From Anaeromyxobacter dehalogenans 2CP-1 (GTDB lineage Bacteria > Myxococcota > Myxococcia > Myxococcales > Anaeromyxobacteraceae), in NCBI RefSeq assembly GCF_000022145.1, contig NC_011891.1, positions 3,144,501-3,208,500 on the forward strand: a stretch of 64,000 bases of DNA, in the 5' to 3' direction. Made by a program: the position numbers and the translations under genes. The notes under the pieces were generated by a model. The model worked only from the letters and a program-made list of their open reading frames with translations, searched no databases and was not told the DNA's origin. Within the stretch, counting starts at the first letter, position 1. Each line of letters opens with the position of its first letter. This document shows positions 1 to 64,000 of this stretch, piece by piece.

Positions 1-163
1 CCCCCCCGTCCCGGACGTCCGCTCCCGCTCCTCAGCCTCGGCGAGGAACATACCGGTGGAACCGGCGCGCAGGTATCGCGTGACCCGGCGACCCACGGCC
101 ATGAGACGACCTCGCAGCGCGGTGCGCACGAGCGCCCCATCCGAGCGCCGGCGCGTCCCCGCT
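1..163. other. Window edge, no gene recognised
   Basis: This stretch lies downstream of the stop of the minus-strand SDR gene. No reading frame with protein-like composition, no tRNA and no clear hairpin followed by a T-run is visible. It may hold the end of a gene that starts outside the window. Confidence 0.4.
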
Positions 164-1176
164 TCAGGTGGCCCCACGCACGCTTCGTGAAGCCCACACC
201 GCCCCCGCGGCCAGGAGCACCGCCCCCGCGGCCAGGCTTCGGCGGTGGAGCGTGAGCCAGAGCGATGCGCTGCGGCGCCGGGCCTCCGCCGAGAACTCGC
301 CGTGTGCGCCGTGATCTCCCGGCACCGGCCGATCGAGATCGTCCGGCCGCCCCGGCTCGGGCGGGCGATCGGCCTGCTGCGCGCGGTAGCCGATCCGGCC
401 CAGGTAGCGATCGAGCAGCCCCGGGATCGTCCGCTGACCGAGGATCGCACGCACCGTGCTCCACGTGACCCACAGCTCGCGGCGCGGCCGCCGCACCACC
501 GCCAGCACCGCGCGCGCGATCACCTCGGGCTGGTAGATGGGCGGCACCGGCTTCGGGTGGCCGGGCAAGCGCGTCCGGACCAGCTCGAACTGCGGCGTGT
601 TGACCGCCGGCAGGTGCACCATCGAGAGCCGCACGCGGCTGCGATCGTGCGCGAGCTCGCAGCGGAGCGCGTCGGTGAAGCCGCGGACCGCTGCCTTCGC
701 GGCGCAGTAGGCGCTCTGCAGCGGGATGGAGCGGTAGCAGAGGGCGGACCCGACCTGGACGACGTGCCCCCGGTTGCGCGGCAGCATGTGGCGGAGCGCC
801 GCCCGCGTGCCGTGGACGTAGCCGAGGTACGTCACCTCGGTGACGCGCCGGTACTCCTCCGCCGTCGTCTCCATCACCGGCGCGAACACGCTCACCATCG
901 CGTCGTTCACCCACACGTCGATGCCGCCCCACGCGCGCACCACCGCGTCCGCGGCCGCGTCCACCGCGCCGGCGTCCGAGACGTCGGCCACCACGGCGAT
1001 GGCCTCGCCGCCCGCGCCGCGGATCTCGCGGGCGGCGTTCTCGAGGGCCTCGGCGTTGCGCGCGATCAGCGCCACGCGCATCCGCGCCCGCCCCAGCTCG
1101 CGCGCCACCGCGCGCGCCCCACGCCCGCCGACGCCCCCGTCACCACCGCGACCTTCCCCGCCAGGTCCCGCCTCAC
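164..1176 (-). pseudogene. Frameshifted short-chain dehydrogenase/reductase (SDR)
   Basis: Classical SDR fold. The start is GTG at 1176, giving VRRDLAGKVAVVTG, followed by the nucleotide-binding motif TGASAGVGRA. The frame then breaks and the rest continues in another frame: ARELGRARMRVALIARN, the active-site region with YCAAK (YxxxK), and a hydrophobic C-terminal segment near the end. The switch falls on a (CG)4 run at about 1109-1116. Removing one CG unit restores a continuous VGRAVAREL. The GTG overlaps the TGA of the upstream small gene as GTGA, with a GGGGGAGG ribosome site just before it, so the pair is translationally coupled. SDRs of this length with a C-terminal hydrophobic tail are common in Myxococcota; the substrate cannot be told. 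Whether this is a true pseudogene, a reversible slippage or a sequencing error is open. Confidence 0.8.
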
Positions 1177-1514
1177 CGCCGCGTGCCTCCCCCGCCCTCG
1201 CGCTCGCCCGCGCCGCGCGGCGCCTGCGGCTCGTGCGCCGGCTCGCCGCCCTCGCCCTTGTCGCCCTTCTCTCCCTCGCGCGCCTGATGGGCGCGCCGCG
1301 CCTCGTCGACGTGCGCCTTCCGCGTGCCGGCGCTCCGCTCCGCGGCATCGGTCACGGTTCGCTGCGCGTCCGGCTCGGGCGCCCGCCCGGGCGGTTCGGC
1401 CCCGGGGTGCGGCGTCCCATCGTCCACGCCGGGCGGAGCCGGCCCGGGCCCGCCGGCGAGCCCCTCCACCACCTCCGGAACCCTCGGATCGTCCGGACGC
1501 CGATCGCTGGCCAT
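1173..1514 (-). CDS. Small hydrophilic, proline/glycine-rich protein
   Basis: 113 residues, not recognised as a family. It starts MASDRRPDDPRVPEVV and is rich in Pro, Gly, Glu and Arg with no hydrophobic segment, so it is probably cytoplasmic and largely disordered. A longer frame from 1553 exists, but the ATG at 1514 has a G-rich ribosome site (GGGGGGGTGG) directly upstream and gives a more natural N-terminus. Its TGA overlaps the GTG start of the SDR gene by four bases, the usual sign of translational coupling, so the two products are probably made together. No function can be assigned. Confidence 0.55.
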   Translation of the reverse strand: MASDRRPDDPRVPEVVEGLAGGPGPAPPGVDDGTPHPGAEPPGRAPEPDAQRTVTDAAERSAGTRKAHVDEARRAHQAREGEKGDKGEGGEPAHEPQAPRGAGEREGGGGTRR

Positions 1515-1578
1515 GCGCCACCCCCCGCCGAAATGTCTGGACCCAGGCGACACGGTGGAACCCCTGCGTCTCCCGGCC

Positions 1579-2469
1579 CTACTGCAGCCACAGGTCCAGC
1601 ACCACCGGCCGGTGATCCGAGGCCGCCTGCACGTCCGGCCCTCCCGCGATCGCCGCCTGTACCACCGAGCCTGCGTCCGCCCGCGGGATGGCCAGGTGAT
1701 CGAGCGCGGCGCGGGCCGCTCCGCCGGACCAGGTCCACCGCGCCTCCGGCGGCAACGCCGCGGCCGGATCGATCCAGCCGCCGTCGCCGAGCAGCGGGGC
1801 GAGCGCGGTCGACCCGGCCTCGTCGTTCAGGTCGCCGCCCGCGACCACCCGCGCGCCGGCGCGGAGCAGCCCGTCCGCGACCTCGCGCAGGCGGGCCGCC
1901 TGCTCCGCGCGGCGCGTCCCGTCGTCGGAGAGCGCCGAGCTGAGGTGGCTGCCCACCAGCGCCAGCGTCCCGCCGTCCGGGAGCGCCGCGTGCGCCTCCA
2001 CGCAGTCGCGCGGGAACAGCGGCCGGCCCGAGGCGTCCCGCTCGTCCCGGTGGCTGACGTAGGCGCGCAGCGGCAGCCGCGAGAGGACCGCGACGTCGAT
2101 GCCGCGCGGATCGTTCCCCTCCACCAGCCGCGCCTCCGCGTACCCCGCCCGCGCCGCCAGCGCCCCGGCCAGCGCGGCGGTCTCGACCTCCTGGAGCAGC
2201 ACCAGGTCGGCGTCCAGCCGCGCCAGCACCGCCGTGACCCGCGCCAGCTTCGCCTCGACCTCGTCCGCGGTCGCGACGGTGTCGAGCGCGCCGGGCGGCT
2301 CGAGCCGATCGACATCGTCGAACAGGTCGTGGACGTTCCAGCTGACGATCCGGACCCGCTCGCCCGCCGTCCCCGGCGGCGCAGCGTCGAGCGGGGGCGG
2401 CGCGCAGCCCGGCGCGAGGGCGAGCGCGGCGAGGACGGCGGCGGGACGCGTGCGGGCGGATCGGCGCAT
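1579..2469 (-). CDS. Endonuclease/exonuclease/phosphatase (EEP) family lipoprotein
   Basis: 296 residues. An N-terminal signal with a lipobox-like end (LALAPGC) suggests a lipid-anchored, periplasm-facing protein. The EEP fold is recognised from SWNVHDL near residue 43, LLQEVE (metal-binding Glu), GGDLNDE (catalytic Asp/Asn) and the closing SDHRPV (catalytic His). EEP enzymes cut phosphodiester bonds in nucleic acids, phosphoinositides or other substrates using Mg2+; an exported member may scavenge extracellular DNA, but the substrate is inference. The start ATG at 2469 is chosen because it precedes the signal peptide (MRRSARTRPAAVL). It lies 41 nt downstream of the barrel-protein gene on the same strand and could be the last gene of that transcript. 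Confidence 0.8.
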   Translation of the reverse strand: MRRSARTRPAAVLAALALAPGCAPPPLDAAPPGTAGERVRIVSWNVHDLFDDVDRLEPPGALDTVATADEVEAKLARVTAVLARLDADLVLLQEVETAALAGALAARAGYAEARLVEGNDPRGIDVAVLSRLPLRAYVSHRDERDASGRPLFPRDCVEAHAALPDGGTLALVGSHLSSALSDDGTRRAEQAARLREVADGLLRAGARVVAGGDLNDEAGSTALAPLLGDGGWIDPAAALPPEARWTWSGGAARAALDHLAIPRADAGSVVQAAIAGGPDVQAASDHRPVVLDLWLQ

Positions 2470-2510
2470 GCCACGGCGCGCTGCAAGGCCGGCGCCGCGC
2501 GCGCCGGCGG

Positions 2511-4244
2511 TCAGTACGCGGCGAAGATCGTCGCGAACCCCGTCATCCCGTAGGGCATGCTCCCGCCCTCCTCCGCGGCCGGATCGAACGCGCCGCGGCC
2601 CGCCAGGCTGATCCGCAGCCCGAGGTGGCGGCCCAGGTCCGCGGTCGCGCTGGCGAGCACGCCGACCTCGTCGCGGTCGACGCCGAACGCCGCGTCGTGC
2701 GACCAGCTCGCGCGCCCCACCAGCCGGAGCGCCTGGAGCGGCCGCCACAGCAGCTGCGCGTACGCGCTCCGGCCGTCCAGCCAGCCCGACTCCTCCAGGT
2801 ATCCCAGCGTCAGGCCGCCGCTCGCGCCCAGGAGCCGGGGCAGGCCCAGCTCCGGCCCGACCCAGCGCCGCTCCAGCCCGCTCGACCGGTCGCGCGAGAA
2901 GCCCCCGGTGCCGCCCACCCGCAGCCAGCGCACCGGGTCCCAGCTCACGAACCCGTCCGCCGCGCGCGCGCGCCCGGGGAACGCCGCCGGGTCGAACGTC
3001 TGCGGCCAGGCGAGCCCGGCGTGCCGGAAGCTCCCGCCGAGGAGCAGCCCGTCCACCGGCCGGAGGCTCGCGTCCACCCGGGCCGCGTCCAGGTCGGTGC
3101 CGCCGCGGTTGCCGCCGCCGCCCACGTGCGCCTCGGCCGAGAGGTCCAGGCGGCGCAGGAACACGCGGCCGGTGAGCGAGCCCTCCGCGCGCGTCCCCAG
3201 CTCCGGCGTGCGCACCATGGCGATGCGCCCCTCCTGCCGCCAGGAGGCGCCGCGGCCGAGCGCGCCGTCCAGGATCCAGTACGCGCCGCCGGTGGCGCGG
3301 CGCGTGGTGGGCCCGGTGGTGTCGGGCTCGGGCACCGCCCCGCCGAACACGCCGCCCTCGGCGCGCGCGCCGAGCAGCCGCCCGCGCACGCCGGCCAGGC
3401 CGCCGTCGAACACGGTCGCCCCGGGGATGGCCCAGGGCAGCACGCGCCCGGCGGAGAGGCGCAGCGCGTCGCCGGGGGTGGCGGTGAGCTGCGCCTGCCA
3501 GAGGTAGAGCTGGGTGTCGTCCCGCGGACGGAACCGCGGCGCGTCGCGGCGCAGCCAGCGCTCCGCGCGGGCGTCCACGTCGAGCGTCAGCCAGGGCGCG
3601 AGCTCCGCCTCCCGGATGGCGAGGTCGATGGCGGCGCGGTCCGAGGTGCCGGCGGTGGAGGCGGTCCACGCCTGGTACGACGCGCCCACCTCCGCCGTGC
3701 GGCTGCGAGGCACCGGGGCCGACGCGGCGCCGGGCGCGGCGCGGAACTCGACCTGCGGGACCGCCGCGGCGGTGACGACCGCCAGGCGCCGGGCCAGCTC
3801 CGCATCGCCGGGCGGCGGCGGGAGCTGTTTCGCCTCGGCGGCGAGCGCCGCGGGCTCGAACCGGAACGTGTCCCCGGCGCGCAGCCCGGTGCCGGCGCAC
3901 GCCGCGTGGTGCGGCGCGAGCGACTCGACCGTGCACCGCCCGGCCGGCGCGCCGCTGCGCCGGAGCTCGAGCACCGCGCCCGCCGCGAGCCCGTCCTCGG
4001 CGCCCGCGTCGAGGTAGGCGCGCGAGGCGGTGGCGTAGGCGACCTGCCCGGTGCCGCGGGGGCGATCCGCCCGGCGCGCCGGCGCGGGGGGCCCGTCCTC
4101 GGCGGACGGCGAGCGGGCCACCGGCGCCGCCGGCGTCGAGACGGCGCGCACCGGCCGCCGCGGGCGCTGCTTCGCGGGAGCGGCCGCGGGGGCCGCGGCG
4201 AGCGCAGCGAGCGCGGCGAGCGCGACGGCGAGGGCGCCGGGCAT
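2511..4244 (-). CDS. Predicted outer-membrane beta-barrel protein of the cytochrome operon
   Basis: 577 residues. Signal peptide in residues 1-24 (Ala-rich), then a Pro/Arg linker, a small beta-rich domain at about 75-140 (GQVAYATASRAYLDAG onward), and from about residue 200 many alternating polar/hydrophobic strands with GRV, WRQEG and RWLRVGG patterns ending in a C-terminal aromatic (TIFAAY). This is typical of an outer-membrane barrel. No named family is recognised. The ATG overlaps the TGA of the nonahaem cytochrome (TGATG), so it is coupled to the cytochromes. The natural inference is a porin sheath or anchor that lets periplasmic cytochromes pass electrons through the outer membrane, as in porin-cytochrome conduits. 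An alternative is a structural barrel unrelated to electron transfer. Confidence 0.65.
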   Translation of the reverse strand: MPGALAVALAALAALAAAPAAAPAKQRPRRPVRAVSTPAAPVARSPSAEDGPPAPARRADRPRGTGQVAYATASRAYLDAGAEDGLAAGAVLELRRSGAPAGRCTVESLAPHHAACAGTGLRAGDTFRFEPAALAAEAKQLPPPPGDAELARRLAVVTAAAVPQVEFRAAPGAASAPVPRSRTAEVGASYQAWTASTAGTSDRAAIDLAIREAELAPWLTLDVDARAERWLRRDAPRFRPRDDTQLYLWQAQLTATPGDALRLSAGRVLPWAIPGATVFDGGLAGVRGRLLGARAEGGVFGGAVPEPDTTGPTTRRATGGAYWILDGALGRGASWRQEGRIAMVRTPELGTRAEGSLTGRVFLRRLDLSAEAHVGGGGNRGGTDLDAARVDASLRPVDGLLLGGSFRHAGLAWPQTFDPAAFPGRARAADGFVSWDPVRWLRVGGTGGFSRDRSSGLERRWVGPELGLPRLLGASGGLTLGYLEESGWLDGRSAYAQLLWRPLQALRLVGRASWSHDAAFGVDRDEVGVLASATADLGRHLGLRISLAGRGAFDPAAEEGGSMPYGMTGFATIFAAY

Positions 4245-5032
4245 CAGTTCACCCCCGTCGGATGGCAGCGGATGCACGCCTCGGTGGCCCAGGCGTAGCC
4301 GGAGATCTGGGTGTGGTGGGACGTCGTCTCCGTGTCGCCGTGGCACACCAGGCAGTCCTTCACCGCGAAGTCCGCCGCCCAGGCCTTGTCCGCGCGGGTG
4401 GCCGGGTGGCAGGTGAGGCAGGCGGCGCGGCTCCCCGAGTGCTTCAGGCCGGGCGCGATCCCGAACGGCAGGTGCGCCGCCACGCGGTCCACCTGCGCCT
4501 CGGCGTGGCAGCGGACGCAGCGCGCCGAGTCGAACGCGTAGTCCGGCACCGCCGCGTGCGCGGTCGCCATGGCGGCCTGCTCGTGATCGTGGCAGCCGGC
4601 GCACCCGAGGGTCCTCCGGTTCGCCGGGTCCACGTGGCACTCGGCGCAGCCCGCGGTGGCGTGGGCCGTCCCGGCGACGATCGGGAACAGCTTCGCGTGA
4701 TCCACGCCCACCCCGGACTGGTGGCAGCCGTAGCAGGCCTCGCTCGCGAACTGGAAGCCCGGCACGGCGCCGTGCCGGGTGGTCAGCGCCGCCTCGTCGG
4801 CATGGTCGCCGGTGTGGCAGTGGATGCAGTCGAACTTCGCGAACGTGTCGAACGCGCCGTGGCAGTCGTCGCAGGTGGCCGTCGCGTGCGGCGTGCCCGC
4901 CACGATCGGGAACCAGCGCTGGGCGTGGCCCGCGCGCGACGGCATGGTGAGGGACGGCGCGGCGTCGCCGCCCTGGCTGCACGCGAGGGCCAGCGAAGCG
5001 GCCGCGGCGGCGATGGTCGGAAGGCTCCTCAT
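4244..5032 (-). CDS. Nonahaem c-type cytochrome lipoprotein
   Basis: 262 residues with nine CxxCH haem-attachment motifs (CDDCH, CIHCH, CYGCH, CAECH, CAGCH, CVRCH, CLTCH, CLVCH, CIRCH). The signal ends in a lipobox (LALAC) followed by Ser, which by the +2 rule favours the outer membrane. Haem motifs are spaced 15-35 residues apart with extra histidines (HATA, HGAV, HHTQ) as probable distal ligands. Start ATG at 5032 overlaps the previous stop as ATGA; its own stop overlaps the barrel gene start. By position and anchoring it is the likely link between periplasmic cytochromes and the outer-membrane barrel. Electron acceptor unknown. Confidence 0.9.
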   Translation of the reverse strand: MRSLPTIAAAAASLALACSQGGDAAPSLTMPSRAGHAQRWFPIVAGTPHATATCDDCHGAFDTFAKFDCIHCHTGDHADEAALTTRHGAVPGFQFASEACYGCHQSGVGVDHAKLFPIVAGTAHATAGCAECHVDPANRRTLGCAGCHDHEQAAMATAHAAVPDYAFDSARCVRCHAEAQVDRVAAHLPFGIAPGLKHSGSRAACLTCHPATRADKAWAADFAVKDCLVCHGDTETTSHHTQISGYAWATEACIRCHPTGVN

Positions 5033-5958
5033 CTCGGCACCCCGGTTCCGTGCAGGCCCCCGAACGCCGCCGAGAAGCGGTGGCACTCGTAGCACTTGCG
5101 GTTCACGAGCTGGAAGCCCGCCACGCCGTCGTGCTCGCCCGCGACGTTCCCGTGGCAGCGCAGGCAGTCGGCGGTGTCGGTCGCGCAGGTGAACGGCTGC
5201 GCGTAGTCCACCGCCGGGAAGCTGGCGTGGCAGTCCTTGCAGCGGATGCCGGCGTGCGGCCCCGACTTGATCGAGAAGCAGGTCTCGTGCGCGGGCAGCC
5301 CGGCGGGCGAGAACCGCCAGGCGCCGTGGCAGCCGCGGCAGTCCTGCGGGAAGCCGGCCAGGTCGTGGTTCACGGCGGCCGCGGCGGAGCCGGCGCGGGC
5401 CCAGTCGGCCTCGTGGCAGGCGATGCAGCGCGACGTGGGCCGGGCGAAGGCGCGGTCGCGGCGGTCGCCGTGACAGGACTCGCACGCCACCAGCGCGTGG
5501 CGGCCCGTGAGCGGGAACGCGGTGCGGCGGTGCGCCTCGGGCCCGAACGTCGGGGTGGACCAGGCGGTCGGGTCGTGGCAGCTCGCGCAGCGCGGCCCGA
5601 GCCGGCCGCCGTGGACGTCGCGGTGGCAGGCGGCGCAGGCGCGCGGCACCGGGTCGGCGAAGGTGCCGCCCGCGTGGCAGGCGCGGCACTGCGCGTCGCG
5701 GTGCCGCCCGTCGAGCGGGAACCCGGTGCGCTCGTGCGCGAACGTCACCGCCTTCCAGCCGTCCGCGGTGTGGCAGGCGCCGCAGTCGGTGTCCCCGCCG
5801 TGGGCGCCGGGGCCGGGCCGCGGCGCGGCGAGGTCGGCGCGCGCCGGGGGCGCGGTCGGGGGCGCGCCCGGAGGCGCCGCCGTGGCGCGGGCGGCGGCGC
5901 CCGCGAGGGCCGCCGAGGCGGCGAGGGCGAGCGCGAGGCGCGGAGCGGTGGCGATCAC
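5029..5958 (-). CDS. Decahaem c-type cytochrome, periplasmic
   Basis: 309 residues from a GTG at 5958 that overlaps the upstream TGA as GTGA; this start gives a clean signal peptide (VIATAPRLALALAASA). Ten CxxCH motifs are present (CGACH, CRACH, CAACH, CASCH, CESCH, CIACH, CRGCH, CKDCH, CLRCH, CYECH). The recurring unit 'F.H..T.FPL.GRH....C..CH' supplies a histidine about 15 residues before each haem motif, as in cytochrome c3/c7-like repeat proteins with bis-His haems. The signal lacks a lipobox, so the protein is probably soluble in the periplasm. It lies between a 20-haem and a 9-haem cytochrome in one coupled operon, which fits a periplasmic electron wire. Confidence 0.9.
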   Translation of the reverse strand: MIATAPRLALALAASAALAGAAARATAAPPGAPPTAPPARADLAAPRPGPGAHGGDTDCGACHTADGWKAVTFAHERTGFPLDGRHRDAQCRACHAGGTFADPVPRACAACHRDVHGGRLGPRCASCHDPTAWSTPTFGPEAHRRTAFPLTGRHALVACESCHGDRRDRAFARPTSRCIACHEADWARAGSAAAAVNHDLAGFPQDCRGCHGAWRFSPAGLPAHETCFSIKSGPHAGIRCKDCHASFPAVDYAQPFTCATDTADCLRCHGNVAGEHDGVAGFQLVNRKCYECHRFSAAFGGLHGTGVPR

Positions 5959-7811
5959 GGCACGTACCCCCGGAATGCGCCCTGGTGGAAGTCGGCGTGG
6001 CAGCCCTGGCACTTCACGGGGAGCGGGCGGTAGCGGCGCACCGCCGTCCCGTCCACCTGCACCGCGGGGTGGCACTTCTCGCAGGCGAGCGCGCGGTGCT
6101 TGCCGTCGAGCGTGAACGCGGTGAACGGCTTCTGGTGCACGAAGCGGAGCGGCGCCGGCGCCTTCCAGCCGGCCGTCTCGTGGCAGCGGGCGCAGTCGGT
6201 CCCCTGCCCCTTCACCGCGAGCTGGCCGGCGTGCGCGTCGGCGTGGCAGCCGGCGCACGCCTGCGGCACGCCGCGCCAGCGCACCACGCCCGCGGCGTCC
6301 GGCGCGTGGCACGAGCCGCAGGCGGTCCGCTCGTGCTTGCCCGTGAGCGGGAACCGGGCGTCGCGGGCGTGGTCGAAGCGCACCTTGCGGAAGGAGTCGA
6401 GCCCGTGGCAGGCGGTGCAGCCCTCGGCGCGCGTGCGCGCCTCGAACTGGCGGCCGTGCGGGTCCTTGTGGCAGCTGCGGCAGTCGGAGGGGCGCTGCAG
6501 ATCCAGCGCCGCGAGGCTCACCGTCACCGGCCGGCGGTGGCGTCCGAGCTCCTCCCGGACCCGCGCCGGCACCTTCGCGGCGAGGCGCGCGTCCTTCGGG
6601 TGGCACAGCGCGCACGCCACCGCGCGGTGGGCGCCCTCCAGCCGGTAGGCGGTGCGATCGTGGTCCTCCGGCTCGAACCGTGCCGGGAGGAACCGGTCCA
6701 CGCCGTGGCAGCGGTCGCAGGCGCGCGGATCGGCCGCCCCGGCCGCGGCGCCGGCCGTCGAGGCGGGCCGCGGGGCCCCGCCGCCGGGCGGCGCGGCGCG
6801 GGCGAGCTGGCCCACGTGCGCGTCGGCGTGGCAGTCGGTGCAGCGCGCGAACGCGATCCCCTTGTACCGCGCCTTCTCGCCCGGCCACGGGCCGTGGCAC
6901 GCCTCGCACGCCACCGTCGCGTGCGCGCCGCGCAGCGGGTAGCGCGTCTTCTCGTGGAAGGCGCGCTTCGCGCCGAGCCCGGTCACCTGCTTCCAGTCGG
7001 CGGTGACGTGGCAGCTCGCGCAGGCCTGGCCGAGCCGGTCCTGGTGTGGATCCTTGTGGCAGTCGGTGCACGCCTGGAACGGCACGCCCTTGTAGCGCGC
7101 GGTCGCCGCCGACCGGACCGGCGGCGTCATGCCGGGGCCGGGCGCGCCGGCGGCCTCCACCACGTCCGCGTGGCACTTCGCGCAGGCCACCCGCACGTGC
7201 TTGCCGTCGAGCCGGTAGGCGGTGCGCGCGTGGTCGAAGCGCGCCGCCGGCTTCCAGGCGTCCTCGCCGTGGCAGCGCGCGCAGTCGGGACCGAGCTGGC
7301 CCCGGTGCTCGTCGAAGTGGCAGGCGGCGCAGCGCTGCGGCGCGCCCAGGCTGGTCCGGCGCTCCGGCTGCTTGCGCAGCATCTCGGCCACCGCCGGGTC
7401 CGCCACGAGGCGCGGGTCGTGGCAGCGGGCGCAGTCCACCCGCCGGTGCTTGCCGCGCAGCTCGAGCCCGGCGCGGGCGTGGTCGAAGCCCTTCTTCCCG
7501 CCCGGCCCCCAGTCCACCAGCGCGAAGTCGCGGCCCTGGTGCTCGTGGTGGCACTTCTCGCAGGCGCGCTCCGCCGCGGGGATCCGGCCGTGGAACCCCT
7601 GGCCGCGCGCGACGCGGTCCTTCAGCTCGGTGTGGCAGGCGAGGCAGGTGTCCGCCGAGAGCTGCTGCCCGGCGAGGTGGCACTTCGTGCAGCTCTGGAG
7701 GCCCTCCAGGTCGCGGTGGGGGCGGGAGAGCGGGCCGGGCGAGAACACGTCGGCGGCCGCCGGGGTGGCCAGCGCGAGCGACGCGAGGAGCGCTGCGGTC
7801 GAGGGTTTCAC
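5955..7811 (-). CDS. Twenty-haem c-type cytochrome
   Basis: 618 residues, start GTG at 7811 overlapping the stop of the cytochrome-b/flavin gene (GTGA). Signal peptide VKPSTAALLASLALATPAAA, probable cleavage before DVF. I count twenty CxxCH motifs, from CTKCH near residue 43 to CQGCH near the C-terminus. Many are embedded in a repeated module (FDHART.Y.L.GKH..VAC..CH, then ..C..CH.D.H.G.LG..C..CH), so the protein is built from tandem cytochrome c3/c7-like segments. Its size suggests an extended multi-centre wire. It is next to the only membrane-spanning redox protein of the operon and is the likely first periplasmic electron acceptor. Function is inferred from context. Confidence 0.92.
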   Translation of the reverse strand: MKPSTAALLASLALATPAAADVFSPGPLSRPHRDLEGLQSCTKCHLAGQQLSADTCLACHTELKDRVARGQGFHGRIPAAERACEKCHHEHQGRDFALVDWGPGGKKGFDHARAGLELRGKHRRVDCARCHDPRLVADPAVAEMLRKQPERRTSLGAPQRCAACHFDEHRGQLGPDCARCHGEDAWKPAARFDHARTAYRLDGKHVRVACAKCHADVVEAAGAPGPGMTPPVRSAATARYKGVPFQACTDCHKDPHQDRLGQACASCHVTADWKQVTGLGAKRAFHEKTRYPLRGAHATVACEACHGPWPGEKARYKGIAFARCTDCHADAHVGQLARAAPPGGGAPRPASTAGAAAGAADPRACDRCHGVDRFLPARFEPEDHDRTAYRLEGAHRAVACALCHPKDARLAAKVPARVREELGRHRRPVTVSLAALDLQRPSDCRSCHKDPHGRQFEARTRAEGCTACHGLDSFRKVRFDHARDARFPLTGKHERTACGSCHAPDAAGVVRWRGVPQACAGCHADAHAGQLAVKGQGTDCARCHETAGWKAPAPLRFVHQKPFTAFTLDGKHRALACEKCHPAVQVDGTAVRRYRPLPVKCQGCHADFHQGAFRGYVP

Positions 7812-10054
7812 CGGTGGAGGAGCCCGTAGCCGAGGTAGAGGGAGACGCCGATGTGCGCGGCGATGACGAGGACCAGGAACCCGGCCAGGGAGGCGTGGAA
7901 CACGCGCCAGCCGCGGAGCAGTCGCTTCAGCGAGGCGTAGAAGCGGATCTGCCAGCGCAGCCGGGCCAGCGCGACCAGCGTCGCCCGGAACTCGGCGTGG
8001 TGGCCGGTGCCGCGGAAGCTTCCGCGCACCCGCAGCAGCCGCAGCCGGAGCAGGAGCGACTCCGCCGGCATGCGCACGAACAGCAGCGCCAGCGAGCCGG
8101 CGCGGACCGGCGCGGTGGCGCGGTCGAGGAGCGCGCGGGCCGGCGCACCGGCCTCCTGCAGCAGCGGGCCGAGCGCGGCGCGGGAGCGCTCGAAGCGCGC
8201 CAGCAGGTCGGCCAGCTCCACCGCCTTCCCCCCGTCCGACGGGACCGCGCCGTAGATGAACCGGCCGACGATCCCGGTGCCCACCACGATGCAGAGCGCG
8301 CCCGCCGTGCCGGTGGCGAGCAGGTTGTTCGACTGGAACGCGGCGTGGAACGCGATGACGAGCGGGCTCATGAAGCCCACGAACACGTGGAAGTCGAGCC
8401 AGCCGCGGATGCTCCCCAGCGGCGCGAAGCGCTTCCAGCGCTTGCGGACCGCGTAGAGGAAGTTCGAGAGCATGAACAGCGTCGCCGCGATGCCGACGCC
8501 GTGGCCCCATGGCCCGGCGGGCTTCATCGAGGGGTGGAGCGGCGATCGGAGGCGCTCCACCCGCGCCAGCGGGTAGTACTCGCGCCCCTTCCACGCCAGC
8601 ACCGCCAGGATCACCAGGCCGGCGAGCGCGTAGGCGGCGTGGAAGGCGCGGCGGCGGCGCCGTCCGGCCGCGGTGCGCGACGCGCCGGCGGCGGGCCGGG
8701 CGCCGGCGGCGCCGGGTGCGGCGGGCCGCGGGCGCGCGGGCCGGTGGACCTGTCCGGGCGCCTCGCCGTGGTAGCGCCGCAGCGCCACGCCCGCCTTCGA
8801 GAGCAGCTCCACCGGCAGCTCGCCCCCGACGTTCACCACCACGAAGTCGTTCTCCAGCGTGGCGGCGCGCCCGCCCACTTCGAGGACCACCTGGCGCGGG
8901 CGGATGGCCGTCACCTGCGAGCCGAGCAGCACGCGCACGCGGCGCGCCGCGGCGAGCTCCTGGAGCCGCGCGCGGTTCGCCTCGCGGCAGCGCGCCAGCT
9001 CGGCGCCGCGGTACGAGAGCGTCACCTCCGCGCTCGACTCGGTGGCGAGCTGGATGGCCGCCTCGAGCGCCGAGTCTCCGCCACCCACCACCAGCACGCG
9101 GTTGCCGTCGAACGCCTCCGGGTCGAGCAGGCCGTACAGGACCTTCTCCTGCTCCTCCCCGGGCACGCCCAGCCGCCGCGGCGTGCCGCGGCGCCCGACC
9201 GCCAGCACCACCTTCGACGCCTGCACCGTGCCGCGCTCGGTGCGAAGCTCGAAGCGGCCGTCCTCGCCGTCGAGGCCGGTGACCTTGACGCCCTCCTCCA
9301 CCGGGATGCCGGCCTTCGCGAGCACGCGCTGCCACGACGCGAGCAGCTCCTCCTTGCTGATGAGGCGCTTCCCGAACCGGCCCACCAGCGGCAGCTCCAC
9401 CGGCTCGGTCATCGCCACCTTCTTGCGCGGATAATGGGCGATCGACCCGCCCATGGTGCCCTGCTCGAGGAGGCGGAACGGGACGCCGCGCGCCTTCAGG
9501 CCGAGCGCGGTCGCGATGCCGGCCGGACCGGCGCCCACCACCGCGACCGGCGCCTGCCGCGACGCGGTCTCGGCCAGCCGCTCCGCCACCTGGAGCCCCT
9601 GCTGGATCGCGTTCTTGATGAGCCCCATCCCGCCCAGCTCGCCGACGACGTGCACGCCGGGCCGGGAGGACTCGAAGAACGCGTCGACCTCGGGCAGGTC
9701 CACGCCGCGCTCGGCGGTGCCGAACACCAGCCGGATCGCGCCGACCGGGCACTCGGCGGCGCAGCGCCCGTGGCCGATGCAGTGGTCGGCGTGCACCAGC
9801 TTCGCGGCGCCGTCCACGATGCCGAGGATGTCGCCCTCCGGGCACGCGCGCAGGCAGGAGAGGCTGCCGATGCAGACGTTCGGATCGATGATCGGGTGGA
9901 GCGAGCGGGCCAGGTGCTGGCCGCGGGCGCGCTTCGCCTCGAGCTCGGCCGCGTCGCGGCGCTCGCGGGCCCAGCGCCGGCCGAGGTGGCCGCCCGCGAG
10001 CAGGCCGACGCTGGCGAGGGAGCCGGAGACGATCCAGAGGGTGGCGAGGTCCAT
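7808..10054 (-). CDS. Fused ferredoxin / FAD-NAD(P) oxidoreductase / dihaem cytochrome b membrane protein
   Basis: 748 residues. Order of parts: N-terminal membrane segment (residues 5-25); two ferredoxin-like motifs at about 60-105 (CIGSLSCLRACP and CIGHGRCAAECP), both of which lack the usual second Cys (Ser or His there); an FAD-binding region (VAVVGAGPAGIATA) and a second dinucleotide motif (VLVVGGGDSALEAA) as in YpdA/thioredoxin-reductase-like proteins, without a CxxC redox disulfide; then a C-terminal membrane domain. Two of its helices carry His pairs exactly 14 residues apart (FHVFVG...IAFH and FHASLA...IAAH), the spacing of dihaem cytochromes b. It could move electrons from NAD(P)H or ferredoxin through two b haems to the cytochromes encoded just downstream, or oxidise quinol. 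First gene of the coupled operon. Confidence 0.85.
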   Translation of the reverse strand: MDLATLWIVSGSLASVGLLAGGHLGRRWARERRDAAELEAKRARGQHLARSLHPIIDPNVCIGSLSCLRACPEGDILGIVDGAAKLVHADHCIGHGRCAAECPVGAIRLVFGTAERGVDLPEVDAFFESSRPGVHVVGELGGMGLIKNAIQQGLQVAERLAETASRQAPVAVVGAGPAGIATALGLKARGVPFRLLEQGTMGGSIAHYPRKKVAMTEPVELPLVGRFGKRLISKEELLASWQRVLAKAGIPVEEGVKVTGLDGEDGRFELRTERGTVQASKVVLAVGRRGTPRRLGVPGEEQEKVLYGLLDPEAFDGNRVLVVGGGDSALEAAIQLATESSAEVTLSYRGAELARCREANRARLQELAAARRVRVLLGSQVTAIRPRQVVLEVGGRAATLENDFVVVNVGGELPVELLSKAGVALRRYHGEAPGQVHRPARPRPAAPGAAGARPAAGASRTAAGRRRRRAFHAAYALAGLVILAVLAWKGREYYPLARVERLRSPLHPSMKPAGPWGHGVGIAATLFMLSNFLYAVRKRWKRFAPLGSIRGWLDFHVFVGFMSPLVIAFHAAFQSNNLLATGTAGALCIVVGTGIVGRFIYGAVPSDGGKAVELADLLARFERSRAALGPLLQEAGAPARALLDRATAPVRAGSLALLFVRMPAESLLLRLRLLRVRGSFRGTGHHAEFRATLVALARLRWQIRFYASLKRLLRGWRVFHASLAGFLVLVIAAHIGVSLYLGYGLLHR

Positions 10055-10245
10055 GAGGTTCGGGCGCGGCGGCAGCCCTGTCGCACGCTCGCGGGATTGA
10101 CCTCGATCAGCAAGGCCCGGCCACGCGGGTCCCCGTCAGGGAGCGTTTGACCGTGCGTGAGGTGCGCACCCGCGCTCGCGACCGCGTCTCAACGGCGCGC
10201 AGGCGTCCGGCCGCCCCTCCCGGCGGCGACCGCCGTCGCGTCCGC

Positions 10246-10294
10246 TTGACAGGAGGCGCGTCCGCTTCTAAGGATGTCCGCTATAACGGAATCC
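10246..10294 (+). promoter_or_regulatory. cysK promoter with palindromic operator
   Basis: A perfect -35 (TTGACA, 10246-10251) is followed after 17 bp by a -10-like TAAGGA (10269-10274). Overlapping the -10 and expected start site is a 23-bp inverted repeat, 10272-10294, GGATGTCCG-CTATA-ACGGAATCC, with only two mismatched pairs. Its position would let a bound dimer block initiation. Rrf2-type (CymR/IscR) or LysR-type regulators commonly control cysK; which one acts here is not known. Confidence 0.6.
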
Positions 10295-10322
10295 GCCGGA
10301 CGTCCGGCGGGAGCGAGGGCGC

Positions 10323-11258
10323 ATGCGGATCGCGGACGACGTCACGAAGCTCATCGGAAACACGCCGCTGGTGCGGCTCAACCGGATCACCGACGGCGCC
10401 CGGGCGACCGTGGTGGCGAAGCTGGAGAGCTTCAACCCCGCCTCCAGCGTGAAGGACCGCATCGGCGTGGCGATGATCGAGGCGGCCGAGCGCGACGGGA
10501 AGATCAAGCCGGACACCATCCTGCTCGAGCCGACCAGCGGCAACACCGGCGTCGGCCTGGCGTTCGCGGCCGCGGCCAAGGGCTACAAGCTCGTCCTGAC
10601 GATGCCCGACAGCATGAGCCTGGAGCGGCGGCGGCTGCTGGCCGCGTTCGGCGCGAAGCTGGTGCTCACGCCGGGCGCCGAGGGCATGAAGGGCGCCATC
10701 GCGAAGGCGCAGGCGCTCGCGGCCGAGGATCCGCGGCACCTCATCCTCCAGCAGTTCGAGAACCCGGCCAACCCCGAGATCCACCGCCGCACCACCGCGG
10801 AGGAGATCTGGCGCGACACCGACGGCAAGGTGGACATCGTCGTCGCCGGGACCGGCACCGGCGGGACGCTCACCGGCGTCGCCCAGGTGCTGAAGGCACG
10901 CAAGCCGTCGCTCCGCATCGTGGCCGCCGAGCCTGCCGACTCGCCGGTGATCTCCGGCGGCAAGCCGGGGCCGCACAAGATCCAGGGCTGGGGGCCGGGC
11001 TTCGTGCCGAAGGTGCTCGACACCTCGCTCATCGACGAGGTGATCACGGTCCAGAACGCCGACGCCGGCGACTTCGGGCGCCGGCTCACGCGCGAGGAAG
11101 GCATCCTGTCCGGCATCTCCTGCGGCGGCGCGGCCTGGGCGGCGCGCGAGCTGGCACGGCGGCCCGAGAACGCGGGCAAGCTCATCGTGGTGGTGCTGCC
11201 CGACACCGGCGAGCGGTACCTGACGACGTGGCTGTTCGAGGAGGCGCCCGCGGCCTAG
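10323..11258 (+). CDS. cysK: Cysteine synthase A (O-acetylserine sulfhydrylase)
   Basis: 311 residues, the usual CysK length. Converts O-acetylserine and sulfide to cysteine with PLP, in the cytoplasm. Diagnostic features: IGNTPLVRL at the N-terminus, NPASSVKDR with the PLP lysine, the substrate loop TSGNTG, the phosphate-binding GTGTGGT, and ISCGGAA near the C-terminus. Start ATG at 10323 follows a GCGAGGGC ribosome site. Monocistronic by appearance: strong promoter and palindrome upstream, GC-rich hairpin downstream. The palindrome suggests regulation by sulfur or redox state. Confidence 0.96.
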
Positions 11259-11280
11259 CATCGGGCGCAGACGGACGATC

Positions 11281-11320
11281 CAGCGCGGCGGCGCTCCCGG
11301 CCCGGGACACCGCCGCGCTG
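11281..11320 (+). terminator. Hairpin downstream of cysK
   Basis: Perfect 11-bp stem CAGCGCGGCGG (11281-11291) / CCGCCGCGCTG (11310-11320), with an 18-nt loop that can itself pair (CCCGG/CCGGG). It starts 22 nt after the cysK stop. No T-run follows, so it may end transcription only weakly or with help from Rho. Confidence 0.5.
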
Positions 11321-11445
11321 CGTCATGACCGCGCGTGACAGACGGGCTCCTTGCGGGGCGCCAGCGTTCAGTTGCGACTCGGGCGCCCGCGCCCCTAACT
11401 TTTCGCGGCCCTGCCGGCGCCGCCGGCGACCCGGAGACGCGGATC

Positions 11446-12153
11446 ATGACCCAGGCCTCTCGTTCGGAGCTCCGCGCCGAGCTGCTCTCCCGGATCCCGC
11501 GGCATTACTCGCCCTGGGTGCACCTGCTCTTCCCGACGGTGGCGGGCCTCGCCATCGCCGCGTTCGCGCTCTCGCGCATCGCGGGCCTCGGGGCGTGGCA
11601 GGTCGCCGCCGTTCCGGCCTTCCTCGTGTTCGGCAACGCCGTCGAGTGGACCGCGCACCGCGGGATGCTGCACCGGCGGCTGCGCTTCGCCGAGGTGTTC
11701 TACGTTCGCCACACGCCGCAGCACCACGCGGTGTACGTCGCCGACGACATGGCCCTGCGCGACTGGCGAGAGCTGAAGCTGGTGCTGCTCCCGGCCTACG
11801 GCCTGCTCGCCATCCTCGCCGTCACCTCGCCGCTCACGCTCGCCTTCGTCTGGCTCCGCCAGCCCAACCTGGCCGCGCTGTGGGTCGCGAGCGTGGTGCT
11901 CTACGTGCTCTCCTACGAGTGGCTCCACCTCGCCTACCACCTGCCCCAGGACCGGTGGCTGGCGCGGACCGCGCTCGTCCGCACGCTGCGGCGGCACCAC
12001 CAGCTCCACCACGCGCCGCACCTCATGCACCGCTGGAACTTCAACGTGACCGTGCCGCTCTGGGACTGGGTCCGCGGGACGGTGTACCAGGCGCCCGCGC
12101 CCGGTCCACGCGCCGCGCCGCAGCCCACCGGCGCGGCCGGCCGCGCGCCTTGA
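11446..12153 (+). CDS. Fatty acid hydroxylase / sterol desaturase family membrane protein
   Basis: 235 residues, integral membrane. The histidine clusters of the di-iron hydroxylase superfamily are all present: HRGMLH, HTPQHH, HLAYH and HHQLHH, placed between hydrophobic helices (about residues 25-65, 110-150 and 155-175). These histidines bind two irons that activate O2 to hydroxylate or desaturate lipids; carotenoid and fatty acid hydroxylases belong here, and the substrate is not evident. Start ATG at 11446 is preferred to an upstream one at 11335 because GGAGACG precedes it and the extra N-terminus looks like translated leader. The C-terminus ends in a Pro/Ala-rich tail. Monocistronic, between cysK and tRNA-Glu. 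Confidence 0.85.
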   Translation: MTQASRSELRAELLSRIPRHYSPWVHLLFPTVAGLAIAAFALSRIAGLGAWQVAAVPAFLVFGNAVEWTAHRGMLHRRLRFAEVFYVRHTPQHHAVYVADDMALRDWRELKLVLLPAYGLLAILAVTSPLTLAFVWLRQPNLAALWVASVVLYVLSYEWLHLAYHLPQDRWLARTALVRTLRRHHQLHHAPHLMHRWNFNVTVPLWDWVRGTVYQAPAPGPRAAPQPTGAAGRAP

Positions 12154-12195
12154 TCCCGCGCAGTCGGCCGCCGCCCCGTCCGGGAAACGCGACCC

Positions 12196-12224
12196 TTTAC
12201 ATGAGCCCAAGGGTCGGGTACTAG
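12196..12224 (+). promoter_or_regulatory. tRNA-Glu promoter
   Basis: TTTACA (12196-12201) and TACTAG (12219-12224) are separated by exactly 17 bp, a good sigma-70 match in this GC-rich sequence. The expected start is about 7 nt after the -10, at the first base of the mature tRNA, so the 5' leader would be absent or a base or two long. Confidence 0.7.
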
Positions 12225-12231
12225 ACCGCGC

Positions 12232-12304
12232 GACCCCATCGTCTAGAGGCCCAGGACACGGCCCTTTCAAGGCTGTAACCGGGGTTCGAATCCCCGTGGG
12301 GTCA
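12232..12304 (+). tRNA. tRNA-Glu (anticodon TTC)
   Basis: 73 nt without an encoded CCA. Acceptor stem GACCCCA/TGGGGTC pairs over seven bases with discriminator A. Anticodon arm CGGCC-CTTTCAA-GGCTG places TTC at positions 34-36, reading glutamate GAA/GAG. T arm CGGGG-TTCGAAT-CCCCG. The D arm contains the expected AGAGGCCCAGGAC stretch. CCA must be added after transcription. Confidence 0.97.
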
Positions 12305-12998
12305 CTCAGTAATCTCGCAGTCACCCGCTGGACTTGGCCTCCTCCAGCGCCCGTCTCCCGCAGCGCTCCGCGCGTGTCACCGCGCCATGGGCGAACACGC
12401 GAGCACCTCCTCTCGAAGCCGGGGGCCGTGGGGGCGGGTCCTCGTGTGCGCTCCCGCCCTCGCCCGCTCTCGCGACGTGGCGAAGGAATGCTCGGCGCGC
12501 GACTTCGATCGCAGGACGCGCGCGGATGGCGTCCGATGCACCTGGCGCGCTCGCAAACGAGGCCGCACGTATCGCTGACGCGACGTGCGGCCTCGGACAT
12601 GCTCGCCGCGCGCACCGGCTGGTTCCGCGCGCGAGAGGTGATCGTCGCGTGCTGCGCCTGCGCTGACCGTCGCGGTCGCGGGCGAGGGCGTCCGCGCTGC
12701 GAACCGGGTCCGTGGGAGGCGGCTTCGAGGCACCACGGCGAGGCCTTCGTCCGGGAGCGCCGCCCCCGCGGCCCGCCTCCAGGACAGGGCCCGCAGGAGG
12801 CGGCGGCGCGAGGCCCCTTCACGGAGCGCGCCGCGGCCGGCGCCGTGATCCCCGCGCGCGCGCCGCTGATGGCGAACCCACACGTGTCGTGAAGTTGGCG
12901 TGCGCGAGCGGCGCGCCGGGGTTATCGGGTCGCTCCGTTCCGCCGATCGCCGGCCCTCGCATCACGCGGGCGGCCTGGACGACCCGGAGGGGGAGACG
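12305..12998. other. 694-bp gap without a convincing gene
   Basis: Open frames exist on both strands (for example 12296-12892 plus and 12377-12883 minus), but their products are Arg/Pro/Ala-rich with no motif and no ribosome site, as expected from GC-rich noncoding DNA. The one clear structure is a 13-bp perfect inverted repeat at 12558-12595, entered separately. The gap follows a tRNA gene, a common integration site, but no integrase, att repeat or insertion sequence is visible. Confidence 0.5.
12558..12595. repeat. 13-bp perfect inverted repeat
   Basis: CGAGGCCGCACGT (12558-12570) and its exact complement ACGTGCGGCCTCG (12583-12595) flank a 12-nt loop. It can fold to a very stable hairpin. 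With no gene ending nearby it could be a terminator for a tRNA read-through transcript, the trace of a small RNA, or a protein-binding site. Confidence 0.6.
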
Positions 12999-13625
12999 AT
13001 GCACCCGCTCACGCATGCACGGGCCAGGCTGATCGCGTTCGGACTGGCGGCCGTCGCTCCTTCCCTCCCGGCCATCGCCGAGACCGGCCGCGCTCCGCCT
13101 GCCGCCGCCGCGCGCGCACCCACGGCGGAGCGGGACGGGTCGCACGACTTCGACTTCGAGATCGGGACCTGGAAGACGCGGGTGAAGCGCCTGAAGGCCC
13201 CGCTCACCGGCTCGACCACGTGGCTCGAGTACGAGGGCACCACCGCCGTCAGGAAGGTGTGGGGCGGCCGCGCCAACCTGGTCGAGCTGGACGTCACCGG
13301 CCCCGCGGGCCGGATCGAGCTCCTCAGCCTGCGCCTGTACAACCCCGAGGCGCGCCAGTGGAGCCTGAGCGTCGCGAGCGTCCGCGGCGGGACGCTCGGC
13401 CCGCCCGCGGTGGGCGAGTTCCGGAACGGACGCGGCGAGTTCTACTCGATGGAGACGATGGACGGCCGGTCCGTCCTGGTCCGGTTCGTGATCTCCGACG
13501 TCACCGCGGACTCGTGCCGCTTCGAGCAGGCCTTCTCCGTGGACGGCGGCAAGACCTGGGAGGTGAACTGGGTCGCGGTGGACACGCGAACGAAGGACGG
13601 CGCCGGCTCGGGCGCGGTGCGCTAG
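12999..13625 (+). CDS. Secreted DUF1579-like protein, function unknown
   Basis: 208 residues. Signal peptide to about residue 28 (ending PAIA, then ETG). The mature part opens with HDFDFEIGTWKT and continues with a beta-rich fold (GSTTWLEYEGTT, VWGGRANLVEL, LRLYNPEARQWSL, GEFYSMETMDGRS, DSCRFEQAFSVDGGKTWEVNW). This pattern is familiar from a widespread family of uncharacterised exported proteins that resemble the DUF1579/lipocalin-like barrel. The ATG at 12999 is chosen over an upstream one at 12900 because GGAGGGGGAG precedes it and the signal peptide starts there. No operon partner; flanked by gene-free DNA on both sides. A small hydrophobic ligand is plausible but unproven. Confidence 0.75.
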   Translation: MHPLTHARARLIAFGLAAVAPSLPAIAETGRAPPAAAARAPTAERDGSHDFDFEIGTWKTRVKRLKAPLTGSTTWLEYEGTTAVRKVWGGRANLVELDVTGPAGRIELLSLRLYNPEARQWSLSVASVRGGTLGPPAVGEFRNGRGEFYSMETMDGRSVLVRFVISDVTADSCRFEQAFSVDGGKTWEVNWVAVDTRTKDGAGSGAVR

Positions 13626-14089
13626 CAGGGAAGCGCCGAGGCAGCGGGGAACGGTACCGATCCGTCGACCCCCGGTCGCCCCGCGGCTCACAGCGGACCA
13701 CCGCCTCTTGCCCTCGAGGACCACCGCGCCCCGCGGGTCGTCCCGGCCGCGCCGGCGTGAGACGCGGTGACCGTGGCGTCGAGGCCGACCCGCGTCGTTC
13801 GACCCGGTAGGCCCCCTTCGTCTCCCGGTGGCACGCTCGGGCCCGGTCTCCCGGGGCTGGCGCGACCGGGTCCCGCCGCCTCCACGAGCACCGCGTCACA
13901 GGTCCGCGACGCCCCGGTGGCTGCCGCTCGCCCCAGACGCACCGTCCGCGCGCGCGAACCGTGCGTCCGCAAAACGTACGCCGGGGCGGCACACGGCGGC
14001 ACACGGGCCCACGCCGTCGCTTGATCGGGCACATCGACACCATGCGAGGGTGTCCCGCGAACATGGGACGCGATATCGCGGAGGTGAAG
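13626..14089. other. 464-bp gap upstream of the beta-helix lipoprotein
   Basis: No credible gene on either strand. There is a short direct repeat CGGCACACGG at about 13986-14007 and a weak inverted repeat TGTCCC...GGGACG just before the next gene. No clear -35/-10 pair was found. The length suggests a regulatory leader for the large secreted protein that follows. Confidence 0.4.
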
Positions 14090-17000
14090 ATGCGACACGG
14101 ATGGTGCGGGCTTGCGGCAGCGCTGCTGATCGTCACGGGATGTGGTGGGCCGACCGACATGACGGACAGCGACGGTGACGGCGTGGCGGCCGACCCCGCC
14201 GCGGCGACCGCCGCCACCCTGGCGGTACAGCCCGGCTTCCCGATCGGGGCCAAGACGAACGGCACCCGCACCGCCACGACGCCTACCTACGCCGTCGCCG
14301 CCGGCGACGTGGTCCTCGCCTTCGTCGCCTCCGACGCGCCCGCCGGCAACGCCGGCTTCTCCGTGGCCAACCGCTCCGTCACCGGCGGCACCCTCGCCTG
14401 GACCCGCGTCGGCTCCATCGCCAATACCCGGAACGGCGCAGTCGCCGTCTACCGCGGCACCCCGTCGGCCGCCCTCACCGGCGTCACCACCACCGTCACC
14501 GAGACCGGCGGCAACCAGGCCTACATCTCCGTCGTCGCCATCGCCGGCGCCAGCCAGACCCTCGGCGCCGTCACCGCCGGCGGCGGCTCGGGCACCGCCG
14601 CCTCCCTCACCGTGAACGCCACCGCCGCCGGCTCCTGGATCCTCGCCGTCGGCGAGGACTGGTACAGCACCACCCGCCGCACCCTCGCCGCCACCACCAC
14701 CCCCACCCTCGTCGACGAGCGCTCCGACCCCGCCCTCAACGACTACTGGGTCGAGCGCGCCACCACCGCCGCCGCCGGTTCCTTCCGCATCGGCACCTCC
14801 GCCCCTTCCACCGCGGACTGGAACATGATCGCCGTCGAGGTCCTGCCCGCGACCGCGACCTCCACCCCGACGCCGCCCCCGCCCGCGCCCACCGGCGTGA
14901 AGGCGGGCTTCCCGGTCGCAACGGAGACGAACGGCACCCGCACCGCCACGACGCCCACCTACGCCCTCGCCGCCAGCGACGTGGTCCTCGCCTTCGTCGC
15001 CTCCGACGCGCCCGCCGGCAACGCCGGCTTCTCCGTGGCCAACCGCTCCGTCACCGGCGGCACCCTCGCCTGGACCCGCGTCGGCTCCATCGCCAATACC
15101 CGGAACGGCGCAGTCGCCGTCTACCGCGGCACCCCGTCGGCCGCCCTCACCGGCGTCACCACCACCGTCACCGAGACCGGCGGCAACCAGGCCTACATCT
15201 CCGTCGTCGCCATCGCCGGCGCCAGCCAGACCCTCGGCGCCGTCACCGCCGGCGGCGGCTCGGGCACCGCCGCCTCCCTCACCGTGAACGCCACCGCCGC
15301 CGGCTCCTGGATCCTCGCCGTCGGCGAGGACTGGTACAGCACCACCCGCCGCACCCTCGCCGCCACCACCACCCCCACCCTCGTCGACGAGCGCTCCGAC
15401 CCCGCCCTCAACGACTACTGGGTCGAGCGCGCCACCACCGCCGCCGCCGGTTCCTTCCGCATCGGCACCTCCGCCCCTTCCACCGCGGACTGGAACATGA
15501 TCGCCGTCGAGGTCCTGCCCGCGACCGCGACCTCCACCCCGACGCCGCCCCCGCCCGCGCCGGTCGCCGCGCAGCCGTCCATCAACCCGGCAGCGGGCAC
15601 CTACGCGAGCAGCGTCACGGCCACCATCACCTGCCCGACCGCGGGCACCGTCCCGTACCGCACCACCGACGGGAGCGCGCCCACCACCTCCTCGCCCCAG
15701 AGCGCCACCGCCACGTTCAGCGCCACCGGCACGCTCAACGCGATCTGCTCCGGGACCGGGTACTCGCCCAGCACGGTCGCGTCCGCCGCGTACACGATCA
15801 CGACGAGCACCGGCGGGACCGGCGGCACCCCCACCGGCACGCCGATGACCACCGCGCACCGGACGTCGGGCGTCGCGCCGCTGGCGGTCTTCTTCGACGC
15901 CGTGAACACCAGCGCCTCCGGCACCGCCGCGCCGTTCGCCTGGAGCAGCGGCGTGTACCAGCCGTCCGACCTCGAGGGGACCCAGTACAGCTGGAGCTTC
16001 GGGGATCCGGGCTCCGGGACCTGGAACGCGACCGGCGCCTCGAAGGACCAGGCCACCGGCTACACCGCCGCCCACGTGTACGAGACGCCCGGGACGTACA
16101 CGGTCTCGCTGAGCCAGGCCGACACCACCGGGACGGTCCGCACCTACGTCCAGACCATCACCGTGACCGCGTTCGCCGGCACCACCTACTACGTGGCCGC
16201 GAGCGGCAACGACTCCGCGGCGGGCACCTCCGAGGCGACCCCGCTCCGCACCGTCGCGCGCGCCATGTCGGTCGCCCTGGCGACCTCCGGGCCGGTGAGG
16301 GTGCTGTTCCGCCGCGGGGACACCTTCCCCGTGTCCGCCGCGTATGCCATCACCAAGCCGGGCCCCGGCATCATCGGCGCGTACGGGAGCGGCAACCGCC
16401 CGATCTTCACGGTGGCCGAGCTCGGGGACGTGAACGTCTTCAGCCCGCGGGGCACCGGCGCCGACTGGCGCATCATGGACCTCGACATGCGCGGGCCGAG
16501 CCTCTCGACCGGAACCGGTCCGGTCGGTCCGGACGTCTCTCACCAGGGCGTGAACCTGCTCGTGCTGCGCCTGCGCGCGTCCAACTGGTACGTGGGGATC
16601 GGCTGGGGTGACTGGACGCCGATCTACGCGACGCCGCACGACGGCATGTTCGTCGTGGACAGCGAGTCCCCCGGCAACGGCGGCTACGGCATGTACCTCG
16701 GCGGACGCAGGATCGCCCTGCTCGGCAACGTCGTGAGCGACCCCGTCCAGACCCACGTCTGCCGCGTGTGGCAGGCGCACAAGGGCGTGATCTCCAACAA
16801 CGCGCTGCTGCGGCCGGGCGGGCAGCGTCACGCCCTGAAGCTGCACGGGCCGGTCGTCAACGACGGCCGCCCGGAGACGCGCTGGGTGTCCATCAGCGAC
16901 AACTTCTTCCAGGCGAGCGGCACGTCGCAGTGGACCGTCTCGATGGGCTCGCCGAGCTCGGCCCTGTCCGAGAGCAGCCCGGTGTCGCACGTCGTCTTCG

Positions 17001-17512
17001 AGCGCAACCGCTTCGGCGGCTCGGCGTCGCTGGTCGCGGACATCGAGAGCGAGGCGAGCCACGTCATGGTGCGGAACAACGTGTTCGACGACACGGCCGC
17101 CTCGGCGGTGTCGGTGCTCTGGGCGCAGCGCAACACCGGCGTCCCCGCCCCGGACGACGTCCGCATCTACAACAACACCGTGTACGACGGCACCGCCGGC
17201 TCGGGCTCCGGGCTGCTGCAGACGAACTCGAGCGTCACGAACCTGCGCGTCCGCAACAACCTGTACGGCGCGGCCACGCTCTCGAGCGTCTCCCTGATCC
17301 AGGGCGCGGGCGGCGCCGGGTGGGCGGCCGACCACAACCTCGCCACCTCCTCGCCAGGGTTCGCGAACGCCGCCGGGGGCGACTTCTCGCTCGGCTCCGG
17401 CTCGCCGGCCGTGGACGCCGGCGCGGCCCTCCGCGACGCCGGGCTCGACTACCAGCTGTCGGCGCGCCCGCGCGGCGCCGGGTACGACCTGGGCGCGTAC
17501 GAGTCGCGCTGA
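14090..17512 (+). CDS. Large secreted lipoprotein: duplicated module, chitobiase-like, PKD and beta-helix domains
   Basis: 1140 residues. Start ATG at 14090 has an ideal GGAGGTGA five bases upstream; lipobox LIVTGC at about residue 20. Domains: two almost identical 212-residue modules (about 55-267 and 279-491; TNGTRTATTPTYA..., ending in a TPTPPPPAP linker); a chitobiase/beta-hexosaminidase C-terminal-like domain (about 495-570); a PKD-like domain (about 590-695, SWSFGDPGSG, HVYETPGTYTVSL); then a right-handed parallel beta-helix (about 697-1140) beginning TTYYVAASGNDSAAGT and ending YDLGAYE. Such surface proteins bind or cleave polysaccharides; the beta-helix resembles pectate-lyase-like folds, but no catalytic residues could be identified. 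The first half uses almost only C-ending codons. Probably cell-surface anchored. Confidence 0.85.
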   Translation: MRHGWCGLAAALLIVTGCGGPTDMTDSDGDGVAADPAAATAATLAVQPGFPIGAKTNGTRTATTPTYAVAAGDVVLAFVASDAPAGNAGFSVANRSVTGGTLAWTRVGSIANTRNGAVAVYRGTPSAALTGVTTTVTETGGNQAYISVVAIAGASQTLGAVTAGGGSGTAASLTVNATAAGSWILAVGEDWYSTTRRTLAATTTPTLVDERSDPALNDYWVERATTAAAGSFRIGTSAPSTADWNMIAVEVLPATATSTPTPPPPAPTGVKAGFPVATETNGTRTATTPTYALAASDVVLAFVASDAPAGNAGFSVANRSVTGGTLAWTRVGSIANTRNGAVAVYRGTPSAALTGVTTTVTETGGNQAYISVVAIAGASQTLGAVTAGGGSGTAASLTVNATAAGSWILAVGEDWYSTTRRTLAATTTPTLVDERSDPALNDYWVERATTAAAGSFRIGTSAPSTADWNMIAVEVLPATATSTPTPPPPAPVAAQPSINPAAGTYASSVTATITCPTAGTVPYRTTDGSAPTTSSPQSATATFSATGTLNAICSGTGYSPSTVASAAYTITTSTGGTGGTPTGTPMTTAHRTSGVAPLAVFFDAVNTSASGTAAPFAWSSGVYQPSDLEGTQYSWSFGDPGSGTWNATGASKDQATGYTAAHVYETPGTYTVSLSQADTTGTVRTYVQTITVTAFAGTTYYVAASGNDSAAGTSEATPLRTVARAMSVALATSGPVRVLFRRGDTFPVSAAYAITKPGPGIIGAYGSGNRPIFTVAELGDVNVFSPRGTGADWRIMDLDMRGPSLSTGTGPVGPDVSHQGVNLLVLRLRASNWYVGIGWGDWTPIYATPHDGMFVVDSESPGNGGYGMYLGGRRIALLGNVVSDPVQTHVCRVWQAHKGVISNNALLRPGGQRHALKLHGPVVNDGRPETRWVSISDNFFQASGTSQWTVSMGSPSSALSESSPVSHVVFERNRFGGSASLVADIESEASHVMVRNNVFDDTAASAVSVLWAQRNTGVPAPDDVRIYNNTVYDGTAGSGSGLLQTNSSVTNLRVRNNLYGAATLSSVSLIQGAGGAGWAADHNLATSSPGFANAAGGDFSLGSGSPAVDAGAALRDAGLDYQLSARPRGAGYDLGAYESR
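14254..14889 (+). repeat. Tandem in-gene duplication, copy 1 (636 bp)
   Basis: Copy 1 of a direct repeat with 672-bp period inside the beta-helix lipoprotein gene. Compared by eye with 14926-15561, it differs at only three bases, all within the first 60 bp; the rest looks identical, including wobble positions. The bases just outside are similar but diverged. Confidence 0.93.
14926..15561 (+). repeat. Tandem in-gene duplication, copy 2 (636 bp)
   Basis: Copy 2 of the 672-bp-period direct repeat. It begins at GACGAACGG and ends in the CCGCCCCCGCCCGCGCC linker shared with copy 1. Identity at synonymous sites implies a very recent duplication or ongoing gene conversion; recombination between copies would delete one module and keep the frame. 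Confidence 0.93.
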
Positions 17513-17535
17513 GGCCCGAGCGCGCCGGCGGCGGA

Positions 17536-18771
17536 TCACCGTCCCGCCGTCGGCGCCGCCCCGGCCAGCGCGCCGGGCCCCAGGAACGCCTCGACCGTGC
17601 GCGCCAGCCGCTCGCCGGTGAGGTCGCCGCGTCGCACCGCGTCCACCAGGAACGCCGGGACCACCACCGGGCCGCCCGCGGCCGCCTCGGCGCGCCGGAG
17701 CTCGACGTAGAGCGCGGCGGCGAGCACGTGCATGCCGCCGTCGTGCTCGCGCCAGTAGCCAGCCTGATCCGGGCGCCCGACGCCGAGCTGCTCCGCGACC
17801 ACGCCCTCCATGGCCTCCACCACGTCCTCCTCCACGTAGCCCTCGACGGTGTTGTAGCCGAACGAGGGATCGTGGTGGTCCACGCGCGCCCGGATGACCG
17901 GATCGGCCCCGAGCGCCGCCACCGCCTGCGCGATCTCGGGGCGCGTGGCCTCGTACGGTGGGTGCATCATCTCGTGGATCGCGTTGCGGACCATCACGTC
18001 GGAGGGGAACGTCACGTCGGCGAGGAACCGGGTCCCGACGATGCGGATCCCGTGCGGCCTCGCGAACGCGAGCACGTGGACGGTGATGCGGCGCGATGGA
18101 AGCGCCTTCCCGAGCCGCGCCTCGACGGCCGGGACGACGTCGTGGGGGCGGAGGAACGGAGCCAGCTCGGCGATGCGCCGCTCGATCCGCGGGCGCGCCC
18201 GGCGCTCCCAGAAGTCCTCGAACCCGGCGCGGCCGAGCGCCTGGAGCGCGCGGATCAGGTGCGGCCGGGCGCGCTCGTACGTGGCCCAACCCTCCTCGCT
18301 CCAGTACGGGGTGCGCTCGAGCGCGGCCCGCGCCCGCGCCGGAACGCGCGCCACCCGCAGCAGCCACGCGATCGCGCCGCGCGCGCGGGGCGGCGCGGCG
18401 CCGAGCCCGCCCGCCTCGGCGGCCGAGAACACGAGGCCGAGGCGCGCCGAGACGATGCCCGCCGCCTCGTCCTTCAGGATCCGCTTCACGGCTCGGAAGG
18501 CGTCGCGCTCGGCGGGGGTGAGCCGCGCGTCGAAGTGGCGGTACTCCTCCTCGAAGAACCGCACGTAGAACGGATCGCCGCCCAGCACGCCGATCAGGCA
18601 GAGCGCGTCGTAGGCGGGCGCGGCGGTGACCTCCCACTCGGTGACGCGAGGGGCGGGCGAAGCCTGGACGGGCAGCGCGGGCGTCACGGCCGGCGCCGCG
18701 GCGACGAGCGCGAGGGCGGAGAGGAAGGCGAGGCGGTCGGTGGCGCGAGGTGCGATCATGAGCGCCGGCAT
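17536..18771 (-). CDS. Exported HExxH protein, putative metallopeptidase-like
   Basis: 411 residues. Signal peptide (LAFLSALALVAAAPAVTPA). The only recognisable motif is HEMMH within NAIHEMMHPPYE at about residue 250, an HExxH zinc-site signature, followed by a conserved-looking GYVEEDVVEAMEG that could supply a third Glu ligand. No known peptidase family is recognised, so metal-dependent peptidase activity is inference. Two in-frame ATG codons compete (18771 and 18759), neither with a good ribosome site. It ends 23 nt from the convergent beta-helix gene. An AraC-type regulator lies 33 nt upstream on the same strand, so the two may form a small unit. Confidence 0.6.
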   Translation of the reverse strand: MPALMIAPRATDRLAFLSALALVAAAPAVTPALPVQASPAPRVTEWEVTAAPAYDALCLIGVLGGDPFYVRFFEEEYRHFDARLTPAERDAFRAVKRILKDEAAGIVSARLGLVFSAAEAGGLGAAPPRARGAIAWLLRVARVPARARAALERTPYWSEEGWATYERARPHLIRALQALGRAGFEDFWERRARPRIERRIAELAPFLRPHDVVPAVEARLGKALPSRRITVHVLAFARPHGIRIVGTRFLADVTFPSDVMVRNAIHEMMHPPYEATRPEIAQAVAALGADPVIRARVDHHDPSFGYNTVEGYVEEDVVEAMEGVVAEQLGVGRPDQAGYWREHDGGMHVLAAALYVELRRAEAAAGGPVVVPAFLVDAVRRGDLTGERLARTVEAFLGPGALAGAAPTAGR

Positions 18772-18804
18772 AGCAGGCCGGCGGCGCCGCCGGCTTGTAC
18801 CGGC

Positions 18805-19617
18805 TTAACCTCGGCGCGACGGCGCCCGCGCACGCCCCATCCGCGCGGCGCGGTACTGGCTGGGCGTCAGCCCGGTCGCCTCCCGGAAGCGGCGCGCCAG
18901 GTGCGGGTGATCCGCGAACCCGCACGCGGCGGCGGCCTCGGTCACCGTCCGCCCGGGCTCGGCGAGCAGGTCGAAGGCGCGCCGGAGCCGCACGCCCGCC
19001 AGGAACTGGCCCATCGTGCACCCCAGCACGCGCCGGAACGTGCGCGCCACGTGCACCGGGTGGACGCCTGCCTCCCGCGCCACGTCGGCGAGCCCGAGCG
19101 GCTCGTCGGACCGGTCGTGCAGGAGCTCCACCGCCCGCCGGAGCCAGGCGGGCCGCCCCGCCTCCGAGGCGGCCGGCGCGAGCGCGGCGAGCTGCAGCGC
19201 CGCGTCCTCGGCGGCCGGACCGGCGCCGGACAGCGCGCGGAACAGCCCCAGCGCGGCCGCGTACGGCACCCCCCCGCGCGCCACGCGTCCGGCGCCACCG
19301 GGCGCGGGCCGCACCCCCGCGTCCTCGAGCAGGCCGGGCGGCAGCTCCACGTTGAGGAGGTGCCCGCCCGAGGGCGAGAACCGGTCCTCGTGGGCCTCGC
19401 CCGGCGGGTGCCAGATCACGGTCCCGAGCGCGCAGTCGCGCTCGCCGGCGGCGGTCCGCTCCCGGTACGTGCCCGAGAGCAGGCACGAGACGTAGGCGCG
19501 CTCGTGCCGGTGCGGAGGCAGCGCCTCCCCGCCCGCGAACAGCGCCTCGGTCACCTCGAAACGGCCCGCGCGCCGGCGGCGGACGATGTCGCCCAGGTAC
19601 GCCACGGCCGGATCCAT
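18805..19617 (-). CDS. AraC-family transcriptional regulator
   Basis: 270 residues. The N-terminal half looks like a cupin-type sensor domain (LPPHRHERAYVSCLLSG, GTVIWHPPGEAHEDRF). The C-terminal 100 residues are the double helix-turn-helix of AraC/XylS proteins (LADVAREAGVHPVHVARTFR and VTEAAAACGFADHPHLARRF, then TGLTPSQYR). The ATG at 19617 (MDPAVAYLG) is preferred to 19647. It would bind DNA in response to a small ligand; the target is unknown, but the adjacent exported HExxH gene, 33 nt downstream, is the first candidate. Confidence 0.88.
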   Translation of the reverse strand: MDPAVAYLGDIVRRRRAGRFEVTEALFAGGEALPPHRHERAYVSCLLSGTYRERTAAGERDCALGTVIWHPPGEAHEDRFSPSGGHLLNVELPPGLLEDAGVRPAPGGAGRVARGGVPYAAALGLFRALSGAGPAAEDAALQLAALAPAASEAGRPAWLRRAVELLHDRSDEPLGLADVAREAGVHPVHVARTFRRVLGCTMGQFLAGVRLRRAFDLLAEPGRTVTEAAAACGFADHPHLARRFREATGLTPSQYRAARMGRARAPSRRG

Positions 19618-19668
19618 ACGGCGAATGGCCCCGAGGCGCACGCGCACGGGTGGGCTGCCGCGCCGCGC

Positions 19669-20070
19669 TCAGGCGCCGGATGCGCCGCCGGCCTGCTTCG
19701 CTTCCTCCCGCGCGGTGGCCCGGGCCCGCACCTTCCGGAACTCGGCCTCGAGCTCGGTCAGCTCCTCGTCGGTGGCGTGCTCGAGGTCGGCGAAGATGTT
19801 CCGCGCCCGTCGCTGCGCGCGGATGAGCTCGTCGATCTTCAAGTGCAGCGCGCGGGTCTCGCGGTTCTGCGTCGCCTGGATGAGGAACACCATCAGGAAC
19901 GTCACCACCGTGGTGCCGGTGTTCACCACCAGCTGCCAGCTGTCGCTGAAGCCGAACAGCGGCCCGGTGGCGGCCCAGACCACCACCGCCCCGAGCGCCA
20001 CCAGGAACGCGCGGTGCGTCCCGACCACCTCGGAGATGAAGAAGGCCAGGCGATGGAACGCGTCCTTCAC
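19669..20070 (-). CDS. Low-affinity iron permease family membrane protein
   Basis: 133 residues from a GTG at 20070 (VKDAFHRLAFF). Matches the small bacterial proteins of the low-affinity iron permease (Fet4-like) family: two hydrophobic segments (FLVALGAVVVWAATGPLFG and VVNTGTTVVTFLMVFLIQ) followed by the characteristic TQNRETRALHLKIDELI and an acidic/basic helical tail (DLEHATDEELTELEAEF). Despite the family name, iron transport by these short bacterial versions is not established. The start is uncertain because the frame stays open upstream. Between the AraC regulator and a DUF2845 gene. Confidence 0.75.
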   Translation of the reverse strand: MKDAFHRLAFFISEVVGTHRAFLVALGAVVVWAATGPLFGFSDSWQLVVNTGTTVVTFLMVFLIQATQNRETRALHLKIDELIRAQRRARNIFADLEHATDEELTELEAEFRKVRARATAREEAKQAGGASGA

Positions 20071-20147
20071 CCGGTAAAGGTGAGCACCGGACGGGCCGAG
20101 CGGCGCGAGGCGCTGCGCTGCGGGCGCCCGCGCGGCCACCCGCCGCC

Positions 20148-20795
<648 letters not shown>

Positions 20796-20931
20796 GGGGG
20801 GCCTCCGGGAGCGGGAGCACAGCGTACCACGTTCGGTGAACGCCCGGGGGCGCGGCGGGCGTGCGCGCGCCCCGCCGCCGCCCCGCTGCGCGCGGCGCCG
20901 GCGCGACCGCATCCTTCCGGCAGAGGCCGGC

Positions 20932-21336
20932 ATGATCGAGATCCCCTGGAAGACGGTGTGCTGCCCGGTGGACCTGTCCGATGCGTCGCGCGCGGCGCTG
21001 CGCGTCGCGAGCGACGTCTGCCGGCGGCTCGACGCCTCGCTCACGCTGCTGCACGTGCAGGAGGGCGCGCCGGCGGCGGAGCGGCTGGCCGAGTGGCGCG
21101 CCGCGGCCGAGGCCGCCGGGGTGAAGCGCGTCTCCGCGGAGGAGACCGGCGGCGATCCCGAGACCGCCATCGCGGAATGGGTGGACGCGCACGGGGTCGA
21201 CCTGGTGGTGATGGGCACGCACGGCCGCACCGGGCGGACGCACGCGCTGGTGGGCTCGGTGGCGGAGAGCACGGTCCGGCGGGCGCGCTGCCCGGTGATG
21301 GTGGTCCACGACGAGTGGACCGGCACGCTGCACTGA
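20932..21336 (+). CDS. Universal stress protein (UspA family)
   Basis: 134 residues, a single Usp domain. It opens with TVCCPVDLSDASRAALR and carries the ATP-binding signature GTHGRTGRTHALVGSVAEST near the C-terminus (G-2x-G-9x-G-S/T), ending CPVMVVHDE, so it probably binds ATP. Usp proteins support survival under starvation, oxygen or envelope stress. The start at 20932 was chosen because it gives the canonical N-terminal beta strand. Its TGA directly abuts the stop of the convergent metF gene with no spacer (TGATCA). Confidence 0.92.
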   Translation: MIEIPWKTVCCPVDLSDASRAALRVASDVCRRLDASLTLLHVQEGAPAAERLAEWRAAAEAAGVKRVSAEETGGDPETAIAEWVDAHGVDLVVMGTHGRTGRTHALVGSVAESTVRRARCPVMVVHDEWTGTLH

Positions 21337-22239
21337 TCAGCCGCGCCAGGGCTCGCAGGCCCGGAGCGCCGCCACGATGGCACGCGTCGAGGGCGAGCGG
21401 TTCAGCGTGTAGAAGTGGATCCCGGGGGCGCCGCGGCGCAGCAGGTCCGCGCACTGCAGCGTCGCGTAGGCCACGCCCAGCTCGCGGGCGCTCTCCGGGT
21501 CCGCGCGCCGGACCTCCATCGCCGCGCGGAGCGGCGGCGGGATGGCGGCGCCGCACATGGCGGTGAAGCGCTCCACCTGCTCGACGTTGGTGAACGGCAT
21601 GATCCCGGGCACCACCGGCACCTCGACGCCGCCGGCGCGCGCGCGCTCGACGAAGCGGAAGTAGTGCGCGTTCTCGAAGAACAGCTGCGTCACCAGGAAG
21701 TCGCTGCCGGCGTCGACCTTGAGCTTCAGGTGGCGGAGGTCCTGCGCCAGGTCCCGGGTCTCGGGGTGGCCCTCGGGGTACGCGGCGGCGCCCACGCAGA
21801 AGCGCCAGCGCTCCGGCTGCGACCGGATGAACGCGACGAGCTCGCTCGCGTGCGTGAAGCCGTCCGGGTGCGGGACGAACCCGCCCTGCCCGCGCGGCGG
21901 ATCGCCGCGCAGCGCCAGCACGTTCTGGATCCCGGCCTCCGCCACCTCGTCGAGCACGGCCGCGATCTCGTCGCGCGACGCGCCCACGCAGGTGACGTGC
22001 GCCATCGCCTCGACCTCGGCGTCGCGCTTGAGCCGCTTCACCAGCTCGATGGTCTTCGCCCGGGTGGACCCGCCGGCGCCGTACGTCACCGACACGTAGG
22101 CGGGGCCGAGCGGGCGCAGCGCCTCGACCGTCTCGAACAGGCCTCGCACCCCGTCGTCGGTCTTGGGCGGGAAGAACTCGAAGGAGAAGATGGGCTCGCC
22201 CCGCTCTCGGGCGAAGCGCAGGAGGTCGGTGATCCGCAC
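21337..22239 (-). CDS. metF: 5,10-methylenetetrahydrofolate reductase
   Basis: 300 residues. FAD-dependent reduction of 5,10-methylene-THF to 5-methyl-THF, the methyl donor for methionine synthesis. Family marks: FSFEFFPPKTDDG near the N-terminus, YVSVTYGAGGST, HVTCVG, NVLALRGDPP, DFLVTQLFFEN and GIHFYTLNRS at the end. The start is GTG at 22239; a TACTCT box lies 9 nt before it, so the mRNA may be nearly leaderless. No riboswitch-like leader fits in the short upstream gap. Divergent from greB. Confidence 0.95.
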   Translation of the reverse strand: MRITDLLRFARERGEPIFSFEFFPPKTDDGVRGLFETVEALRPLGPAYVSVTYGAGGSTRAKTIELVKRLKRDAEVEAMAHVTCVGASRDEIAAVLDEVAEAGIQNVLALRGDPPRGQGGFVPHPDGFTHASELVAFIRSQPERWRFCVGAAAYPEGHPETRDLAQDLRHLKLKVDAGSDFLVTQLFFENAHYFRFVERARAGGVEVPVVPGIMPFTNVEQVERFTAMCGAAIPPPLRAAMEVRRADPESARELGVAYATLQCADLLRRGAPGIHFYTLNRSPSTRAIVAALRACEPWRG

Positions 22240-22289
22240 AGGCCCGCGAGAGTAGCCCGGCCCGGCCGCGCGGCGCCAGCTTCCTGCGG

Positions 22290-22318
22290 TTGACAGCGGC
22301 GCCGCTCCGCGGGAATCG
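22290..22318 (+). promoter_or_regulatory. greB promoter (tentative)
   Basis: TTGACA at 22290-22295 is followed after 17-18 bp by GAATCG/AATCGT at 22313-22319, a weak -10. The predicted start is about 8 nt before the greB ATG, leaving no room for a ribosome site. The same short gap also serves metF in the other direction. Confidence 0.45.
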
Positions 22319-22332
22319 TTCGTCGCACCACC

Positions 22333-22824
22333 ATGTCCAGGACGCCCCGATACATCACGCCCGAAGGGTTCCGGCGCCTCGCCGCCGAGCACGCCCGCAT
22401 CTGGACCGAGCTGCGGCCGCGCATCGTGGCCGAGGTCGAGGCCGCCGCCGCGCTGGGCGACCGCAGCGAGAACGCCGAGTACATCTACGGCAAGAAGAAG
22501 CTGCGGGAGCTGGATCGCCGCCTGCGCTTCCTCTCGGAGAAGATGGACTCGCTCTCGGTGGTCGAGCCGCGGGCCCACCCGGACGGCCGGGCGTTCTTCG
22601 GCGCCTGGGTGACCGTCGAGCAGGAGGACGGCCAGGCGCGGAGGGTCCGCCTGGTCGGGCCGGACGAGTTCGACGTCGCCGCCGGGCTCATCAGCGTGGA
22701 CGCGCCGCTCGGCCGGGCGCTGCTCGGCAAGCGCGAGGGCGACGTGGTGGTGGTGCACCGGCCCGCCGGCATGGTGGAATTGACCGTGGTGGAGGTCTCC
22801 TGGTCGGACCCGGAGGGCGGATGA
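22333..22824 (+). CDS. greB: Transcription elongation factor GreB
   Basis: 163 residues. Rescues backtracked RNA polymerase by stimulating cleavage of the nascent RNA. An N-terminal coiled-coil contains the acidic tip GDRSENAEYIYGKKKLRELDRR, whose Asp/Glu chelate the catalytic Mg2+. A C-terminal FKBP-like domain follows (VRLVGPDEFD, ISVDAPLGRALLGKREGDVV). YIYGKKK marks GreB rather than GreA. Its TGA overlaps the ATG of the next gene (ATGA), so that hypothetical protein is co-translated. Confidence 0.95.
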   Translation: MSRTPRYITPEGFRRLAAEHARIWTELRPRIVAEVEAAAALGDRSENAEYIYGKKKLRELDRRLRFLSEKMDSLSVVEPRAHPDGRAFFGAWVTVEQEDGQARRVRLVGPDEFDVAAGLISVDAPLGRALLGKREGDVVVVHRPAGMVELTVVEVSWSDPEGG

Positions 22825-23330
22825 CGATCGAGACGGATCGGGCGGCGCAGCGCGAGCGCGTCGAGCGCTTCGCCCGCGAGCACCCCGGCAGCGTGATGTA
22901 CGACGGCGCCACCCTGCTCGACGTCTACTCGGGCAAGCCGCTGCACCTCGACTGGATGCGGGTGGCGCGCCTGGAGGAGCGCTCCGACGCGGAGACCGGG
23001 CGCCCGTACCTGGCGCTGGCGCGCGACGACGGGAGCGAGGTCGCGATGGCCGAGCAGGGCGTGGTGTTCCCGCCGTGCACCACCGGGACCGGGCCGCTGG
23101 ACGGCCTCCCGCGCGCGGTCTGCTTCCGCGACCTGGCCCAGGCCGAGGGCCGGCTCACCCACTTCCTGCTCGACCACCCGGACGAGCGCCCGAGCGCCAC
23201 GCACGTCTCGCTGTTCCTGTTCTGCCTGGCGGTGGTGGACGGCGCGCGCGCCGCGGGGTTCGACGTCGGGCGCGAGGAGCGGCGCCTCGAGGCCGTCCTG
23301 AACGAGCTCGAGGCGCGCAAGCGCGGCTGA
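22821..23330 (+). CDS. Conserved-looking cytoplasmic protein, function unknown
   Basis: 169 residues, not recognised. No signal peptide or membrane segment. It reads MTIETDRAAQRERVERF, then a mixed alpha/beta composition (VMYDGATLLDVYSGKPLHLDW, RPYLALARDDGS) and a helical C-terminus (EERRLEAVLNELEARKRG). Start ATG at 22821 overlaps the greB stop by four bases, so it is coupled to greB and may act with transcription or stress functions, but that is guilt by association only. Confidence 0.7.
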   Translation: MTIETDRAAQRERVERFAREHPGSVMYDGATLLDVYSGKPLHLDWMRVARLEERSDAETGRPYLALARDDGSEVAMAEQGVVFPPCTTGTGPLDGLPRAVCFRDLAQAEGRLTHFLLDHPDERPSATHVSLFLFCLAVVDGARAAGFDVGREERRLEAVLNELEARKRG

Positions 23331-23614
23331 GAGCACGTGAACCCATCCCCTCCCGTCGCCGCCGGCGGCCGATCCGCGTCGGATCGCGTCGTTGCTCCTC
23401 CCTCACATGCCTCGGGGCATGCTCGGTCGTCGCGCCTCGCGCTGCTCGCGTCTCGACCGCCTGGCTCGGTCCGGGGATGGATTCACGCGCTCCGAGCGCG
23501 CCCCCTCCGTCCGCGGGTGCGCCGCCGGCGCGCGCGCCCCACCTTGCGCCCGTGGCGCGCGGCCGGCGTGCCCGGCCCCGGGCCGGGCGCCGCGCGGAGG
23601 GAGGGCGGGCGGGG

Positions 23615-24400
23615 GTGCGCTTCCGCGTGGTCACCTGGAACGTGCACGGCCTGCGCGGCGCGGGCCGCCGCCCCGATCCCGAGCGCATCGCCCGCGTGCT
23701 CGACGACATCGGCGCCGACGTGGCGGGGCTGCAGGAGGTCGGCGCGAGGCTCCCGGGCGCCGACGCGCACGCCGCCGAGGCGCTCGCGCGCCTCACCGGC
23801 CTGAACGGCGCGTTCGGCCCGACGCTCCAGCACGCGCGCGGCTTCGCGTACGGCAACGCCATCCTCTCCCGCCACCCCATCGACGCGACGCGCACCTACG
23901 ACCTGTCGGTGCCCGGACGCGAGCCACGCGGCTGCCTGCGCGCCGATCTCGACCTCGGCCCGATGCGCGTCCACGTGTTCGCCGCCCACCTCGGCCTGCA
24001 CTGGCGCGAGCGGCGGCGCCAGGCGGCCGCCCTGCTGTCGGCGGACATCCTGCGCGACGCCGCGCTCTCCCATCCCCTGGTGCTGGTGGGGGACTTCAAC
24101 TCGCCCTCCGACCGCTCGGCGGTCCCGCGCTGGCTGCGCCGCACGCTCACCGACTGCGCCGTCGCGGCCGGCCGCCCCGCCGCCACGTTCCCGTCCGCCT
24201 GGCCGCTCCTGCGGCTCGACCGCGCCTACGTGGACGCCGCGCTGCGCGTCCTCGCCTGCGAGGTGATCCGGACGCCGCTCGCCCGCCGGGCCTCGGACCA
24301 CCTGCCGCTCGTCGTCGAGCTGGAGCTCACCGAGGCCGCGCGCCGTCCGCCCGCCCCGCGGCCGGTCGAGGCGCCTGGCGTCCGGACGCGGACCGGGTGA
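23615..24400 (+). CDS. Endonuclease/exonuclease/phosphatase family protein
   Basis: 261 residues from a GTG at 23615 (VRFRVVTWNVHGLRG) with GGAGGGAGGG upstream. EEP-fold motifs: TWNVHG, AGLQEVG (metal Glu), AAHLGLH (catalytic His), VGDFNSP (catalytic Asp/Asn) and SDHLPLVV (final catalytic His). No signal peptide from this start, so probably cytoplasmic, unlike the EEP lipoprotein at 1579. Similar proteins are often annotated as exonuclease III-like or as phospholipase/cardiolipin-acting hydrolases; the substrate is not evident. An upstream in-frame ATG (23476) would add a Pro/Ala-rich stretch that looks noncoding. The 284 bp before it hold no visible gene. Confidence 0.8.
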   Translation: MRFRVVTWNVHGLRGAGRRPDPERIARVLDDIGADVAGLQEVGARLPGADAHAAEALARLTGLNGAFGPTLQHARGFAYGNAILSRHPIDATRTYDLSVPGREPRGCLRADLDLGPMRVHVFAAHLGLHWRERRRQAAALLSADILRDAALSHPLVLVGDFNSPSDRSAVPRWLRRTLTDCAVAAGRPAATFPSAWPLLRLDRAYVDAALRVLACEVIRTPLARRASDHLPLVVELELTEAARRPPAPRPVEAPGVRTRTG

Positions 24401-24510
24401 TCGCGCCGGCGACGGCGCGCGACCGCGTGTCCGGCCTCGGGGCCTCGATCGCGCCCCGCTCGATGCGCAGGCTGTGACGCGGGCCCGGGAGCGGGCGGGA
24501 GGGATACGAC

Positions 24511-24801
24511 ATGGCGATGTCCTGGAAGGCGATGAAGGGGATGCTCGACCGCGAGCTGCTCTTGAAGCGGATGGGGCTCGAGGAGCGCAGCCCGGCCGGC
24601 GACTTCTTCACCGGCCTCGGCCTGTTCTCGGTCGGCGTGCTGGTGGGCGCCGGGCTGGGCATGATGTTCGCGCCCCGCCGCGGCGAGGATCTGCGCGCGA
24701 TGATGACGGACGCGTGGCGGCAGCGGACCGGCAAGCCGACCCAGGGGCCCGACTACCAGGCCATGGGCGCCGAGACGGCGATGCCGCCCCCGCAGCACTG
24801 A
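24511..24801 (+). CDS. YtxH domain-containing small membrane protein
   Basis: 96 residues. One hydrophobic Gly-rich segment in the middle (LFSVGVLVGAGLGMMFAP) followed at once by RRGEDLRAMM: the glycine-zipper helix then 'APRRGEELR' pattern of YtxH proteins. These are small stress-related membrane proteins of unknown mechanism. Start ATG at 24511 has GGAGGG 6-8 nt upstream. It ends three bases from the convergent engB stop, so the two transcripts must overlap or terminate inside each other. Confidence 0.8.
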   Translation: MAMSWKAMKGMLDRELLLKRMGLEERSPAGDFFTGLGLFSVGVLVGAGLGMMFAPRRGEDLRAMMTDAWRQRTGKPTQGPDYQAMGAETAMPPPQH

Positions 24802-24804
24802 CGC

Positions 24805-25455
24805 CTAGGCCGGCGGCTCCGCCTCGGCGGTCTGCGGCTCCTCGGCGGCGAGCGCCGCGAGCCGCGCCCAGAGCGCGTCGGTGCCGGTGCCCTCCACTGC
24901 GGAGAACGGCACCGCGTCACCGCGCGCCAGGCCGAGCGCGCGCTCGACCTGCTGGAGCGCGAGCACGCGGCGCGCCTTGGGCAGCTTGTCGGTCTTCGTC
25001 GCCGCGACCACGAGGCGCCGCCCCGCCGACACCAGGAACGCGGCGGCGTCCTCGTCGCTCTCCGAGGGCGGGTGGCGCGCGTCCACGATGAGCACCACCG
25101 CGCGCAGCACGTCGCGGTCGCGCAGGTAGTCCTCGATCATCGCCGTCCAGCGGTCGCGCTCGGCCCGCGCCACCTTCGCGTAGCCGTAGCCGGGCAGGTC
25201 GCAGAAGCGGATGGCGCGCGGCCGCGCCGCCGGCGTCGGCCGGTACGAGAGATCGAAGAACTGGAGCGCGCGGGTGCGGCCGGGGGTGGACGAGACGCGC
25301 GCCAGCCCCTTGCGCCGGGCGAGCGCGTTCAGCATCGACGACTTCCCCACGTTCGAGCGGCCCACGAACGCGATCTCGGGCGTGGCGCCGCGCGGCCACT
25401 CCTCGGGGCGGGTGGCGGTCTTGGCGAAGTCGGCGGAGACGACCTGGATCGGCAC
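24805..25455 (-). CDS. engB: Ribosome biogenesis GTP-binding protein EngB (YsxC/YihA)
   Basis: 216 residues. Essential GTPase that helps assemble the large ribosomal subunit. G1 GRSNVGKSS, G2 region STPGRTR, G3 DLPGYGYAKV, G4 TKTDK, G5 FSAVEGTG. The Ala/Glu-rich C-terminal tail (about 20 residues) is longer than in Escherichia coli. Start ATG at 25455, nine bases after the stop of the tetrahaem cytochrome gene on the same strand, so they are probably co-transcribed although functionally unrelated. Confidence 0.95.
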   Translation of the reverse strand: MPIQVVSADFAKTATRPEEWPRGATPEIAFVGRSNVGKSSMLNALARRKGLARVSSTPGRTRALQFFDLSYRPTPAARPRAIRFCDLPGYGYAKVARAERDRWTAMIEDYLRDRDVLRAVVLIVDARHPPSESDEDAAAFLVSAGRRLVVAATKTDKLPKARRVLALQQVERALGLARGDAVPFSAVEGTGTDALWARLAALAAEEPQTAEAEPPA

Positions 25456-25464
25456 GTCGGGCTC

Positions 25465-26025
25465 CTAGCGGCCGCCGGGGCGGCGGGCGGGGGCCGGGGC
25501 TGGCCGCGCCGGCGCGCGGGGACCGGCCGGCGCCGCGGCATCGCCGGGCGCGGGGGTCCAGTGCGGGGACCAATGATCAATGAGCGGCAGCTTCCGCTTC
25601 GGGTCGAAGCGCAGCAGGCTCGGCGTCGAGTCGGTGTGGCAGGCGAGGCAGGTCTTCGGGCCCGGGTCCGCCAGGCCCACGGCGCGCGCCAGCTCGCGGT
25701 CGCGCATGACGTAGTCGGCCGCGTAGGCGCGCCCCGGGCCGTGGCAGGTCTCGCAGGAGACGCCGGCGAGCCCGTCCTCGCGATCGGGCGCGTGGCACGA
25801 GAGGCAGCGCGGGTCGTCCCGGCGCTCCGCCGGCAACACCTCGAGCGCGCGCGCGTGCGGGCTCACCCGCCACCGCTCGTACGCCGACGGGTGACACGCC
25901 TTGCACGCCTCGGGTCCCACCTTGTCGCCTGCGGCACGCGCGGCGGGAGCCAGGGCGACGAGGACGGCGGCGAGGAGCGGGAGGCGGAGGTCGGGGAGCA
26001 CGGGCGCCGGAGTATAATGCGCCAT
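25465..26025 (-). CDS. Tetrahaem c-type cytochrome (cytochrome c554-like)
   Basis: 186 residues. Signal peptide (LRLPLLAAVLVALAPAARA), then four CxxCH motifs: CKACH near residue 37, CLSCH, CETCH and CLACH. The spacing and the context GPEACKACHPSAYERW, CETCHGPG and CLACHTDSTPS match the cytochrome c554/NapC-like tetrahaem family seen in periplasmic nitrogen and metal respiration. A Pro/Ala-rich tail follows. The ATG at 26025 overlaps the divergent neighbour's ATG on the palindrome CATG; a GTG at about 26001 (VLPDLRLPLL) would give a more standard signal peptide. Electron partner unknown. Confidence 0.85.
   Translation of the reverse strand: MAHYTPAPVLPDLRLPLLAAVLVALAPAARAAGDKVGPEACKACHPSAYERWRVSPHARALEVLPAERRDDPRCLSCHAPDREDGLAGVSCETCHGPGRAYAADYVMRDRELARAVGLADPGPKTCLACHTDSTPSLLRFDPKRKLPLIDHWSPHWTPAPGDAAAPAGPRAPARPAPAPARRPGGR
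26011..26018. promoter_or_regulatory. Divergent -10 element TATAAT
   Basis: A consensus TATAAT (26013-26018, plus strand) lies five bases before the ATG of the 26024 gene, so transcription would begin at or inside the start codon (leaderless mRNA). On the minus strand the overlapping bases 26011-26016 read TATACT, facing the tetrahaem cytochrome gene. No good -35 is visible on either side. Confidence 0.5.
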
Positions 26026-26512
26026 GCGCCTCGTCTGGCTCTCCACCGCGTTCCTGCTCGCCCTCGGCCCCGTTTCCGCCACCGCACGCCCGTGGAAGGG
26101 GGTCACCCCGGGCGTCACGGCGCAGGCGGAGGTGGTCGGGAAGTTCGGCGAGCCCACCGCCCGCACCCGCCGCGGGGCGCGCACCGTGCTCGCGTACTAC
26201 GGGGACCAGGCGCTGGAGGGGACCAAGCAGGCGCAGTTCCACCTCGATCCGGCCGGGACCGTCCAGGAGATCACGATCTTCCTCACCGTGCCGCTCGACG
26301 CGGACACCATCGAGGGGACCTACGGCAAGCCCACGCAGAAGACGTTCGTGGAGGACACGTTCCAGAAGGTCTGGCTCTACCCGGCGCAGGGCGTGACCGT
26401 GTACTTCGCGAAGGACGGGAGCGTCGAGGCGCTCTCGTTCGCGGCGGGGCGGCAGAAGGCCGCGCCGGCAGCCGCCAGGCCGGCCGCGGCCGAGGCCGCC
26501 GCGGCGCGCTGA
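26024..26512 (+). CDS. Secreted SmpA/OmlA (BamE)-like small protein
   Basis: 162 residues. Signal peptide MRLVWLSTAFLLALGPVSATA, mature N-terminus near RPWKG. The core WKGVTPGVTAQAEVVGKFGEP, then LAYYGDQALEG and FHLDPAGTVQEITIF, follows the BamE/SmpA fold pattern (G.T...V...FG.P, then beta strands); a second unit IEGTYGKPTQKTFVED looks like a partial repeat. The Ala-rich C-terminal tail is low complexity. BamE-like folds occur in outer-membrane assembly and in many unrelated periplasmic proteins, so function is open. Followed after 6 nt by coaE. Confidence 0.65.
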   Translation: MRLVWLSTAFLLALGPVSATARPWKGVTPGVTAQAEVVGKFGEPTARTRRGARTVLAYYGDQALEGTKQAQFHLDPAGTVQEITIFLTVPLDADTIEGTYGKPTQKTFVEDTFQKVWLYPAQGVTVYFAKDGSVEALSFAAGRQKAAPAAARPAAAEAAAAR

Positions 26513-26518
26513 GGGGGC

Positions 26519-27154
26519 GTGCGCGTCATCGGCCTGACCGGCGGGATCGCCACCGGCAAGAGCACCTTCGCCGCGCTCCTGCGCGCGCGGGGCGCGCCGG
26601 TGGTGGACGCGGACGCGCTGGCGCGGGCCGCGGTCGAGCCGGGGACGCCGGCGTTGGCGGAGATCGCCCGCACCTTCGGCGCGGAGGTGCTGCGCGAGGA
26701 CGGCGCGCTCGATCGGAAGGCGCTCGCCGCCCGCGTGTTCGCGGACCCGGAGGCGCGGCGGCGGCTCGAGGCCATCACCCACCCCGCGGTCCGCCGCGCC
26801 ATGCGCGAGGCGACCGATCGCCTGGCCGCGCAGGGCCACCCGCTCGCGTTCTACGACACGCCGCTGCTCTACGAGGTCGGGCTGGAGGCCCTGCTCGACG
26901 CGGTGGTGGTGGTGTGGGCGCCGCGCGACGTGCAGCGCGAGCGCCTGATCCGCCGCGACCGGCTCGACGCCGCCGACGTCGACGCGCGCCTGGCCGCGCA
27001 GCTCCCCGTGGACGAGAAGGCGGCCCGCGCGGACTTCGTGATCGACAACGCCGGCGCCCCCGAGGCGCTGGCCGGCAAGGCCGACCGCCTGCTCGCGGAC
27101 CTCCGCGCGGGCCGGGGGCGCAGGCTTCCCAACGCGCCCCCCGTGCGCTATTGA
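26519..27154 (+). CDS. coaE: Dephospho-CoA kinase
   Basis: 211 residues; last step of coenzyme A synthesis (ATP-dependent 3'-phosphorylation of dephospho-CoA). Start is GTG at 26519 after GAGGGGG. P-loop GGIATGKST at residues 8-16, then VVDADALARAAVEPG, HPAVRRAM, YDTPLLYEVGLE and VIDNAG, all in the expected order for CoaE. The length is normal. It is in a run with the SmpA-like gene (6 nt upstream) and an SDR gene (7 nt downstream), suggesting one transcript. Confidence 0.95.
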   Translation: MRVIGLTGGIATGKSTFAALLRARGAPVVDADALARAAVEPGTPALAEIARTFGAEVLREDGALDRKALAARVFADPEARRRLEAITHPAVRRAMREATDRLAAQGHPLAFYDTPLLYEVGLEALLDAVVVVWAPRDVQRERLIRRDRLDAADVDARLAAQLPVDEKAARADFVIDNAGAPEALAGKADRLLADLRAGRGRRLPNAPPVRY

Positions 27155-27161
27155 CCGCGGC

Positions 27162-28307
27162 ATGGGCGCGCGCGTCCACTTCGTCACGGGGTACCCGGGC
27201 TTCATCGGGAAGCGGCTGGTGCGCCGCCTCCTCGAGGACGCGCTGCGGGCCGACGACCGCGTGGTGCTGCTGGTCCAGCCGCGCAACGCCGCCGCCGCGC
27301 GGGCCGACCTGGGCGCGCTCGGCGCGGAGCGGGCCGAGGTCCTGGAGGGCGACGTCGAGCAGATGCACCTCGGCCTCTCCGGCGCCGAGTGGAAGGCGCT
27401 CGCCCGCGAGGTGACCGACGTCTGGCACCTGGCGGCGCGCACCTGGCTGGGCGCCTCGCGCCCGGAGTTCCGCCGGGTCAACCTCGAGGGCACGCGCAAC
27501 GTGCTGGAGCTGGGCCGCGCGGCCCGCCGGCTGCGCCGCCTCAACCACTTCTCCACCGCGTTCGTCTCCGGCGACCGGGTGGGCGTCATCCTCGAGGACG
27601 AGCTGGCCATGGGCCAGCGCTTCCACAACGCGTACGAGGAGACGAAGTACCAGGGCGAGCTGCTGGTCCGCGCGGCGCAGTCGGAGCTGCCCGCGACCAT
27701 CTACCGCCCGAGCATCGTGGTGGGCGACTCCCGCACCGGCGAGATCGACCGGTTCGAGGGGCCCTACGCGCTCGCGATCCTGCTGGTGGCGTCGCCGCTG
27801 GCGGTCCCGCTGCCGCTCCCGGGCGACGCGGTGGCGCCGCTCAACGTGGTCCCGGTGGACTTCGTGGTGAACGCGGCGGTGGCCATCGGCGAGGCGCCCG
27901 CCGCGGCCGGGCGCACGGTGCACCTGGTGGACCCGGCGCCGCTCTCGGCGCGGCGCGTGTACGAGCTCATCGCCGCGCACGCGGGCAAGCGCCTGCCCTC
28001 GGTGTCGGTGCCGGCGCGCGTGCTCCAGGCGCTGCTGCAGCTCCCGCTGCTGGAGCGGCTCTCGCGCGTGCACCGGCCCGCCATCGAGTACGTGAACCAC
28101 CTCGCGATCTACAACTGCCGCAACCTGCTCGAGCTGCTCGACGGCACCGGCGTCCGCTGCCCGCCCATCTCCAGCTACCTCGACCGGCTCATCGAGTTCG
28201 TGCAGGGGACGTTCGAGAAGCGGCGCGAGGCCGAGCTGGCGCAGCTCGCGGGCGAGCCCGACGATCCGCTCGACCCGCCTGCCCCGCCCGCGACCGGCGC
28301 CGCCTGA
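27162..28307 (+). CDS. Extended SDR, fatty acyl-CoA reductase / thioester-reductase-like
   Basis: 381 residues. NAD(P)-binding motif TGYPGFIGKRL at residues 9-19 and active site YEETKYQGE (YxxxK), in the male-sterility (NAD_binding_4) branch of extended SDRs, which reduce acyl thioesters or act on lipids and sterols. WHLAARTWLGAS and NLEGTRNVLEL are typical of the fold. The C-terminal half (ALLQLPLLERLSRVHRP, IEYVNHLAIYNCRNLLEL) is likely the substrate domain. Next on the strand are two hotdog dehydratase subunits, so a lipid-modification role is plausible but inferred. Seven bases separate it from coaE. Confidence 0.8.
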   Translation: MGARVHFVTGYPGFIGKRLVRRLLEDALRADDRVVLLVQPRNAAAARADLGALGAERAEVLEGDVEQMHLGLSGAEWKALAREVTDVWHLAARTWLGASRPEFRRVNLEGTRNVLELGRAARRLRRLNHFSTAFVSGDRVGVILEDELAMGQRFHNAYEETKYQGELLVRAAQSELPATIYRPSIVVGDSRTGEIDRFEGPYALAILLVASPLAVPLPLPGDAVAPLNVVPVDFVVNAAVAIGEAPAAAGRTVHLVDPAPLSARRVYELIAAHAGKRLPSVSVPARVLQALLQLPLLERLSRVHRPAIEYVNHLAIYNCRNLLELLDGTGVRCPPISSYLDRLIEFVQGTFEKRREAELAQLAGEPDDPLDPPAPPATGAA

Positions 28308-28404
28308 GCTCGCCCCGGGGCGCCGGCGCGGTGACGCCGCGCGTCGTGATTCCGAGGGGGTGCGCGGGCTTGTGCTCCGCCCGGACCTCCCTTACACGGG
28401 AGGG

Positions 28405-28812
28405 ATGAAACGCCTCCAGGACTTCACCGTGGGCGACACCTTCGAAGCGTTCCGGGAGGTGGACTCGTACCGGCCGATCTACTACGCGGCCGCCTCCGGC
28501 GACTTCAACCCGATCCACATCGACCCGCTGGTGGGCCGCGCCGCCGGCTACTCCGGCGCCATCCTCCAGGGCATGTGCACCTTCTCGTGGCTGTCCGACG
28601 CGTGCGTCGCGTACCTGGGCGACCCGGCGCGGCTGCGCCGGATCCGGGCCCGCTTCACGAAGCCGGTGCAGGTGGGCGACGTGATCCGGTTCCAGGGCCG
28701 GTGCGTCGCGCTCGAGGGCCCGCGGATCGCGCTCGAGCTGGAGGCGACGAACCAGCGCGGCGAGGAGGTCCTGAAGGGCGCGGTGGCCGAGGGCCACCTC
28801 GGGGATGGGTGA
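28405..28812 (+). CDS. MaoC-like (R)-hydroxyacyl dehydratase, catalytic subunit
   Basis: 135 residues, one hotdog domain. The hydratase-2 motif is intact: AASGDFNPIHIDP, with catalytic Asp and His. GAILQGMCTFSW and FTKPVQVGDVIRF are also typical. Interconverts (R)-3-hydroxyacyl and trans-2-enoyl thioesters. The ATG at 28405 has GGGAGGG just before it; upstream TTGTGC (28370-28375) and TACACG (28393-28398) could form a promoter with 17-bp spacing. The stop overlaps the next gene by eight bases. Together they resemble the HadB/HadA pair of mycolic-acid-type systems, where the MaoC subunit is catalytic. Confidence 0.88.
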   Translation: MKRLQDFTVGDTFEAFREVDSYRPIYYAAASGDFNPIHIDPLVGRAAGYSGAILQGMCTFSWLSDACVAYLGDPARLRRIRARFTKPVQVGDVIRFQGRCVALEGPRIALELEATNQRGEEVLKGAVAEGHLGDG

Positions 28813-29293
28813 CCGCGTGCCGATCGACCGCAAGCACCTCGGCCGGCGCTACGGCCCGTACCGCTTCACGGTGGGTCTCGAGCAGATCCGCGACTTCGCC
28901 GCGGCGACCGGCGGCGGCGTGCCCGGCCGGGTCTTCGCGGTGCCGCCGGAGCGCGCCCACCCGTGGACCTGGGACGAGGCCGCGGCCGCCGCCTCGCCGC
29001 ACGGCGGGCTGGTGGCGCCGCCCACCTTCGCGGCCGCGTTCGCCATCCAGCCGTTCGCGAACGCCTGCGCCGACCCGGCGCTGGGCGTGAACGTGCTCCG
29101 CCTCGTCCACGCGGAGCAGTCGTTCGAGCTGGAGGCGCCGGTGCGCCCCGGGGACGTGCTCGAGACCGAGGGCGAGATCACCCGGATCCAGGACCGGGGC
29201 AGCCTCGACTTCCTCGAGGTCACCACCGAGACCCGCAACCAGCGCGGCGAGCGCGTGGTGCGCGGGGTCTGGACCGCGATCATCCGGAACTGA
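28805..29293 (+). CDS. FAS1-like dehydratase (MaoC N-terminal type), partner subunit
   Basis: 162 residues, hotdog fold of the FAS1_DH_region/MaoC N-terminal type (YGPYRFTVGLEQIRDFAAATG, VAPPTFAAAFAIQPF, LRLVHAEQSFELEAPVRPGD). It lacks the SGDxNPIH hydratase motif, so it is probably the non-catalytic, substrate-shaping partner of the preceding gene. Its ATG at 28805 lies inside the end of that gene (8-bp overlap, different frame), implying coupled translation in a fixed ratio. Convergent with the TPR gene 52 nt away. Confidence 0.85.
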   Translation: MGDRVPIDRKHLGRRYGPYRFTVGLEQIRDFAAATGGGVPGRVFAVPPERAHPWTWDEAAAAASPHGGLVAPPTFAAAFAIQPFANACADPALGVNVLRLVHAEQSFELEAPVRPGDVLETEGEITRIQDRGSLDFLEVTTETRNQRGERVVRGVWTAIIRN

Positions 29294-29345
29294 GGCCCGC
29301 TCGTGGTGGGCCGGTCGAGCCGCGGGCGGGGCGCGCGAAGGACCG

Positions 29346-30098
29346 TCAGGTCGTGATGACCCCGTCCGCGATCAGGTTCGCCAGGATGCGCGCGGTGTCG
29401 AGGCGCGGCAGGCCGGAGAGCGCGAAGAGCGCCTCGTAGTCCACGAAGCCGTCGATCTGCGCGAGCAGGAAGCCGGCCCGGTGGTCGAGGTTCAGCCACA
29501 TGATCTCCTCCGGCTTGATCGCGAGCCGGGGGACGCCGCCGAGCGGGCCGAGCTTCGACTCGTACATGGCGATGAGCGTGGCCTCGTTCTGGCGCAGGTA
29601 CTCGCGCGCCTCGCGGTGATCCGGGTCGACCTGCAGGATCTTCTCGATCAGCTCCAGCGATCCGGTGAAGTCGCCGAGCGCGAACAGCTCGCGGGCGGCC
29701 TGCATCCAGACCTCCACGTCGCGTCCACCCGGGGAGCCGGCGGGCGCGGCCTTCGCCGGCACCAGCGGGCGGATGTCCGACTTCTCGGCCACCGCGTCGA
29801 GATCCAGGCCGCCCTCCGGCTCCAGCTGCAGCTCGATGATCTCCGCCGCCGACGGCAGCGCGTCCCACGGCGAGTCGCCGGGCGCCGGCGCGGGCCGGGC
29901 GGCCGGCGGAGGCAACGGGATCGGGTCCGCCGTGGCGCCGCCGGGCATGCCGCCGCCGAGCAGCGACAGGTACGAGCGCGCCTTCGGGTTGCCCGGGTCG
30001 CGCTCCAGCGCCTGCTGGAACGAGCGGAGCGCCTCGCCCACCCGCCCCGCCACGTAGGCCTTGATGCCGCGGTCGATGAGCTCGCTCACGTCCGCCAC
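29346..30098 (-). CDS. TPR protein of the J-domain/Hsp70 operon
   Basis: 250 residues. A first TPR at residues 5-38 (IKAYVAGRVGEALRSFQQALERDPGNP), a Pro/Ala linker, a second TPR at about 130-165 (ARELFALGDFTGSLELIEKILQVDPDH), then a conserved-looking C-terminal segment (IMWLNLDHRAGFLLAQIDG, LPRLDTARILANLIADGVI) that resembles small helical domains in myxobacterial signalling and motility proteins. No signal peptide. It starts 3 nt after the Hsp70 stop, so it is the third gene of one operon and may present clients to the chaperone. Confidence 0.8.
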   Translation of the reverse strand: MADVSELIDRGIKAYVAGRVGEALRSFQQALERDPGNPKARSYLSLLGGGMPGGATADPIPLPPPAARPAPAPGDSPWDALPSAAEIIELQLEPEGGLDLDAVAEKSDIRPLVPAKAAPAGSPGGRDVEVWMQAARELFALGDFTGSLELIEKILQVDPDHREAREYLRQNEATLIAMYESKLGPLGGVPRLAIKPEEIMWLNLDHRAGFLLAQIDGFVDYEALFALSGLPRLDTARILANLIADGVITT

Positions 30099-30101
30099 GG
30101 C

Positions 30102-31960
<1,859 letters not shown>

Positions 31961-31964
<4 letters not shown>

Positions 31965-32920
31965 CCGAGGAAGCTCCAGCGCAGCCGCTTCAGCCGCTCG
32001 CGCGCCTGCTCCAGCTTCGGGTCCAGCTCCACGGCGCGCTCCAGCGCGCGGCGCGCCTCCTTGCGCGCACCCTGCGCCTCCAGCGCCAGGCCGAGCGCCT
32101 CGTGCGCGAACCCGGCCGTCGGCTGGGCGCGCACCGCCGCCTCGGCCAGCGCGCGCGCGGCGACCGCGTCGCCGGCCGTGAGCGCCGCCCGGGCGCCACC
32201 TGCGGCCGCCCGCGCGTGGCGGGGGTCGGCCTCGAGCGCCTCCCGGAACGCCGCGAGCGCCTTGACGGGCGCGCCCATGGCCTCGGCGGCCAGCCCGCGC
32301 TCGTAGGCGTCGCCGGCGCGCTGCACCGCCGCGCGCCGCCGCGCCTCGGCCGCGAGCGCGGCCACCTCGGCGTTCTGCGGGTCCATCCCCTGCGCGAGCA
32401 CCAGATCGTTCGCGGCCTGGACCACCTGCCCGGCGCGCAGGGACTCCTTGCCCCGCCGCACCAGGTCGGCCACGCGGGCGGCGCGGGCCACGAGCGGGCT
32501 CTGGCGGGCGAGCCGCGCGCGGCGCTCCTCCGAGCGGCGCTCGTCCTCCAGCTTGCGCAGCTCCATCCGCGCGAACTCGTCGGCGGGCGCGGTCTCGCGC
32601 ACGTAGGCGGCGCGCCTCGCCTCGTCGGCGAGCACGTCGCGCGCCTCGGTGAGGCGGCGGAACACCTTCTCCAGCCGGGCGCGGTAGCTCCCCAGCCGCT
32701 TCCCCGGATAGCGATCCGGGTGGAAGACCTTCACCTTCTCGAGGTAGGCGGCGCGCGCGGCCTCCACCGGCGCGTTCCAGGGCAGGCCCAGCACGTCCCA
32801 GTGCGTCCAGCGCGGCAGGCTCCCCTCGGCGAACAGGATCTCGCGCCGCCGCTCGGCGCCGAGGTCCACGTCCTCCTGGAGATCCGCCGGATCGAACGCG
32901 AAGCCGCTGTATCGATCCAC
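31961..32920 (-). CDS. J-domain protein with TPR tail
   Basis: 319 residues from a GTG at 32920 (a TTG at 32926 is the alternative; GGAG lies 10 nt before the GTG). J domain at about 35-105: THWDVLGLPWNAPVEAARAAYLEKVKVFHPDRYPG, with the HPD needed to stimulate Hsp70. Next comes a charged helix (ELRKLEDERRSEERRARLARQ), then TPR-like helices (ALAAFREALEADPRHARA, AHEALGLALEAQGARKEARRALERAVELDPKLEQA). No zinc-finger or Gly/Phe region, so a class C J protein. First gene of a coupled three-gene chaperone operon with a recognisable promoter. Confidence 0.88.
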
Positions 32921-32959
32921 GCTCAACCGTCTCCCCCCGCCCGTACGTCGGCGGCCCCG

Positions 32960-32989
32960 AGATTAACGACCGGGACCGCAGGGGGTCAA
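32960..32989 (-). promoter_or_regulatory. Promoter of the J-domain/Hsp70/TPR operon
   Basis: On the minus strand TTGACC (32989-32984) and TAATCT (32965-32960) are 18 bp apart. This is a housekeeping sigma-type promoter rather than a recognisable heat-shock one, and no CIRCE-like repeat was seen. Confidence 0.6.
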
Positions 32990-33013
32990 ATCCGCTCCGT
33001 GCGCGCCCGCCCC

Positions 33014-33042
33014 ACGGGCCCCGGACACGCGCCGGGGCCCGT
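33014..33042 (-). terminator. Hairpin downstream of argF
   Basis: Perfect 11-bp inverted repeat ACGGGCCCCGG (33014-33024) / CCGGGGCCCGT (33032-33042) with a 7-nt loop, 12 nt after the argF stop. No T-run follows. It sits just before the promoter of the chaperone operon and would insulate the two units. Confidence 0.6.
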
Positions 33043-33054
33043 CCGGGCGGCCAG

Positions 33055-33984
33055 TCACCGGCCGGCGAGCAGCAGCTCGAGCAGGGCCTTCTGGGCGTGC
33101 AGCCGGTTCTCGGCCTCGTCGAAGACCGCAGACTGCGGGCCCTCCAGCACCTCGTCGGTGATCTCCTCGCCGCGGTGCGCCGGCAGGCAGTGGAGCACCA
33201 CCGCGTTCGGCCGCGCCCGCGCCATCAGCGGCCCGTCCACGATGAACCCCTCGAAGCGGCGGCGGCGCTCCTCCGCCTCCTGCTCCTGGCCCATGCTGGC
33301 CCAGACGTCGGTGTTCACCACGTGCGCGCCCGCCACCGCCTCGGCCGGCGAGCGGAACACCTTCGCCCGCCCGGCCGCGCGGGCGAGCAGCGCCGGGTCC
33401 GGGTCGTAGCCCGCCGGGCAGGCGAGGTGCAGCTCGAACCCGAGCAGCACGCAGGCCTCCAGCCAGCTGTTGGCCATGTTGTTGCCGTCGCCCACCCACG
33501 CCACCCGCAGGCCGGGCTTGGTGAGCGCGTCCGAGCCGAAGCGCTCGGTGACCGTGAGCAGGTCGGCCAGCACCTGGCACGGGTGCGACGCGTCGGTGAG
33601 CGCGTTCACCACCGGCACGCCGGCGTAGCGCGCCATCTCCTCGATCTTCTCGTGCCCGTACGTGCGCACCACCAGGCAGTCCAGGTAGCGCGACAGCACG
33701 CGGGCCGTGTCGCGGATCGGCTCTCCTCGCCCGAGCTGCGTGTCGCGCGGCGACAGCATGATCGACCCCGCGCCGAGCTGGTGCGCCGCCACCTCGAACG
33801 AGACGCGGGTGCGGGTGGAGGCCTTCTCGAACACCAGGCCGACGGTGCGCCGCTCCAGCGGCCGCGGGCCGCCCTTGCCGAGGAGCTTCCACTCCGCGGC
33901 GCGCTCCACCAGCTCGAGCAGCTCCGAGCGATCCAGGTCGGTGATGCGGAGGAAGTCGCGCTTCTCGCGGGGCGAGGTGGCCAT
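33055..33984 (-). CDS. argF: Ornithine carbamoyltransferase
   Basis: 309 residues; joins carbamoyl phosphate and ornithine to citrulline in arginine synthesis. The carbamoyl-phosphate loop STRTRVSFE, the ornithine loop region WVGDGNNMANS, and HCLPAHRGEE near the C-terminus are diagnostic and intact. ATG at 33984 lies nine bases after the argD stop, so argD-argF are one transcript. The GC hairpin downstream probably ends it. Confidence 0.95.
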   Translation of the reverse strand: MATSPREKRDFLRITDLDRSELLELVERAAEWKLLGKGGPRPLERRTVGLVFEKASTRTRVSFEVAAHQLGAGSIMLSPRDTQLGRGEPIRDTARVLSRYLDCLVVRTYGHEKIEEMARYAGVPVVNALTDASHPCQVLADLLTVTERFGSDALTKPGLRVAWVGDGNNMANSWLEACVLLGFELHLACPAGYDPDPALLARAAGRAKVFRSPAEAVAGAHVVNTDVWASMGQEQEAEERRRRFEGFIVDGPLMARARPNAVVLHCLPAHRGEEITDEVLEGPQSAVFDEAENRLHAQKALLELLLAGR

Positions 33985-33993
33985 GGGGTCCTC

Positions 33994-35199
33994 TCAGGGC
34001 TTCGCGGGCGCCGCCGCCAGGGCCGCGCCGAGCCGCTCCACGGCCAGGTCGGCCTCGGCGGCGGTCAGGGTGAGCGGCGGGGCCAGGCGCAGCACGTCGT
34101 CGCCGATGGCGTTCACGAGGAGCCCCTGCGCGCGGGCGGCCTTCATCACCTCGGCGGCCGCGACCCCCTGCACGATCACGCCGAGCAGCATGCCCCTGCC
34201 GCGGACCCGTGCCACCCGGCCGCCGGAGGCGAGCGCCTCCAGCCCCGCGCGGAGCCGCGCCGCGACCTCGCGCGAGCGCTCCAGCACGCCGCCCCGCAGC
34301 TCGGCCAGCACGGCCAGGGCCACCGCGCAGGCGAGCGGGTTGCCGCCGTAGGTGGTGCCGTGGCTGCCGGGGGTGAGGTGCTGGCCGACCTCCTCGGTGG
34401 CGAGCATCGCGCCGATGGGGAACCCGCCGCCGAGCGCCTTGGCGCTGGACATGAGGTCGGGCGTGATCCCCTCCCACTCGTGCGCCCAGAACTTGCCGGT
34501 GCGGCCCATGCCGGTCTGCACCTCGTCGAGGCACAGCAGCACGCCCTTCTTCCGCGTCAGCTCGCGCACGGCGCGCAGGTAGCCCTCCGGCGGCGGGACC
34601 ACGCCGGACTCGCCCATGATCGGCTCGACCATGAACGCCGCCACGGTGTCGTCGAGCGCCGCCTCGAGCGCGGCGAGGTCGCCGTACTTCACGTGGCGGA
34701 CGCCGGGGACGAGCGGCGCGAAGCCGGCCTGGTACTTCGGCTGGCCGCCCACGGTGACCGTGAAGAGCGACCGACCGTGGAACGAGTCGTGGCAGGAGAC
34801 GATGACGTTCCGCTCGGGGTGGCCGCGGTCGTGGTGGAACTTGCGCGCGAGCTTCAGCACCGCCTCGTTCGCCTCGCCGCCGCTGTTGCAGAAGAACGCC
34901 CGCGACGCCCAGGGCGTGACCGCCAGCAGCGCCTCGGCGAGCTCGACCTGGCGCGGGATGTAGTAGTGGTTCGACACGTGCCAGACGGTGCGGGCCTGCT
35001 CCTCGAGCGCCTTCACCAGCGCGGGGTGGCAGTGGCCGAGCGCGTCCACCGCCACGCCGCCGAGGAAGTCCAGGTACTCGTTGCCGTCGGCGTCCCAGAC
35101 GCGGACGCCCTCGCCGCGCGCGATGGCCACCGGCTGCTGCCGGTAGTTGGGCGTGAGCACCTGCTGCGCGCGCTGGGCGATCGACTCGTTGCGTGTCAT
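33994..35199 (-). CDS. argD: Acetylornithine aminotransferase
   Basis: 401 residues, class III PLP aminotransferase. Converts N-acetylglutamate semialdehyde to N-acetylornithine; such enzymes often also serve lysine or ornithine pathways. FLGGVAVDALGHCHP, FFCNSGGEANE, CLDEVQTGMGRTG and the Schiff-base lysine in SSAKALGGG are all present. Start ATG at 35199 follows a TATAAG box by only six bases, so the argDF mRNA may be leaderless or start within the codon. It is 76 nt downstream of hslU and appears to be a separate unit. Confidence 0.95.
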   Translation of the reverse strand: MTRNESIAQRAQQVLTPNYRQQPVAIARGEGVRVWDADGNEYLDFLGGVAVDALGHCHPALVKALEEQARTVWHVSNHYYIPRQVELAEALLAVTPWASRAFFCNSGGEANEAVLKLARKFHHDRGHPERNVIVSCHDSFHGRSLFTVTVGGQPKYQAGFAPLVPGVRHVKYGDLAALEAALDDTVAAFMVEPIMGESGVVPPPEGYLRAVRELTRKKGVLLCLDEVQTGMGRTGKFWAHEWEGITPDLMSSAKALGGGFPIGAMLATEEVGQHLTPGSHGTTYGGNPLACAVALAVLAELRGGVLERSREVAARLRAGLEALASGGRVARVRGRGMLLGVIVQGVAAAEVMKAARAQGLLVNAIGDDVLRLAPPLTLTAAEADLAVERLGAALAAAPAKP

Positions 35200-35205
35200 T
35201 CCGCG

Positions 35206-35211
35206 CTTATA
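35206..35211 (-). promoter_or_regulatory. -10 element of argDF
   Basis: TATAAG on the minus strand, ending six bases before the argD ATG; the -35 is poor (TGGAAC-like at 18 bp). The position predicts a transcript starting at the ATG. Confidence 0.5.
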
Positions 35212-35244
35212 GCAGCCGGGCGGCGGAGAGTTCCAGATCCGCGA

Positions 35245-35260
35245 GCGCCCGGTCGGGCGC
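35245..35260 (-). terminator. Short hairpin after hslU
   Basis: GCGCCC (35245-35250) GGTC GGGCGC (35255-35260): a 6-bp all-GC stem with a 4-nt loop between the hslU stop and argD. It could end the hslVU transcript; no T-run follows. Confidence 0.3.
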
Positions 35261-35275
35261 GCCCGGGCGTGCGCC

Positions 35276-36718
35276 TCACAGGATGTAGCGCGACAGGTCC
35301 TCGTCCTGCGCGATGCCCTGGAGGCGGTCGCGCACGTAGGCCGCGTCCACCACGATCCGCTGCCCGCGCAGCTCCGAGCCCTCGAACGAGAGCTGGTCGA
35401 GCAGCCGCTCCATCACGGTGTGGAGGCGGCGCGCGCCGATGTTCTCCATGCGCTCGTTCACCTCGGCGGCGATGCGCGCGATCTCGTCCACGGCCTCGTC
35501 GCGGATCTGCACGTCCACGCCCTCGGTCGCGAGCAGCGCGGTGTACTGCCGCACCAGGCTGTTGCGCGGCTCCTTGAGGATGCGCACCAGGTCCTCGCGC
35601 GTGAGCGGCTCCAGCTCCACGCGGATGGGGAAGCGCCCCTGCAGCTCCGGGATGAGGTCGGAGACCTTGGCCACGTGGAAGGCGCCGGCGGCCACGAACA
35701 GCATGTGGTCGGTCTTCACCACGCCGTACTTGGTGTTGACGTTGGAGCCCTCGACGATGGGCAGGAGATCGCGTTGCACGCCGCCCCGCGAGACGTCGGG
35801 CCCGCGCACGCCGCCGCCGTCGCCGCCCGCGATCTTGTCGATCTCGTCGATGAACACGATCCCGGCGTTCTGCGCGCGGTCGAGCGCCTCGCGCGTCACG
35901 CGCTCCATGTCCACCATCCGCGCGGCCTCCTCGTCGGTGAGCAGCTCGAGCGCCTCCTTCACGTTCACCTTGCGCTTCCGCTTCCGGCCGCCGCCGCCCA
36001 GCATCCCGAGCAGCGGGTTGTTGCCCAGGTTCTGGACCATGTCCTGGAGGCCCTGCGCCATGTCCTCCATGCCCGGCCCCATGAACGGCATCACCGGCAT
36101 GGCGCGCTCCGAGAGCTCCACCTCCACCAGGTCGTCGTCGAGCGTGCCGGCGCGGAGCTGGGCGCGCGCCTTCTCGCGGGCGCCGGCGGCGGAGCCGGCC
36201 GGGTGCGAGGCGGGCGCGGCCTGCGGCTCGTCGGGCTGCGCGCCGCGGCCGCCGAACGGGTTCCGGAAGCCGAGGCCGAAGCCGGAGCCGAAGCCGAGCG
36301 CGTCGAGGACCTTCTCCTCGGCCGCCTCGCGCGCGCGCTCGCGCAGCTTCGCGATCTCCTCCTCCTTCACGAGCTTGACCGCCGCCTCGACCAGGTCGCG
36401 GATCATCGAGTCCACGTCGCGGCCCACGTAGCCGACCTCGGTGAACTTGGACGCCTCGACCTTGACGAACGGCGCGCCGGCGAGCCGTGCCAGCCGGCGC
36501 GCGATCTCGGTCTTCCCCACGCCGGTGGGGCCGATCATGACGATGTTCTTGGGCAGGATCTCGTCGCGCAGCTCGGGCCCGACGCGCTGCCGGCGCCAGC
36601 GGTTGCGCAGCGCGATCGCGACCGCGCGCTTCGCCTGCGCCTGGCCGACCACGTAGCGGTCCAGCTCCGCCACGATCTCCCGCGGGGTGAGGTCCTGCGG
36701 CTTCGGGCTCGGCGCCAT
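35276..36718 (-). CDS. hslU: ATP-dependent protease ATPase subunit HslU
   Basis: 480 residues. AAA+ unfoldase that feeds proteins to Hsl[18 protein letters not shown] at the N-terminus, Walker [10 protein letters not shown], the I-domain (about 110-245; long, rich in Gly/Pro/Ala and charged residues), Walker B FIDEIDKI, and the C-terminal tail ending EDLSRYIL that docks into HslV. The ATG at 36718 overlaps the hslV stop as TGATG, with GAGGAG upstream; a GTG one codon earlier is possible. Cytoplasmic, hexameric. Confidence 0.96.
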
Positions 36719-37263
36719 CACAGCTCCTCGATGGTGAGGTTGCCATTCGTGTAGATGCAGATCTCGGCGGCGAGCTTCATGGCCTCCTCGGCCACCTGGC
36801 GGGCGTCCAGCGCCGAGTGGGCGAGCAGCGCCCGCGCCGCGGCCAGCGCGTAGGGGCCCCCGGACCCGATCGCCGCGGCCGCGCCGTTCGCCACCGGATC
36901 CGGCTCGATGACGTCACCGGCGCCGGACAGCACCAGCAGGTGCTCGCGGTCGGCCACCAGCAGCAGCGCCTCGAGCCGGCGCAGCATCCGGTCGGTGCGC
37001 CACTGCTTCGCGAGCTCCACCGCGGCCCGCGGGAGCGAGCGCGCGTGCTCCTTCAGCTTCTTCTCGAACAGCTCGAAGAGCTGGAACGCGTCGGCGGTCG
37101 CGCCGGCGAACCCCGCCACCACCTGGCCCTCGCCCAGCCGCCGCACCTTGCGGGCAGTGGCCTTCATGACGGTCTTGTCCAGGGTGACCTGGCCGTCGCC
37201 GGCGATCACCACCCTGCCCTCTCGGCGCACGCAGAGGACGGTCGTTCCGTGCATGGGGCGCAT
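36718..37263 (-). CDS. hslV: ATP-dependent protease proteolytic subunit HslV
   Basis: 181 residues. N-terminal-nucleophile threonine peptidase: [13 protein letters not shown] exposes the catalytic Thr after processing. [14 protein letters not shown] and [14 protein letters not shown] are typical HslV. Two ATG codons are available (37263, and 37254 which begins MHGTTV); the shorter form fits the family better, but neither has a clear ribosome site. Coupled to hslU by overlapping stop and start. xerC lies 66 nt upstream. Confidence 0.95.
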
Positions 37264-37329
37264 GCCCGAGAGGTAGCGCGGCCGCGCCCGGGGGGCAACG
37301 ATTCACGGCGGCCCGCCCCGCGCCGAGCG

Positions 37330-38361
37330 TCAGCGCGGGCCGCGGCCGCCGCGGGCGCTGCGGCCGGGCGCCGCGCCGGGCACGTCGCCTCCGGGTCCGC
37401 CGGCGCCCGCGCCGCCCGCCGCCCCGGCCCGCGCGCGCGGGTGGGCCGCGTCGTAGACCGCCGCGAGCCGCTTCCAGTCGAGGTGCGTGTACCGCTGCGT
37501 GGTGGAGAGCGACGCGTGCCCGAGCAGCTCCTGGATGCCGCGCAGGTCGGCGCCGTTGCCGAGCAGGTGCGTCGCGAAGCAGTGGCGCAGCACGTGCGGG
37601 TGCACGTGGCGCGGCAGGCCGGAGGCGAGCACCCAGCCGTCCAGCCGGCGCGCCACCGAGCGGCTGGTGAGCCGGCCCCCGCGGAAGTTCAGGAACACCG
37701 CGTCCCCGGCGCGGGCGTGGTCCGGCCCCGCGGCCAGCACCGGGCGCGCGCCGTCGAGGTAGCGCCGGAGCGCGTCGGCGGCCGGTGCGCCGAACGGCAC
37801 GATGCGCTCCTTGTTCCGCTTGCCGAGCACGCGCACCAGCCCGCCCGCGAGGTCGAGGTCCTCGAGGTCCAGGCCCGTCAGCTCCGAGACGCGCAGCCCG
37901 CTCCCGTAGAGCAGCTCCAGGAACGCGCGGTCGCGCAGCGCGAGCGGCGCCTCCGTGGCGGCGTCGGGCGTCTCCACCAGCGCCGCGACCTCCTCCTCGG
38001 GCAGCACCTCCGGCAGGCGCTTCGGCCGCTTCGGGCTCGCCACGGCGCGGGCCGGGTTCCCGGGCGCGAGCCCCTCGCGCACCAGGAAGCGGTACAGCGA
38101 GCGGAGCGCGGAGAGCTTGCGGCCGAGGCTCACCGCCCCGGCGGCCCCGGCCTGGCGCGCCAGGAAGCCGCGCACCAGCGCGGGCGAGGACGGCACGAGC
38201 GGCTGGCCCTGGTCGGCGAGGTAGGCCGCGTACTGGGCCAGGTCCACCTGGTACGCCTTGCGCGTGTGCGGCGAGGCCCGCTTCTCCGAGGCGAGGTACG
38301 CGTCGAAGCGCCGGATCTCCTCCGGCACCTCGGGCGGCAGCGCGGACGCGTCGGGCGTCAT
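37330..38361 (-). CDS. xerC: Tyrosine recombinase XerC
   Basis: 343 residues. Resolves chromosome dimers at dif with XerD. N-terminal SAM-like DNA-binding domain (FDAYLASEKRASPHTRKAYQ), then the catalytic domain with Arg in GSGLRVSEL, Lys in GKRNKERIV, HxxR in HVLRH, HASLSTT and the nucleophile Tyr in TQRYTH. About 38 extra C-terminal residues rich in Gly, Ala and Arg are not part of the usual family length. It sits between a lipoprotein gene and hslV, in the xerC-hslV-hslU order of Firmicutes. Confidence 0.93.
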   Translation of the reverse strand: MTPDASALPPEVPEEIRRFDAYLASEKRASPHTRKAYQVDLAQYAAYLADQGQPLVPSSPALVRGFLARQAGAAGAVSLGRKLSALRSLYRFLVREGLAPGNPARAVASPKRPKRLPEVLPEEEVAALVETPDAATEAPLALRDRAFLELLYGSGLRVSELTGLDLEDLDLAGGLVRVLGKRNKERIVPFGAPAADALRRYLDGARPVLAAGPDHARAGDAVFLNFRGGRLTSRSVARRLDGWVLASGLPRHVHPHVLRHCFATHLLGNGADLRGIQELLGHASLSTTQRYTHLDWKRLAAVYDAAHPRARAGAAGGAGAGGPGGDVPGAAPGRSARGGRGPR

Positions 38362-38421
38362 CGGGGATCGCGTACCACCGCGCCGGCCCGGGCGACAGTT
38401 CCTGGCGCCGCCGGCCCCGCG

Positions 38422-40020
38422 CTAGCGCGGCAGCTCGGCCACGTAGGCGCCCTGGCGCTTCTCGTGGAGCACGGCGTAGACGAGGCGGCGCGAGTCCGGG
38501 CCGAGGAGCTGGGCGGAGCCGGGCAGCACGTAGGTGTCGACCCGCGTCAGCTTGCCGTCCTTCCAGACCCCGACGTCGAGCGCGTCGCGGTCCATGCGCT
38601 GCCAGGTGACGAGCAGCCGCCCGGGATCGCGCGGGTCGTACTCGAAGCTCTTGGCTCCGTCCGCCACCCGCTCCGGCTTCGCGCCGGGGGCGAGCCCCTC
38701 GGCCGGCACGCGCTCGACGTCGCAGCCCTCGCCGTTCCGGACGCAGCGGGTCCGGTAGTAGAGCCACCGCGCGTCCGGCGAGAAGGAGAACCCGAACGCG
38801 CCCTGCGCCACCTGGACGGCGGCCGTACCGGGCGGCGCATCGAGCTGCGCCAGCATCAGGTCCACCGAGTAGCCGCCGCGCGTGGTGTGCTGAAGGAACG
38901 CGAGGCGCTTGCCGTCGGCGGAGAGCTCGAGGTCGGTCACGTTCGCGCCGTAGGTGCGCGACGGCAGGTCGAGCCCGCCTGCGCCGGCGGTGCCGGAGCG
39001 GACCCGGGCGTCGAACCGCTCCAGCCAGGCGAGCCGCGGCGCCCGCTGCGCCCAGCACAGCTCGCCCACCTCGCGCGCGAGCACCGCGTCGCCGGGCTTC
39101 GCCACCAGCGCCAGGTGCAGGTCGCCCTGCTTCCCGGGGGTCGCGTCCGCCAGGAACGCGAGGGCGCGGCCGTCGCGCGAGAACGCGAACGCCTGCACCT
39201 CCTTGCCGAGCACCGCCTGGCGCGGTCCGGCCAGGTGGAGCGCGTAGCCGCCCCCGTCCTGCACGGTGTACGCGTACGCGCCGCCCGGCGCGATCGCGTA
39301 GTCGCCGCTCCGCTCCGCCACGCGGCGGGCCCGCCCGTCGGCCCCGACCACCGACAGCGCCGCGCCCGCCGACGCGCCCTGGCGCACCAGCAGGGCGGGC
39401 CCCTCTCCGCCGGACCAGCCCGGCCCCGGCTCGAGCGAGCCCACCCGGTCCAGGCCCGCCACCGGCTCGGGCTCGCCGCCGCCGCGCGACACGAGCAGCC
39501 GGCCGTCGGCGACGAACAGCAGGTCCTCGGTCCCGGGCGCGAAGCCCGCGAACGACACCGCCGTCCCGAGCGTTCGCGGCGCGCCGCCCGCCCGCACCAC
39601 CACCAGCGTGCCCCGCGCGGTCGGGTAGTCGTACTCGCCCAGCGCCGCGAGCGTGGCGCCCGCCGGGCTCCAGAGCAGGCCGTGCGGGAGCGTGGTGACC
39701 GCCCCGGCCACCCGGCGCGCGTCACCGCCCGCGCTCGGCACGAGCCGCACGTCGCAGCTCGCGGTGCGTGGCGGCAGGAACTGCCCGCGCGCCTCGTTGC
39801 AGCCCTCGAGCACCGCCAGCCAGGCGCCGTCCGCCGACGCCTTCACGGCGCGCACCGGACCGCGCAGCACGGCGCGCCCCGCGGCGCTCCCGGCGGCGGC
39901 GCCCGGCTCCTGCTTCGCGGGGCAGCCGGCGGCGGCGAGCGCGAGCGCCAGCGCGGCGGCGCGGGTCAGCCCGCGGCGGGAGCCGCGGGGACGGCGGTGG
40001 GCGGGGCGGAGTCGATCCAC
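38422..40020 (-). CDS. Lipoprotein with WD40/PD40-like beta-propeller repeats
   Basis: 532 residues. N-terminus Arg-rich, then a lipobox (ALAAAGC) at about residue 33. The rest reads as repeated beta-propeller blades ([71 protein letters not shown]), like TolB/PD40 repeats. The function is unknown; a propeller lipoprotein usually binds other envelope proteins. It starts inside trmFO (GTG at 40020, 55-bp overlap), an unusually long overlap, so the true start may be nearer 39969. It interrupts the trmFO-xerC pair. Confidence 0.75.
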
Positions 40021-41327
40021 GGTGCCAGCTCCTTGCGCGCCCGCTCCACGTGGGCCTCCTTGCGGCCGGCCTTGCCGCGGTGGCGCCCGGTGAGCGGAGG
40101 GAACAGCGCGAAGACCACGTTGCTCGGCTGGTAATCGTACCCCGGCGGATGCGCCTCGCCGGTGAGATGTCGATGGAGGGCGCCGAGGGCGGTCGCCGGC
40201 GGGGGCGGCCGGAAGGCGCGCCCCGCCAGCCGGTCCAGCACCGCCCGCGCCGCCATCAGCCCGCAGGCGGCCGACTCCACGTACCCTTCCACCCCGGTGA
40301 TCTGCCCGGCCAGGAACAGGTGCGGGGCGGCGCGAACCGACAGGTCCGGCGCGAGGACGCGCGGGGCGTCCACGAACGTGTTGCGGTGGATCTGGCCGAG
40401 CCGGACGAACTCGGCGTTCGCGAGGCCGGGGAGGAAGGCGCGGAAGATCCGGCGCTGCTCCGGCCAGGTGAGGCGGGTCTGGAAACCGACCAGGTTCCAG
40501 GCGGTGCCGTCCACGTCCTCGCGGCGGAGCTGCACCACGGCGTGCGGCCGGCGCCCGGTGCGCGGGTCCTCGAGCCCCACCGGCTTCAGCGGGCCATGGG
40601 CGAGGACCTCCAGCCCGCGCTCCGCCATGACCTCGATCGGCAGGCAGCCCTCGAAGTAGCGCGGCTCCTCGAACCCGTGCGCAGCGACCTTCTCGCCCTG
40701 GAGCAGCGCCTCCACGAACGCGTGGTACTGCGCCTCGTCGAGCGGCAGGTTCAGGTAGTCGTCGCCGCTCCCCTTGCCGTAGCGGGAGCGCGCGTACGCG
40801 ATGCTCCGGTCGATCGACTCCGCCGCCACGATGGGCGCGATGGCGTCGTAGAAGTGCAGGCGCCCGCCGGTGGTCTCGGCGAGGCGCGCCGCGAGCGCGT
40901 CGGCGGTGAGCGGCCCGGTGGCGATCACCGCCAGCGCGGGCGGCGGCGGCAGCTCCTCCAACTCGCGGTGGACGATCCGCACGCCGGCGTGACCCGTGAG
41001 CCGCGCGGTGACCGCCTCGCTGAACCGCTCGCGGTCGACCGCGAGCGCGTCACCGGCCGGCACGCGCGTCTCGTCGGCGCAGCCGAGCACGAGGCTGCCG
41101 AGGCGGCGCAGCTCCTCGTGGAGCAGGCCGACCGCGTTGAGCGGGTTGTCGGACCGGAGCGAGTTGGAGCAGACCAGCTCGGCGAGGCCGGGCAGGACGT
41201 GCGCCGGCGAGCGGCGCTCGGGCTTCATCTCCACGAGCTCGACGGCGACGCCAGCGCGCGCGAGCTGCCACGCCGCCTCGGTCCCCGCCAGCCCTCCCCC
41301 GATCACGGTCACCCGCGTGTCGCCCAT
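39966..41327 (-). CDS. trmFO: Folate/FAD-dependent tRNA (uracil-5-)-methyltransferase TrmFO
   Basis: 453 residues. Makes m5U54 in tRNA using methylene-THF and FADH2. FAD motif [16 protein letters not shown] at residues 8-23, [31 protein letters not shown] (family signature), [14 protein letters not shown], and the C-terminal [17 protein letters not shown]. Homologues are the gid genes adjacent to topA in Firmicutes. The Pro/Ala-rich last 15 residues overlap the lipoprotein gene. Confidence 0.95.
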
Positions 41328-41533
41328 GCGCCCCTTTCCGTCTCCGTCCGCCCCGGCCGGTCGCCCGCCCTGCAGGCGCTCTCCGTCGCCTCGTCCGGGC
41401 GACCGTCCTGGCCGCGCGCCCGCAGGGTGCGCAACGTCACGAGGGAGCGCGCACGGCCCGGGACGAGGCGGCGACGGAGGGGATGGCCGGGCCGGGCGCG
41501 CTCCATCTATCGCCGCTGCGAAAGGAACGCAAC

Positions 41534-41917
41534 GTGAGCGACAACGACCTCGGGCCCCTGCGAGCCCAGCTGCTCCGCCGGCGCGGCACGCTCCTCGAGA
41601 CCTCGCGCCGGGCCAGCGCCGAGCTCGACGCGCTGCGGTCGGCCGATCGCGACCCGGAGTTCGAGGAGGGTGCGCAGGCCGAGCACGAGCAGTACACGCT
41701 CGCGCGCCTCGGCGAGAACCAGCGCCGCGAGCTGGTCCAGATCGACGCGGCCATCGCGCGCATCGACGCCGGGGAGTACGGCATCTGCCGCGACTGCGAG
41801 CAGGACATCGACCCGCGCCGCCTCGCCGCCCTCCCGTACGCGGTGCTCTGCACCGAGTGCGCGCAGCGCCGGGAGCGGGCGCAGTTCGCGCTCCAGGGCG
41901 AGCCGCCCACGATGTAG
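41534..41917 (+). CDS. DksA/TraR-type C4 zinc-finger protein
   Basis: 127 residues from a GTG at 41534 with AAGGA upstream. A long N-terminal helix pair ([46 protein letters not shown]) ends in a C4 zinc finger (CRDC ... CTEC, in [16 protein letters not shown] and LCTECA), as in DksA/TraR proteins that enter the RNA polymerase secondary channel. The coiled-coil tip acidic residues ([11 protein letters not shown]) differ from E. coli DksA. It is the only plus-strand gene in the dprA-to-hslU block, and a strong shared hairpin separates it from topA. Confidence 0.88.
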
Positions 41918-41935
41918 CCCGTGTCCCGGGCGCGA

Positions 41936-41972
41936 CGAAGGCCGGCCCGGGGAGCCCCGGCGCCGGCCTTCG
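41936..41972. terminator. Bidirectional terminator between the DksA-like gene and topA
   Basis: Perfect 11-bp stem CGAAGGCCGGC (41936-41946) / GCCGGCCTTCG (41962-41972), extended inside by CCGGG/CCCGG, forming one of the strongest hairpins in the window. It lies between two convergent genes and can serve both. Confidence 0.75.
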
Positions 41973-41996
41973 CCTGTCCGCGGCGGTCGCGGATCG

Positions 41997-44492
41997 CTAC
42001 GCCTTGACCGGCTCCGCCCGGGCCGCCTCCGCGCCGCCCTCGCGCGGCTCGGCCTCGCGCCGGTAGCCGCACTCCTTGTTCGGGCACGCGACGAACGGGC
42101 CGGTCTTCTTCGAGTACTTGTCCAGCAGGTAGGCGCTGCCGCACTGCGGGCAGGTCTCGTTGCGCGGGCGGTCCCAGGCCACGAAGTCGCACTTGGGATA
42201 CGACGAGCAGCCGTAGAACGTCTTGCCGCGGCGGGAGCGCTTCTCGCTGATGTAGCCGCCGCAGCCCTTCGGGCAGGTCACGCCGATCGAGACGGGCTTG
42301 GTGCCCTTGCAGTCCGGGTAGCGCGTGCAGGCGAGGAACCGGCCGAAGCGGCCGCGCTTCATCACCATGTCCGCGCCGCACTCCGGGCACTTGTCCTCGA
42401 CCGGAACGTCCTCCTCCTTCTCCGGGACGATGTTCCCGTCCTCGCGCCGGAAGTTCATGGTGTTCCGGCACTCCGGGTACCCGGGGCAGGCGAGGAACTC
42501 GCCGTTGCGGCCCCACTTGATGACCATCTTGTGCTGGCCGCACTTCTCGCAGGTGATGTCGGTCTCGATGGCCTGCGCCTTCACGTTGCGCATGGCCTCG
42601 TCCGCCTTGGCGAGGTCCTCCTTGAACTTCGAGTAGAACTCCTCCAGCACCTGCTGCCAGCCGGCGGCGCCCTCCTCGATGCCGTCGAGCTTCTCCTCCA
42701 TCCCGGCGGTGAACGCGATGTCCATCTCGCGCGGGAACGCCCGCACCAGCTCGTCGGTCACCAGGACGCCGAGGTGGGTCGGCTTGAACTGCTTCTCGAG
42801 CTTCTCGACGTAGCCCTTCTCCTGGATCGTGTCGAGGATGGCCGCGTACGTGGAGGGCCGGCCGATGCCGCGCTCCTCCATCTCCTTCACCAGCGACGAC
42901 TCGTTGAACCGCGGCGGCGGCTGCGTGAAGTGCTGCTCGGGCAGCAGCTTCAGCAGGCGCAGCTCCATCCCGGCCTCGAGCGGCGGGAGCTGGCGGTCCT
43001 CGGCGCGGGCCACCGGCTCGGCGGCGTCGCCGTTCGTCTTCTCCTCCTCGGCCCCGGCCTCCTCCTCGGGCGGCTTCGCCCCGTAGACGGCGAGGTAGCC
43101 GGGGAACTTGAGGATCGACCCGGTGGCCCGGAACACCGCGCGGCCGGCGGCGATGTCGGCCGAGGTCTGGTCGTAGATCGCCGGCACCATCTGGCACGCC
43201 ACGAACCGGTTCCAGATGAGCTCGTAGAGCCGGTACATGTCGCGCTCGCCCATCTGGTCGAAGAACGGCGCCACGCGGTCCGGCGTCCAGTCCATCGAGG
43301 TGGGGCGCACCGCCTCGTGCGCCTCCTGGGCGGCCTTCGCCTTCGTCTTGTAGACGTTGGCCTGCTCCGGCAGGTGGTCCGTCCCGTACGCCTGCTGGAT
43401 GTGGGCGCGCACCGCGTCCACCGCCTCGGTGGCGAGCCGCACCGAGTCGGTGCGCATGTACGTGATGAGGCCGATGGCCCCCTCGTCGCCGAGCTCGACG
43501 CCCTCGTAGAGCTTCTGCGCGAGCGTCATGGTCTTCTTCGGGCTGAAGCCGAGGCGGTTCGCCGCCTCCTGCTGCAGCTTCGCGGTGGTGAAGGGCGGCG
43601 GCGGGTTGCGCTTGCGCTCCTTGCGGTCCACCGACGCGACCAGGTAGCGCGCGCCCTCCAGGTCCTTCACCAGCGCCTGGGTCTCCTCGCCCTGCTTCAG
43701 GTCGGCCTTCTGGCCGTCCACCTTGAAGATCTTGGCGCGGAAGTCGGGCGGGACGCGCGCGGCGAGGTCGGCGTCGAGCGACCAGTACTCCACCGGCACG
43801 AACGCCTCGATCTCGCGCTCGCGCTCCACCACCAGCCGCACCGCCACCGACTGCACCCGGCCGGCGGACAGGCCGCGGCGGACCTTCTTCCAGAGGATGG
43901 GGCTGATCTGGTAGCCGACCAGGCGATCGAGGATCCGGCGGGCCTGCTGCGAGTCGAACTTCTTGCGGTCGAGGTCGAGCGGCTTCTCGATGGCCTTCTG
44001 GATGGCCGTCTTGGTGATCTCGTTGAAGAGCACCCGGCGCACCCGGGCGTCGCCGCCCTCGGCGCCGAGCTCCTCGGAGATGTGCCAGGCGATGGCCTCG
44101 CCCTCGCGATCGGGGTCGGTCGCGAGGAAGACGTGGTCGGCGGTCCGCGCCGCGCGCTTGATCTCCGAGAGGACCTTCGCCTTCCCCTTGATGACGTCGT
44201 ACTCGGGGAGGAAGCCCTTCTCGACGTCCACGCCGATCTTCGACTTGGGCAGATCCTTCACGTGACCGACCGACGCCTTCACGTCGAACGACCGCCCCAG
44301 GTACTTCTTGATGGTCTTCGCCTTCGCGGGCGACTCCACCACCACCAGGCTGGTCCCGGTGGAGGTCTTCCGCGCTGGGCGGCGGGGGGTCTTCGGGGCT
44401 TCCGCCTCGGCGACGGCCGTCGCTTCCTTCGGGGCCGCCGCGGCCTTCTTCTTCTTGACCGCGACCGCGCCCGTCTTCGGCTCTCTCGCCAT
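41997..44492 (-). CDS. topA: DNA topoisomerase I
   Basis: 831 residues. Relaxes negative supercoils. An N-terminal Lys/Ala-rich extension of about 45 residues precedes the Toprim domain (SLVVVESPAKAKTIKKYLG; DPDREGEAIAWH binds Mg2+). Catalytic Tyr in GLITYMRTDSVRL. The C-terminus has four Cys4 zinc ribbons, starting CEKCGQHK, CPECGAD, CPKGCGGY and CPQCGSA. The DNA-binding region contains an unusual acidic Glu-rich insert (EEEAGAEEEKTNGD) at about 470-485. Starts four bases from the dprA stop, so co-transcribed with it. Confidence 0.96.
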   Translation of the reverse strand: MAREPKTGAVAVKKKKAAAAPKEATAVAEAEAPKTPRRPARKTSTGTSLVVVESPAKAKTIKKYLGRSFDVKASVGHVKDLPKSKIGVDVEKGFLPEYDVIKGKAKVLSEIKRAARTADHVFLATDPDREGEAIAWHISEELGAEGGDARVRRVLFNEITKTAIQKAIEKPLDLDRKKFDSQQARRILDRLVGYQISPILWKKVRRGLSAGRVQSVAVRLVVEREREIEAFVPVEYWSLDADLAARVPPDFRAKIFKVDGQKADLKQGEETQALVKDLEGARYLVASVDRKERKRNPPPPFTTAKLQQEAANRLGFSPKKTMTLAQKLYEGVELGDEGAIGLITYMRTDSVRLATEAVDAVRAHIQQAYGTDHLPEQANVYKTKAKAAQEAHEAVRPTSMDWTPDRVAPFFDQMGERDMYRLYELIWNRFVACQMVPAIYDQTSADIAAGRAVFRATGSILKFPGYLAVYGAKPPEEEAGAEEEKTNGDAAEPVARAEDRQLPPLEAGMELRLLKLLPEQHFTQPPPRFNESSLVKEMEERGIGRPSTYAAILDTIQEKGYVEKLEKQFKPTHLGVLVTDELVRAFPREMDIAFTAGMEEKLDGIEEGAAGWQQVLEEFYSKFKEDLAKADEAMRNVKAQAIETDITCEKCGQHKMVIKWGRNGEFLACPGYPECRNTMNFRREDGNIVPEKEEDVPVEDKCPECGADMVMKRGRFGRFLACTRYPDCKGTKPVSIGVTCPKGCGGYISEKRSRRGKTFYGCSSYPKCDFVAWDRPRNETCPQCGSAYLLDKYSKKTGPFVACPNKECGYRREAEPREGGAEAARAEPVKA

Positions 44493-44495
44493 CCT

Positions 44496-45458
44496 CTAGA
44501 TCCCCTCTCGACTGCGGCGCAGAAAGTAATGGCCCGGCCGCTGCTCGCACAGACCTTCCAGCTCGAGCGTCAGGAGCCCCGCCAGCGCGGCTCCCACCGG
44601 GATGCCCGCCTCGCGGGCGAGCTCGTCGGCGTGGCGCGGCCGCCGGCCCAGCGCCCGGAGCAGCGCCGTGCCCCGGTCGTCGAGCGCCGGCAGCGGCGCC
44701 TGGACCGGCGCGGCGGCCGCGAGGCCCAGCCCCGCCAGCACGTCCGCCGCGCTCGACGCCACCCCGGCGCCCTCGCGCAGCAGCGCGAGCGGCCCCGCCG
44801 ACAGCGCGTCGCGCACGTCGCCCGGCACCGCGAACACCTTCACGCCCTGCGCGCGGGCCCAGGAGGCGGTGATGAGCGAGCCGCTCCCGGGGCGCGCCCG
44901 CACCACCACCACCGCGTCGGCCAGCGCCGCGATGATCCGGTTGCGGGCCGGGAAGTGGCGCGGAAGCCCGGGGCTCCCGTCGGGCAGCTCGGACACGAGC
45001 GCGCCGCCCGTCTCGAGGATGCCCTCGAACAGCGCGCGGTGCTGGCGCGGGTACACCACGTCCACGCCGGTGCCCAGCACCGCGACCGTGTGGCCCCCGG
45101 CCTCGAGCGCGCCGCGGTGGGCCGCGGCGTCCACCCCCACGGCGCCGCCGGAGACCACGGAGACCCCTGCACGCGCCAGCCCGGCCGCCAGGTCGCGGGC
45201 CAGCAGCTCGCCGTACTCGTCCGTCGCCCGGGCGCCGACCAGCGCGACGCTGCAGGCCGCCGTCCCCAGCTCGCCGCGCACGCGGAGCTGCCCCGGCGCC
45301 TCCGCGAGGCGCGCCAGGCGCTCAGGATAGTGGCCGTCTCCGGGCCGGAGGGTGCGCGCGTCGAGGGACAAGGGATTACCGCGGTTCGAGGCGGTGAAGG
45401 CGGGCCATATACCCGCGGGGTCCCACAGCGTCAAGCGAGGCGCCAGTGACGCATGCAT
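44496..45458 (-). CDS. dprA: DNA-processing protein DprA (Smf)
   Basis: 320 residues from ATG 45458; the homologous part begins near residue 30 (LSLDARTLRPGDGHYP), where a TTG is also possible. Rossmann-like DprA core: ALVGARATDEYG, VSVVSGGAVGVDAAAHRGALE, GTGVDVVYP and the ssDNA-binding PARNRIIAALADAVVVV. A winged-helix-like C-terminus follows. It lacks the N-terminal SAM domain of many homologues. DprA loads RecA on incoming DNA during transformation; whether this species is competent is not shown here. Confidence 0.9.
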   Translation of the reverse strand: MHASLAPRLTLWDPAGIWPAFTASNRGNPLSLDARTLRPGDGHYPERLARLAEAPGQLRVRGELGTAACSVALVGARATDEYGELLARDLAAGLARAGVSVVSGGAVGVDAAAHRGALEAGGHTVAVLGTGVDVVYPRQHRALFEGILETGGALVSELPDGSPGLPRHFPARNRIIAALADAVVVVRARPGSGSLITASWARAQGVKVFAVPGDVRDALSAGPLALLREGAGVASSAADVLAGLGLAAAAPVQAPLPALDDRGTALLRALGRRPRHADELAREAGIPVGAALAGLLTLELEGLCEQRPGHYFLRRSREGI

Positions 45459-45540
45459 GGGGCGTGCACGGAAACGCCCCGGGAAGACGGGGCAATCCCC
45501 CGCCCGCCCGGCCGCCGCACGGCCTCGCCCGCCGGGCCGC

Positions 45541-46863
45541 CTACTGGGGAAGCCCGCGCGCGGTCCGCATCTCGAAGCGGTCGCCCACGAGCAGCTCGAC
45601 GCGGCTGCGCGTCACCAGCGCGGCCGAGGCGTGCTCGCGCGCGTCGATGACCAGCAGGTCGCCCACGTCCTCCTGGGGGAGGGCCGGGTCGTTCGGGACC
45701 GCGTTGGGCTCCAGGCCGTACAGGTCGCCCGAACGGACCACCTTGAGGCTGTTGCCGGTCTGGACGCCGTCGGCGCTGCCGCGGTCCACGAACACCACCT
45801 GGTGCTCGGCGAACTGGGTCACGACCGACACCGGGGAGGCGATGATCACGCCCTGCAGGGCGCGCTGGTTGGCGCGCGGGTTCACCGGGCGGAACACCTT
45901 GTCGGTCCAGGGGGCGAGCAGCGCGCCGCGCTCGATGGCGTCGTTCGCGGTCGCGATCACCAGCGTGGCGGCCTTGTCGTCCACCGCCACCACCTTGGCC
46001 GAGCCGAGGATGCGGGTCTGGTAGCCGAACAGCTCCTTCGTGATCGGGTGCCGGATCGGCCGCTCGGTCTTGTAGACCACGTACGTCTCGCCGGGCTTCA
46101 CGCCGGCCGCGCGCTTGAAGTGCGCGTAGCCGCGGTCGAGCGCGGAGAGCATGAGCTTCTCCTCGAACGCGGCCTCGATGGCGCCGGACTCGTCCAGCTC
46201 GCGCGGCGTCACGAAGCTCTCGTGCAGCGCGTAGCGCTGCTTCGCGGGGACGAAGCCGATCTTGTAGGGGCCGGAGACCGCCACCGCGTCCTGCTCCTCG
46301 GCCGAGGCCGGGGCGTTCATGTCGGCGCGGGAGAAGTCCTCCAGCTCGCGCACCGGCGCGGGCTCCTCCTCCACCTCGTCCACGCCGGCCACCGCCTCGA
46401 CGCGCGCGGGCGCCTCGTCGGCGAACGGGTAGAAGCGCAGCAGGTTGCCCGGGAAGATCCAGTGCGGGTTCGTGATCTCCGGGTTGTAGGACCAGATCTT
46501 GGGCCAGTACCACGGGTTGGAGAGGAAGCGCCCGGAGATGTCCCAGAGCGTGTCGCCCTCGCGGACCGTGTACGTCTCCGGGGTGCCGGCGCCGCCGGCG
46601 GCAGGGACCGCCTCGGGCGCCGCGCCGAGCTCGATGGGCGGGGTGCCCTCGGCCTCGGCCGCGATCGGCACGGCATCGCCGGCGGGCGGCGCGTCGGCCG
46701 GCGCGGCGGTCGCGCCGGTGGCGGCGTCGATGGCCTGCTCCACGCGCGCGTTCCCCTGGTCCGAGGTGGCCTGGGCGCCGCGGGCCGCGCCGAGCGCGCC
46801 GGCCTGGGCGAGCGCGGCGGCCGGGACGAGGGCCAGCAGGGCGACGACGTGCTTGCGGATCAT
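45541..46863 (-). CDS. LysM-domain secreted protein
   Basis: 440 residues. Signal peptide [21 protein letters not shown] LysM domain at about residue 90 ([33 protein letters not shown] ... IFPGNLLRF) binds peptidoglycan. The rest is a beta-rich region ([46 protein letters not shown]) resembling the flagellar/pilus-linked LysM proteins of myxobacteria. Its ATG overlaps the stop of the TPR lipoprotein (ATGA), so the pair is co-translated and probably forms one envelope complex. Confidence 0.85.
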
Positions 46864-47717
46864 GGAGCGCTCCTTGTGGCCGCGGCGGCCGGCGACGCAT
46901 CGCCCGCCCGCGCGGAGGGTTGGCCGAGGCGTCCGCCGGCGCGCTGCGCGGCCGGGGTCCCCGGGTAATCGCTGACGAGCCGCTGGAGCAGGGTGCGCTC
47001 CTCGTCGGCGTGGCCGAGCCGGGCGGCGCACGCGGCGAGCCGCTCCAGGGCGGCGCTCATGGCGTCGCCGGCCGGATACTCGTCGGCGGTCCGCCGCACC
47101 AGCGCGCACGCGGCCTCGCCGCGTCCGGCCGCGGCGTACGCCTCCGCCGACTCGAGCAGCGCGTTGTCGGCGGCGGGGTGCCGCGGGTAGCGCGCGGTGA
47201 AGTCCTCGAGCGCGTGCGCCCGGTCCAGGCCGCCCTTCCGGCGCGCCGCGCGCAGCTCCCCGTCGGCCTCCGCCGCGATCCCGCGACCGCCCGGCGCGGC
47301 GAGCGCGTCGAGGCGCCCGGGATCCGGCTCGGCGATGCGGACGGCGGTGGGCACCGGCGGCGCCGCGCGGGCCGAGCGCGCCGCGGCGGCGCGCGGCGGC
47401 GCGAGCTTCACCACCTGGAGATCCGGCGGCACCACCGGCGCCGCGGACACGAAGCCCGAGATCTCGGGGCCGACCGGACGCGGCTCGGGCGCAGCGCGCG
47501 GGGGCACCGGGGCCGAGACCGGGCGCGCCGGGGCCGCGCGGGCGCGGGCGGCCAGCGCGTCCACCTGGCCGGAGAGCGCCTCGACGCGCCGGGACAGCTC
47601 CTCGTTCTCGCGCCGGAGCGCGCGCAGCTCGCCGCGGAGCCCGTCCACGTCCTCGCGCGAGACGGCGCCGCCGGCGCAGCCGGCGACGAGCAGCAAGGCC
47701 GCCGAGGCCTCTCGCAC
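46860..47717 (-). CDS. CpoB/YbgF-like lipoprotein (coiled coil plus TPR)
   Basis: 285 residues from a GTG at 47717, which puts the lipobox LLLVAGC at residue 14; a TTG at 47729 would add four residues but lies almost on the predicted transcription start. Then a short coiled coil ([27 protein letters not shown] split here as heptads), a Pro/Ala linker, and two to three TPRs ([52 protein letters not shown]) as in YbgF/CpoB. CpoB coordinates outer-membrane constriction with peptidoglycan synthesis. Overlaps the LysM gene by four bases. Confidence 0.8.
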
Positions 47718-47739
47718 GAAGGGTCTCAAGATCCGGGAA

Positions 47740-47767
47740 ATTCTAGGTGACTCCGCCGCCCCGTCAA
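47740..47767 (-). promoter_or_regulatory. Promoter of the CpoB-like/LysM unit
   Basis: On the minus strand TTGACG (47767-47762) and TAGAAT (47745-47740) are 16 bp apart. The TGA inside the -35 hexamer is the stop codon of pgeF, so the promoter overlaps the end of the upstream gene. The predicted start is about 16 nt before the GTG at 47717. Confidence 0.7.
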
Positions 47768-48522
47768 GGAAGGGGGGCCGACCCCGGCATCGGGCCGGGT
47801 GGGGCGATGAAGGCGATCTGCCGACCCGTGCGCCCGGCGTCGCGCCGGTGCGAGAAGAACCGCCCCGGCTCGCAGGCGGTGCAGCGGTCCAGCCGCTCGA
47901 CGTGCTCGGGGCGCACCCCGGCCTCGAGCAGTACGGTCCGGTTCGCCTCCCAGAGGTCGAGGCGCGGGGCCGGCCCGTCGCGGACCACGCCCGGCCCGAG
48001 CGCGGCGGCGAAGCGCGCGGCCAGCTCCGGCGAGACCTCGTAGCAGCAGGGGCCGATGGACGGGCCGATGGCGGCGAGCAGCCGCTCCGGGCGCGCCCCG
48101 GCTTCCCGGCACAGCGCCCGCACCCCCTCCCGCGCGGCGCCGGCGAGCGTGCCGCGCCAGCCGGCGTGCACCGCGGCCACGGCCCCGCCGTCCGGGTCCG
48201 CCAGCAGCACCGGCACGCAGTCGGCCACCGAGACGCAGGCGGCCACGCCGGCGCGGAGCGACACCACCGCGTCCGCCTCGTCCTCCGGCGCGCACGGAGC
48301 GTCGAGCCGCACCACCCGCGCGCCGTGGACCTGCCGGACGCGGGCGAAGCCGAGCCCGGTGGCCGCCTCGAGCCGCCGCCAGTTCTCGGCCACGCGCGCC
48401 GGATCGTCGCCCACCGCGCCGCCCAGGTTCAGCGCGTCCCAGGGCGGTGGGGAGCCGCCGCCGGCGCGGGTGGTGAAGCCGTGCGGCCAGGCCGCCAGGA
48501 GCGCCGAGCGCACGAGGTCCAT
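47764..48522 (-). CDS. pgeF: Peptidoglycan editing factor PgeF (YfiH, DUF152/laccase domain)
   Basis: 252 residues. Multicopper-like fold that, per recent work on the family, removes misincorporated residues from peptidoglycan precursors; older annotations say laccase. Motifs: RQVHGARVV, ADCVPVLLADP, AVHAGWRGTLAG and GPCCYEVSPELA with the catalytic Cys and His. ATG at 48522 (MDLVRSALLAAW) chosen because the upstream extension is noncoding in style; a TATGAG box is six bases before it. Divergent from the GGDEF gene. Confidence 0.93.
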   Translation of the reverse strand: MDLVRSALLAAWPHGFTTRAGGGSPPPWDALNLGGAVGDDPARVAENWRRLEAATGLGFARVRQVHGARVVRLDAPCAPEDEADAVVSLRAGVAACVSVADCVPVLLADPDGGAVAAVHAGWRGTLAGAAREGVRALCREAGARPERLLAAIGPSIGPCCYEVSPELAARFAAALGPGVVRDGPAPRLDLWEANRTVLLEAGVRPEHVERLDRCTACEPGRFFSHRRDAGRTGRQIAFIAPPGPMPGSAPLP

Positions 48523-48567
48523 CCCGCTCTCATACCAGAGGGCGCCGGGCCGGGGGTGAGGGGGTCC

Positions 48568-48596
48568 TTGATCGCCTCCCGCGCGGGCACTACGCT
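48568..48596 (+). promoter_or_regulatory. Promoter of the GGDEF gene
   Basis: TTGATC (48568-48573) and TACGCT (48591-48596) with exact 17-bp spacing. Predicted start about 48603, eight bases before the ATG at 48611. Confidence 0.55.
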
Positions 48597-48610
48597 TGCC
48601 GGTCCTGCCC

Positions 48611-50095
48611 ATGCTCCGCTCGATCCGACGCTCCCTCGGCCGCAAGCTGCTCGTCGCGGTGGGGCTCCCCTCGCTGGCGTTCACGCTGGCCCTCGTGCTC
48701 TGGCTGCGGCACCGGACCCGCTTCGCCGCGCCCGACCTCGAGCCGGTCTACGGCATCGCGGTGATCGCGATCCTGCTGTTCGGCGCGCTGATGGGGGTGA
48801 CGTTCGCGCTGGCCATGCGCTGGGTGATCGAGCAGCCGCTCCAGCGGCTGGCCGCCGGCCTGCGCCACGTGCGCGAGGGCGACTATCTCTACCGCCTGCC
48901 GGTGGAGGGGCCGGACGAGCTGGGGATGGTGGCGGAGACGTTCAACACCACCCTGGCGGCGCTCACCGATCTGCACGCCCGGCGCATCGAGGACGAGCGC
49001 GAGCGCGTCCTCACGGCGCAGCTGGAGGCGCGCGTGAAGGAGCTGACGCTCCTGTTCGACCTGGCGCGCCGGCTCGGCGGCACGCTCGAGCTGGACCGGC
49101 TGGTGGCGACGCTGACCGAGCTGGTGGGCCGGGGGCTCGGCGACCACGCGTTCGCGCTGCTCCTCGCCGAGGAGGGCACCGGCGACCTGGTGGTCCGGAG
49201 CGTGTCCGGGCTGCCCGAGTCCGCGAACGGCGTCCGCATCCGGGCGGGCGAGGGCCCGGCCGGCTGGGCGGTGCGCGAGCGCGCGACCGTCCTCGTGAAG
49301 GACACCGGCGCCGACCCGCGCCGGCCGGTGCTGGCCTGGCAGGGCGAGGCGCAGGGCTCGATCCTGGCCGTCCCCATGATCCACCGCGAGGACTGCGCCG
49401 GCGTGCTCGCGTTCTTCCGGCCCGCCACCGACGCGTTCCCGCCCGACGAGGTCCGGCTGCTCGAGTCGGTCGCGGGCCAGGCCGCGCTCGCCATCGAGAA
49501 CGCCCGGCTGCACCAGAAGATGGTCCGGCTCTCGCAAAGCGACGCGCTCACCGGCGTCCACAACCGGCGCAGCCTGTTCGCGCGACTCGACATGGAGCGG
49601 GAGCGCTGCGAGCGGTTCGACCACACCATGGCGCTGGCCCTGGTGGACGTGGACCGCTTCAAGCAGTTCAACGAGGCGTTCGGGCACGCGGCCGGCGATG
49701 GCATCCTTCGCCGCGTCGCGGAGCTGCTCGCGGGGGCGGTGCGCAAGGTGGACCTGGTGGCCCGCTACGGCGGCGAGGAGTTCGCGGTGATCTTCCCGCG
49801 CGCCGACCGCGCGGCGGCGCTGCTCGCGGCCGAGAAGCTGCGGCAGGCGGTGGAGGCCGCGGCCCTCCCGCACGACGCCTCGGAGCGCGGCCGCGTGACC
49901 ATCTCGGTGGGCGTGGCGGTGTGGCCCGACGACGCCCGGGACCTGGGCGCGCTCATCGACGCCGCCGACGCCGCGCTGTACGCGGCGAAGCGCGCCGGGC
50001 GCGACGCCGTCCGCGCCCACGAGGCGGGGATGCGCGTCCACCCCGGCCGGCGCCGCGACGTGCGGACGACCGCCGACGCCGAGGCGGACGCCTAG
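48611..50095 (+). CDS. Membrane GAF-GGDEF diguanylate cyclase
   Basis: 494 residues. Two membrane helices (about 17-35 and 50-72), a HAMP-like linker (QPLQRLAAGLRHVREGDYLYRLP), a coiled coil, a GAF domain (about 145-300, LFDLARRLGGTLELD ... LESVAGQAALAIENARL), then GGDEF from about 315 (DALTGVHNRRSLF) with the active-site RYGGEEF. The RxxD product-inhibition site (RRVAE in its place) does not look standard. It makes c-di-GMP, controlling motility and surface attachment; the GAF domain probably senses a small ligand. ATG at 48611 preferred over a TTG at 48596. Confidence 0.9.
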   Translation: MLRSIRRSLGRKLLVAVGLPSLAFTLALVLWLRHRTRFAAPDLEPVYGIAVIAILLFGALMGVTFALAMRWVIEQPLQRLAAGLRHVREGDYLYRLPVEGPDELGMVAETFNTTLAALTDLHARRIEDERERVLTAQLEARVKELTLLFDLARRLGGTLELDRLVATLTELVGRGLGDHAFALLLAEEGTGDLVVRSVSGLPESANGVRIRAGEGPAGWAVRERATVLVKDTGADPRRPVLAWQGEAQGSILAVPMIHREDCAGVLAFFRPATDAFPPDEVRLLESVAGQAALAIENARLHQKMVRLSQSDALTGVHNRRSLFARLDMERERCERFDHTMALALVDVDRFKQFNEAFGHAAGDGILRRVAELLAGAVRKVDLVARYGGEEFAVIFPRADRAAALLAAEKLRQAVEAAALPHDASERGRVTISVGVAVWPDDARDLGALIDAADAALYAAKRAGRDAVRAHEAGMRVHPGRRRDVRTTADAEADA

Positions 50096-50218
50096 AGCGG
50101 CGCTGCGCCCCGCCCCGCCCTGCTCGCCGGTCCCCTGCGCCGCCGCGGGCGGCTGCGCCGCGCGCGCGCCGGCGCCCGGCGGCTCGCTCCGCTCGCCCTG
50201 CGCGCCGGGCTGCGTCCG

Positions 50219-53200
50219 CTACTTGACCGGATCCTTCACCGCGGCGGCCGGCCCGGCCTCCGCGGTCGCGACGCCGGGGGCCGCCGGGGAGGCCACGTTC
50301 CGGCCGCCGCGCAGCCGCGCGACCTCGAGCTCCAGCGCCTTCTCCCGCCGCGCCCGCTCCTGCAGCGCCGCCTGCAGGCGCGACAGCTCCTGGGCGCGCG
50401 CCTGGTCGCGCCGCTGCAGCTCCTCGCGGAAGCGCGCCTGCGCCTCCTCGACCGCGCGCGCGGCGCGCCCCTCCGCCTCGCGCCGCTCGGCGCCGAGCTG
50501 ATCCAGCCTCCGGGCCGCCTCCGCCGCCCGCGCCTCCGCCGCGGCCGCCCGCGCCGCCAGGTCCTTCTCGGCCCGCGCCCGCGCCTGGCCCGCGGCGGCG
50601 AGCGCCGCCTCCAGCTCCAGCACCCGCGCGCGCCCGGCCTGGGCGCCGGCGGCCTCGCGCGCCGCCTGCTCGGCCCGGACCTTCAGCTCGGCCGCCCGGG
50701 CCTCGGTGCGCGTGAGCCGGCCGAGCAGCTCGGCCTCGACGCGCTGCCGCTCGCGCAGCGCCGCGGCCAGCGACTGGTCCAGCTCGCCCGCGCGCCGCTC
50801 CGCGCGCTCGGCCCGCTCCGCCGCGGCGGCGCGCTCGGCGGCGCCCTGCTCTGCCCGCCGCTCCGCCTCCTCCAGCGCCCGCTCCGCCGCGTCGCGCCCG
50901 GCCGCGGCCGAGGTCGCGCGCTCGTCGGCCTCCGCGATCCGCCGCCGGTCCTCCTCGGCCCGCGCCGTGGCCTCCTCGGCCGCGGCGCGCTCCCGCCGCT
51001 CGGCGGCGCGGAGCCCCTCGGCCCGCGCGGTCAGCTCGGCCTGCAGGTCCTCCTCGCGGCGGGCGCGCTCGCGCGACAGCTCCTCGAAGCGCGCGTGCAG
51101 CGCCTCGGCGGCCTCGGTCTTGCGCGCCAGCTCGGAGAGCAGCTCGTCCTCGCGGCGCGCGTGCTCGGCCTCCAGCGCCGCCGCCCGCGCCCGGGACCGC
51201 TCCTCGCCCTCGGCGCGCTCGGCCGCCGCGCGCGTCAGCTCCGCCTCCAGGCGCACCCGCTCGACGTCGGCCGCCTGCCGCGCCGCCTCCGCCCGCCGCA
51301 GGTCCTCCCGCAGGCCCCCGCGCTCGGCGCCCGCGGCCTCCAGCTCCGCGGCGAGCGCGTCGCGCTGCGTCCTCGCCTCGTCGCGCTCCCGCGACGCGTC
51401 CGCGAGCAGCGCGGCCAGCTCCTCGGCGCGTGCCGCGGCGCGCCCGGCCTCGCCGGCCAGCTCGGCCTCGCGCGCCGCCGCGGCCTGCCGCGCCGCCGAG
51501 AGCTCGCCCTGCAGCCGGTCCGCCTCGCTCGACGCGGCCGCGAGCAGGCCGCCCTGCGCCTCCAGCCCGGCGCCCAGCTCGGCGACCTTCCGCTCCATCT
51601 CGCGGGAGAGCGCCTCGCGCACCTCGCGCGCCTCGGCCAGCTCGCGCTGCAGCGCCGCCGCGCGATCGGCGCGCGCCGCGGCCTCGGCCTCGGCGGCCTC
51701 CGCGCGCGCCTCCGCCCTCCGGCTCGCCTCCGCGCGCGCAGCCAGCTCCGTGCCCAGCTCGCCCTCGCGCCGCTGCGCCTGCCGGCGCGCCTCGTCGCGC
51801 GCGGCCTCCGCCTGCGCCGCGGCGGCCCGGAGCGCGTCGGCCTCGCGGGCCGACTCCGCCCGCCCGGCCTCGAACGCCGCCCGCGCCTCGGCCAGCTCGG
51901 CCTCGAGCGCCTCGCCGCGGGCGCGCGCCTCCGCCTCGCGGGCCGTGAGCGCCGCCTCGCGGGCCGCGGCGGCCGACGCCTCACCGGCGGCGCTCGCCGT
52001 GGCGCGGGCGATCTCCTCCCGCGCCGCGACCACCGTGTCCTCGGCGCTGCGCGCCCGGGCCTCGGTCTCCGCCAGCGCCGCCGCGAGCTCCGCGCGCCGC
52101 TCCTCCAGCGCGCGCGCCTCGGCGCGGGCGGCGTCGCGCGCCGCGGCCGCCTCGCGCGCCCGCCCGGCCTCGGCCGCGAGCGCCTCCTCGCGCGCCGACA
52201 GCGCCGCCCGGAGCGCGTCCCGCTCGCGGCCCGCGCCCTCCGCCAGTCCGCGCTGGCGCTCCGCCTCGGACCGCAGCGCGTCGCGCTCCTCGGTGAGCGC
52301 CGCCTCCCGGGCCGCCGCCTCCTCGCGCGTCGCCGCCAGCGCGCGGCCGACGGCCGCCGCCTCCTCCCTGGCCCGGTCGCGCTCGCGCGCCGCGGCGGCG
52401 CCGGCAGCCTCGGCGGCCTCCAGGCGCTCCGCCGCCTCCCGCGCAGCCTCGGCGGCGGCGGCCCGGGCCGCGGCGCGCTCCGCCTCGAGGTCGGCCCGCA
52501 GCGCCTCGGCCTCGGCGCGCGCCTCCTCCTCGCGCTCGGCCAGCTCGCGCGCCAGCCCCTCGATCTCGCCCTCCAGCGACCCGATCTGCTGCAGGTGGTC
52601 CTGGATCTCCCGGCCGAGGTCCTCCTCGCGGCCGCGGGCGGTGTCCCGGAAGCGCTTGTACTCCTCGTCGAGCAGGCGCAGCCGCTGCTCGCGCTCGCGG
52701 ATCGCGTCCTCGCGCTCGTCGATGCGCGCCTGCAGCGCCGCCTCGCTGTCGCGCGCGGCCTCCTGGGCGCGGTCGCGCTCCGCCTCGACCTCGGCGGTGG
52801 CGGCCTCCGCCGCCTGCAGCCGCGCCTCCAGCGCCGCCCGGTCGCGCTCCGAGTCGGTGCGGAGCCGATCGCGCTCGGCGCCGAGCGCCGCCTCGCGCGC
52901 CGCAGCCTCGGCGTGCCGACGCTCGTGGTCGCCCTCGCTCGCGGCGGCCTCCTGCTGCACCCGCGCCAGCTCCTCCTCCAGCGCGCGGCGCGCCGCGGTC
53001 TGCTCCTCCAGCCGCGCCGCGGCCTCGCGCGCCGCGTCCTCCGCCGCGCGCCGCGCCTGCGCGAGCGCCTCGTCGGCGGCCGCGACCTCCTCGGTCCGGC
53101 GGGAGATCTCGTCCTGCAGCTCGCGCTCGCGCGCCTCGGCCCGGGCCGCCTCCGCGCGCGCCGCCCGGTCCATCCGGACGATCTCCTCCTGCGCGCGGTC

Positions 53201-54298
53201 CAGCGCGACCTTGCGGTGCGCCAGGTCGTCGTCCCGGCGCCGCACCTCGCGCTCCAGCTCGTGGATGCGCCGCTCGCTGCCGGCGACGACCTCGATGAGC
53301 TCCTTCTCCTGCCCGAACTTCTCCAGCAGCAACCCGTCGATGGAGGCGCCGAACTCGCGCTCCTTCTCCACGAACAGGTCGCGCGCCTCGGCGAGCCGCC
53401 GCAGCAGGTCCTCGACCTGCAGCTTCGCGGCCTGCACCTCCACATCGCGCTCGTGCATGCGGGCGTCGAACGAGGCCAGCTCGCGCTCGCGCACCGCCCA
53501 GATCTCGCCCAGCCGGGCCAGCTGCGCCTCGCGCCAGCGCAGGTCCTCGCGCAGCAGCTCGGCCCTGCCCTCCGGCGTCTGCAGCAGCTCGCGCCGCGGC
53601 GGGGGCCGGCGCCGGTGCGCGTCGGCCAGCAGGTCCTCCCGGCGCTCCGAGATCGACTGGAAGACGCGGTCCACGAACAGCCGGTCCTCGTCCGTCACCG
53701 TGGAGCGCAGCGGCTTCCGCGGCACCGGCGGCGGGGCCTCCGCGGTCGGCGGGGGCGGCGGCGCGGCGGCGGCGTCGGGGGCCGCGTCGGCGCCGCCCTC
53801 GGGCGCGGGACCGGCGGCGCGCGCCTCCGGATCGAGGGCCGCCTCCAGCTCGGCGTCGAGCGCCTGCACCTCGTCGTCCGGCAGCACCGCGTCGTCGGCG
53901 CTCTCCGGCTCGGGCTCGGCGGCCGCCAGGATCCCGCCGGCGAGCTTGCGGAGCGCCTCGGTGTCGAGCGGCATCGCCAGGTAGCCGTTCGCGGCCCACG
54001 GCGTGCGCGCGTGCTCGGCCAGCGCCTCGGGCGCCGTCTCCGACGCGTACAGGATCACCGGCAGGCGCGCGGTGGCGCGGTCGTGCCGGAGCTGCGCGCA
54101 GAGCGAGAAGCCCGACAGGTCGGGGAGCTCGGCGCGCACCACGCACAGGTCGGGCCGGTGCGACGCGACCTCCAGCTCCGCCTCGGCGGCGCTGGCCGCG
54201 AGGCGGGTGATGCACCCGTCCTCGTGGAAGAGCGACGCCAGGGACAGCGCGAACGCGTGGTCGGGCTCGACGATGAGGACGCGCTTCGTGGGTTCCAT
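50219..54298 (-). CDS. AglZ/FrzS-like pseudo-receiver protein with giant coiled coil
   Basis: 1359 residues. Residues 1-125 form a response-regulator receiver fold (KRVLIVEPDHAFALSL ... FSLCAQLRHDRATARLPVILYA ... GYLAMPLD). The key residues are gone: the phospho-Asp position reads Arg (VVRAELPD), the Thr/Ser switch is Ala, and the conserved Lys is Met, so it cannot be phosphorylated normally. After an acidic linker, about residues 210-1330 are continuous heptad coiled coil (Ala, Glu, Arg-rich), then a short tail (GVATAEAGPAAAVKDPVK). M. xanthus AglZ (pseudo-receiver plus coiled coil, about 1400 residues) and FrzS share this plan and organise gliding and twitching polarity; the resemblance in layout is strong, orthology is not proven. 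Confidence 0.82.
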   Translation of the reverse strand: MEPTKRVLIVEPDHAFALSLASLFHEDGCITRLAASAAEAELEVASHRPDLCVVRAELPDLSGFSLCAQLRHDRATARLPVILYASETAPEALAEHARTPWAANGYLAMPLDTEALRKLAGGILAAAEPEPESADDAVLPDDEVQALDAELEAALDPEARAAGPAPEGGADAAPDAAAAPPPPPTAEAPPPVPRKPLRSTVTDEDRLFVDRVFQSISERREDLLADAHRRRPPPRRELLQTPEGRAELLREDLRWREAQLARLGEIWAVRERELASFDARMHERDVEVQAAKLQVEDLLRRLAEARDLFVEKEREFGASIDGLLLEKFGQEKELIEVVAGSERRIHELEREVRRRDDDLAHRKVALDRAQEEIVRMDRAARAEAARAEARERELQDEISRRTEEVAAADEALAQARRAAEDAAREAAARLEEQTAARRALEEELARVQQEAAASEGDHERRHAEAAAREAALGAERDRLRTDSERDRAALEARLQAAEAATAEVEAERDRAQEAARDSEAALQARIDEREDAIREREQRLRLLDEEYKRFRDTARGREEDLGREIQDHLQQIGSLEGEIEGLARELAEREEEARAEAEALRADLEAERAAARAAAAEAAREAAERLEAAEAAGAAAARERDRAREEAAAVGRALAATREEAAAREAALTEERDALRSEAERQRGLAEGAGRERDALRAALSAREEALAAEAGRAREAAAARDAARAEARALEERRAELAAALAETEARARSAEDTVVAAREEIARATASAAGEASAAAAREAALTAREAEARARGEALEAELAEARAAFEAGRAESAREADALRAAAAQAEAARDEARRQAQRREGELGTELAARAEASRRAEARAEAAEAEAAARADRAAALQRELAEAREVREALSREMERKVAELGAGLEAQGGLLAAASSEADRLQGELSAARQAAAAREAELAGEAGRAAARAEELAALLADASRERDEARTQRDALAAELEAAGAERGGLREDLRRAEAARQAADVERVRLEAELTRAAAERAEGEERSRARAAALEAEHARREDELLSELARKTEAAEALHARFEELSRERARREEDLQAELTARAEGLRAAERRERAAAEEATARAEEDRRRIAEADERATSAAAGRDAAERALEEAERRAEQGAAERAAAAERAERAERRAGELDQSLAAALRERQRVEAELLGRLTRTEARAAELKVRAEQAAREAAGAQAGRARVLELEAALAAAGQARARAEKDLAARAAAAEARAAEAARRLDQLGAERREAEGRAARAVEEAQARFREELQRRDQARAQELSRLQAALQERARREKALELEVARLRGGRNVASPAAPGVATAEAGPAAAVKDPVK

Positions 54299-54497
54299 GG
54301 TGGACCGCGGGAGGGCTCCCGCTCCGGGCGGCCGAGTGTAACCTGCCCCCGCGTCAATCTAGGCATCGGTCTTCCCGCGGAATCCGCGCACATCGGAGCC
54401 ACGCCGGCCGGGTCGGCCGCGGCGGGGAGCGGGATTGCCGCCGCCCTGGGGTGGACCGAACGTGTCGGCGCCGGCGCTGCTGCGCCCGCTCCCGCCG

Positions 54498-55112
54498 ATG
54501 CCCCTCCTCCCGCTGCTCCTCGCCGCCGCCGCCGCCGCGGGCCCCGCCGCGCCCGCCCCGGACGCGCCCCCGGAGAACCTCCTGCGCGGGCCGGCCCGCT
54601 GCGTGCTCCGATATCTCGATGCGGTGCGCCTGGCCGGGCCCCGCGCCCCGGCCGTCCGCGGGCGCGCCGGCGCGCCGCCCCCGGGCAGCTACGCCCGGGC
54701 GCGCGCGCTCACCGCCCCGCGCGCCCTCGACGACGCCGACCGCGCCACCGCGGCGGGAGGGTCTCACCCGCTCGCACCGTGGGCCGACGCCGCGCGCGGC
54801 ACGGTGCTCGAGTCCTTCCAGCTCCTGGCGGTGCGGCGGGCCCCGCGCGGCACGGCGGTGGTGACGGTCCGGGAGCGCTGGTGGCGCGGCGCGAGCGCCC
54901 GCTCGCTCGCGAGCTCGGTGAGCGAGTACCTGGTCGCCCGCGTGGCGGGCGAGTGGCGGATCGCCGCCCGCAGCGCGGGGGGCACCCTCGACGACGAGGT
55001 CATCGACGTCCGCTACGGCGGCTGGTTCGATCCCCCGCCGTCCCCGGGCAGCTTCGACCCCCGCCCCGCACGCGCCACCTCGGTCCAGGGCCGGGCCGGG
55101 CCGCAGCGCTGA
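54498..55112 (+). CDS. Small secreted protein, unknown
   Basis: 204 residues. Signal peptide MPLLPLLLAAAAAAGPAAPA. The mature part has a helical start (ARCVLRYLDAVRLAG) and a beta-rich NTF2-like region (TAVVTVRERWWRG, SEYLVARVAGEWRI, DDEVIDVRYGGWFDPPP), suggesting a small ligand-binding or scaffold domain. No family is recognised. ATG at 54498 chosen for the signal peptide; a GTG at 54462 is possible. Divergent from the AglZ-like gene. Confidence 0.55.
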   Translation: MPLLPLLLAAAAAAGPAAPAPDAPPENLLRGPARCVLRYLDAVRLAGPRAPAVRGRAGAPPPGSYARARALTAPRALDDADRATAAGGSHPLAPWADAARGTVLESFQLLAVRRAPRGTAVVTVRERWWRGASARSLASSVSEYLVARVAGEWRIAARSAGGTLDDEVIDVRYGGWFDPPPSPGSFDPRPARATSVQGRAGPQR

Positions 55113-55162
55113 TGGCGCCTCGTTCGCGTGGAGTCCTTTCGCGGCACCGCCCTTCCGCGGGG

Positions 55163-55168
55163 TACACT
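55163..55168 (+). promoter_or_regulatory. -10 element before the phosphoesterase gene
   Basis: TACACT ends nine bases before the ATG at 55178; no good -35 is visible. It predicts a transcript with almost no leader. Confidence 0.4.
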
Positions 55169-55177
55169 GCGCCCGCC

Positions 55178-55906
55178 ATGGCCCCCTCGCGCACTCTCGT
55201 CGTCGGCGACGTGCACGGCTGCCTGGGGGAGCTCGAGGACCTGCTCGCGGCCGCGCGGTACGAGCCGATGCGCGATCGGCTGGTGTTCCTCGGCGACCTG
55301 GTGGACCGCGGCCCGGACCCGGTGGGCGTGGTCCGGCGCGTCCGCGCGCTCGGCGCCGACTGCCTGCTCGGCAACCACGAGGAGAAGCACCTCCGCTACG
55401 CGGCGCACGAGGCACGGCGCCGCGAGGACCCGCGCCACCGGAACCCCGTCCGGCTCGACCCCCGGCGCACCGAGGAGCACCTGCGGCTCTCGCCCGACGA
55501 CCTGGCCTGGATGGCCGCGCTGCCGCGCGCGCTCCGGCTCGACGGCGGATGGGTCGCGGTCCACGGCGGGCTGCTGCCGGGCCGCCCGCTTTCGCGCCAG
55601 CCGCCGGACTGGCTCATCCGGCTGCGCTTCCTCGACGCCACCGGCAAGCCGGTGTCGCGGGAGCACGGCGGCGAGCCGGGCGTGGTGCGCTGGGCGGAGC
55701 GGTGGACCGGGCCGAGCTCGGTGGTCTACGGGCACCACGCGCGCGACGAGGTGGTGGTGGACGAGCCGGCCCCCGGCGTCCGGTGCGTCGGCATCGACAC
55801 CGGGTGCGTGTACGGCGGGAGGCTCACCGCGCTCGCGCTGCCGGGCGGCGAGCGCATCCAGGTGCCCTCGCGCCAGCGGAAGGCGACGCCCGAGCAGGAT
55901 GATTGA
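55178..55906 (+). CDS. Calcineurin-like metallophosphoesterase
   Basis: 242 residues. Binuclear-metal phosphoesterase of the PP1/ApaH type: GDVHGCL at residues 10-16, GDLVDRGPDP, GNHEEKH, AVHGGLLPG and YGHHARDEVVV, then GIDTGCVYGG at the end. Members hydrolyse diadenosine tetraphosphate or protein phosphoserine/threonine; the GIDTGCVYGG ending favours the ApaH/PrpE branch. No signal peptide, so cytoplasmic. It ends two bases from the convergent MoxR gene. Confidence 0.9.
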   Translation: MAPSRTLVVGDVHGCLGELEDLLAAARYEPMRDRLVFLGDLVDRGPDPVGVVRRVRALGADCLLGNHEEKHLRYAAHEARRREDPRHRNPVRLDPRRTEEHLRLSPDDLAWMAALPRALRLDGGWVAVHGGLLPGRPLSRQPPDWLIRLRFLDATGKPVSREHGGEPGVVRWAERWTGPSSVVYGHHARDEVVVDEPAPGVRCVGIDTGCVYGGRLTALALPGGERIQVPSRQRKATPEQDD

Positions 55907-55908
55907 GG

Positions 55909-56829
55909 CTAGCCCAGCTGCGCCGCGGCGGCGAGCTCGCCCTTGCGCTCGCGCGCGACCGCCACGTCGGCCTCGTACTTGAGCGCGAGGTTGAGCGTCT
56001 GGTCGAGCAGCGCGGCGTCGAGCCGCTCCGCGTTCAGGATCGCGAGCGCCCGCACCCAGTCCAGCGTCTCCGAGATCGACGGCGCCTTCTTCAGGTCCAG
56101 CGTGCGGAGCTTCTGGACGGTCGCCACCACGGAGCGCGCCAGCGCCTCGGAGGCCTCCGGCGCGCGGGCGCGCACGATGGCCAGCTCGCGCTCGCGCGTC
56201 GGGAAGTCGATGAACAGGTGGAGGCAGCGCCGCTTCAGCGCGTCGGAGAGATCGCGGGCCGCGTTGGAGGTGAGCACCACCCGCGGGACCTGGCGCGCGC
56301 GGACGGTCCCGAGCTCCGGCACGGTCACCGCCCAGTCCGACAGCACCTCCAGCAGGAAGGCCTCGAACTCCGGATCGGCCTTGTCGATCTCGTCCACCAG
56401 GAGCAGCGCCGGGCGGTCGCTCGTGAGCGCGCGCAGCACCGGGCGCGGCACGAGGAACCGCTCGCTGAAGAACACGTTCCCCTCTCCGGCGATCCGGTCG
56501 GCCGCCTCGGCGAGGCTGCCGGCGCCGTCCACCGCGGCGCCGATCCGGTCCTTGAGGAGCTGCGTGTACAGGAGCTGCTTCGCGTACTCCCACTCGTACA
56601 GCGCCTTGGACTCGTCCAGCCCCTCGTAGCACTGCAGCCGGATCACGATGCGGCCGGCCGCCCGCGCGAACGCGTGCGCCAGCTCGGTCTTGCCCACGCC
56701 GGCGGGGCCCTCGACCAGGACGGGCTTCTCGAGCCGGTCGGCCAGGTAGACCGCCGTCGCGATCTCGCGCGAGGGCAGGTACCCCGCCTCGGCCAGCTTC
56801 GCGGACACCTCGTCGACCGATCCGAACAT
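55909..56829 (-). CDS. MoxR-type AAA+ ATPase
   Basis: 306 residues. Walker A GPAGVGKTE at about residue 41, Walker B LLLVDEIDKADPEFEAFLLEVL, sensor 1 VVLTSNAARDLSDALKRRC (arginine finger region). MoxR ATPases act as chaperones that insert metal or cofactors or activate partner proteins, usually with a neighbouring von Willebrand factor A (CoxE-type) gene. No such partner is visible, as the next 660 bp upstream are gene-free. The family length is normal and the start ATG (MFGSVDEVSAKLAEAGY) is typical. Confidence 0.92.
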   Translation of the reverse strand: MFGSVDEVSAKLAEAGYLPSREIATAVYLADRLEKPVLVEGPAGVGKTELAHAFARAAGRIVIRLQCYEGLDESKALYEWEYAKQLLYTQLLKDRIGAAVDGAGSLAEAADRIAGEGNVFFSERFLVPRPVLRALTSDRPALLLVDEIDKADPEFEAFLLEVLSDWAVTVPELGTVRARQVPRVVLTSNAARDLSDALKRRCLHLFIDFPTRERELAIVRARAPEASEALARSVVATVQKLRTLDLKKAPSISETLDWVRALAILNAERLDAALLDQTLNLALKYEADVAVARERKGELAAAAQLG

Positions 56830-57489
56830 CGCCCCTCCGCCGCCGCGCCCGGGCGGCCCGCCAAGCCTAACCCCGCGGCGGGGGCGGGGCGAGCCGAACG
56901 CCTTCCTGCCTTCGGCGCCGGACCCTCCTGTCGCCTGCGACGCACCGAATTACAGCCCCGTCCCGGCCCGGGCGTGCGCAATCGCCGGATTTCACGGACG
57001 CGGCCGCCCGGCGAGCCGCGGCACGCGGATTGTAGCTGGGAAGCGCGAGTCCCGCCGGAGGCCGGCCATGGACCCCGCCATCACGCAGCTCCCGCCAAAC
57101 GCTCGAAGCGCGGGGCCCGCCTCCCGTCGCACGTCCTGATCGAAGCGAGGCCGGCCGCTCGATCCTCTCCACCGCCGCAGCCGTCCTGCGGGACGCGCGG
57201 CGGACATTGCTGGGGTGGTGCCCGGCGCGGGTGCGCCGGCGGGGCCGCGCGCGAGCGCGGCCCGCTTCATGTCCCCGACCCTGCGGCGATGCGGACCGGC
57301 CGGCTCATAGCGCCGCCCATTCGCGTGGAGCCCTGCTGCGGCGCACGCTGGCTGCCTGCGCCGGGCAGACTCGTCCCTGCGCTGCTCGACGTGCCGACGG
57401 GCACGCCTGCGCTGCTCGGTCCTCGTGTGCCCGGCTCGGCGATGCCATCGTGTGCCTCGCGACGGGCCCCACGCGAACGGGAGGCGCTG
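56830..57489. other. 660-bp gap without a convincing gene
   Basis: Upstream of the MoxR gene and downstream of the debranching-enzyme gene. Frames are Arg/Pro-rich shadows without motifs. A 13-bp direct repeat CCTGCGCTGCTCG occurs twice (about 57378 and 57408), flanking a small inverted repeat CGTGCC/GGCACG. The higher A+T patches (GAATTACAG, GATTGTAGC around 56948-57035) may be promoter DNA for the MoxR gene, but no clean -35/-10 pair was found. Confidence 0.45.
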
Positions 57490-59724
57490 TCAGACCTCGA
57501 TCCGCACCTTCAGGTCGCCCCCCTGGATCTCCAGCACCTCGGCGAACGCGTTCGCCTTGCCTCGGGTGAAGCGCAGGCTCACCCGGGCGGGTCCGACGCG
57601 GAGCCCGTGCAGCACCAGCTCGTCCAGCCAGGGCGGCAGCCAGGGCTGCACCACGCGCAGCGTCCGGCGCGGCGCGTCCGCCTGCAGGCCGAGCACGGCC
57701 CGCACGAGCAGGAACCACGCCGCCGAGGACCACGCCTGCGGCGAGCAGGCCACCGGGTAGCTCACCGGGAACTGCCCCGCCGAGCGCGACAGGCCGCAGA
57801 ACAGCTCGGGCATGCGGAGCTGGCGGAAGTGCTGCGCCGCGTCCCAGAGCCCGGTCAGCACCTGCCCCGCCTGCCGCGTCATGCCGTAGGCGGCCATGCC
57901 CATGGCGCAGAGCGCGTTGTCATGGGGCCACACGGTGCCGTCGTGGTAGCTGAGCGGGTTGTAGGCGCGCTGGCCGGCCGCGAGCGTCCGGATGCCCCAC
58001 CCGCTCCACGACTCGCGCCCGAGCAGCGACGCCGCCACCTGGTGCGCGCGCGCGTCGGAGATGGCGCCCGAGAACAGCAGGTGCCCCGGGTTGGAGGTCA
58101 CCGCGTCCACCTGGCGCTCGTCGCGGTCGAGCGCGATCGCGTAGGTGCCCTTGCGCTCCATCCAGAAGCGCTCCTCCAGCCGCTCCGCGTGCAGCCGCGC
58201 CGCCGTCACCAGCGCCTGCGCCTCGGAGCGCCGCCCCCGGCGCCGGAGCAGCGCCGCCATGCGCCGGCGCGCGTCGATGCAGTAGCCCTGCACCTCCACC
58301 AGCGCGATGGGGGGCTCGGCCGGCGTGCCGTCCGCGAACGGCACGCCGTCGTGGCTGTCCTTCCAGCCCTGGTTGCGCAGCCCCTGCTGCGTGCGCCGCT
58401 GGTACTCCACCAGCCCGTCGTCGTCGGGGTCCGCCCAGCGATCCATCCACGCGAGCGCGCGCTCCGCCGCGGGGAGCAGCGCCTCCACCGTCTCGTGGTC
58501 GTCGGTCCACAGGTCGTACTCGGAGAGCAGCACCAGGAACAGCGGCGTCGCGTCCACCGAGCCGTAGTACGGCGTGTGCGGCACCTCGCCGGCCGCGGCC
58601 ATCTCGCCGAAGCGGATCTCGTGCGGGATCTTGCCGGGCTCCTCGTCGCGGCTCGGGTCGTCGCGCTCGCCCTGCAGCCGCGCCAGGAACCGGAGCGCGT
58701 CGCGCGCCACCTCGGGCTGCGCGGCGAGCGCCTCGTACCCCGCGATGAGCGCGTCGCGGCCGAACGGGCAGGTGTACCAGGGGATGCCCGCGGAGATGAC
58801 CGGCGCGCCGAAGTGGTAGACCGTGAGCGCCTTCAGGTCCGCGACCGCCTGCTCGAGCGCCGAGGTGAAGAGGTCGTTCGAGGCGACGAACCGGGTGGCC
58901 TGCGCGGCGTACGCCGAGTACGCCTCGCGCGTGCACGACGCCCGGGCGCCGAACGACCGCGGCGCCGGCGGCGGCACCGGCCGCTCCTCGTCGAGCCCGC
59001 GGGCCCGCCCCGGCGCCCCGCGCTCGATGCCGGCCGCCACCGCGAAGTGGACCTCGACGTGCTCGGCCGGCTCGAGGTGCAGCCTCACGCGGGCGCCCCG
59101 GGCGTCCAGGGAGGCGAGCGCCGCCGGCGCCCCGTCCGCCCCCACGCCGCGGATCCGCACCTCGGTGGCGTAGCGCCGGCCGTCGCGGCCGTCGTAGCGC
59201 AGCACCACCTGGTCCCGCTCCACCCGCGGCGCGTGGTAGGTGCCGCGCTCGCGGCGGCGGGCGCCCCGGATCTCGAACACGTCCGCGAAGTCGGCCGCCC
59301 ACTCCAGCGCGATCCACGCGTCCACCGCCTTGCCCTGGAAGTTGGTGAGCACCAGGCGGTCCACCAGCACGTCGTCGATGAGCATGTCCCGGCGCAGGTG
59401 GACGTAGTTGAGCGGCTCGCGGCCGAGCAGGTCGCCCTCGTGCAGGCTGGTGACGGTGAAGTCCACCTGGGCCACGTAGTCCGACGAGACCTGCGACGAC
59501 AGGCAGAGCAGCGGCCCGCCGGACACCGACATGCGCCAGGCGGACAGGTGCCGGGTGTCGGTGAGGAACAGGCCGAGGTCCCGCGCGCCGGCGGGCATCA
59601 CGTCCCCGAGCCGGTTGGCGACCAGGAACAGGTTGCCGCGCTTCAGCACGAGCTTGTCGACGCCGGTCGCCTCCGGGCGGTCGGACGGGTCGGCGTAGCC
59701 GAGCAGCTCCTCCGGGCGTGCCAT
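57490..59724 (-). CDS. Amylo-alpha-1,6-glucosidase / glycogen-debranching-type glycosidase
   Basis: 744 residues. The N-terminal domain (about 30-260) is the beta-sandwich of 'glycogen debranching enzyme N-terminal' proteins (FLTDTRHLSAWRMSVSG, LVLTNFQGKAVDAW). The C-terminal (alpha/alpha)6 barrel has AGIPWYTCPFGRDALIAGYE, PHEIRFGEMA, YYGSVDATPLFLVLL (catalytic region), NQGWKDSHDGV and the HDGTVWPHDNA that follows in this family. Debranches or trims alpha-glucans; some members act on sucrose or other glucosides. Its ATG overlaps the glycosyltransferase stop (TGATG), so they are co-translated. No other trehalose/glycogen genes are in view. Confidence 0.9.
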   Translation of the reverse strand: MARPEELLGYADPSDRPEATGVDKLVLKRGNLFLVANRLGDVMPAGARDLGLFLTDTRHLSAWRMSVSGGPLLCLSSQVSSDYVAQVDFTVTSLHEGDLLGREPLNYVHLRRDMLIDDVLVDRLVLTNFQGKAVDAWIALEWAADFADVFEIRGARRRERGTYHAPRVERDQVVLRYDGRDGRRYATEVRIRGVGADGAPAALASLDARGARVRLHLEPAEHVEVHFAVAAGIERGAPGRARGLDEERPVPPPAPRSFGARASCTREAYSAYAAQATRFVASNDLFTSALEQAVADLKALTVYHFGAPVISAGIPWYTCPFGRDALIAGYEALAAQPEVARDALRFLARLQGERDDPSRDEEPGKIPHEIRFGEMAAAGEVPHTPYYGSVDATPLFLVLLSEYDLWTDDHETVEALLPAAERALAWMDRWADPDDDGLVEYQRRTQQGLRNQGWKDSHDGVPFADGTPAEPPIALVEVQGYCIDARRRMAALLRRRGRRSEAQALVTAARLHAERLEERFWMERKGTYAIALDRDERQVDAVTSNPGHLLFSGAISDARAHQVAASLLGRESWSGWGIRTLAAGQRAYNPLSYHDGTVWPHDNALCAMGMAAYGMTRQAGQVLTGLWDAAQHFRQLRMPELFCGLSRSAGQFPVSYPVACSPQAWSSAAWFLLVRAVLGLQADAPRRTLRVVQPWLPPWLDELVLHGLRVGPARVSLRFTRGKANAFAEVLEIQGGDLKVRIEV

Positions 59725-60800
59725 CACGGTGCGACCGTCGTCCACTCTCCCCCCTCGCCCACGGCGGGCACCGCCGGCTCCGCGCGCGCCGCGGCGGCCC
59801 GGTACGCCGCGACGTAGTCCGCCGCCATCCGGTCCGCCGAGAACCGCTCGCGCGCCCGCCGCTGGATCTCCCGCCGATCGAGCCGCGCCGCGCGCCCGAG
59901 CGCCGCCGCCATCTCCGCCGCGCTGCGCACCAGGAACCCGTCGGCCCCGTCCACCACGATCTCCGGCGCGGCACCGAGCGGGAACGCCACCACCGGGCAG
60001 CCCGCCAGCAGCGCCTCGATCATCACCAGCCCGAACGGCTCCTCCCATCGCAGCGGCACGAGCAGCGCGCGGGCCCGGGCCAGCAGGCGCCGCTTGTCGG
60101 CGAGGCCGGCGCGCCGCGTCCAGGAGACGTGCGGCGCCGCCAGCGACGGCGAGAGCACCTCCTCGTCCCAGGCCTCCGGGTGATCGTCCTCCCCGTGCAC
60201 GTCGCCGGCCACGTCGATGCGCAGGCCCGCCCGCCGCGCCGCCTCGACCGCCACCTCGGGCGCCTTGCACCAGGAGAGCCGTCCCAGGAAGAACGCGCCG
60301 CCGCCGCCGTCGCCCTCGCGCACGTCGGGGTAGAGGACCGGGTCGAGCCCGTGGTGGATCACGCGGTGCGCCGGCGGCGAGGACAGCTCGGCCTGCCGCC
60401 GCGAGATGGCGACGCGCAGCACCGCCGGGACGCGCGCGTAGAAGCGCGCGAGCGCCGGGTCGGGCGCGTGGTGCAGGGTGTAGACGACCGGCGCGGGCAG
60501 CGCCCCGGCGAACGCGAGCATGGCCGGGAGGTGCGCGTGCACCACGTCGAAGCCGCCGCGGGCGATCTCCGCCGCGGCGAAGCGGCAGTGGAGCAGCTCG
60601 GCGTAGGGCTCGGGCGGCCAGACCGGCGCCTCGAAGGTCGCGCGGAGCCCGGGAACCCGGGAGTCGCCGGTCGCGAACACCGCCACCCGGTGCCCCGCCC
60701 GCACCAGCGCGCGGGCCAGCGCGTCCACCACCAGCTCGGTCCCACCGTAGGCCGGGGGAGGCACCGCCACGAAGGGAGTCGAGACGATCGCGACGTGCAC
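59724..60800 (-). CDS. GT4-family glycosyltransferase
   Basis: 358 residues from a GTG at 60800 (VHVAIVSTPFVAVPPPAYGG). GT-B fold: VVYTLHHAP, FFLGRLSWCKAPEVAVEA, the C-terminal nucleotide-sugar site with PLRWEEPFGLVMIEALLAGCPVVAF (E-x7-E motif) and GFLVRSAAEM. Transfers a sugar from a nucleotide donor, probably to a glucan or glycoside, with the retaining mechanism of GT4. The GTG start gives a typical N-terminal beta strand. Coupled to the debranching enzyme, suggesting both act on one polysaccharide. Confidence 0.9.
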   Translation of the reverse strand: MHVAIVSTPFVAVPPPAYGGTELVVDALARALVRAGHRVAVFATGDSRVPGLRATFEAPVWPPEPYAELLHCRFAAAEIARGGFDVVHAHLPAMLAFAGALPAPVVYTLHHAPDPALARFYARVPAVLRVAISRRQAELSSPPAHRVIHHGLDPVLYPDVREGDGGGGAFFLGRLSWCKAPEVAVEAARRAGLRIDVAGDVHGEDDHPEAWDEEVLSPSLAAPHVSWTRRAGLADKRRLLARARALLVPLRWEEPFGLVMIEALLAGCPVVAFPLGAAPEIVVDGADGFLVRSAAEMAAALGRAARLDRREIQRRARERFSADRMAADYVAAYRAAAARAEPAVPAVGEGGEWTTVAP

Positions 60801-60920
60801 GATGTCAAAGCTAGGACCGGCGCCCGGCGCGGACCACCGCCGAGCGCCCGGGCGCGTGCGCCGGCGCCGGCCCGGCGCTAGGTATGGACGCTCGCGGCCC
60901 GGAGGCCGCGCGGAGGCCGC

Positions 60921-61592
60921 ATGGCGCTCATCGGGAAGGACGACGCGGAGCAGATCCGCGCGGAGCTGGAAGGCGCGCTGCAGGGCGACGTCAAGCTGAC
61001 GCTCGTCGGCCCGAGCGCCCTCGCCCCGCCGGCGCGGGATCTCACCCCGCAGATCCGCCAGCTGCTGGAGGAGGTGGCGGCGCTGTCGCCCAAGCTCGCG
61101 TTCGAGTACCTCGACCTGCCCACCCCCGAACAGCGCGAGGCGCTCGGGCTGGCGACGGACGAGGCCGGTCCGCTCACGCTCCTCTCCGGCGCGGCGCGCG
61201 GGCGCGTGCGCTACCTCGGGGCGCCCGCCGGCCACGAGTTCCCGAACCTCGTGAACGGCATCATCGACGTGTCGCGCGGCGAGTCCGGGCTGTCGCCCGC
61301 CTCGCGCGAGGCGCTCGCCCGGATCTCACGGCCGGTGCACATCAAGGTGTTCTTCACGCCCACTTGACCGTACTGCCCCCAGGCGGCCGGTCTGGCCCAT
61401 GCCATCGCGGTGGAGAGCGCCCACGTCGTCGCCGACGCCATCGAGGCCCAGGAGTTCCCCGACCTCGCGGCGCGGTACCAGGTCATGGGCGTGCCCAAGA
61501 CGATCGTGAACGACGTCGAGGAGTTCGTCGGCGCCGTCCCGGAGGACGAGTTCGTGGCGCACGTGCTCCGGGCGGCCGGCGTGCCGGCCTGA
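60921..61592 (+). CDS. Putative selenoprotein: two-domain thioredoxin-fold disulfide oxidoreductase (UPYC active site)
   Basis: 223 residues if the in-frame TGA at 61365-61367 (codon 149) is read as selenocysteine. The frame before it ends VHIKVFFTPT and after it continues PYCPQAAGLAHAIAVES, then VMGVPKTIVNDVEEF to a normal TGA. Homologues of the PDO/AhpF-N-terminal thioredoxin family have TPTCPYC here, so the TGA replaces the first Cys of CPYC. The first thioredoxin-like domain (about 1-125, VKLTLVGPS...KLAFEYLDLPT) lacks its own CxxC; the second (about 135-223) keeps the cis-Pro in MGVPKT. GGAGG before the ATG supports the start. Codon use is normal across the TGA. A SECIS-like hairpin follows. 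Alternative: a point mutation making a pseudogene. Confidence 0.8.
61365..61403 (+). promoter_or_regulatory. SECIS-like stem-loop after in-frame TGA
   Basis: From the TGA (61365-61367), the upper stem GGCC (61385-61388) / GGCC (61394-61397) closes a GGTCT loop (61389-61393). The lower GGC (61382-61384) can pair with GCC (61401-61403) across a 3-nt bulge. The loop begins 21 nt after the TGA, inside the range of bacterial SECIS elements, and GGU(CU) matches the SelB-contacting loop of E. coli fdhF. Confidence 0.7.
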
Positions 61593-61781
61593 CCGGCCGA
61601 GGACGGCGCCCGCGGCGCGACGCTCGCGCACCCTCGCGCGTGCCGCCTTGGTGCGTGCCGCGATCGCGCGTCGCGCGGTCGCGCGGGTGGCCAGGCGATC
61701 GCCCCCCTGGCAGCATCCCCTGCACGCCTCGTCGCGCCGGGTCGGGGGACCCGGGCGCCGGGCGCACGGATCGGGGGATCC

Positions 61782-63509
61782 ATGCAGCCGAAGTCCGCCT
61801 TCCGGCGCGCGCACGTCGCGCGCCTCGCCACGCTCGCGCTCGCCGCCGCGGCCCTCGCGGCCTGCTCGTCCGGCGGCGGCGCGACCGCGCCGTCCGCGCC
61901 GTCCGCGCCGCAGGAGCCCGCCGGTGGCACGCCGGTCCCGCGGTCGCTCTCGGTGTCGCCGGCGGCCGCCACGCTCGCGACCGGCTTCACCGAGAGGCTC
62001 ATCGCGATCGCCACCTTCTCCGACGGCTCGAAGCGGGACGTCACCGCCACCGCCGCCTGGGAGTCCTCGGCGCCGGCCACGGCCTCGGTGGTGGCCGGCG
62101 AGGTCACCGGCGTCGCGCCCGGCGCGGCGACGCTGAGGGCGCGCTGGTCCGGGCTGCACGGCGCCAGCGAGGTGACGGTCACCTCGGCCGTCCTCCGGTC
62201 GATCGTCGTGACCCCGCCGTTCCCGAGCCTGCCGCTCGGCGCCGACCTGCAGCTCGCCGCGACCGGCCTGTTCTCGGACGGCAGCGCGCGCGACGTGACC
62301 GCGGAGGCGGCCTGGGAGAGCGCCGCCCCGGCGGTCGCGGCCGTGCCGTCGCCCGGCCTGGTGCAGCCGGTCGCCACCGGCGACGCGTCCGTCTCGGCCA
62401 CGCTGGCGGGGGTGAGCGGCGCCACCACGGTCAGCGTGACCGCCGCCACGCTCGAGTCGCTCGACGTGTACCCGGGCGCCGCCACCCTGGCCCGCGGCAC
62501 CTCGACCGCGTTCACCGCGCTCGGGACCTACTCCGACGGCACGTCCGCGGACCTCACCGCGCAGGCGGCCTGGGACACGAGCGGGCCGGAGGTGACGCTC
62601 TCCGCGCCCGGCCTCGAGGGCGTGGTGGTCACCGGGGCCGCCGAGGGCACCGCGACCGTCACGGCGGCGTTCGGCGGCCTCACCAGCGCGGCGGCGGTGA
62701 CGGTCACCGCGGCCGGGCTGACCGGGCTCGCGGTGTCCCCGGCCGCGCTCGACCTGCCGGTGGGCCTCTCCGGACCGCTCACCGCGACCGGCACGTTCTC
62801 CGACGGCTCGACCCAGGACCTGACGGCGCAGGTGGCGTGGGTGTCCTCCGCCGCGGCGGTGGCGGCGCCATCCAACGCGCCCGGGAGCGAGGGGCTCGTC
62901 AGCGCGCTCTCGGCCGGCGACGCCACCGTCAGCGCGACGCTGTTCGGCCGGACCGCCTCGGCCGCGGTGACCGTCCGCGCGGCGGCGCTGCGGTCCATCG
63001 CGGTGACGCCCGGCGCCGCGTCGGTGCCCGCGGGCTACCAGGTCCGGTTCCAGGCGACCGGCACCTACAGCGACGGCTCGTCGCACGAGCTCACAGGCAG
63101 CGCCGTCTGGATCAGCGCCGACCCGGCGGTCGCGACGGTGGTGGCCACCGGGACCGGCGCGGGCGCGGCCAGCGGCGTGGCGCCCGGGACCGCCCGGATC
63201 TCGGCGGCGCTCGGCGGCGTGACCGGCGAGGCGACGCTGACGGTGGGCTCGGCCCGGCTCGTCTCGGTGGCGGTGTCACCCTCCCCGTTCGACGTGGGGG
63301 TGGGCGGAACGGCGCAGCTCACCGCCACCGGCACGTTCAGCGACGGGAGCACGCTCGACGTCACGCGGCAGAGCGTCTGGAGCTCCGGCACGAAGTCGAT
63401 CGCGACCGTCTCCCGGGCCGGCGTGGTGACCGGGCTGCGGGCCGGGGCGGTGACCGTCCAGGCGAACCGCGCCGGCAGGAAGGGCCGCGTCGACGGCACC
63501 GTCCGGTGA
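61782..63509 (+). CDS. Lipoprotein with six bacterial Ig-like (BIG2) domains
   Basis: 575 residues. Lipobox LAAC at about residue 27 followed by SSGGG, so outer-membrane anchored. The rest is six tandem BIG2-type domains of about 85 residues, each opening like SLSVSPAAATL, SIVVTPPFP, SLDVYPGAATL, GLAVSPAALDL, SIAVTPGAASV or SVAVSPSPFDV and containing F(S)DGS..D(V/L)T and A.W.S. BIG2 domains act in adhesion, surface display or cell-surface carbohydrate binding. The last domain ends NRAGRKGRVDGTVR. Start ATG at 61782 has GGGGGATCC upstream. It lies 67 nt before a PilT-like gene but no functional link is shown. Confidence 0.88.
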   Translation: MQPKSAFRRAHVARLATLALAAAALAACSSGGGATAPSAPSAPQEPAGGTPVPRSLSVSPAAATLATGFTERLIAIATFSDGSKRDVTATAAWESSAPATASVVAGEVTGVAPGAATLRARWSGLHGASEVTVTSAVLRSIVVTPPFPSLPLGADLQLAATGLFSDGSARDVTAEAAWESAAPAVAAVPSPGLVQPVATGDASVSATLAGVSGATTVSVTAATLESLDVYPGAATLARGTSTAFTALGTYSDGTSADLTAQAAWDTSGPEVTLSAPGLEGVVVTGAAEGTATVTAAFGGLTSAAAVTVTAAGLTGLAVSPAALDLPVGLSGPLTATGTFSDGSTQDLTAQVAWVSSAAAVAAPSNAPGSEGLVSALSAGDATVSATLFGRTASAAVTVRAAALRSIAVTPGAASVPAGYQVRFQATGTYSDGSSHELTGSAVWISADPAVATVVATGTGAGAASGVAPGTARISAALGGVTGEATLTVGSARLVSVAVSPSPFDVGVGGTAQLTATGTFSDGSTLDVTRQSVWSSGTKSIATVSRAGVVTGLRAGAVTVQANRAGRKGRVDGTVR

Positions 63510-63561
63510 GGAAGCGGGGGCGCGGCCCGCGACCTTGCTGGCCGCGCCCTCCGGTTGACGC

Positions 63562-63567
63562 TAGACT
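63562..63567 (+). promoter_or_regulatory. -10 element before the PilT-like gene
   Basis: TAGACT ends nine bases before the ATG at 63577. A TTGACG just upstream (63554-63559) is too close to be its -35. No ribosome site precedes the ATG, so a leaderless transcript is possible. Confidence 0.35.
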
Positions 63568-63576
63568 CACCGTCTT

Positions 63577-64000
63577 ATGGAAGGACAGGGTCCGCTCAGC
63601 GAGGAGCTGTTCCACTCGTTCCTGCAGCTCGCCGTGAAGCGCCAGGCGAGCGACGTGCACTTCGAGGTGGGCTACCCCCCCACCTACCGGGTGTTCGGGG
63701 AGCTGCTGGCCGCGAAGTACCCGCCGCTGACGCACGCGGACACGGAGGCGATCGCGAACTTCGTCCTCCAGGCCCCGGGTTCGGGGTTCACGCCGCTCGA
63801 CTTCCGCGAGGTGGACCGCAGCTACTCGCTGCCCGGGGTGTCGCGCTTCCGCGCGTCCATCTTCAAGCAGCGCGGGAGCTGGGGCGCGGTGATGCGCACC
63901 ATCCCGTTCCAGATCCCGGACTTCGACACGCTGAACCTGCCGCCCGTCATCCGCACCATCGCCGAGGCGCGCCGCGGGCTCATCTGCGTGACCGGCGCCA
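63577..64000 (+). CDS. PilT/PilU-type twitching ATPase, 5' part
   Basis: The first 141 residues, cut by the window edge. N-terminal domain of type IV pilus retraction/secretion ATPases: LFHSFLQLAVKRQASDVHFEVG (cf. ASDLHL of PilT), YRVFGELLAAKYPPLTHAD, LDFREVDRSYSLPGVSRFRASIFKQRGS and MRTIPFQIPDFDTLNLPPVIR. Walker A is about to begin (GLICVTGA). PilT retracts pili; PilU is the accessory paralogue, and its genes are often single. The family is clear, but PilT and PilU cannot be separated from this part. Confidence 0.88.
   Translation, partial: MEGQGPLSEELFHSFLQLAVKRQASDVHFEVGYPPTYRVFGELLAAKYPPLTHADTEAIANFVLQAPGSGFTPLDFREVDRSYSLPGVSRFRASIFKQRGSWGAVMRTIPFQIPDFDTLNLPPVIRTIAEARRGLICVTGA

Follow-up and report, generated by a model that had tools for sequence, protein, structure and literature searches.

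In Anaeromyxobacter dehalogenans 2CP-1, the window (the whole 64,000-nucleotide stretch of DNA that we analysed) contains an ordinary open reading frame (60921-61367) whose 148-amino-acid product ends at a TGA, exactly where a thioredoxin-fold oxidoreductase would carry the first cysteine of its active site. This raises the question of whether the codon terminates translation or is read as selenocysteine (Sec). The original prediction had favoured Sec, placing the TGA where the first active-site Cys falls in a TPT-TGA-PYC motif with family-typical residues continuing beyond it, and both observations were borne out: within a frame of 223 codons the TGA is number 149 and the single internal stop, the terminal stop being a second TGA (61590-61592), and read-through yields a 223-residue product with TPT-U-PYC (UPYC at residues 149-152) and a VP motif at residues 191-192. 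The first Cys of this protein is at codon 152. As had also been anticipated, an ordinary gene caller would return only the 148-residue fragment, and products of this length are what the databases hold. The window covers 3144501-3208500 of the single 5,029,329-base contig of this genome, and the features of the locus are collected in Table 1.

Table 1. Features of the seleno-PDO locus, in positions of the window
Feature	Position	Strand	Evidence
Full seleno-PDO frame of 223 codons and a stop, spanning the internal TGA	60921..61592	+	TIGR02187 residues 7-217; PF13192 residues 139-216
Codons 1-148 (gene-caller product): Cys-free N-terminal thioredoxin fold and start of the second fold	60921..61364	+	
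TGA codon 149, in frame; predicted Sec, opening the UPYC active site	61365..61367	+	Codon conservation; Cys in homologues
Codon 152, resolving Cys of UPYC; the protein's only Cys	61374..61376	+	Sequence, alignment
SECIS-like hairpin: GGC and GGCC, loop GGUCU (61389-61393), GGCC, bulge CAU, GCC	61382..61403	+	
Pro192, putative cis-Pro opposite the active site	61494..61496	+	V191-P192 invariant in 24 alignment rows

The translated frame matched the NCBIfam family TIGR02187 (PDO_seleno_TRX) at 204 bits (cut-off 185, E 1.7e-60) over profile positions 3-208 of 209, a match across the TGA that is far beyond chance, and Pfam Thioredoxin_3 (PF13192) covered the second fold from ten residues before the TGA onwards. 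When the whole genome was searched with TIGR02187, this protein disulfide oxidoreductase (PDO) was the sole match, at 196 bits. An AlphaFold2 model built from a 24-row alignment, with U modelled as Cys, was of high confidence (pLDDT 93.4, pTM 0.91). Aquifex and Pyrococcus protein disulfide oxidoreductases headed its PDB matches (TM to query 0.85-0.89), followed by AhpF N-terminal domains (0.76-0.80). As expected of TIGR02187, the model has two thioredoxin folds, and U149 and C152 in the second of these align with the Cys pairs of relatives. The protein cannot be classed with the two-centre PDOs of the Pyrococcus type, which have a CxxC in both folds, and the original prediction of a redox-inactive first domain is consistent with the absence of any Cys from that domain. 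Nor is it an AhpF, as TIGR03140 scored only 44.4 bits against a cut-off of 502.9 and the protein ends at residue 223, without the flavoprotein part. The pairing of Cys and Sec at codon 149, which had been proposed as a check, was found throughout: Cys was aligned to residue 149 in 22/22 database rows, with C152 invariant, and in all 54 full-length homologues among the best 120 of 1584. The gene thus has the hallmark of a selenoprotein gene, an in-frame UGA aligned to the Cys of its homologues. A cis geometry at this proline is typical of the family, and Pro192 would adopt it.

Absence of the Sec machinery had been named as grounds for abandoning the prediction; however, the genome encodes all of it. 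Matches over cut-off were found for selA (two pieces in one frame, 509 bits joined), selB (315 bits joined) and selD (381 bits), and ARAGORN identified a tRNA-SeC with anticodon tca. The selD gene (3923608-3924534, minus strand) has a single in-frame TGA of its own, where the motif reads GAGUACK, and is therefore likely a selenoprotein gene in its own right. Three formate dehydrogenase-like genes, recognised as pieces of TIGR01591 that all scored below the cut-off, have a single in-frame TGA each, with the Sec sites ARLUHSP, ARVUHGP and ARIUHSS. Thioredoxin reductase is represented in the genome by a single match over cut-off (413 bits).

We then compared the locus among relatives. The gene was present in 4 of 24 family genomes (in 3 of the 16 that were near-complete and clean, the other eight lying outside that standard), and the TGA was kept in 4/4; a different stop or a frameshift in close strains would have spoken for a pseudogene, and no carrier had another stop in its place. 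A contig search returned two loci, that of Anaeromyxobacter sp. PSR-1 at 98% and that of A. oryzae at 85%. We compared four distinct DNA sequences, namely the window, G001, G006 (the PSR-1 sequence) and G002 (the A. oryzae sequence); all were of equal length, with stops at codons 149 and 224 only. Relative to A. oryzae, codons 150-223 differed by 15 synonymous and 5 nonsynonymous changes, and codons 2-148 by 45 and 27; by the NG86 method, dN was 0.047 and dS 0.406 after the TGA, compared to 0.130 and 0.661 before it. This pattern of substitution indicates that the codons downstream of the TGA are under purifying selection. GC content by codon position was similar on the two sides (0.81/0.42/0.97 after the TGA, 0.77/0.49/0.96 before), and the selection and composition together speak for translation through the TGA.

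Among 195 genomes of the phylum, TIGR02187 was found over cut-off in nine. Four Anaeromyxobacter copies had the TGA, three of them over cut-off, the A. oryzae copy falling slightly below it (183.9 bits against 185); the other six over cut-off had no internal stop. As selA was present in 24/24 family genomes while the PDO gene was missing from 20/24, the gene is dispensable, and its absence is not explained by a missing selA. In the family genomes other than the four carriers, no Cys version was found as a replacement, the only TIGR02187 matches being weak ones in two genomes (G012 and G014; E ~5e-4).

Database homologues divided sharply at the active site. Taking the best 120 of 1584, we found 66 whose last residue is the one immediately before the TGA position, the other 54 having Cys at that position. 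The short rows, which include the window's own product (P0002), are of 147-150 residues in 64 cases (P0023 has 129 and P0039 has 176); their DNA was read for few, so that TGA is established as the stop codon in few. In the same set, Cys is missing altogether from all 66 short rows, whereas an N-terminal CxxC is present in 48 of the 54 full-length ones. Among the homologues listed, short forms range widely, down to 58% identity, and some are named 'alkyl hydroperoxide reductase subunit AhpF' or 'hypothetical protein'. A midpoint-rooted tree of the part before the active site, with 119 rows (the window, 65 short and 53 full-length, P0039 and P0111 having been left out), placed the window and the 65 short rows on one side of a single branch with support of 100/100, and the short or full state required one change, compared to a mean of 39.3 in shuffles; because of the midpoint root, we infer the direction of that change. 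One group of proteins therefore has both the stop-like codon and the Cys-free N-terminal domain.

These observations bear on the possibility that the gene is a pseudogene, in which a nonsense mutation created a true stop and the frame beyond it is decaying. The absence of the gene from 20 of 24 family genomes shows that loss is tolerated, and the 148-residue products in the databases look like what such a mutation would leave. However, the TGA is common to genomes whose products are 85% identical, among the best 120 of 1584 relatives 66 break off at this very residue (65 of these grouping with the window in the tree), purifying selection and codon-position GC persist past the TGA, and the Sec machinery is present. 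We consider decay of this gene to be very improbable.

If the UGA is read as Sec, an RNA signal would be expected downstream, and a hairpin with a GGUCU apical loop, 21 nucleotides after the TGA, had been proposed. Its position and loop were as described: 21 nucleotides lie between the TGA and the loop at 61389-61393, the GGCC/GGCC stem pairs 61385-61388 with 61394-61397, and three further pairs (GGC/GCC) lie below a CAU bulge. The stretch 61380-61406 folds at -10.8 kcal/mol (z -0.94 relative to shuffles). Folding 61365-61410, as had been suggested, gave another fold as the minimum (z -1.07), and two further stretches also preferred other folds (61368-61425, z +1.35; 61375-61420, z +1.66). In A. 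oryzae the same hairpin lies within the minimum fold and is two pairs longer (z +0.33). With z-scores no better than shuffles and other folds preferred, fold energy alone proves nothing, and since the 22-nucleotide hairpin is identical in all four distinct DNA sequences there is no covariation to read. The bSECIS model in the retrieved text of PMC13188914 calls for a loop of 3-9 nucleotides with G in its first two bases, a stem of 4-16 base pairs, a spacing of 16-37 nucleotides and an energy of at most -7.5 kcal/mol, and the hairpin agrees with this rule, which is a loose one, in its 5-nucleotide loop starting with GG, its 4 + 3 pairs, its spacing of 21 nucleotides and its -10.8 kcal/mol. In our own version of a loose bacterial SECIS rule, 182 of the 749 TGA trinucleotides on both strands of the window passed, but only 3 of the 749 were followed by a stem of four or more pairs capped by a GGUCU loop. 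An automatic scorer restricted to uninterrupted stems preferred, for the PDO gene, a shifted hairpin (loop GGCCG, -8.2) over the GGUCU one, and Rfam at gathering scores found one tRNA and no other element in the window.

The genome itself offered a better comparison. The 13-mer GGCCGGTCTGGCC (GGCC-GGTCT-GGCC) occurs in six copies, relative to three copies of a reversed control pattern, and two of the six follow an in-frame TGA: that of the PDO gene (17 nucleotides after) and that of the formate dehydrogenase-like gene at 4331329 with the ARVUHGP site (14 nucleotides after). The other four copies have no TGA within 45 nucleotides upstream. In the other two formate dehydrogenase-like genes, AGTCT and GGTCT lie between complementary CCCC/GGGG arms, 18 nucleotides after the TGA. 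This comparative evidence, a 13-mer common to the PDO gene and a formate dehydrogenase-like gene, argues for the predicted hairpin more strongly than fold energy does. Synonymous sites were also held around it: codons 154-182 had 26 identical codons and 2 synonymous changes relative to A. oryzae, compared to 100 and 57 in codons 2-148 and 183-223 (Fisher p 0.0017, for a stretch that was picked after inspecting the comparison). Codons 162-182 (61404-61466), which extend ~60 nucleotides past the hairpin, had 19 identical codons and 2 synonymous changes. It is possible that a longer RNA element, or a codon constraint, reaches beyond the hairpin.

Translation past the TGA could in principle involve an ordinary amino acid, with Trp or Cys inserted by suppression, as UGA read-through does occur in bacteria. 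We judged this highly unlikely, as the genome contains a complete Sec system, the hairpin is shared with a Sec-type formate dehydrogenase-like gene, and a TGA also terminates the PDO gene itself. Least credible of all is that the TGA is a true stop, the 148-residue protein the functional product and the downstream frame conserved for some other reason: the short form does extend across a wide group, down to 58% identity among the homologues listed, but it ends before the active site, has no Cys in any of 66 short rows and is missing most of the second fold, and the conserved downstream frame is the remainder of PF13192. Decay, suppression and a functional fragment were each rejected on the evidence against them.

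We are thus highly confident in a reading of this gene as a two-domain protein disulfide oxidoreductase of TIGR02187, with a predicted Sec at UGA codon 149 whose insertion is likely aided by the GGUCU hairpin. Sec at this codon, as originally predicted, is well supported by sequence evidence that includes the Sec machinery, the kept TGA, purifying selection downstream, the shared hairpin and the Cys of homologues. We hypothesize that Sec-tRNA(UCA) reaches the UGA through SelB bound to the hairpin, so that the 223-residue product would have a single redox centre, U149-P-Y-C152, in its C-terminal thioredoxin fold. The U149 selenolate would attack disulfides or peroxide-derived substrates, C152 would resolve the selenenylsulfide, and a flavoprotein, for which the thioredoxin reductase of the genome is a candidate, may recycle the enzyme. 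The role of the Cys-free N-terminal fold might be that of a scaffold or docking module, by analogy with AhpF, whose N-terminal domain has one active redox pair only, in its second fold. Without selenium, translation would end at codon 149 and leave an inactive 148-residue product.

The neighbourhood of the gene did not suggest a partner, as no redox gene was recognised among the PDO neighbours that might form an operon with it. It lies between a divergent glycosyltransferase (start 60800; identified by Pfam) and, downstream, a Big_2 protein and a conserved PilT-like gene. The Big_2 protein (window 61782-63509) is 575 amino acids long and carries repeated Big_2 Ig-like domains. The gene at 63577 had no Pfam match in its 141 codons inside the window, and its sequence, read by eye, suggests a PilT-like protein. 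Gene order in A. oryzae is glycosyltransferase, PDO, PilT-like. Five genus genomes lack the PDO gene; in four of them (G003, G004, G005 and G008) the glycosyltransferase adjoins the PilT-like gene, which indicates that the PDO gene is simply missing from the same place, and the fifth (G007, 66% complete) had no glycosyltransferase match. The stretch between glycosyltransferase and PilT-like gene (within 59724-63999 of the window) is thus variable, holding the PDO gene and the Big_2 protein, the PDO gene alone (A. oryzae) or neither (four genus genomes).

The tree and the Cys counts incline us, with some reserve, to a history in which this PDO clade moved all of its chemistry onto one selenium atom: a single Cys-to-Sec change would have been followed by loss of the N-terminal redox site, leaving the resolving Cys alone, and would have founded, in Anaeromyxobacteraceae, a seleno-PDO lineage with a single redox centre, every listed member of which appears in the databases as a fragment ending at the active site. 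As 66 of the best 120 of 1584 homologues are recorded in this cut form, their redox centre is invisible to annotation. If UGA codon 149 is read as Sec, the selenoproteome of Anaeromyxobacter would gain one more redox enzyme, and with no Cys in its N-terminal domain the protein would be well suited to testing Sec as the sole reactive centre of a PDO.

The high novelty originally claimed for such an unusual selenoprotein was not upheld. The family is curated as PDO_seleno_TRX, and the retrieved text of PMC9312934 and PMC13188914 includes it as TIGR02187, a selenoprotein family with UxxC. In that of PMC1794560 (2006), 'Homolog of AhpF, amino-terminal domain' has 2 entries in what appears to be the selenoprotein column and is named for Carboxydothermus and Symbiobacterium; 11 selenoproteins are given for A. 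dehalogenans without naming this family, although two 'thioredoxin' entries and one 'DsbA-like' entry might hide it. A TGA cluster of three members, labelled 'Glutaredoxin-like' and exemplified by Carboxydothermus CHY_0740, appears in the retrieved text of PMC1914089 (2007). We saw no report of this Anaeromyxobacter gene in the retrieved main text of PMC1794560 or PMC1914089. The gene thus adds a member to an already known selenoprotein family; what is new is a lineage with the N-terminal CxxC lost and UPYC as the predicted only redox centre, and an enzyme from a family that the 2006 list for A. dehalogenans does not name.

Relative to known systems, the Sec-type formate dehydrogenase-like gene at 4331329 of the same genome shares GGCC-GGTCT-GGCC after its Sec TGA, but encodes an unrelated protein and has the 13-mer 14 rather than 17 nucleotides after the TGA. 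The N-terminal domain of AhpF (1ZYN, 1HYU, 4O5Q) has the double thioredoxin fold in common with the seleno-PDO, which lacks the flavoprotein part. The selenoproteins of Carboxydothermus and Symbiobacterium (TIGR02187, 'Homolog of AhpF N-terminal domain'), as far as the retrieved text describes them, share the family match over cut-off and the UxxC motif; the Anaeromyxobacter lineage, which itself has lost the N-terminal CxxC, is not named for this family in the 2006 table. The PDOs of Pyrococcus and Aquifex (1A8L, 1J08, 2AYT, 2YWM) have the same two-thioredoxin-fold architecture, and the CPYC of 1J08 and 1A8L aligns with UPYC; in the Anaeromyxobacter protein, however, Sec is predicted to replace the first Cys of this motif, and the first fold has no CxxC where 1J08 has CQYC.
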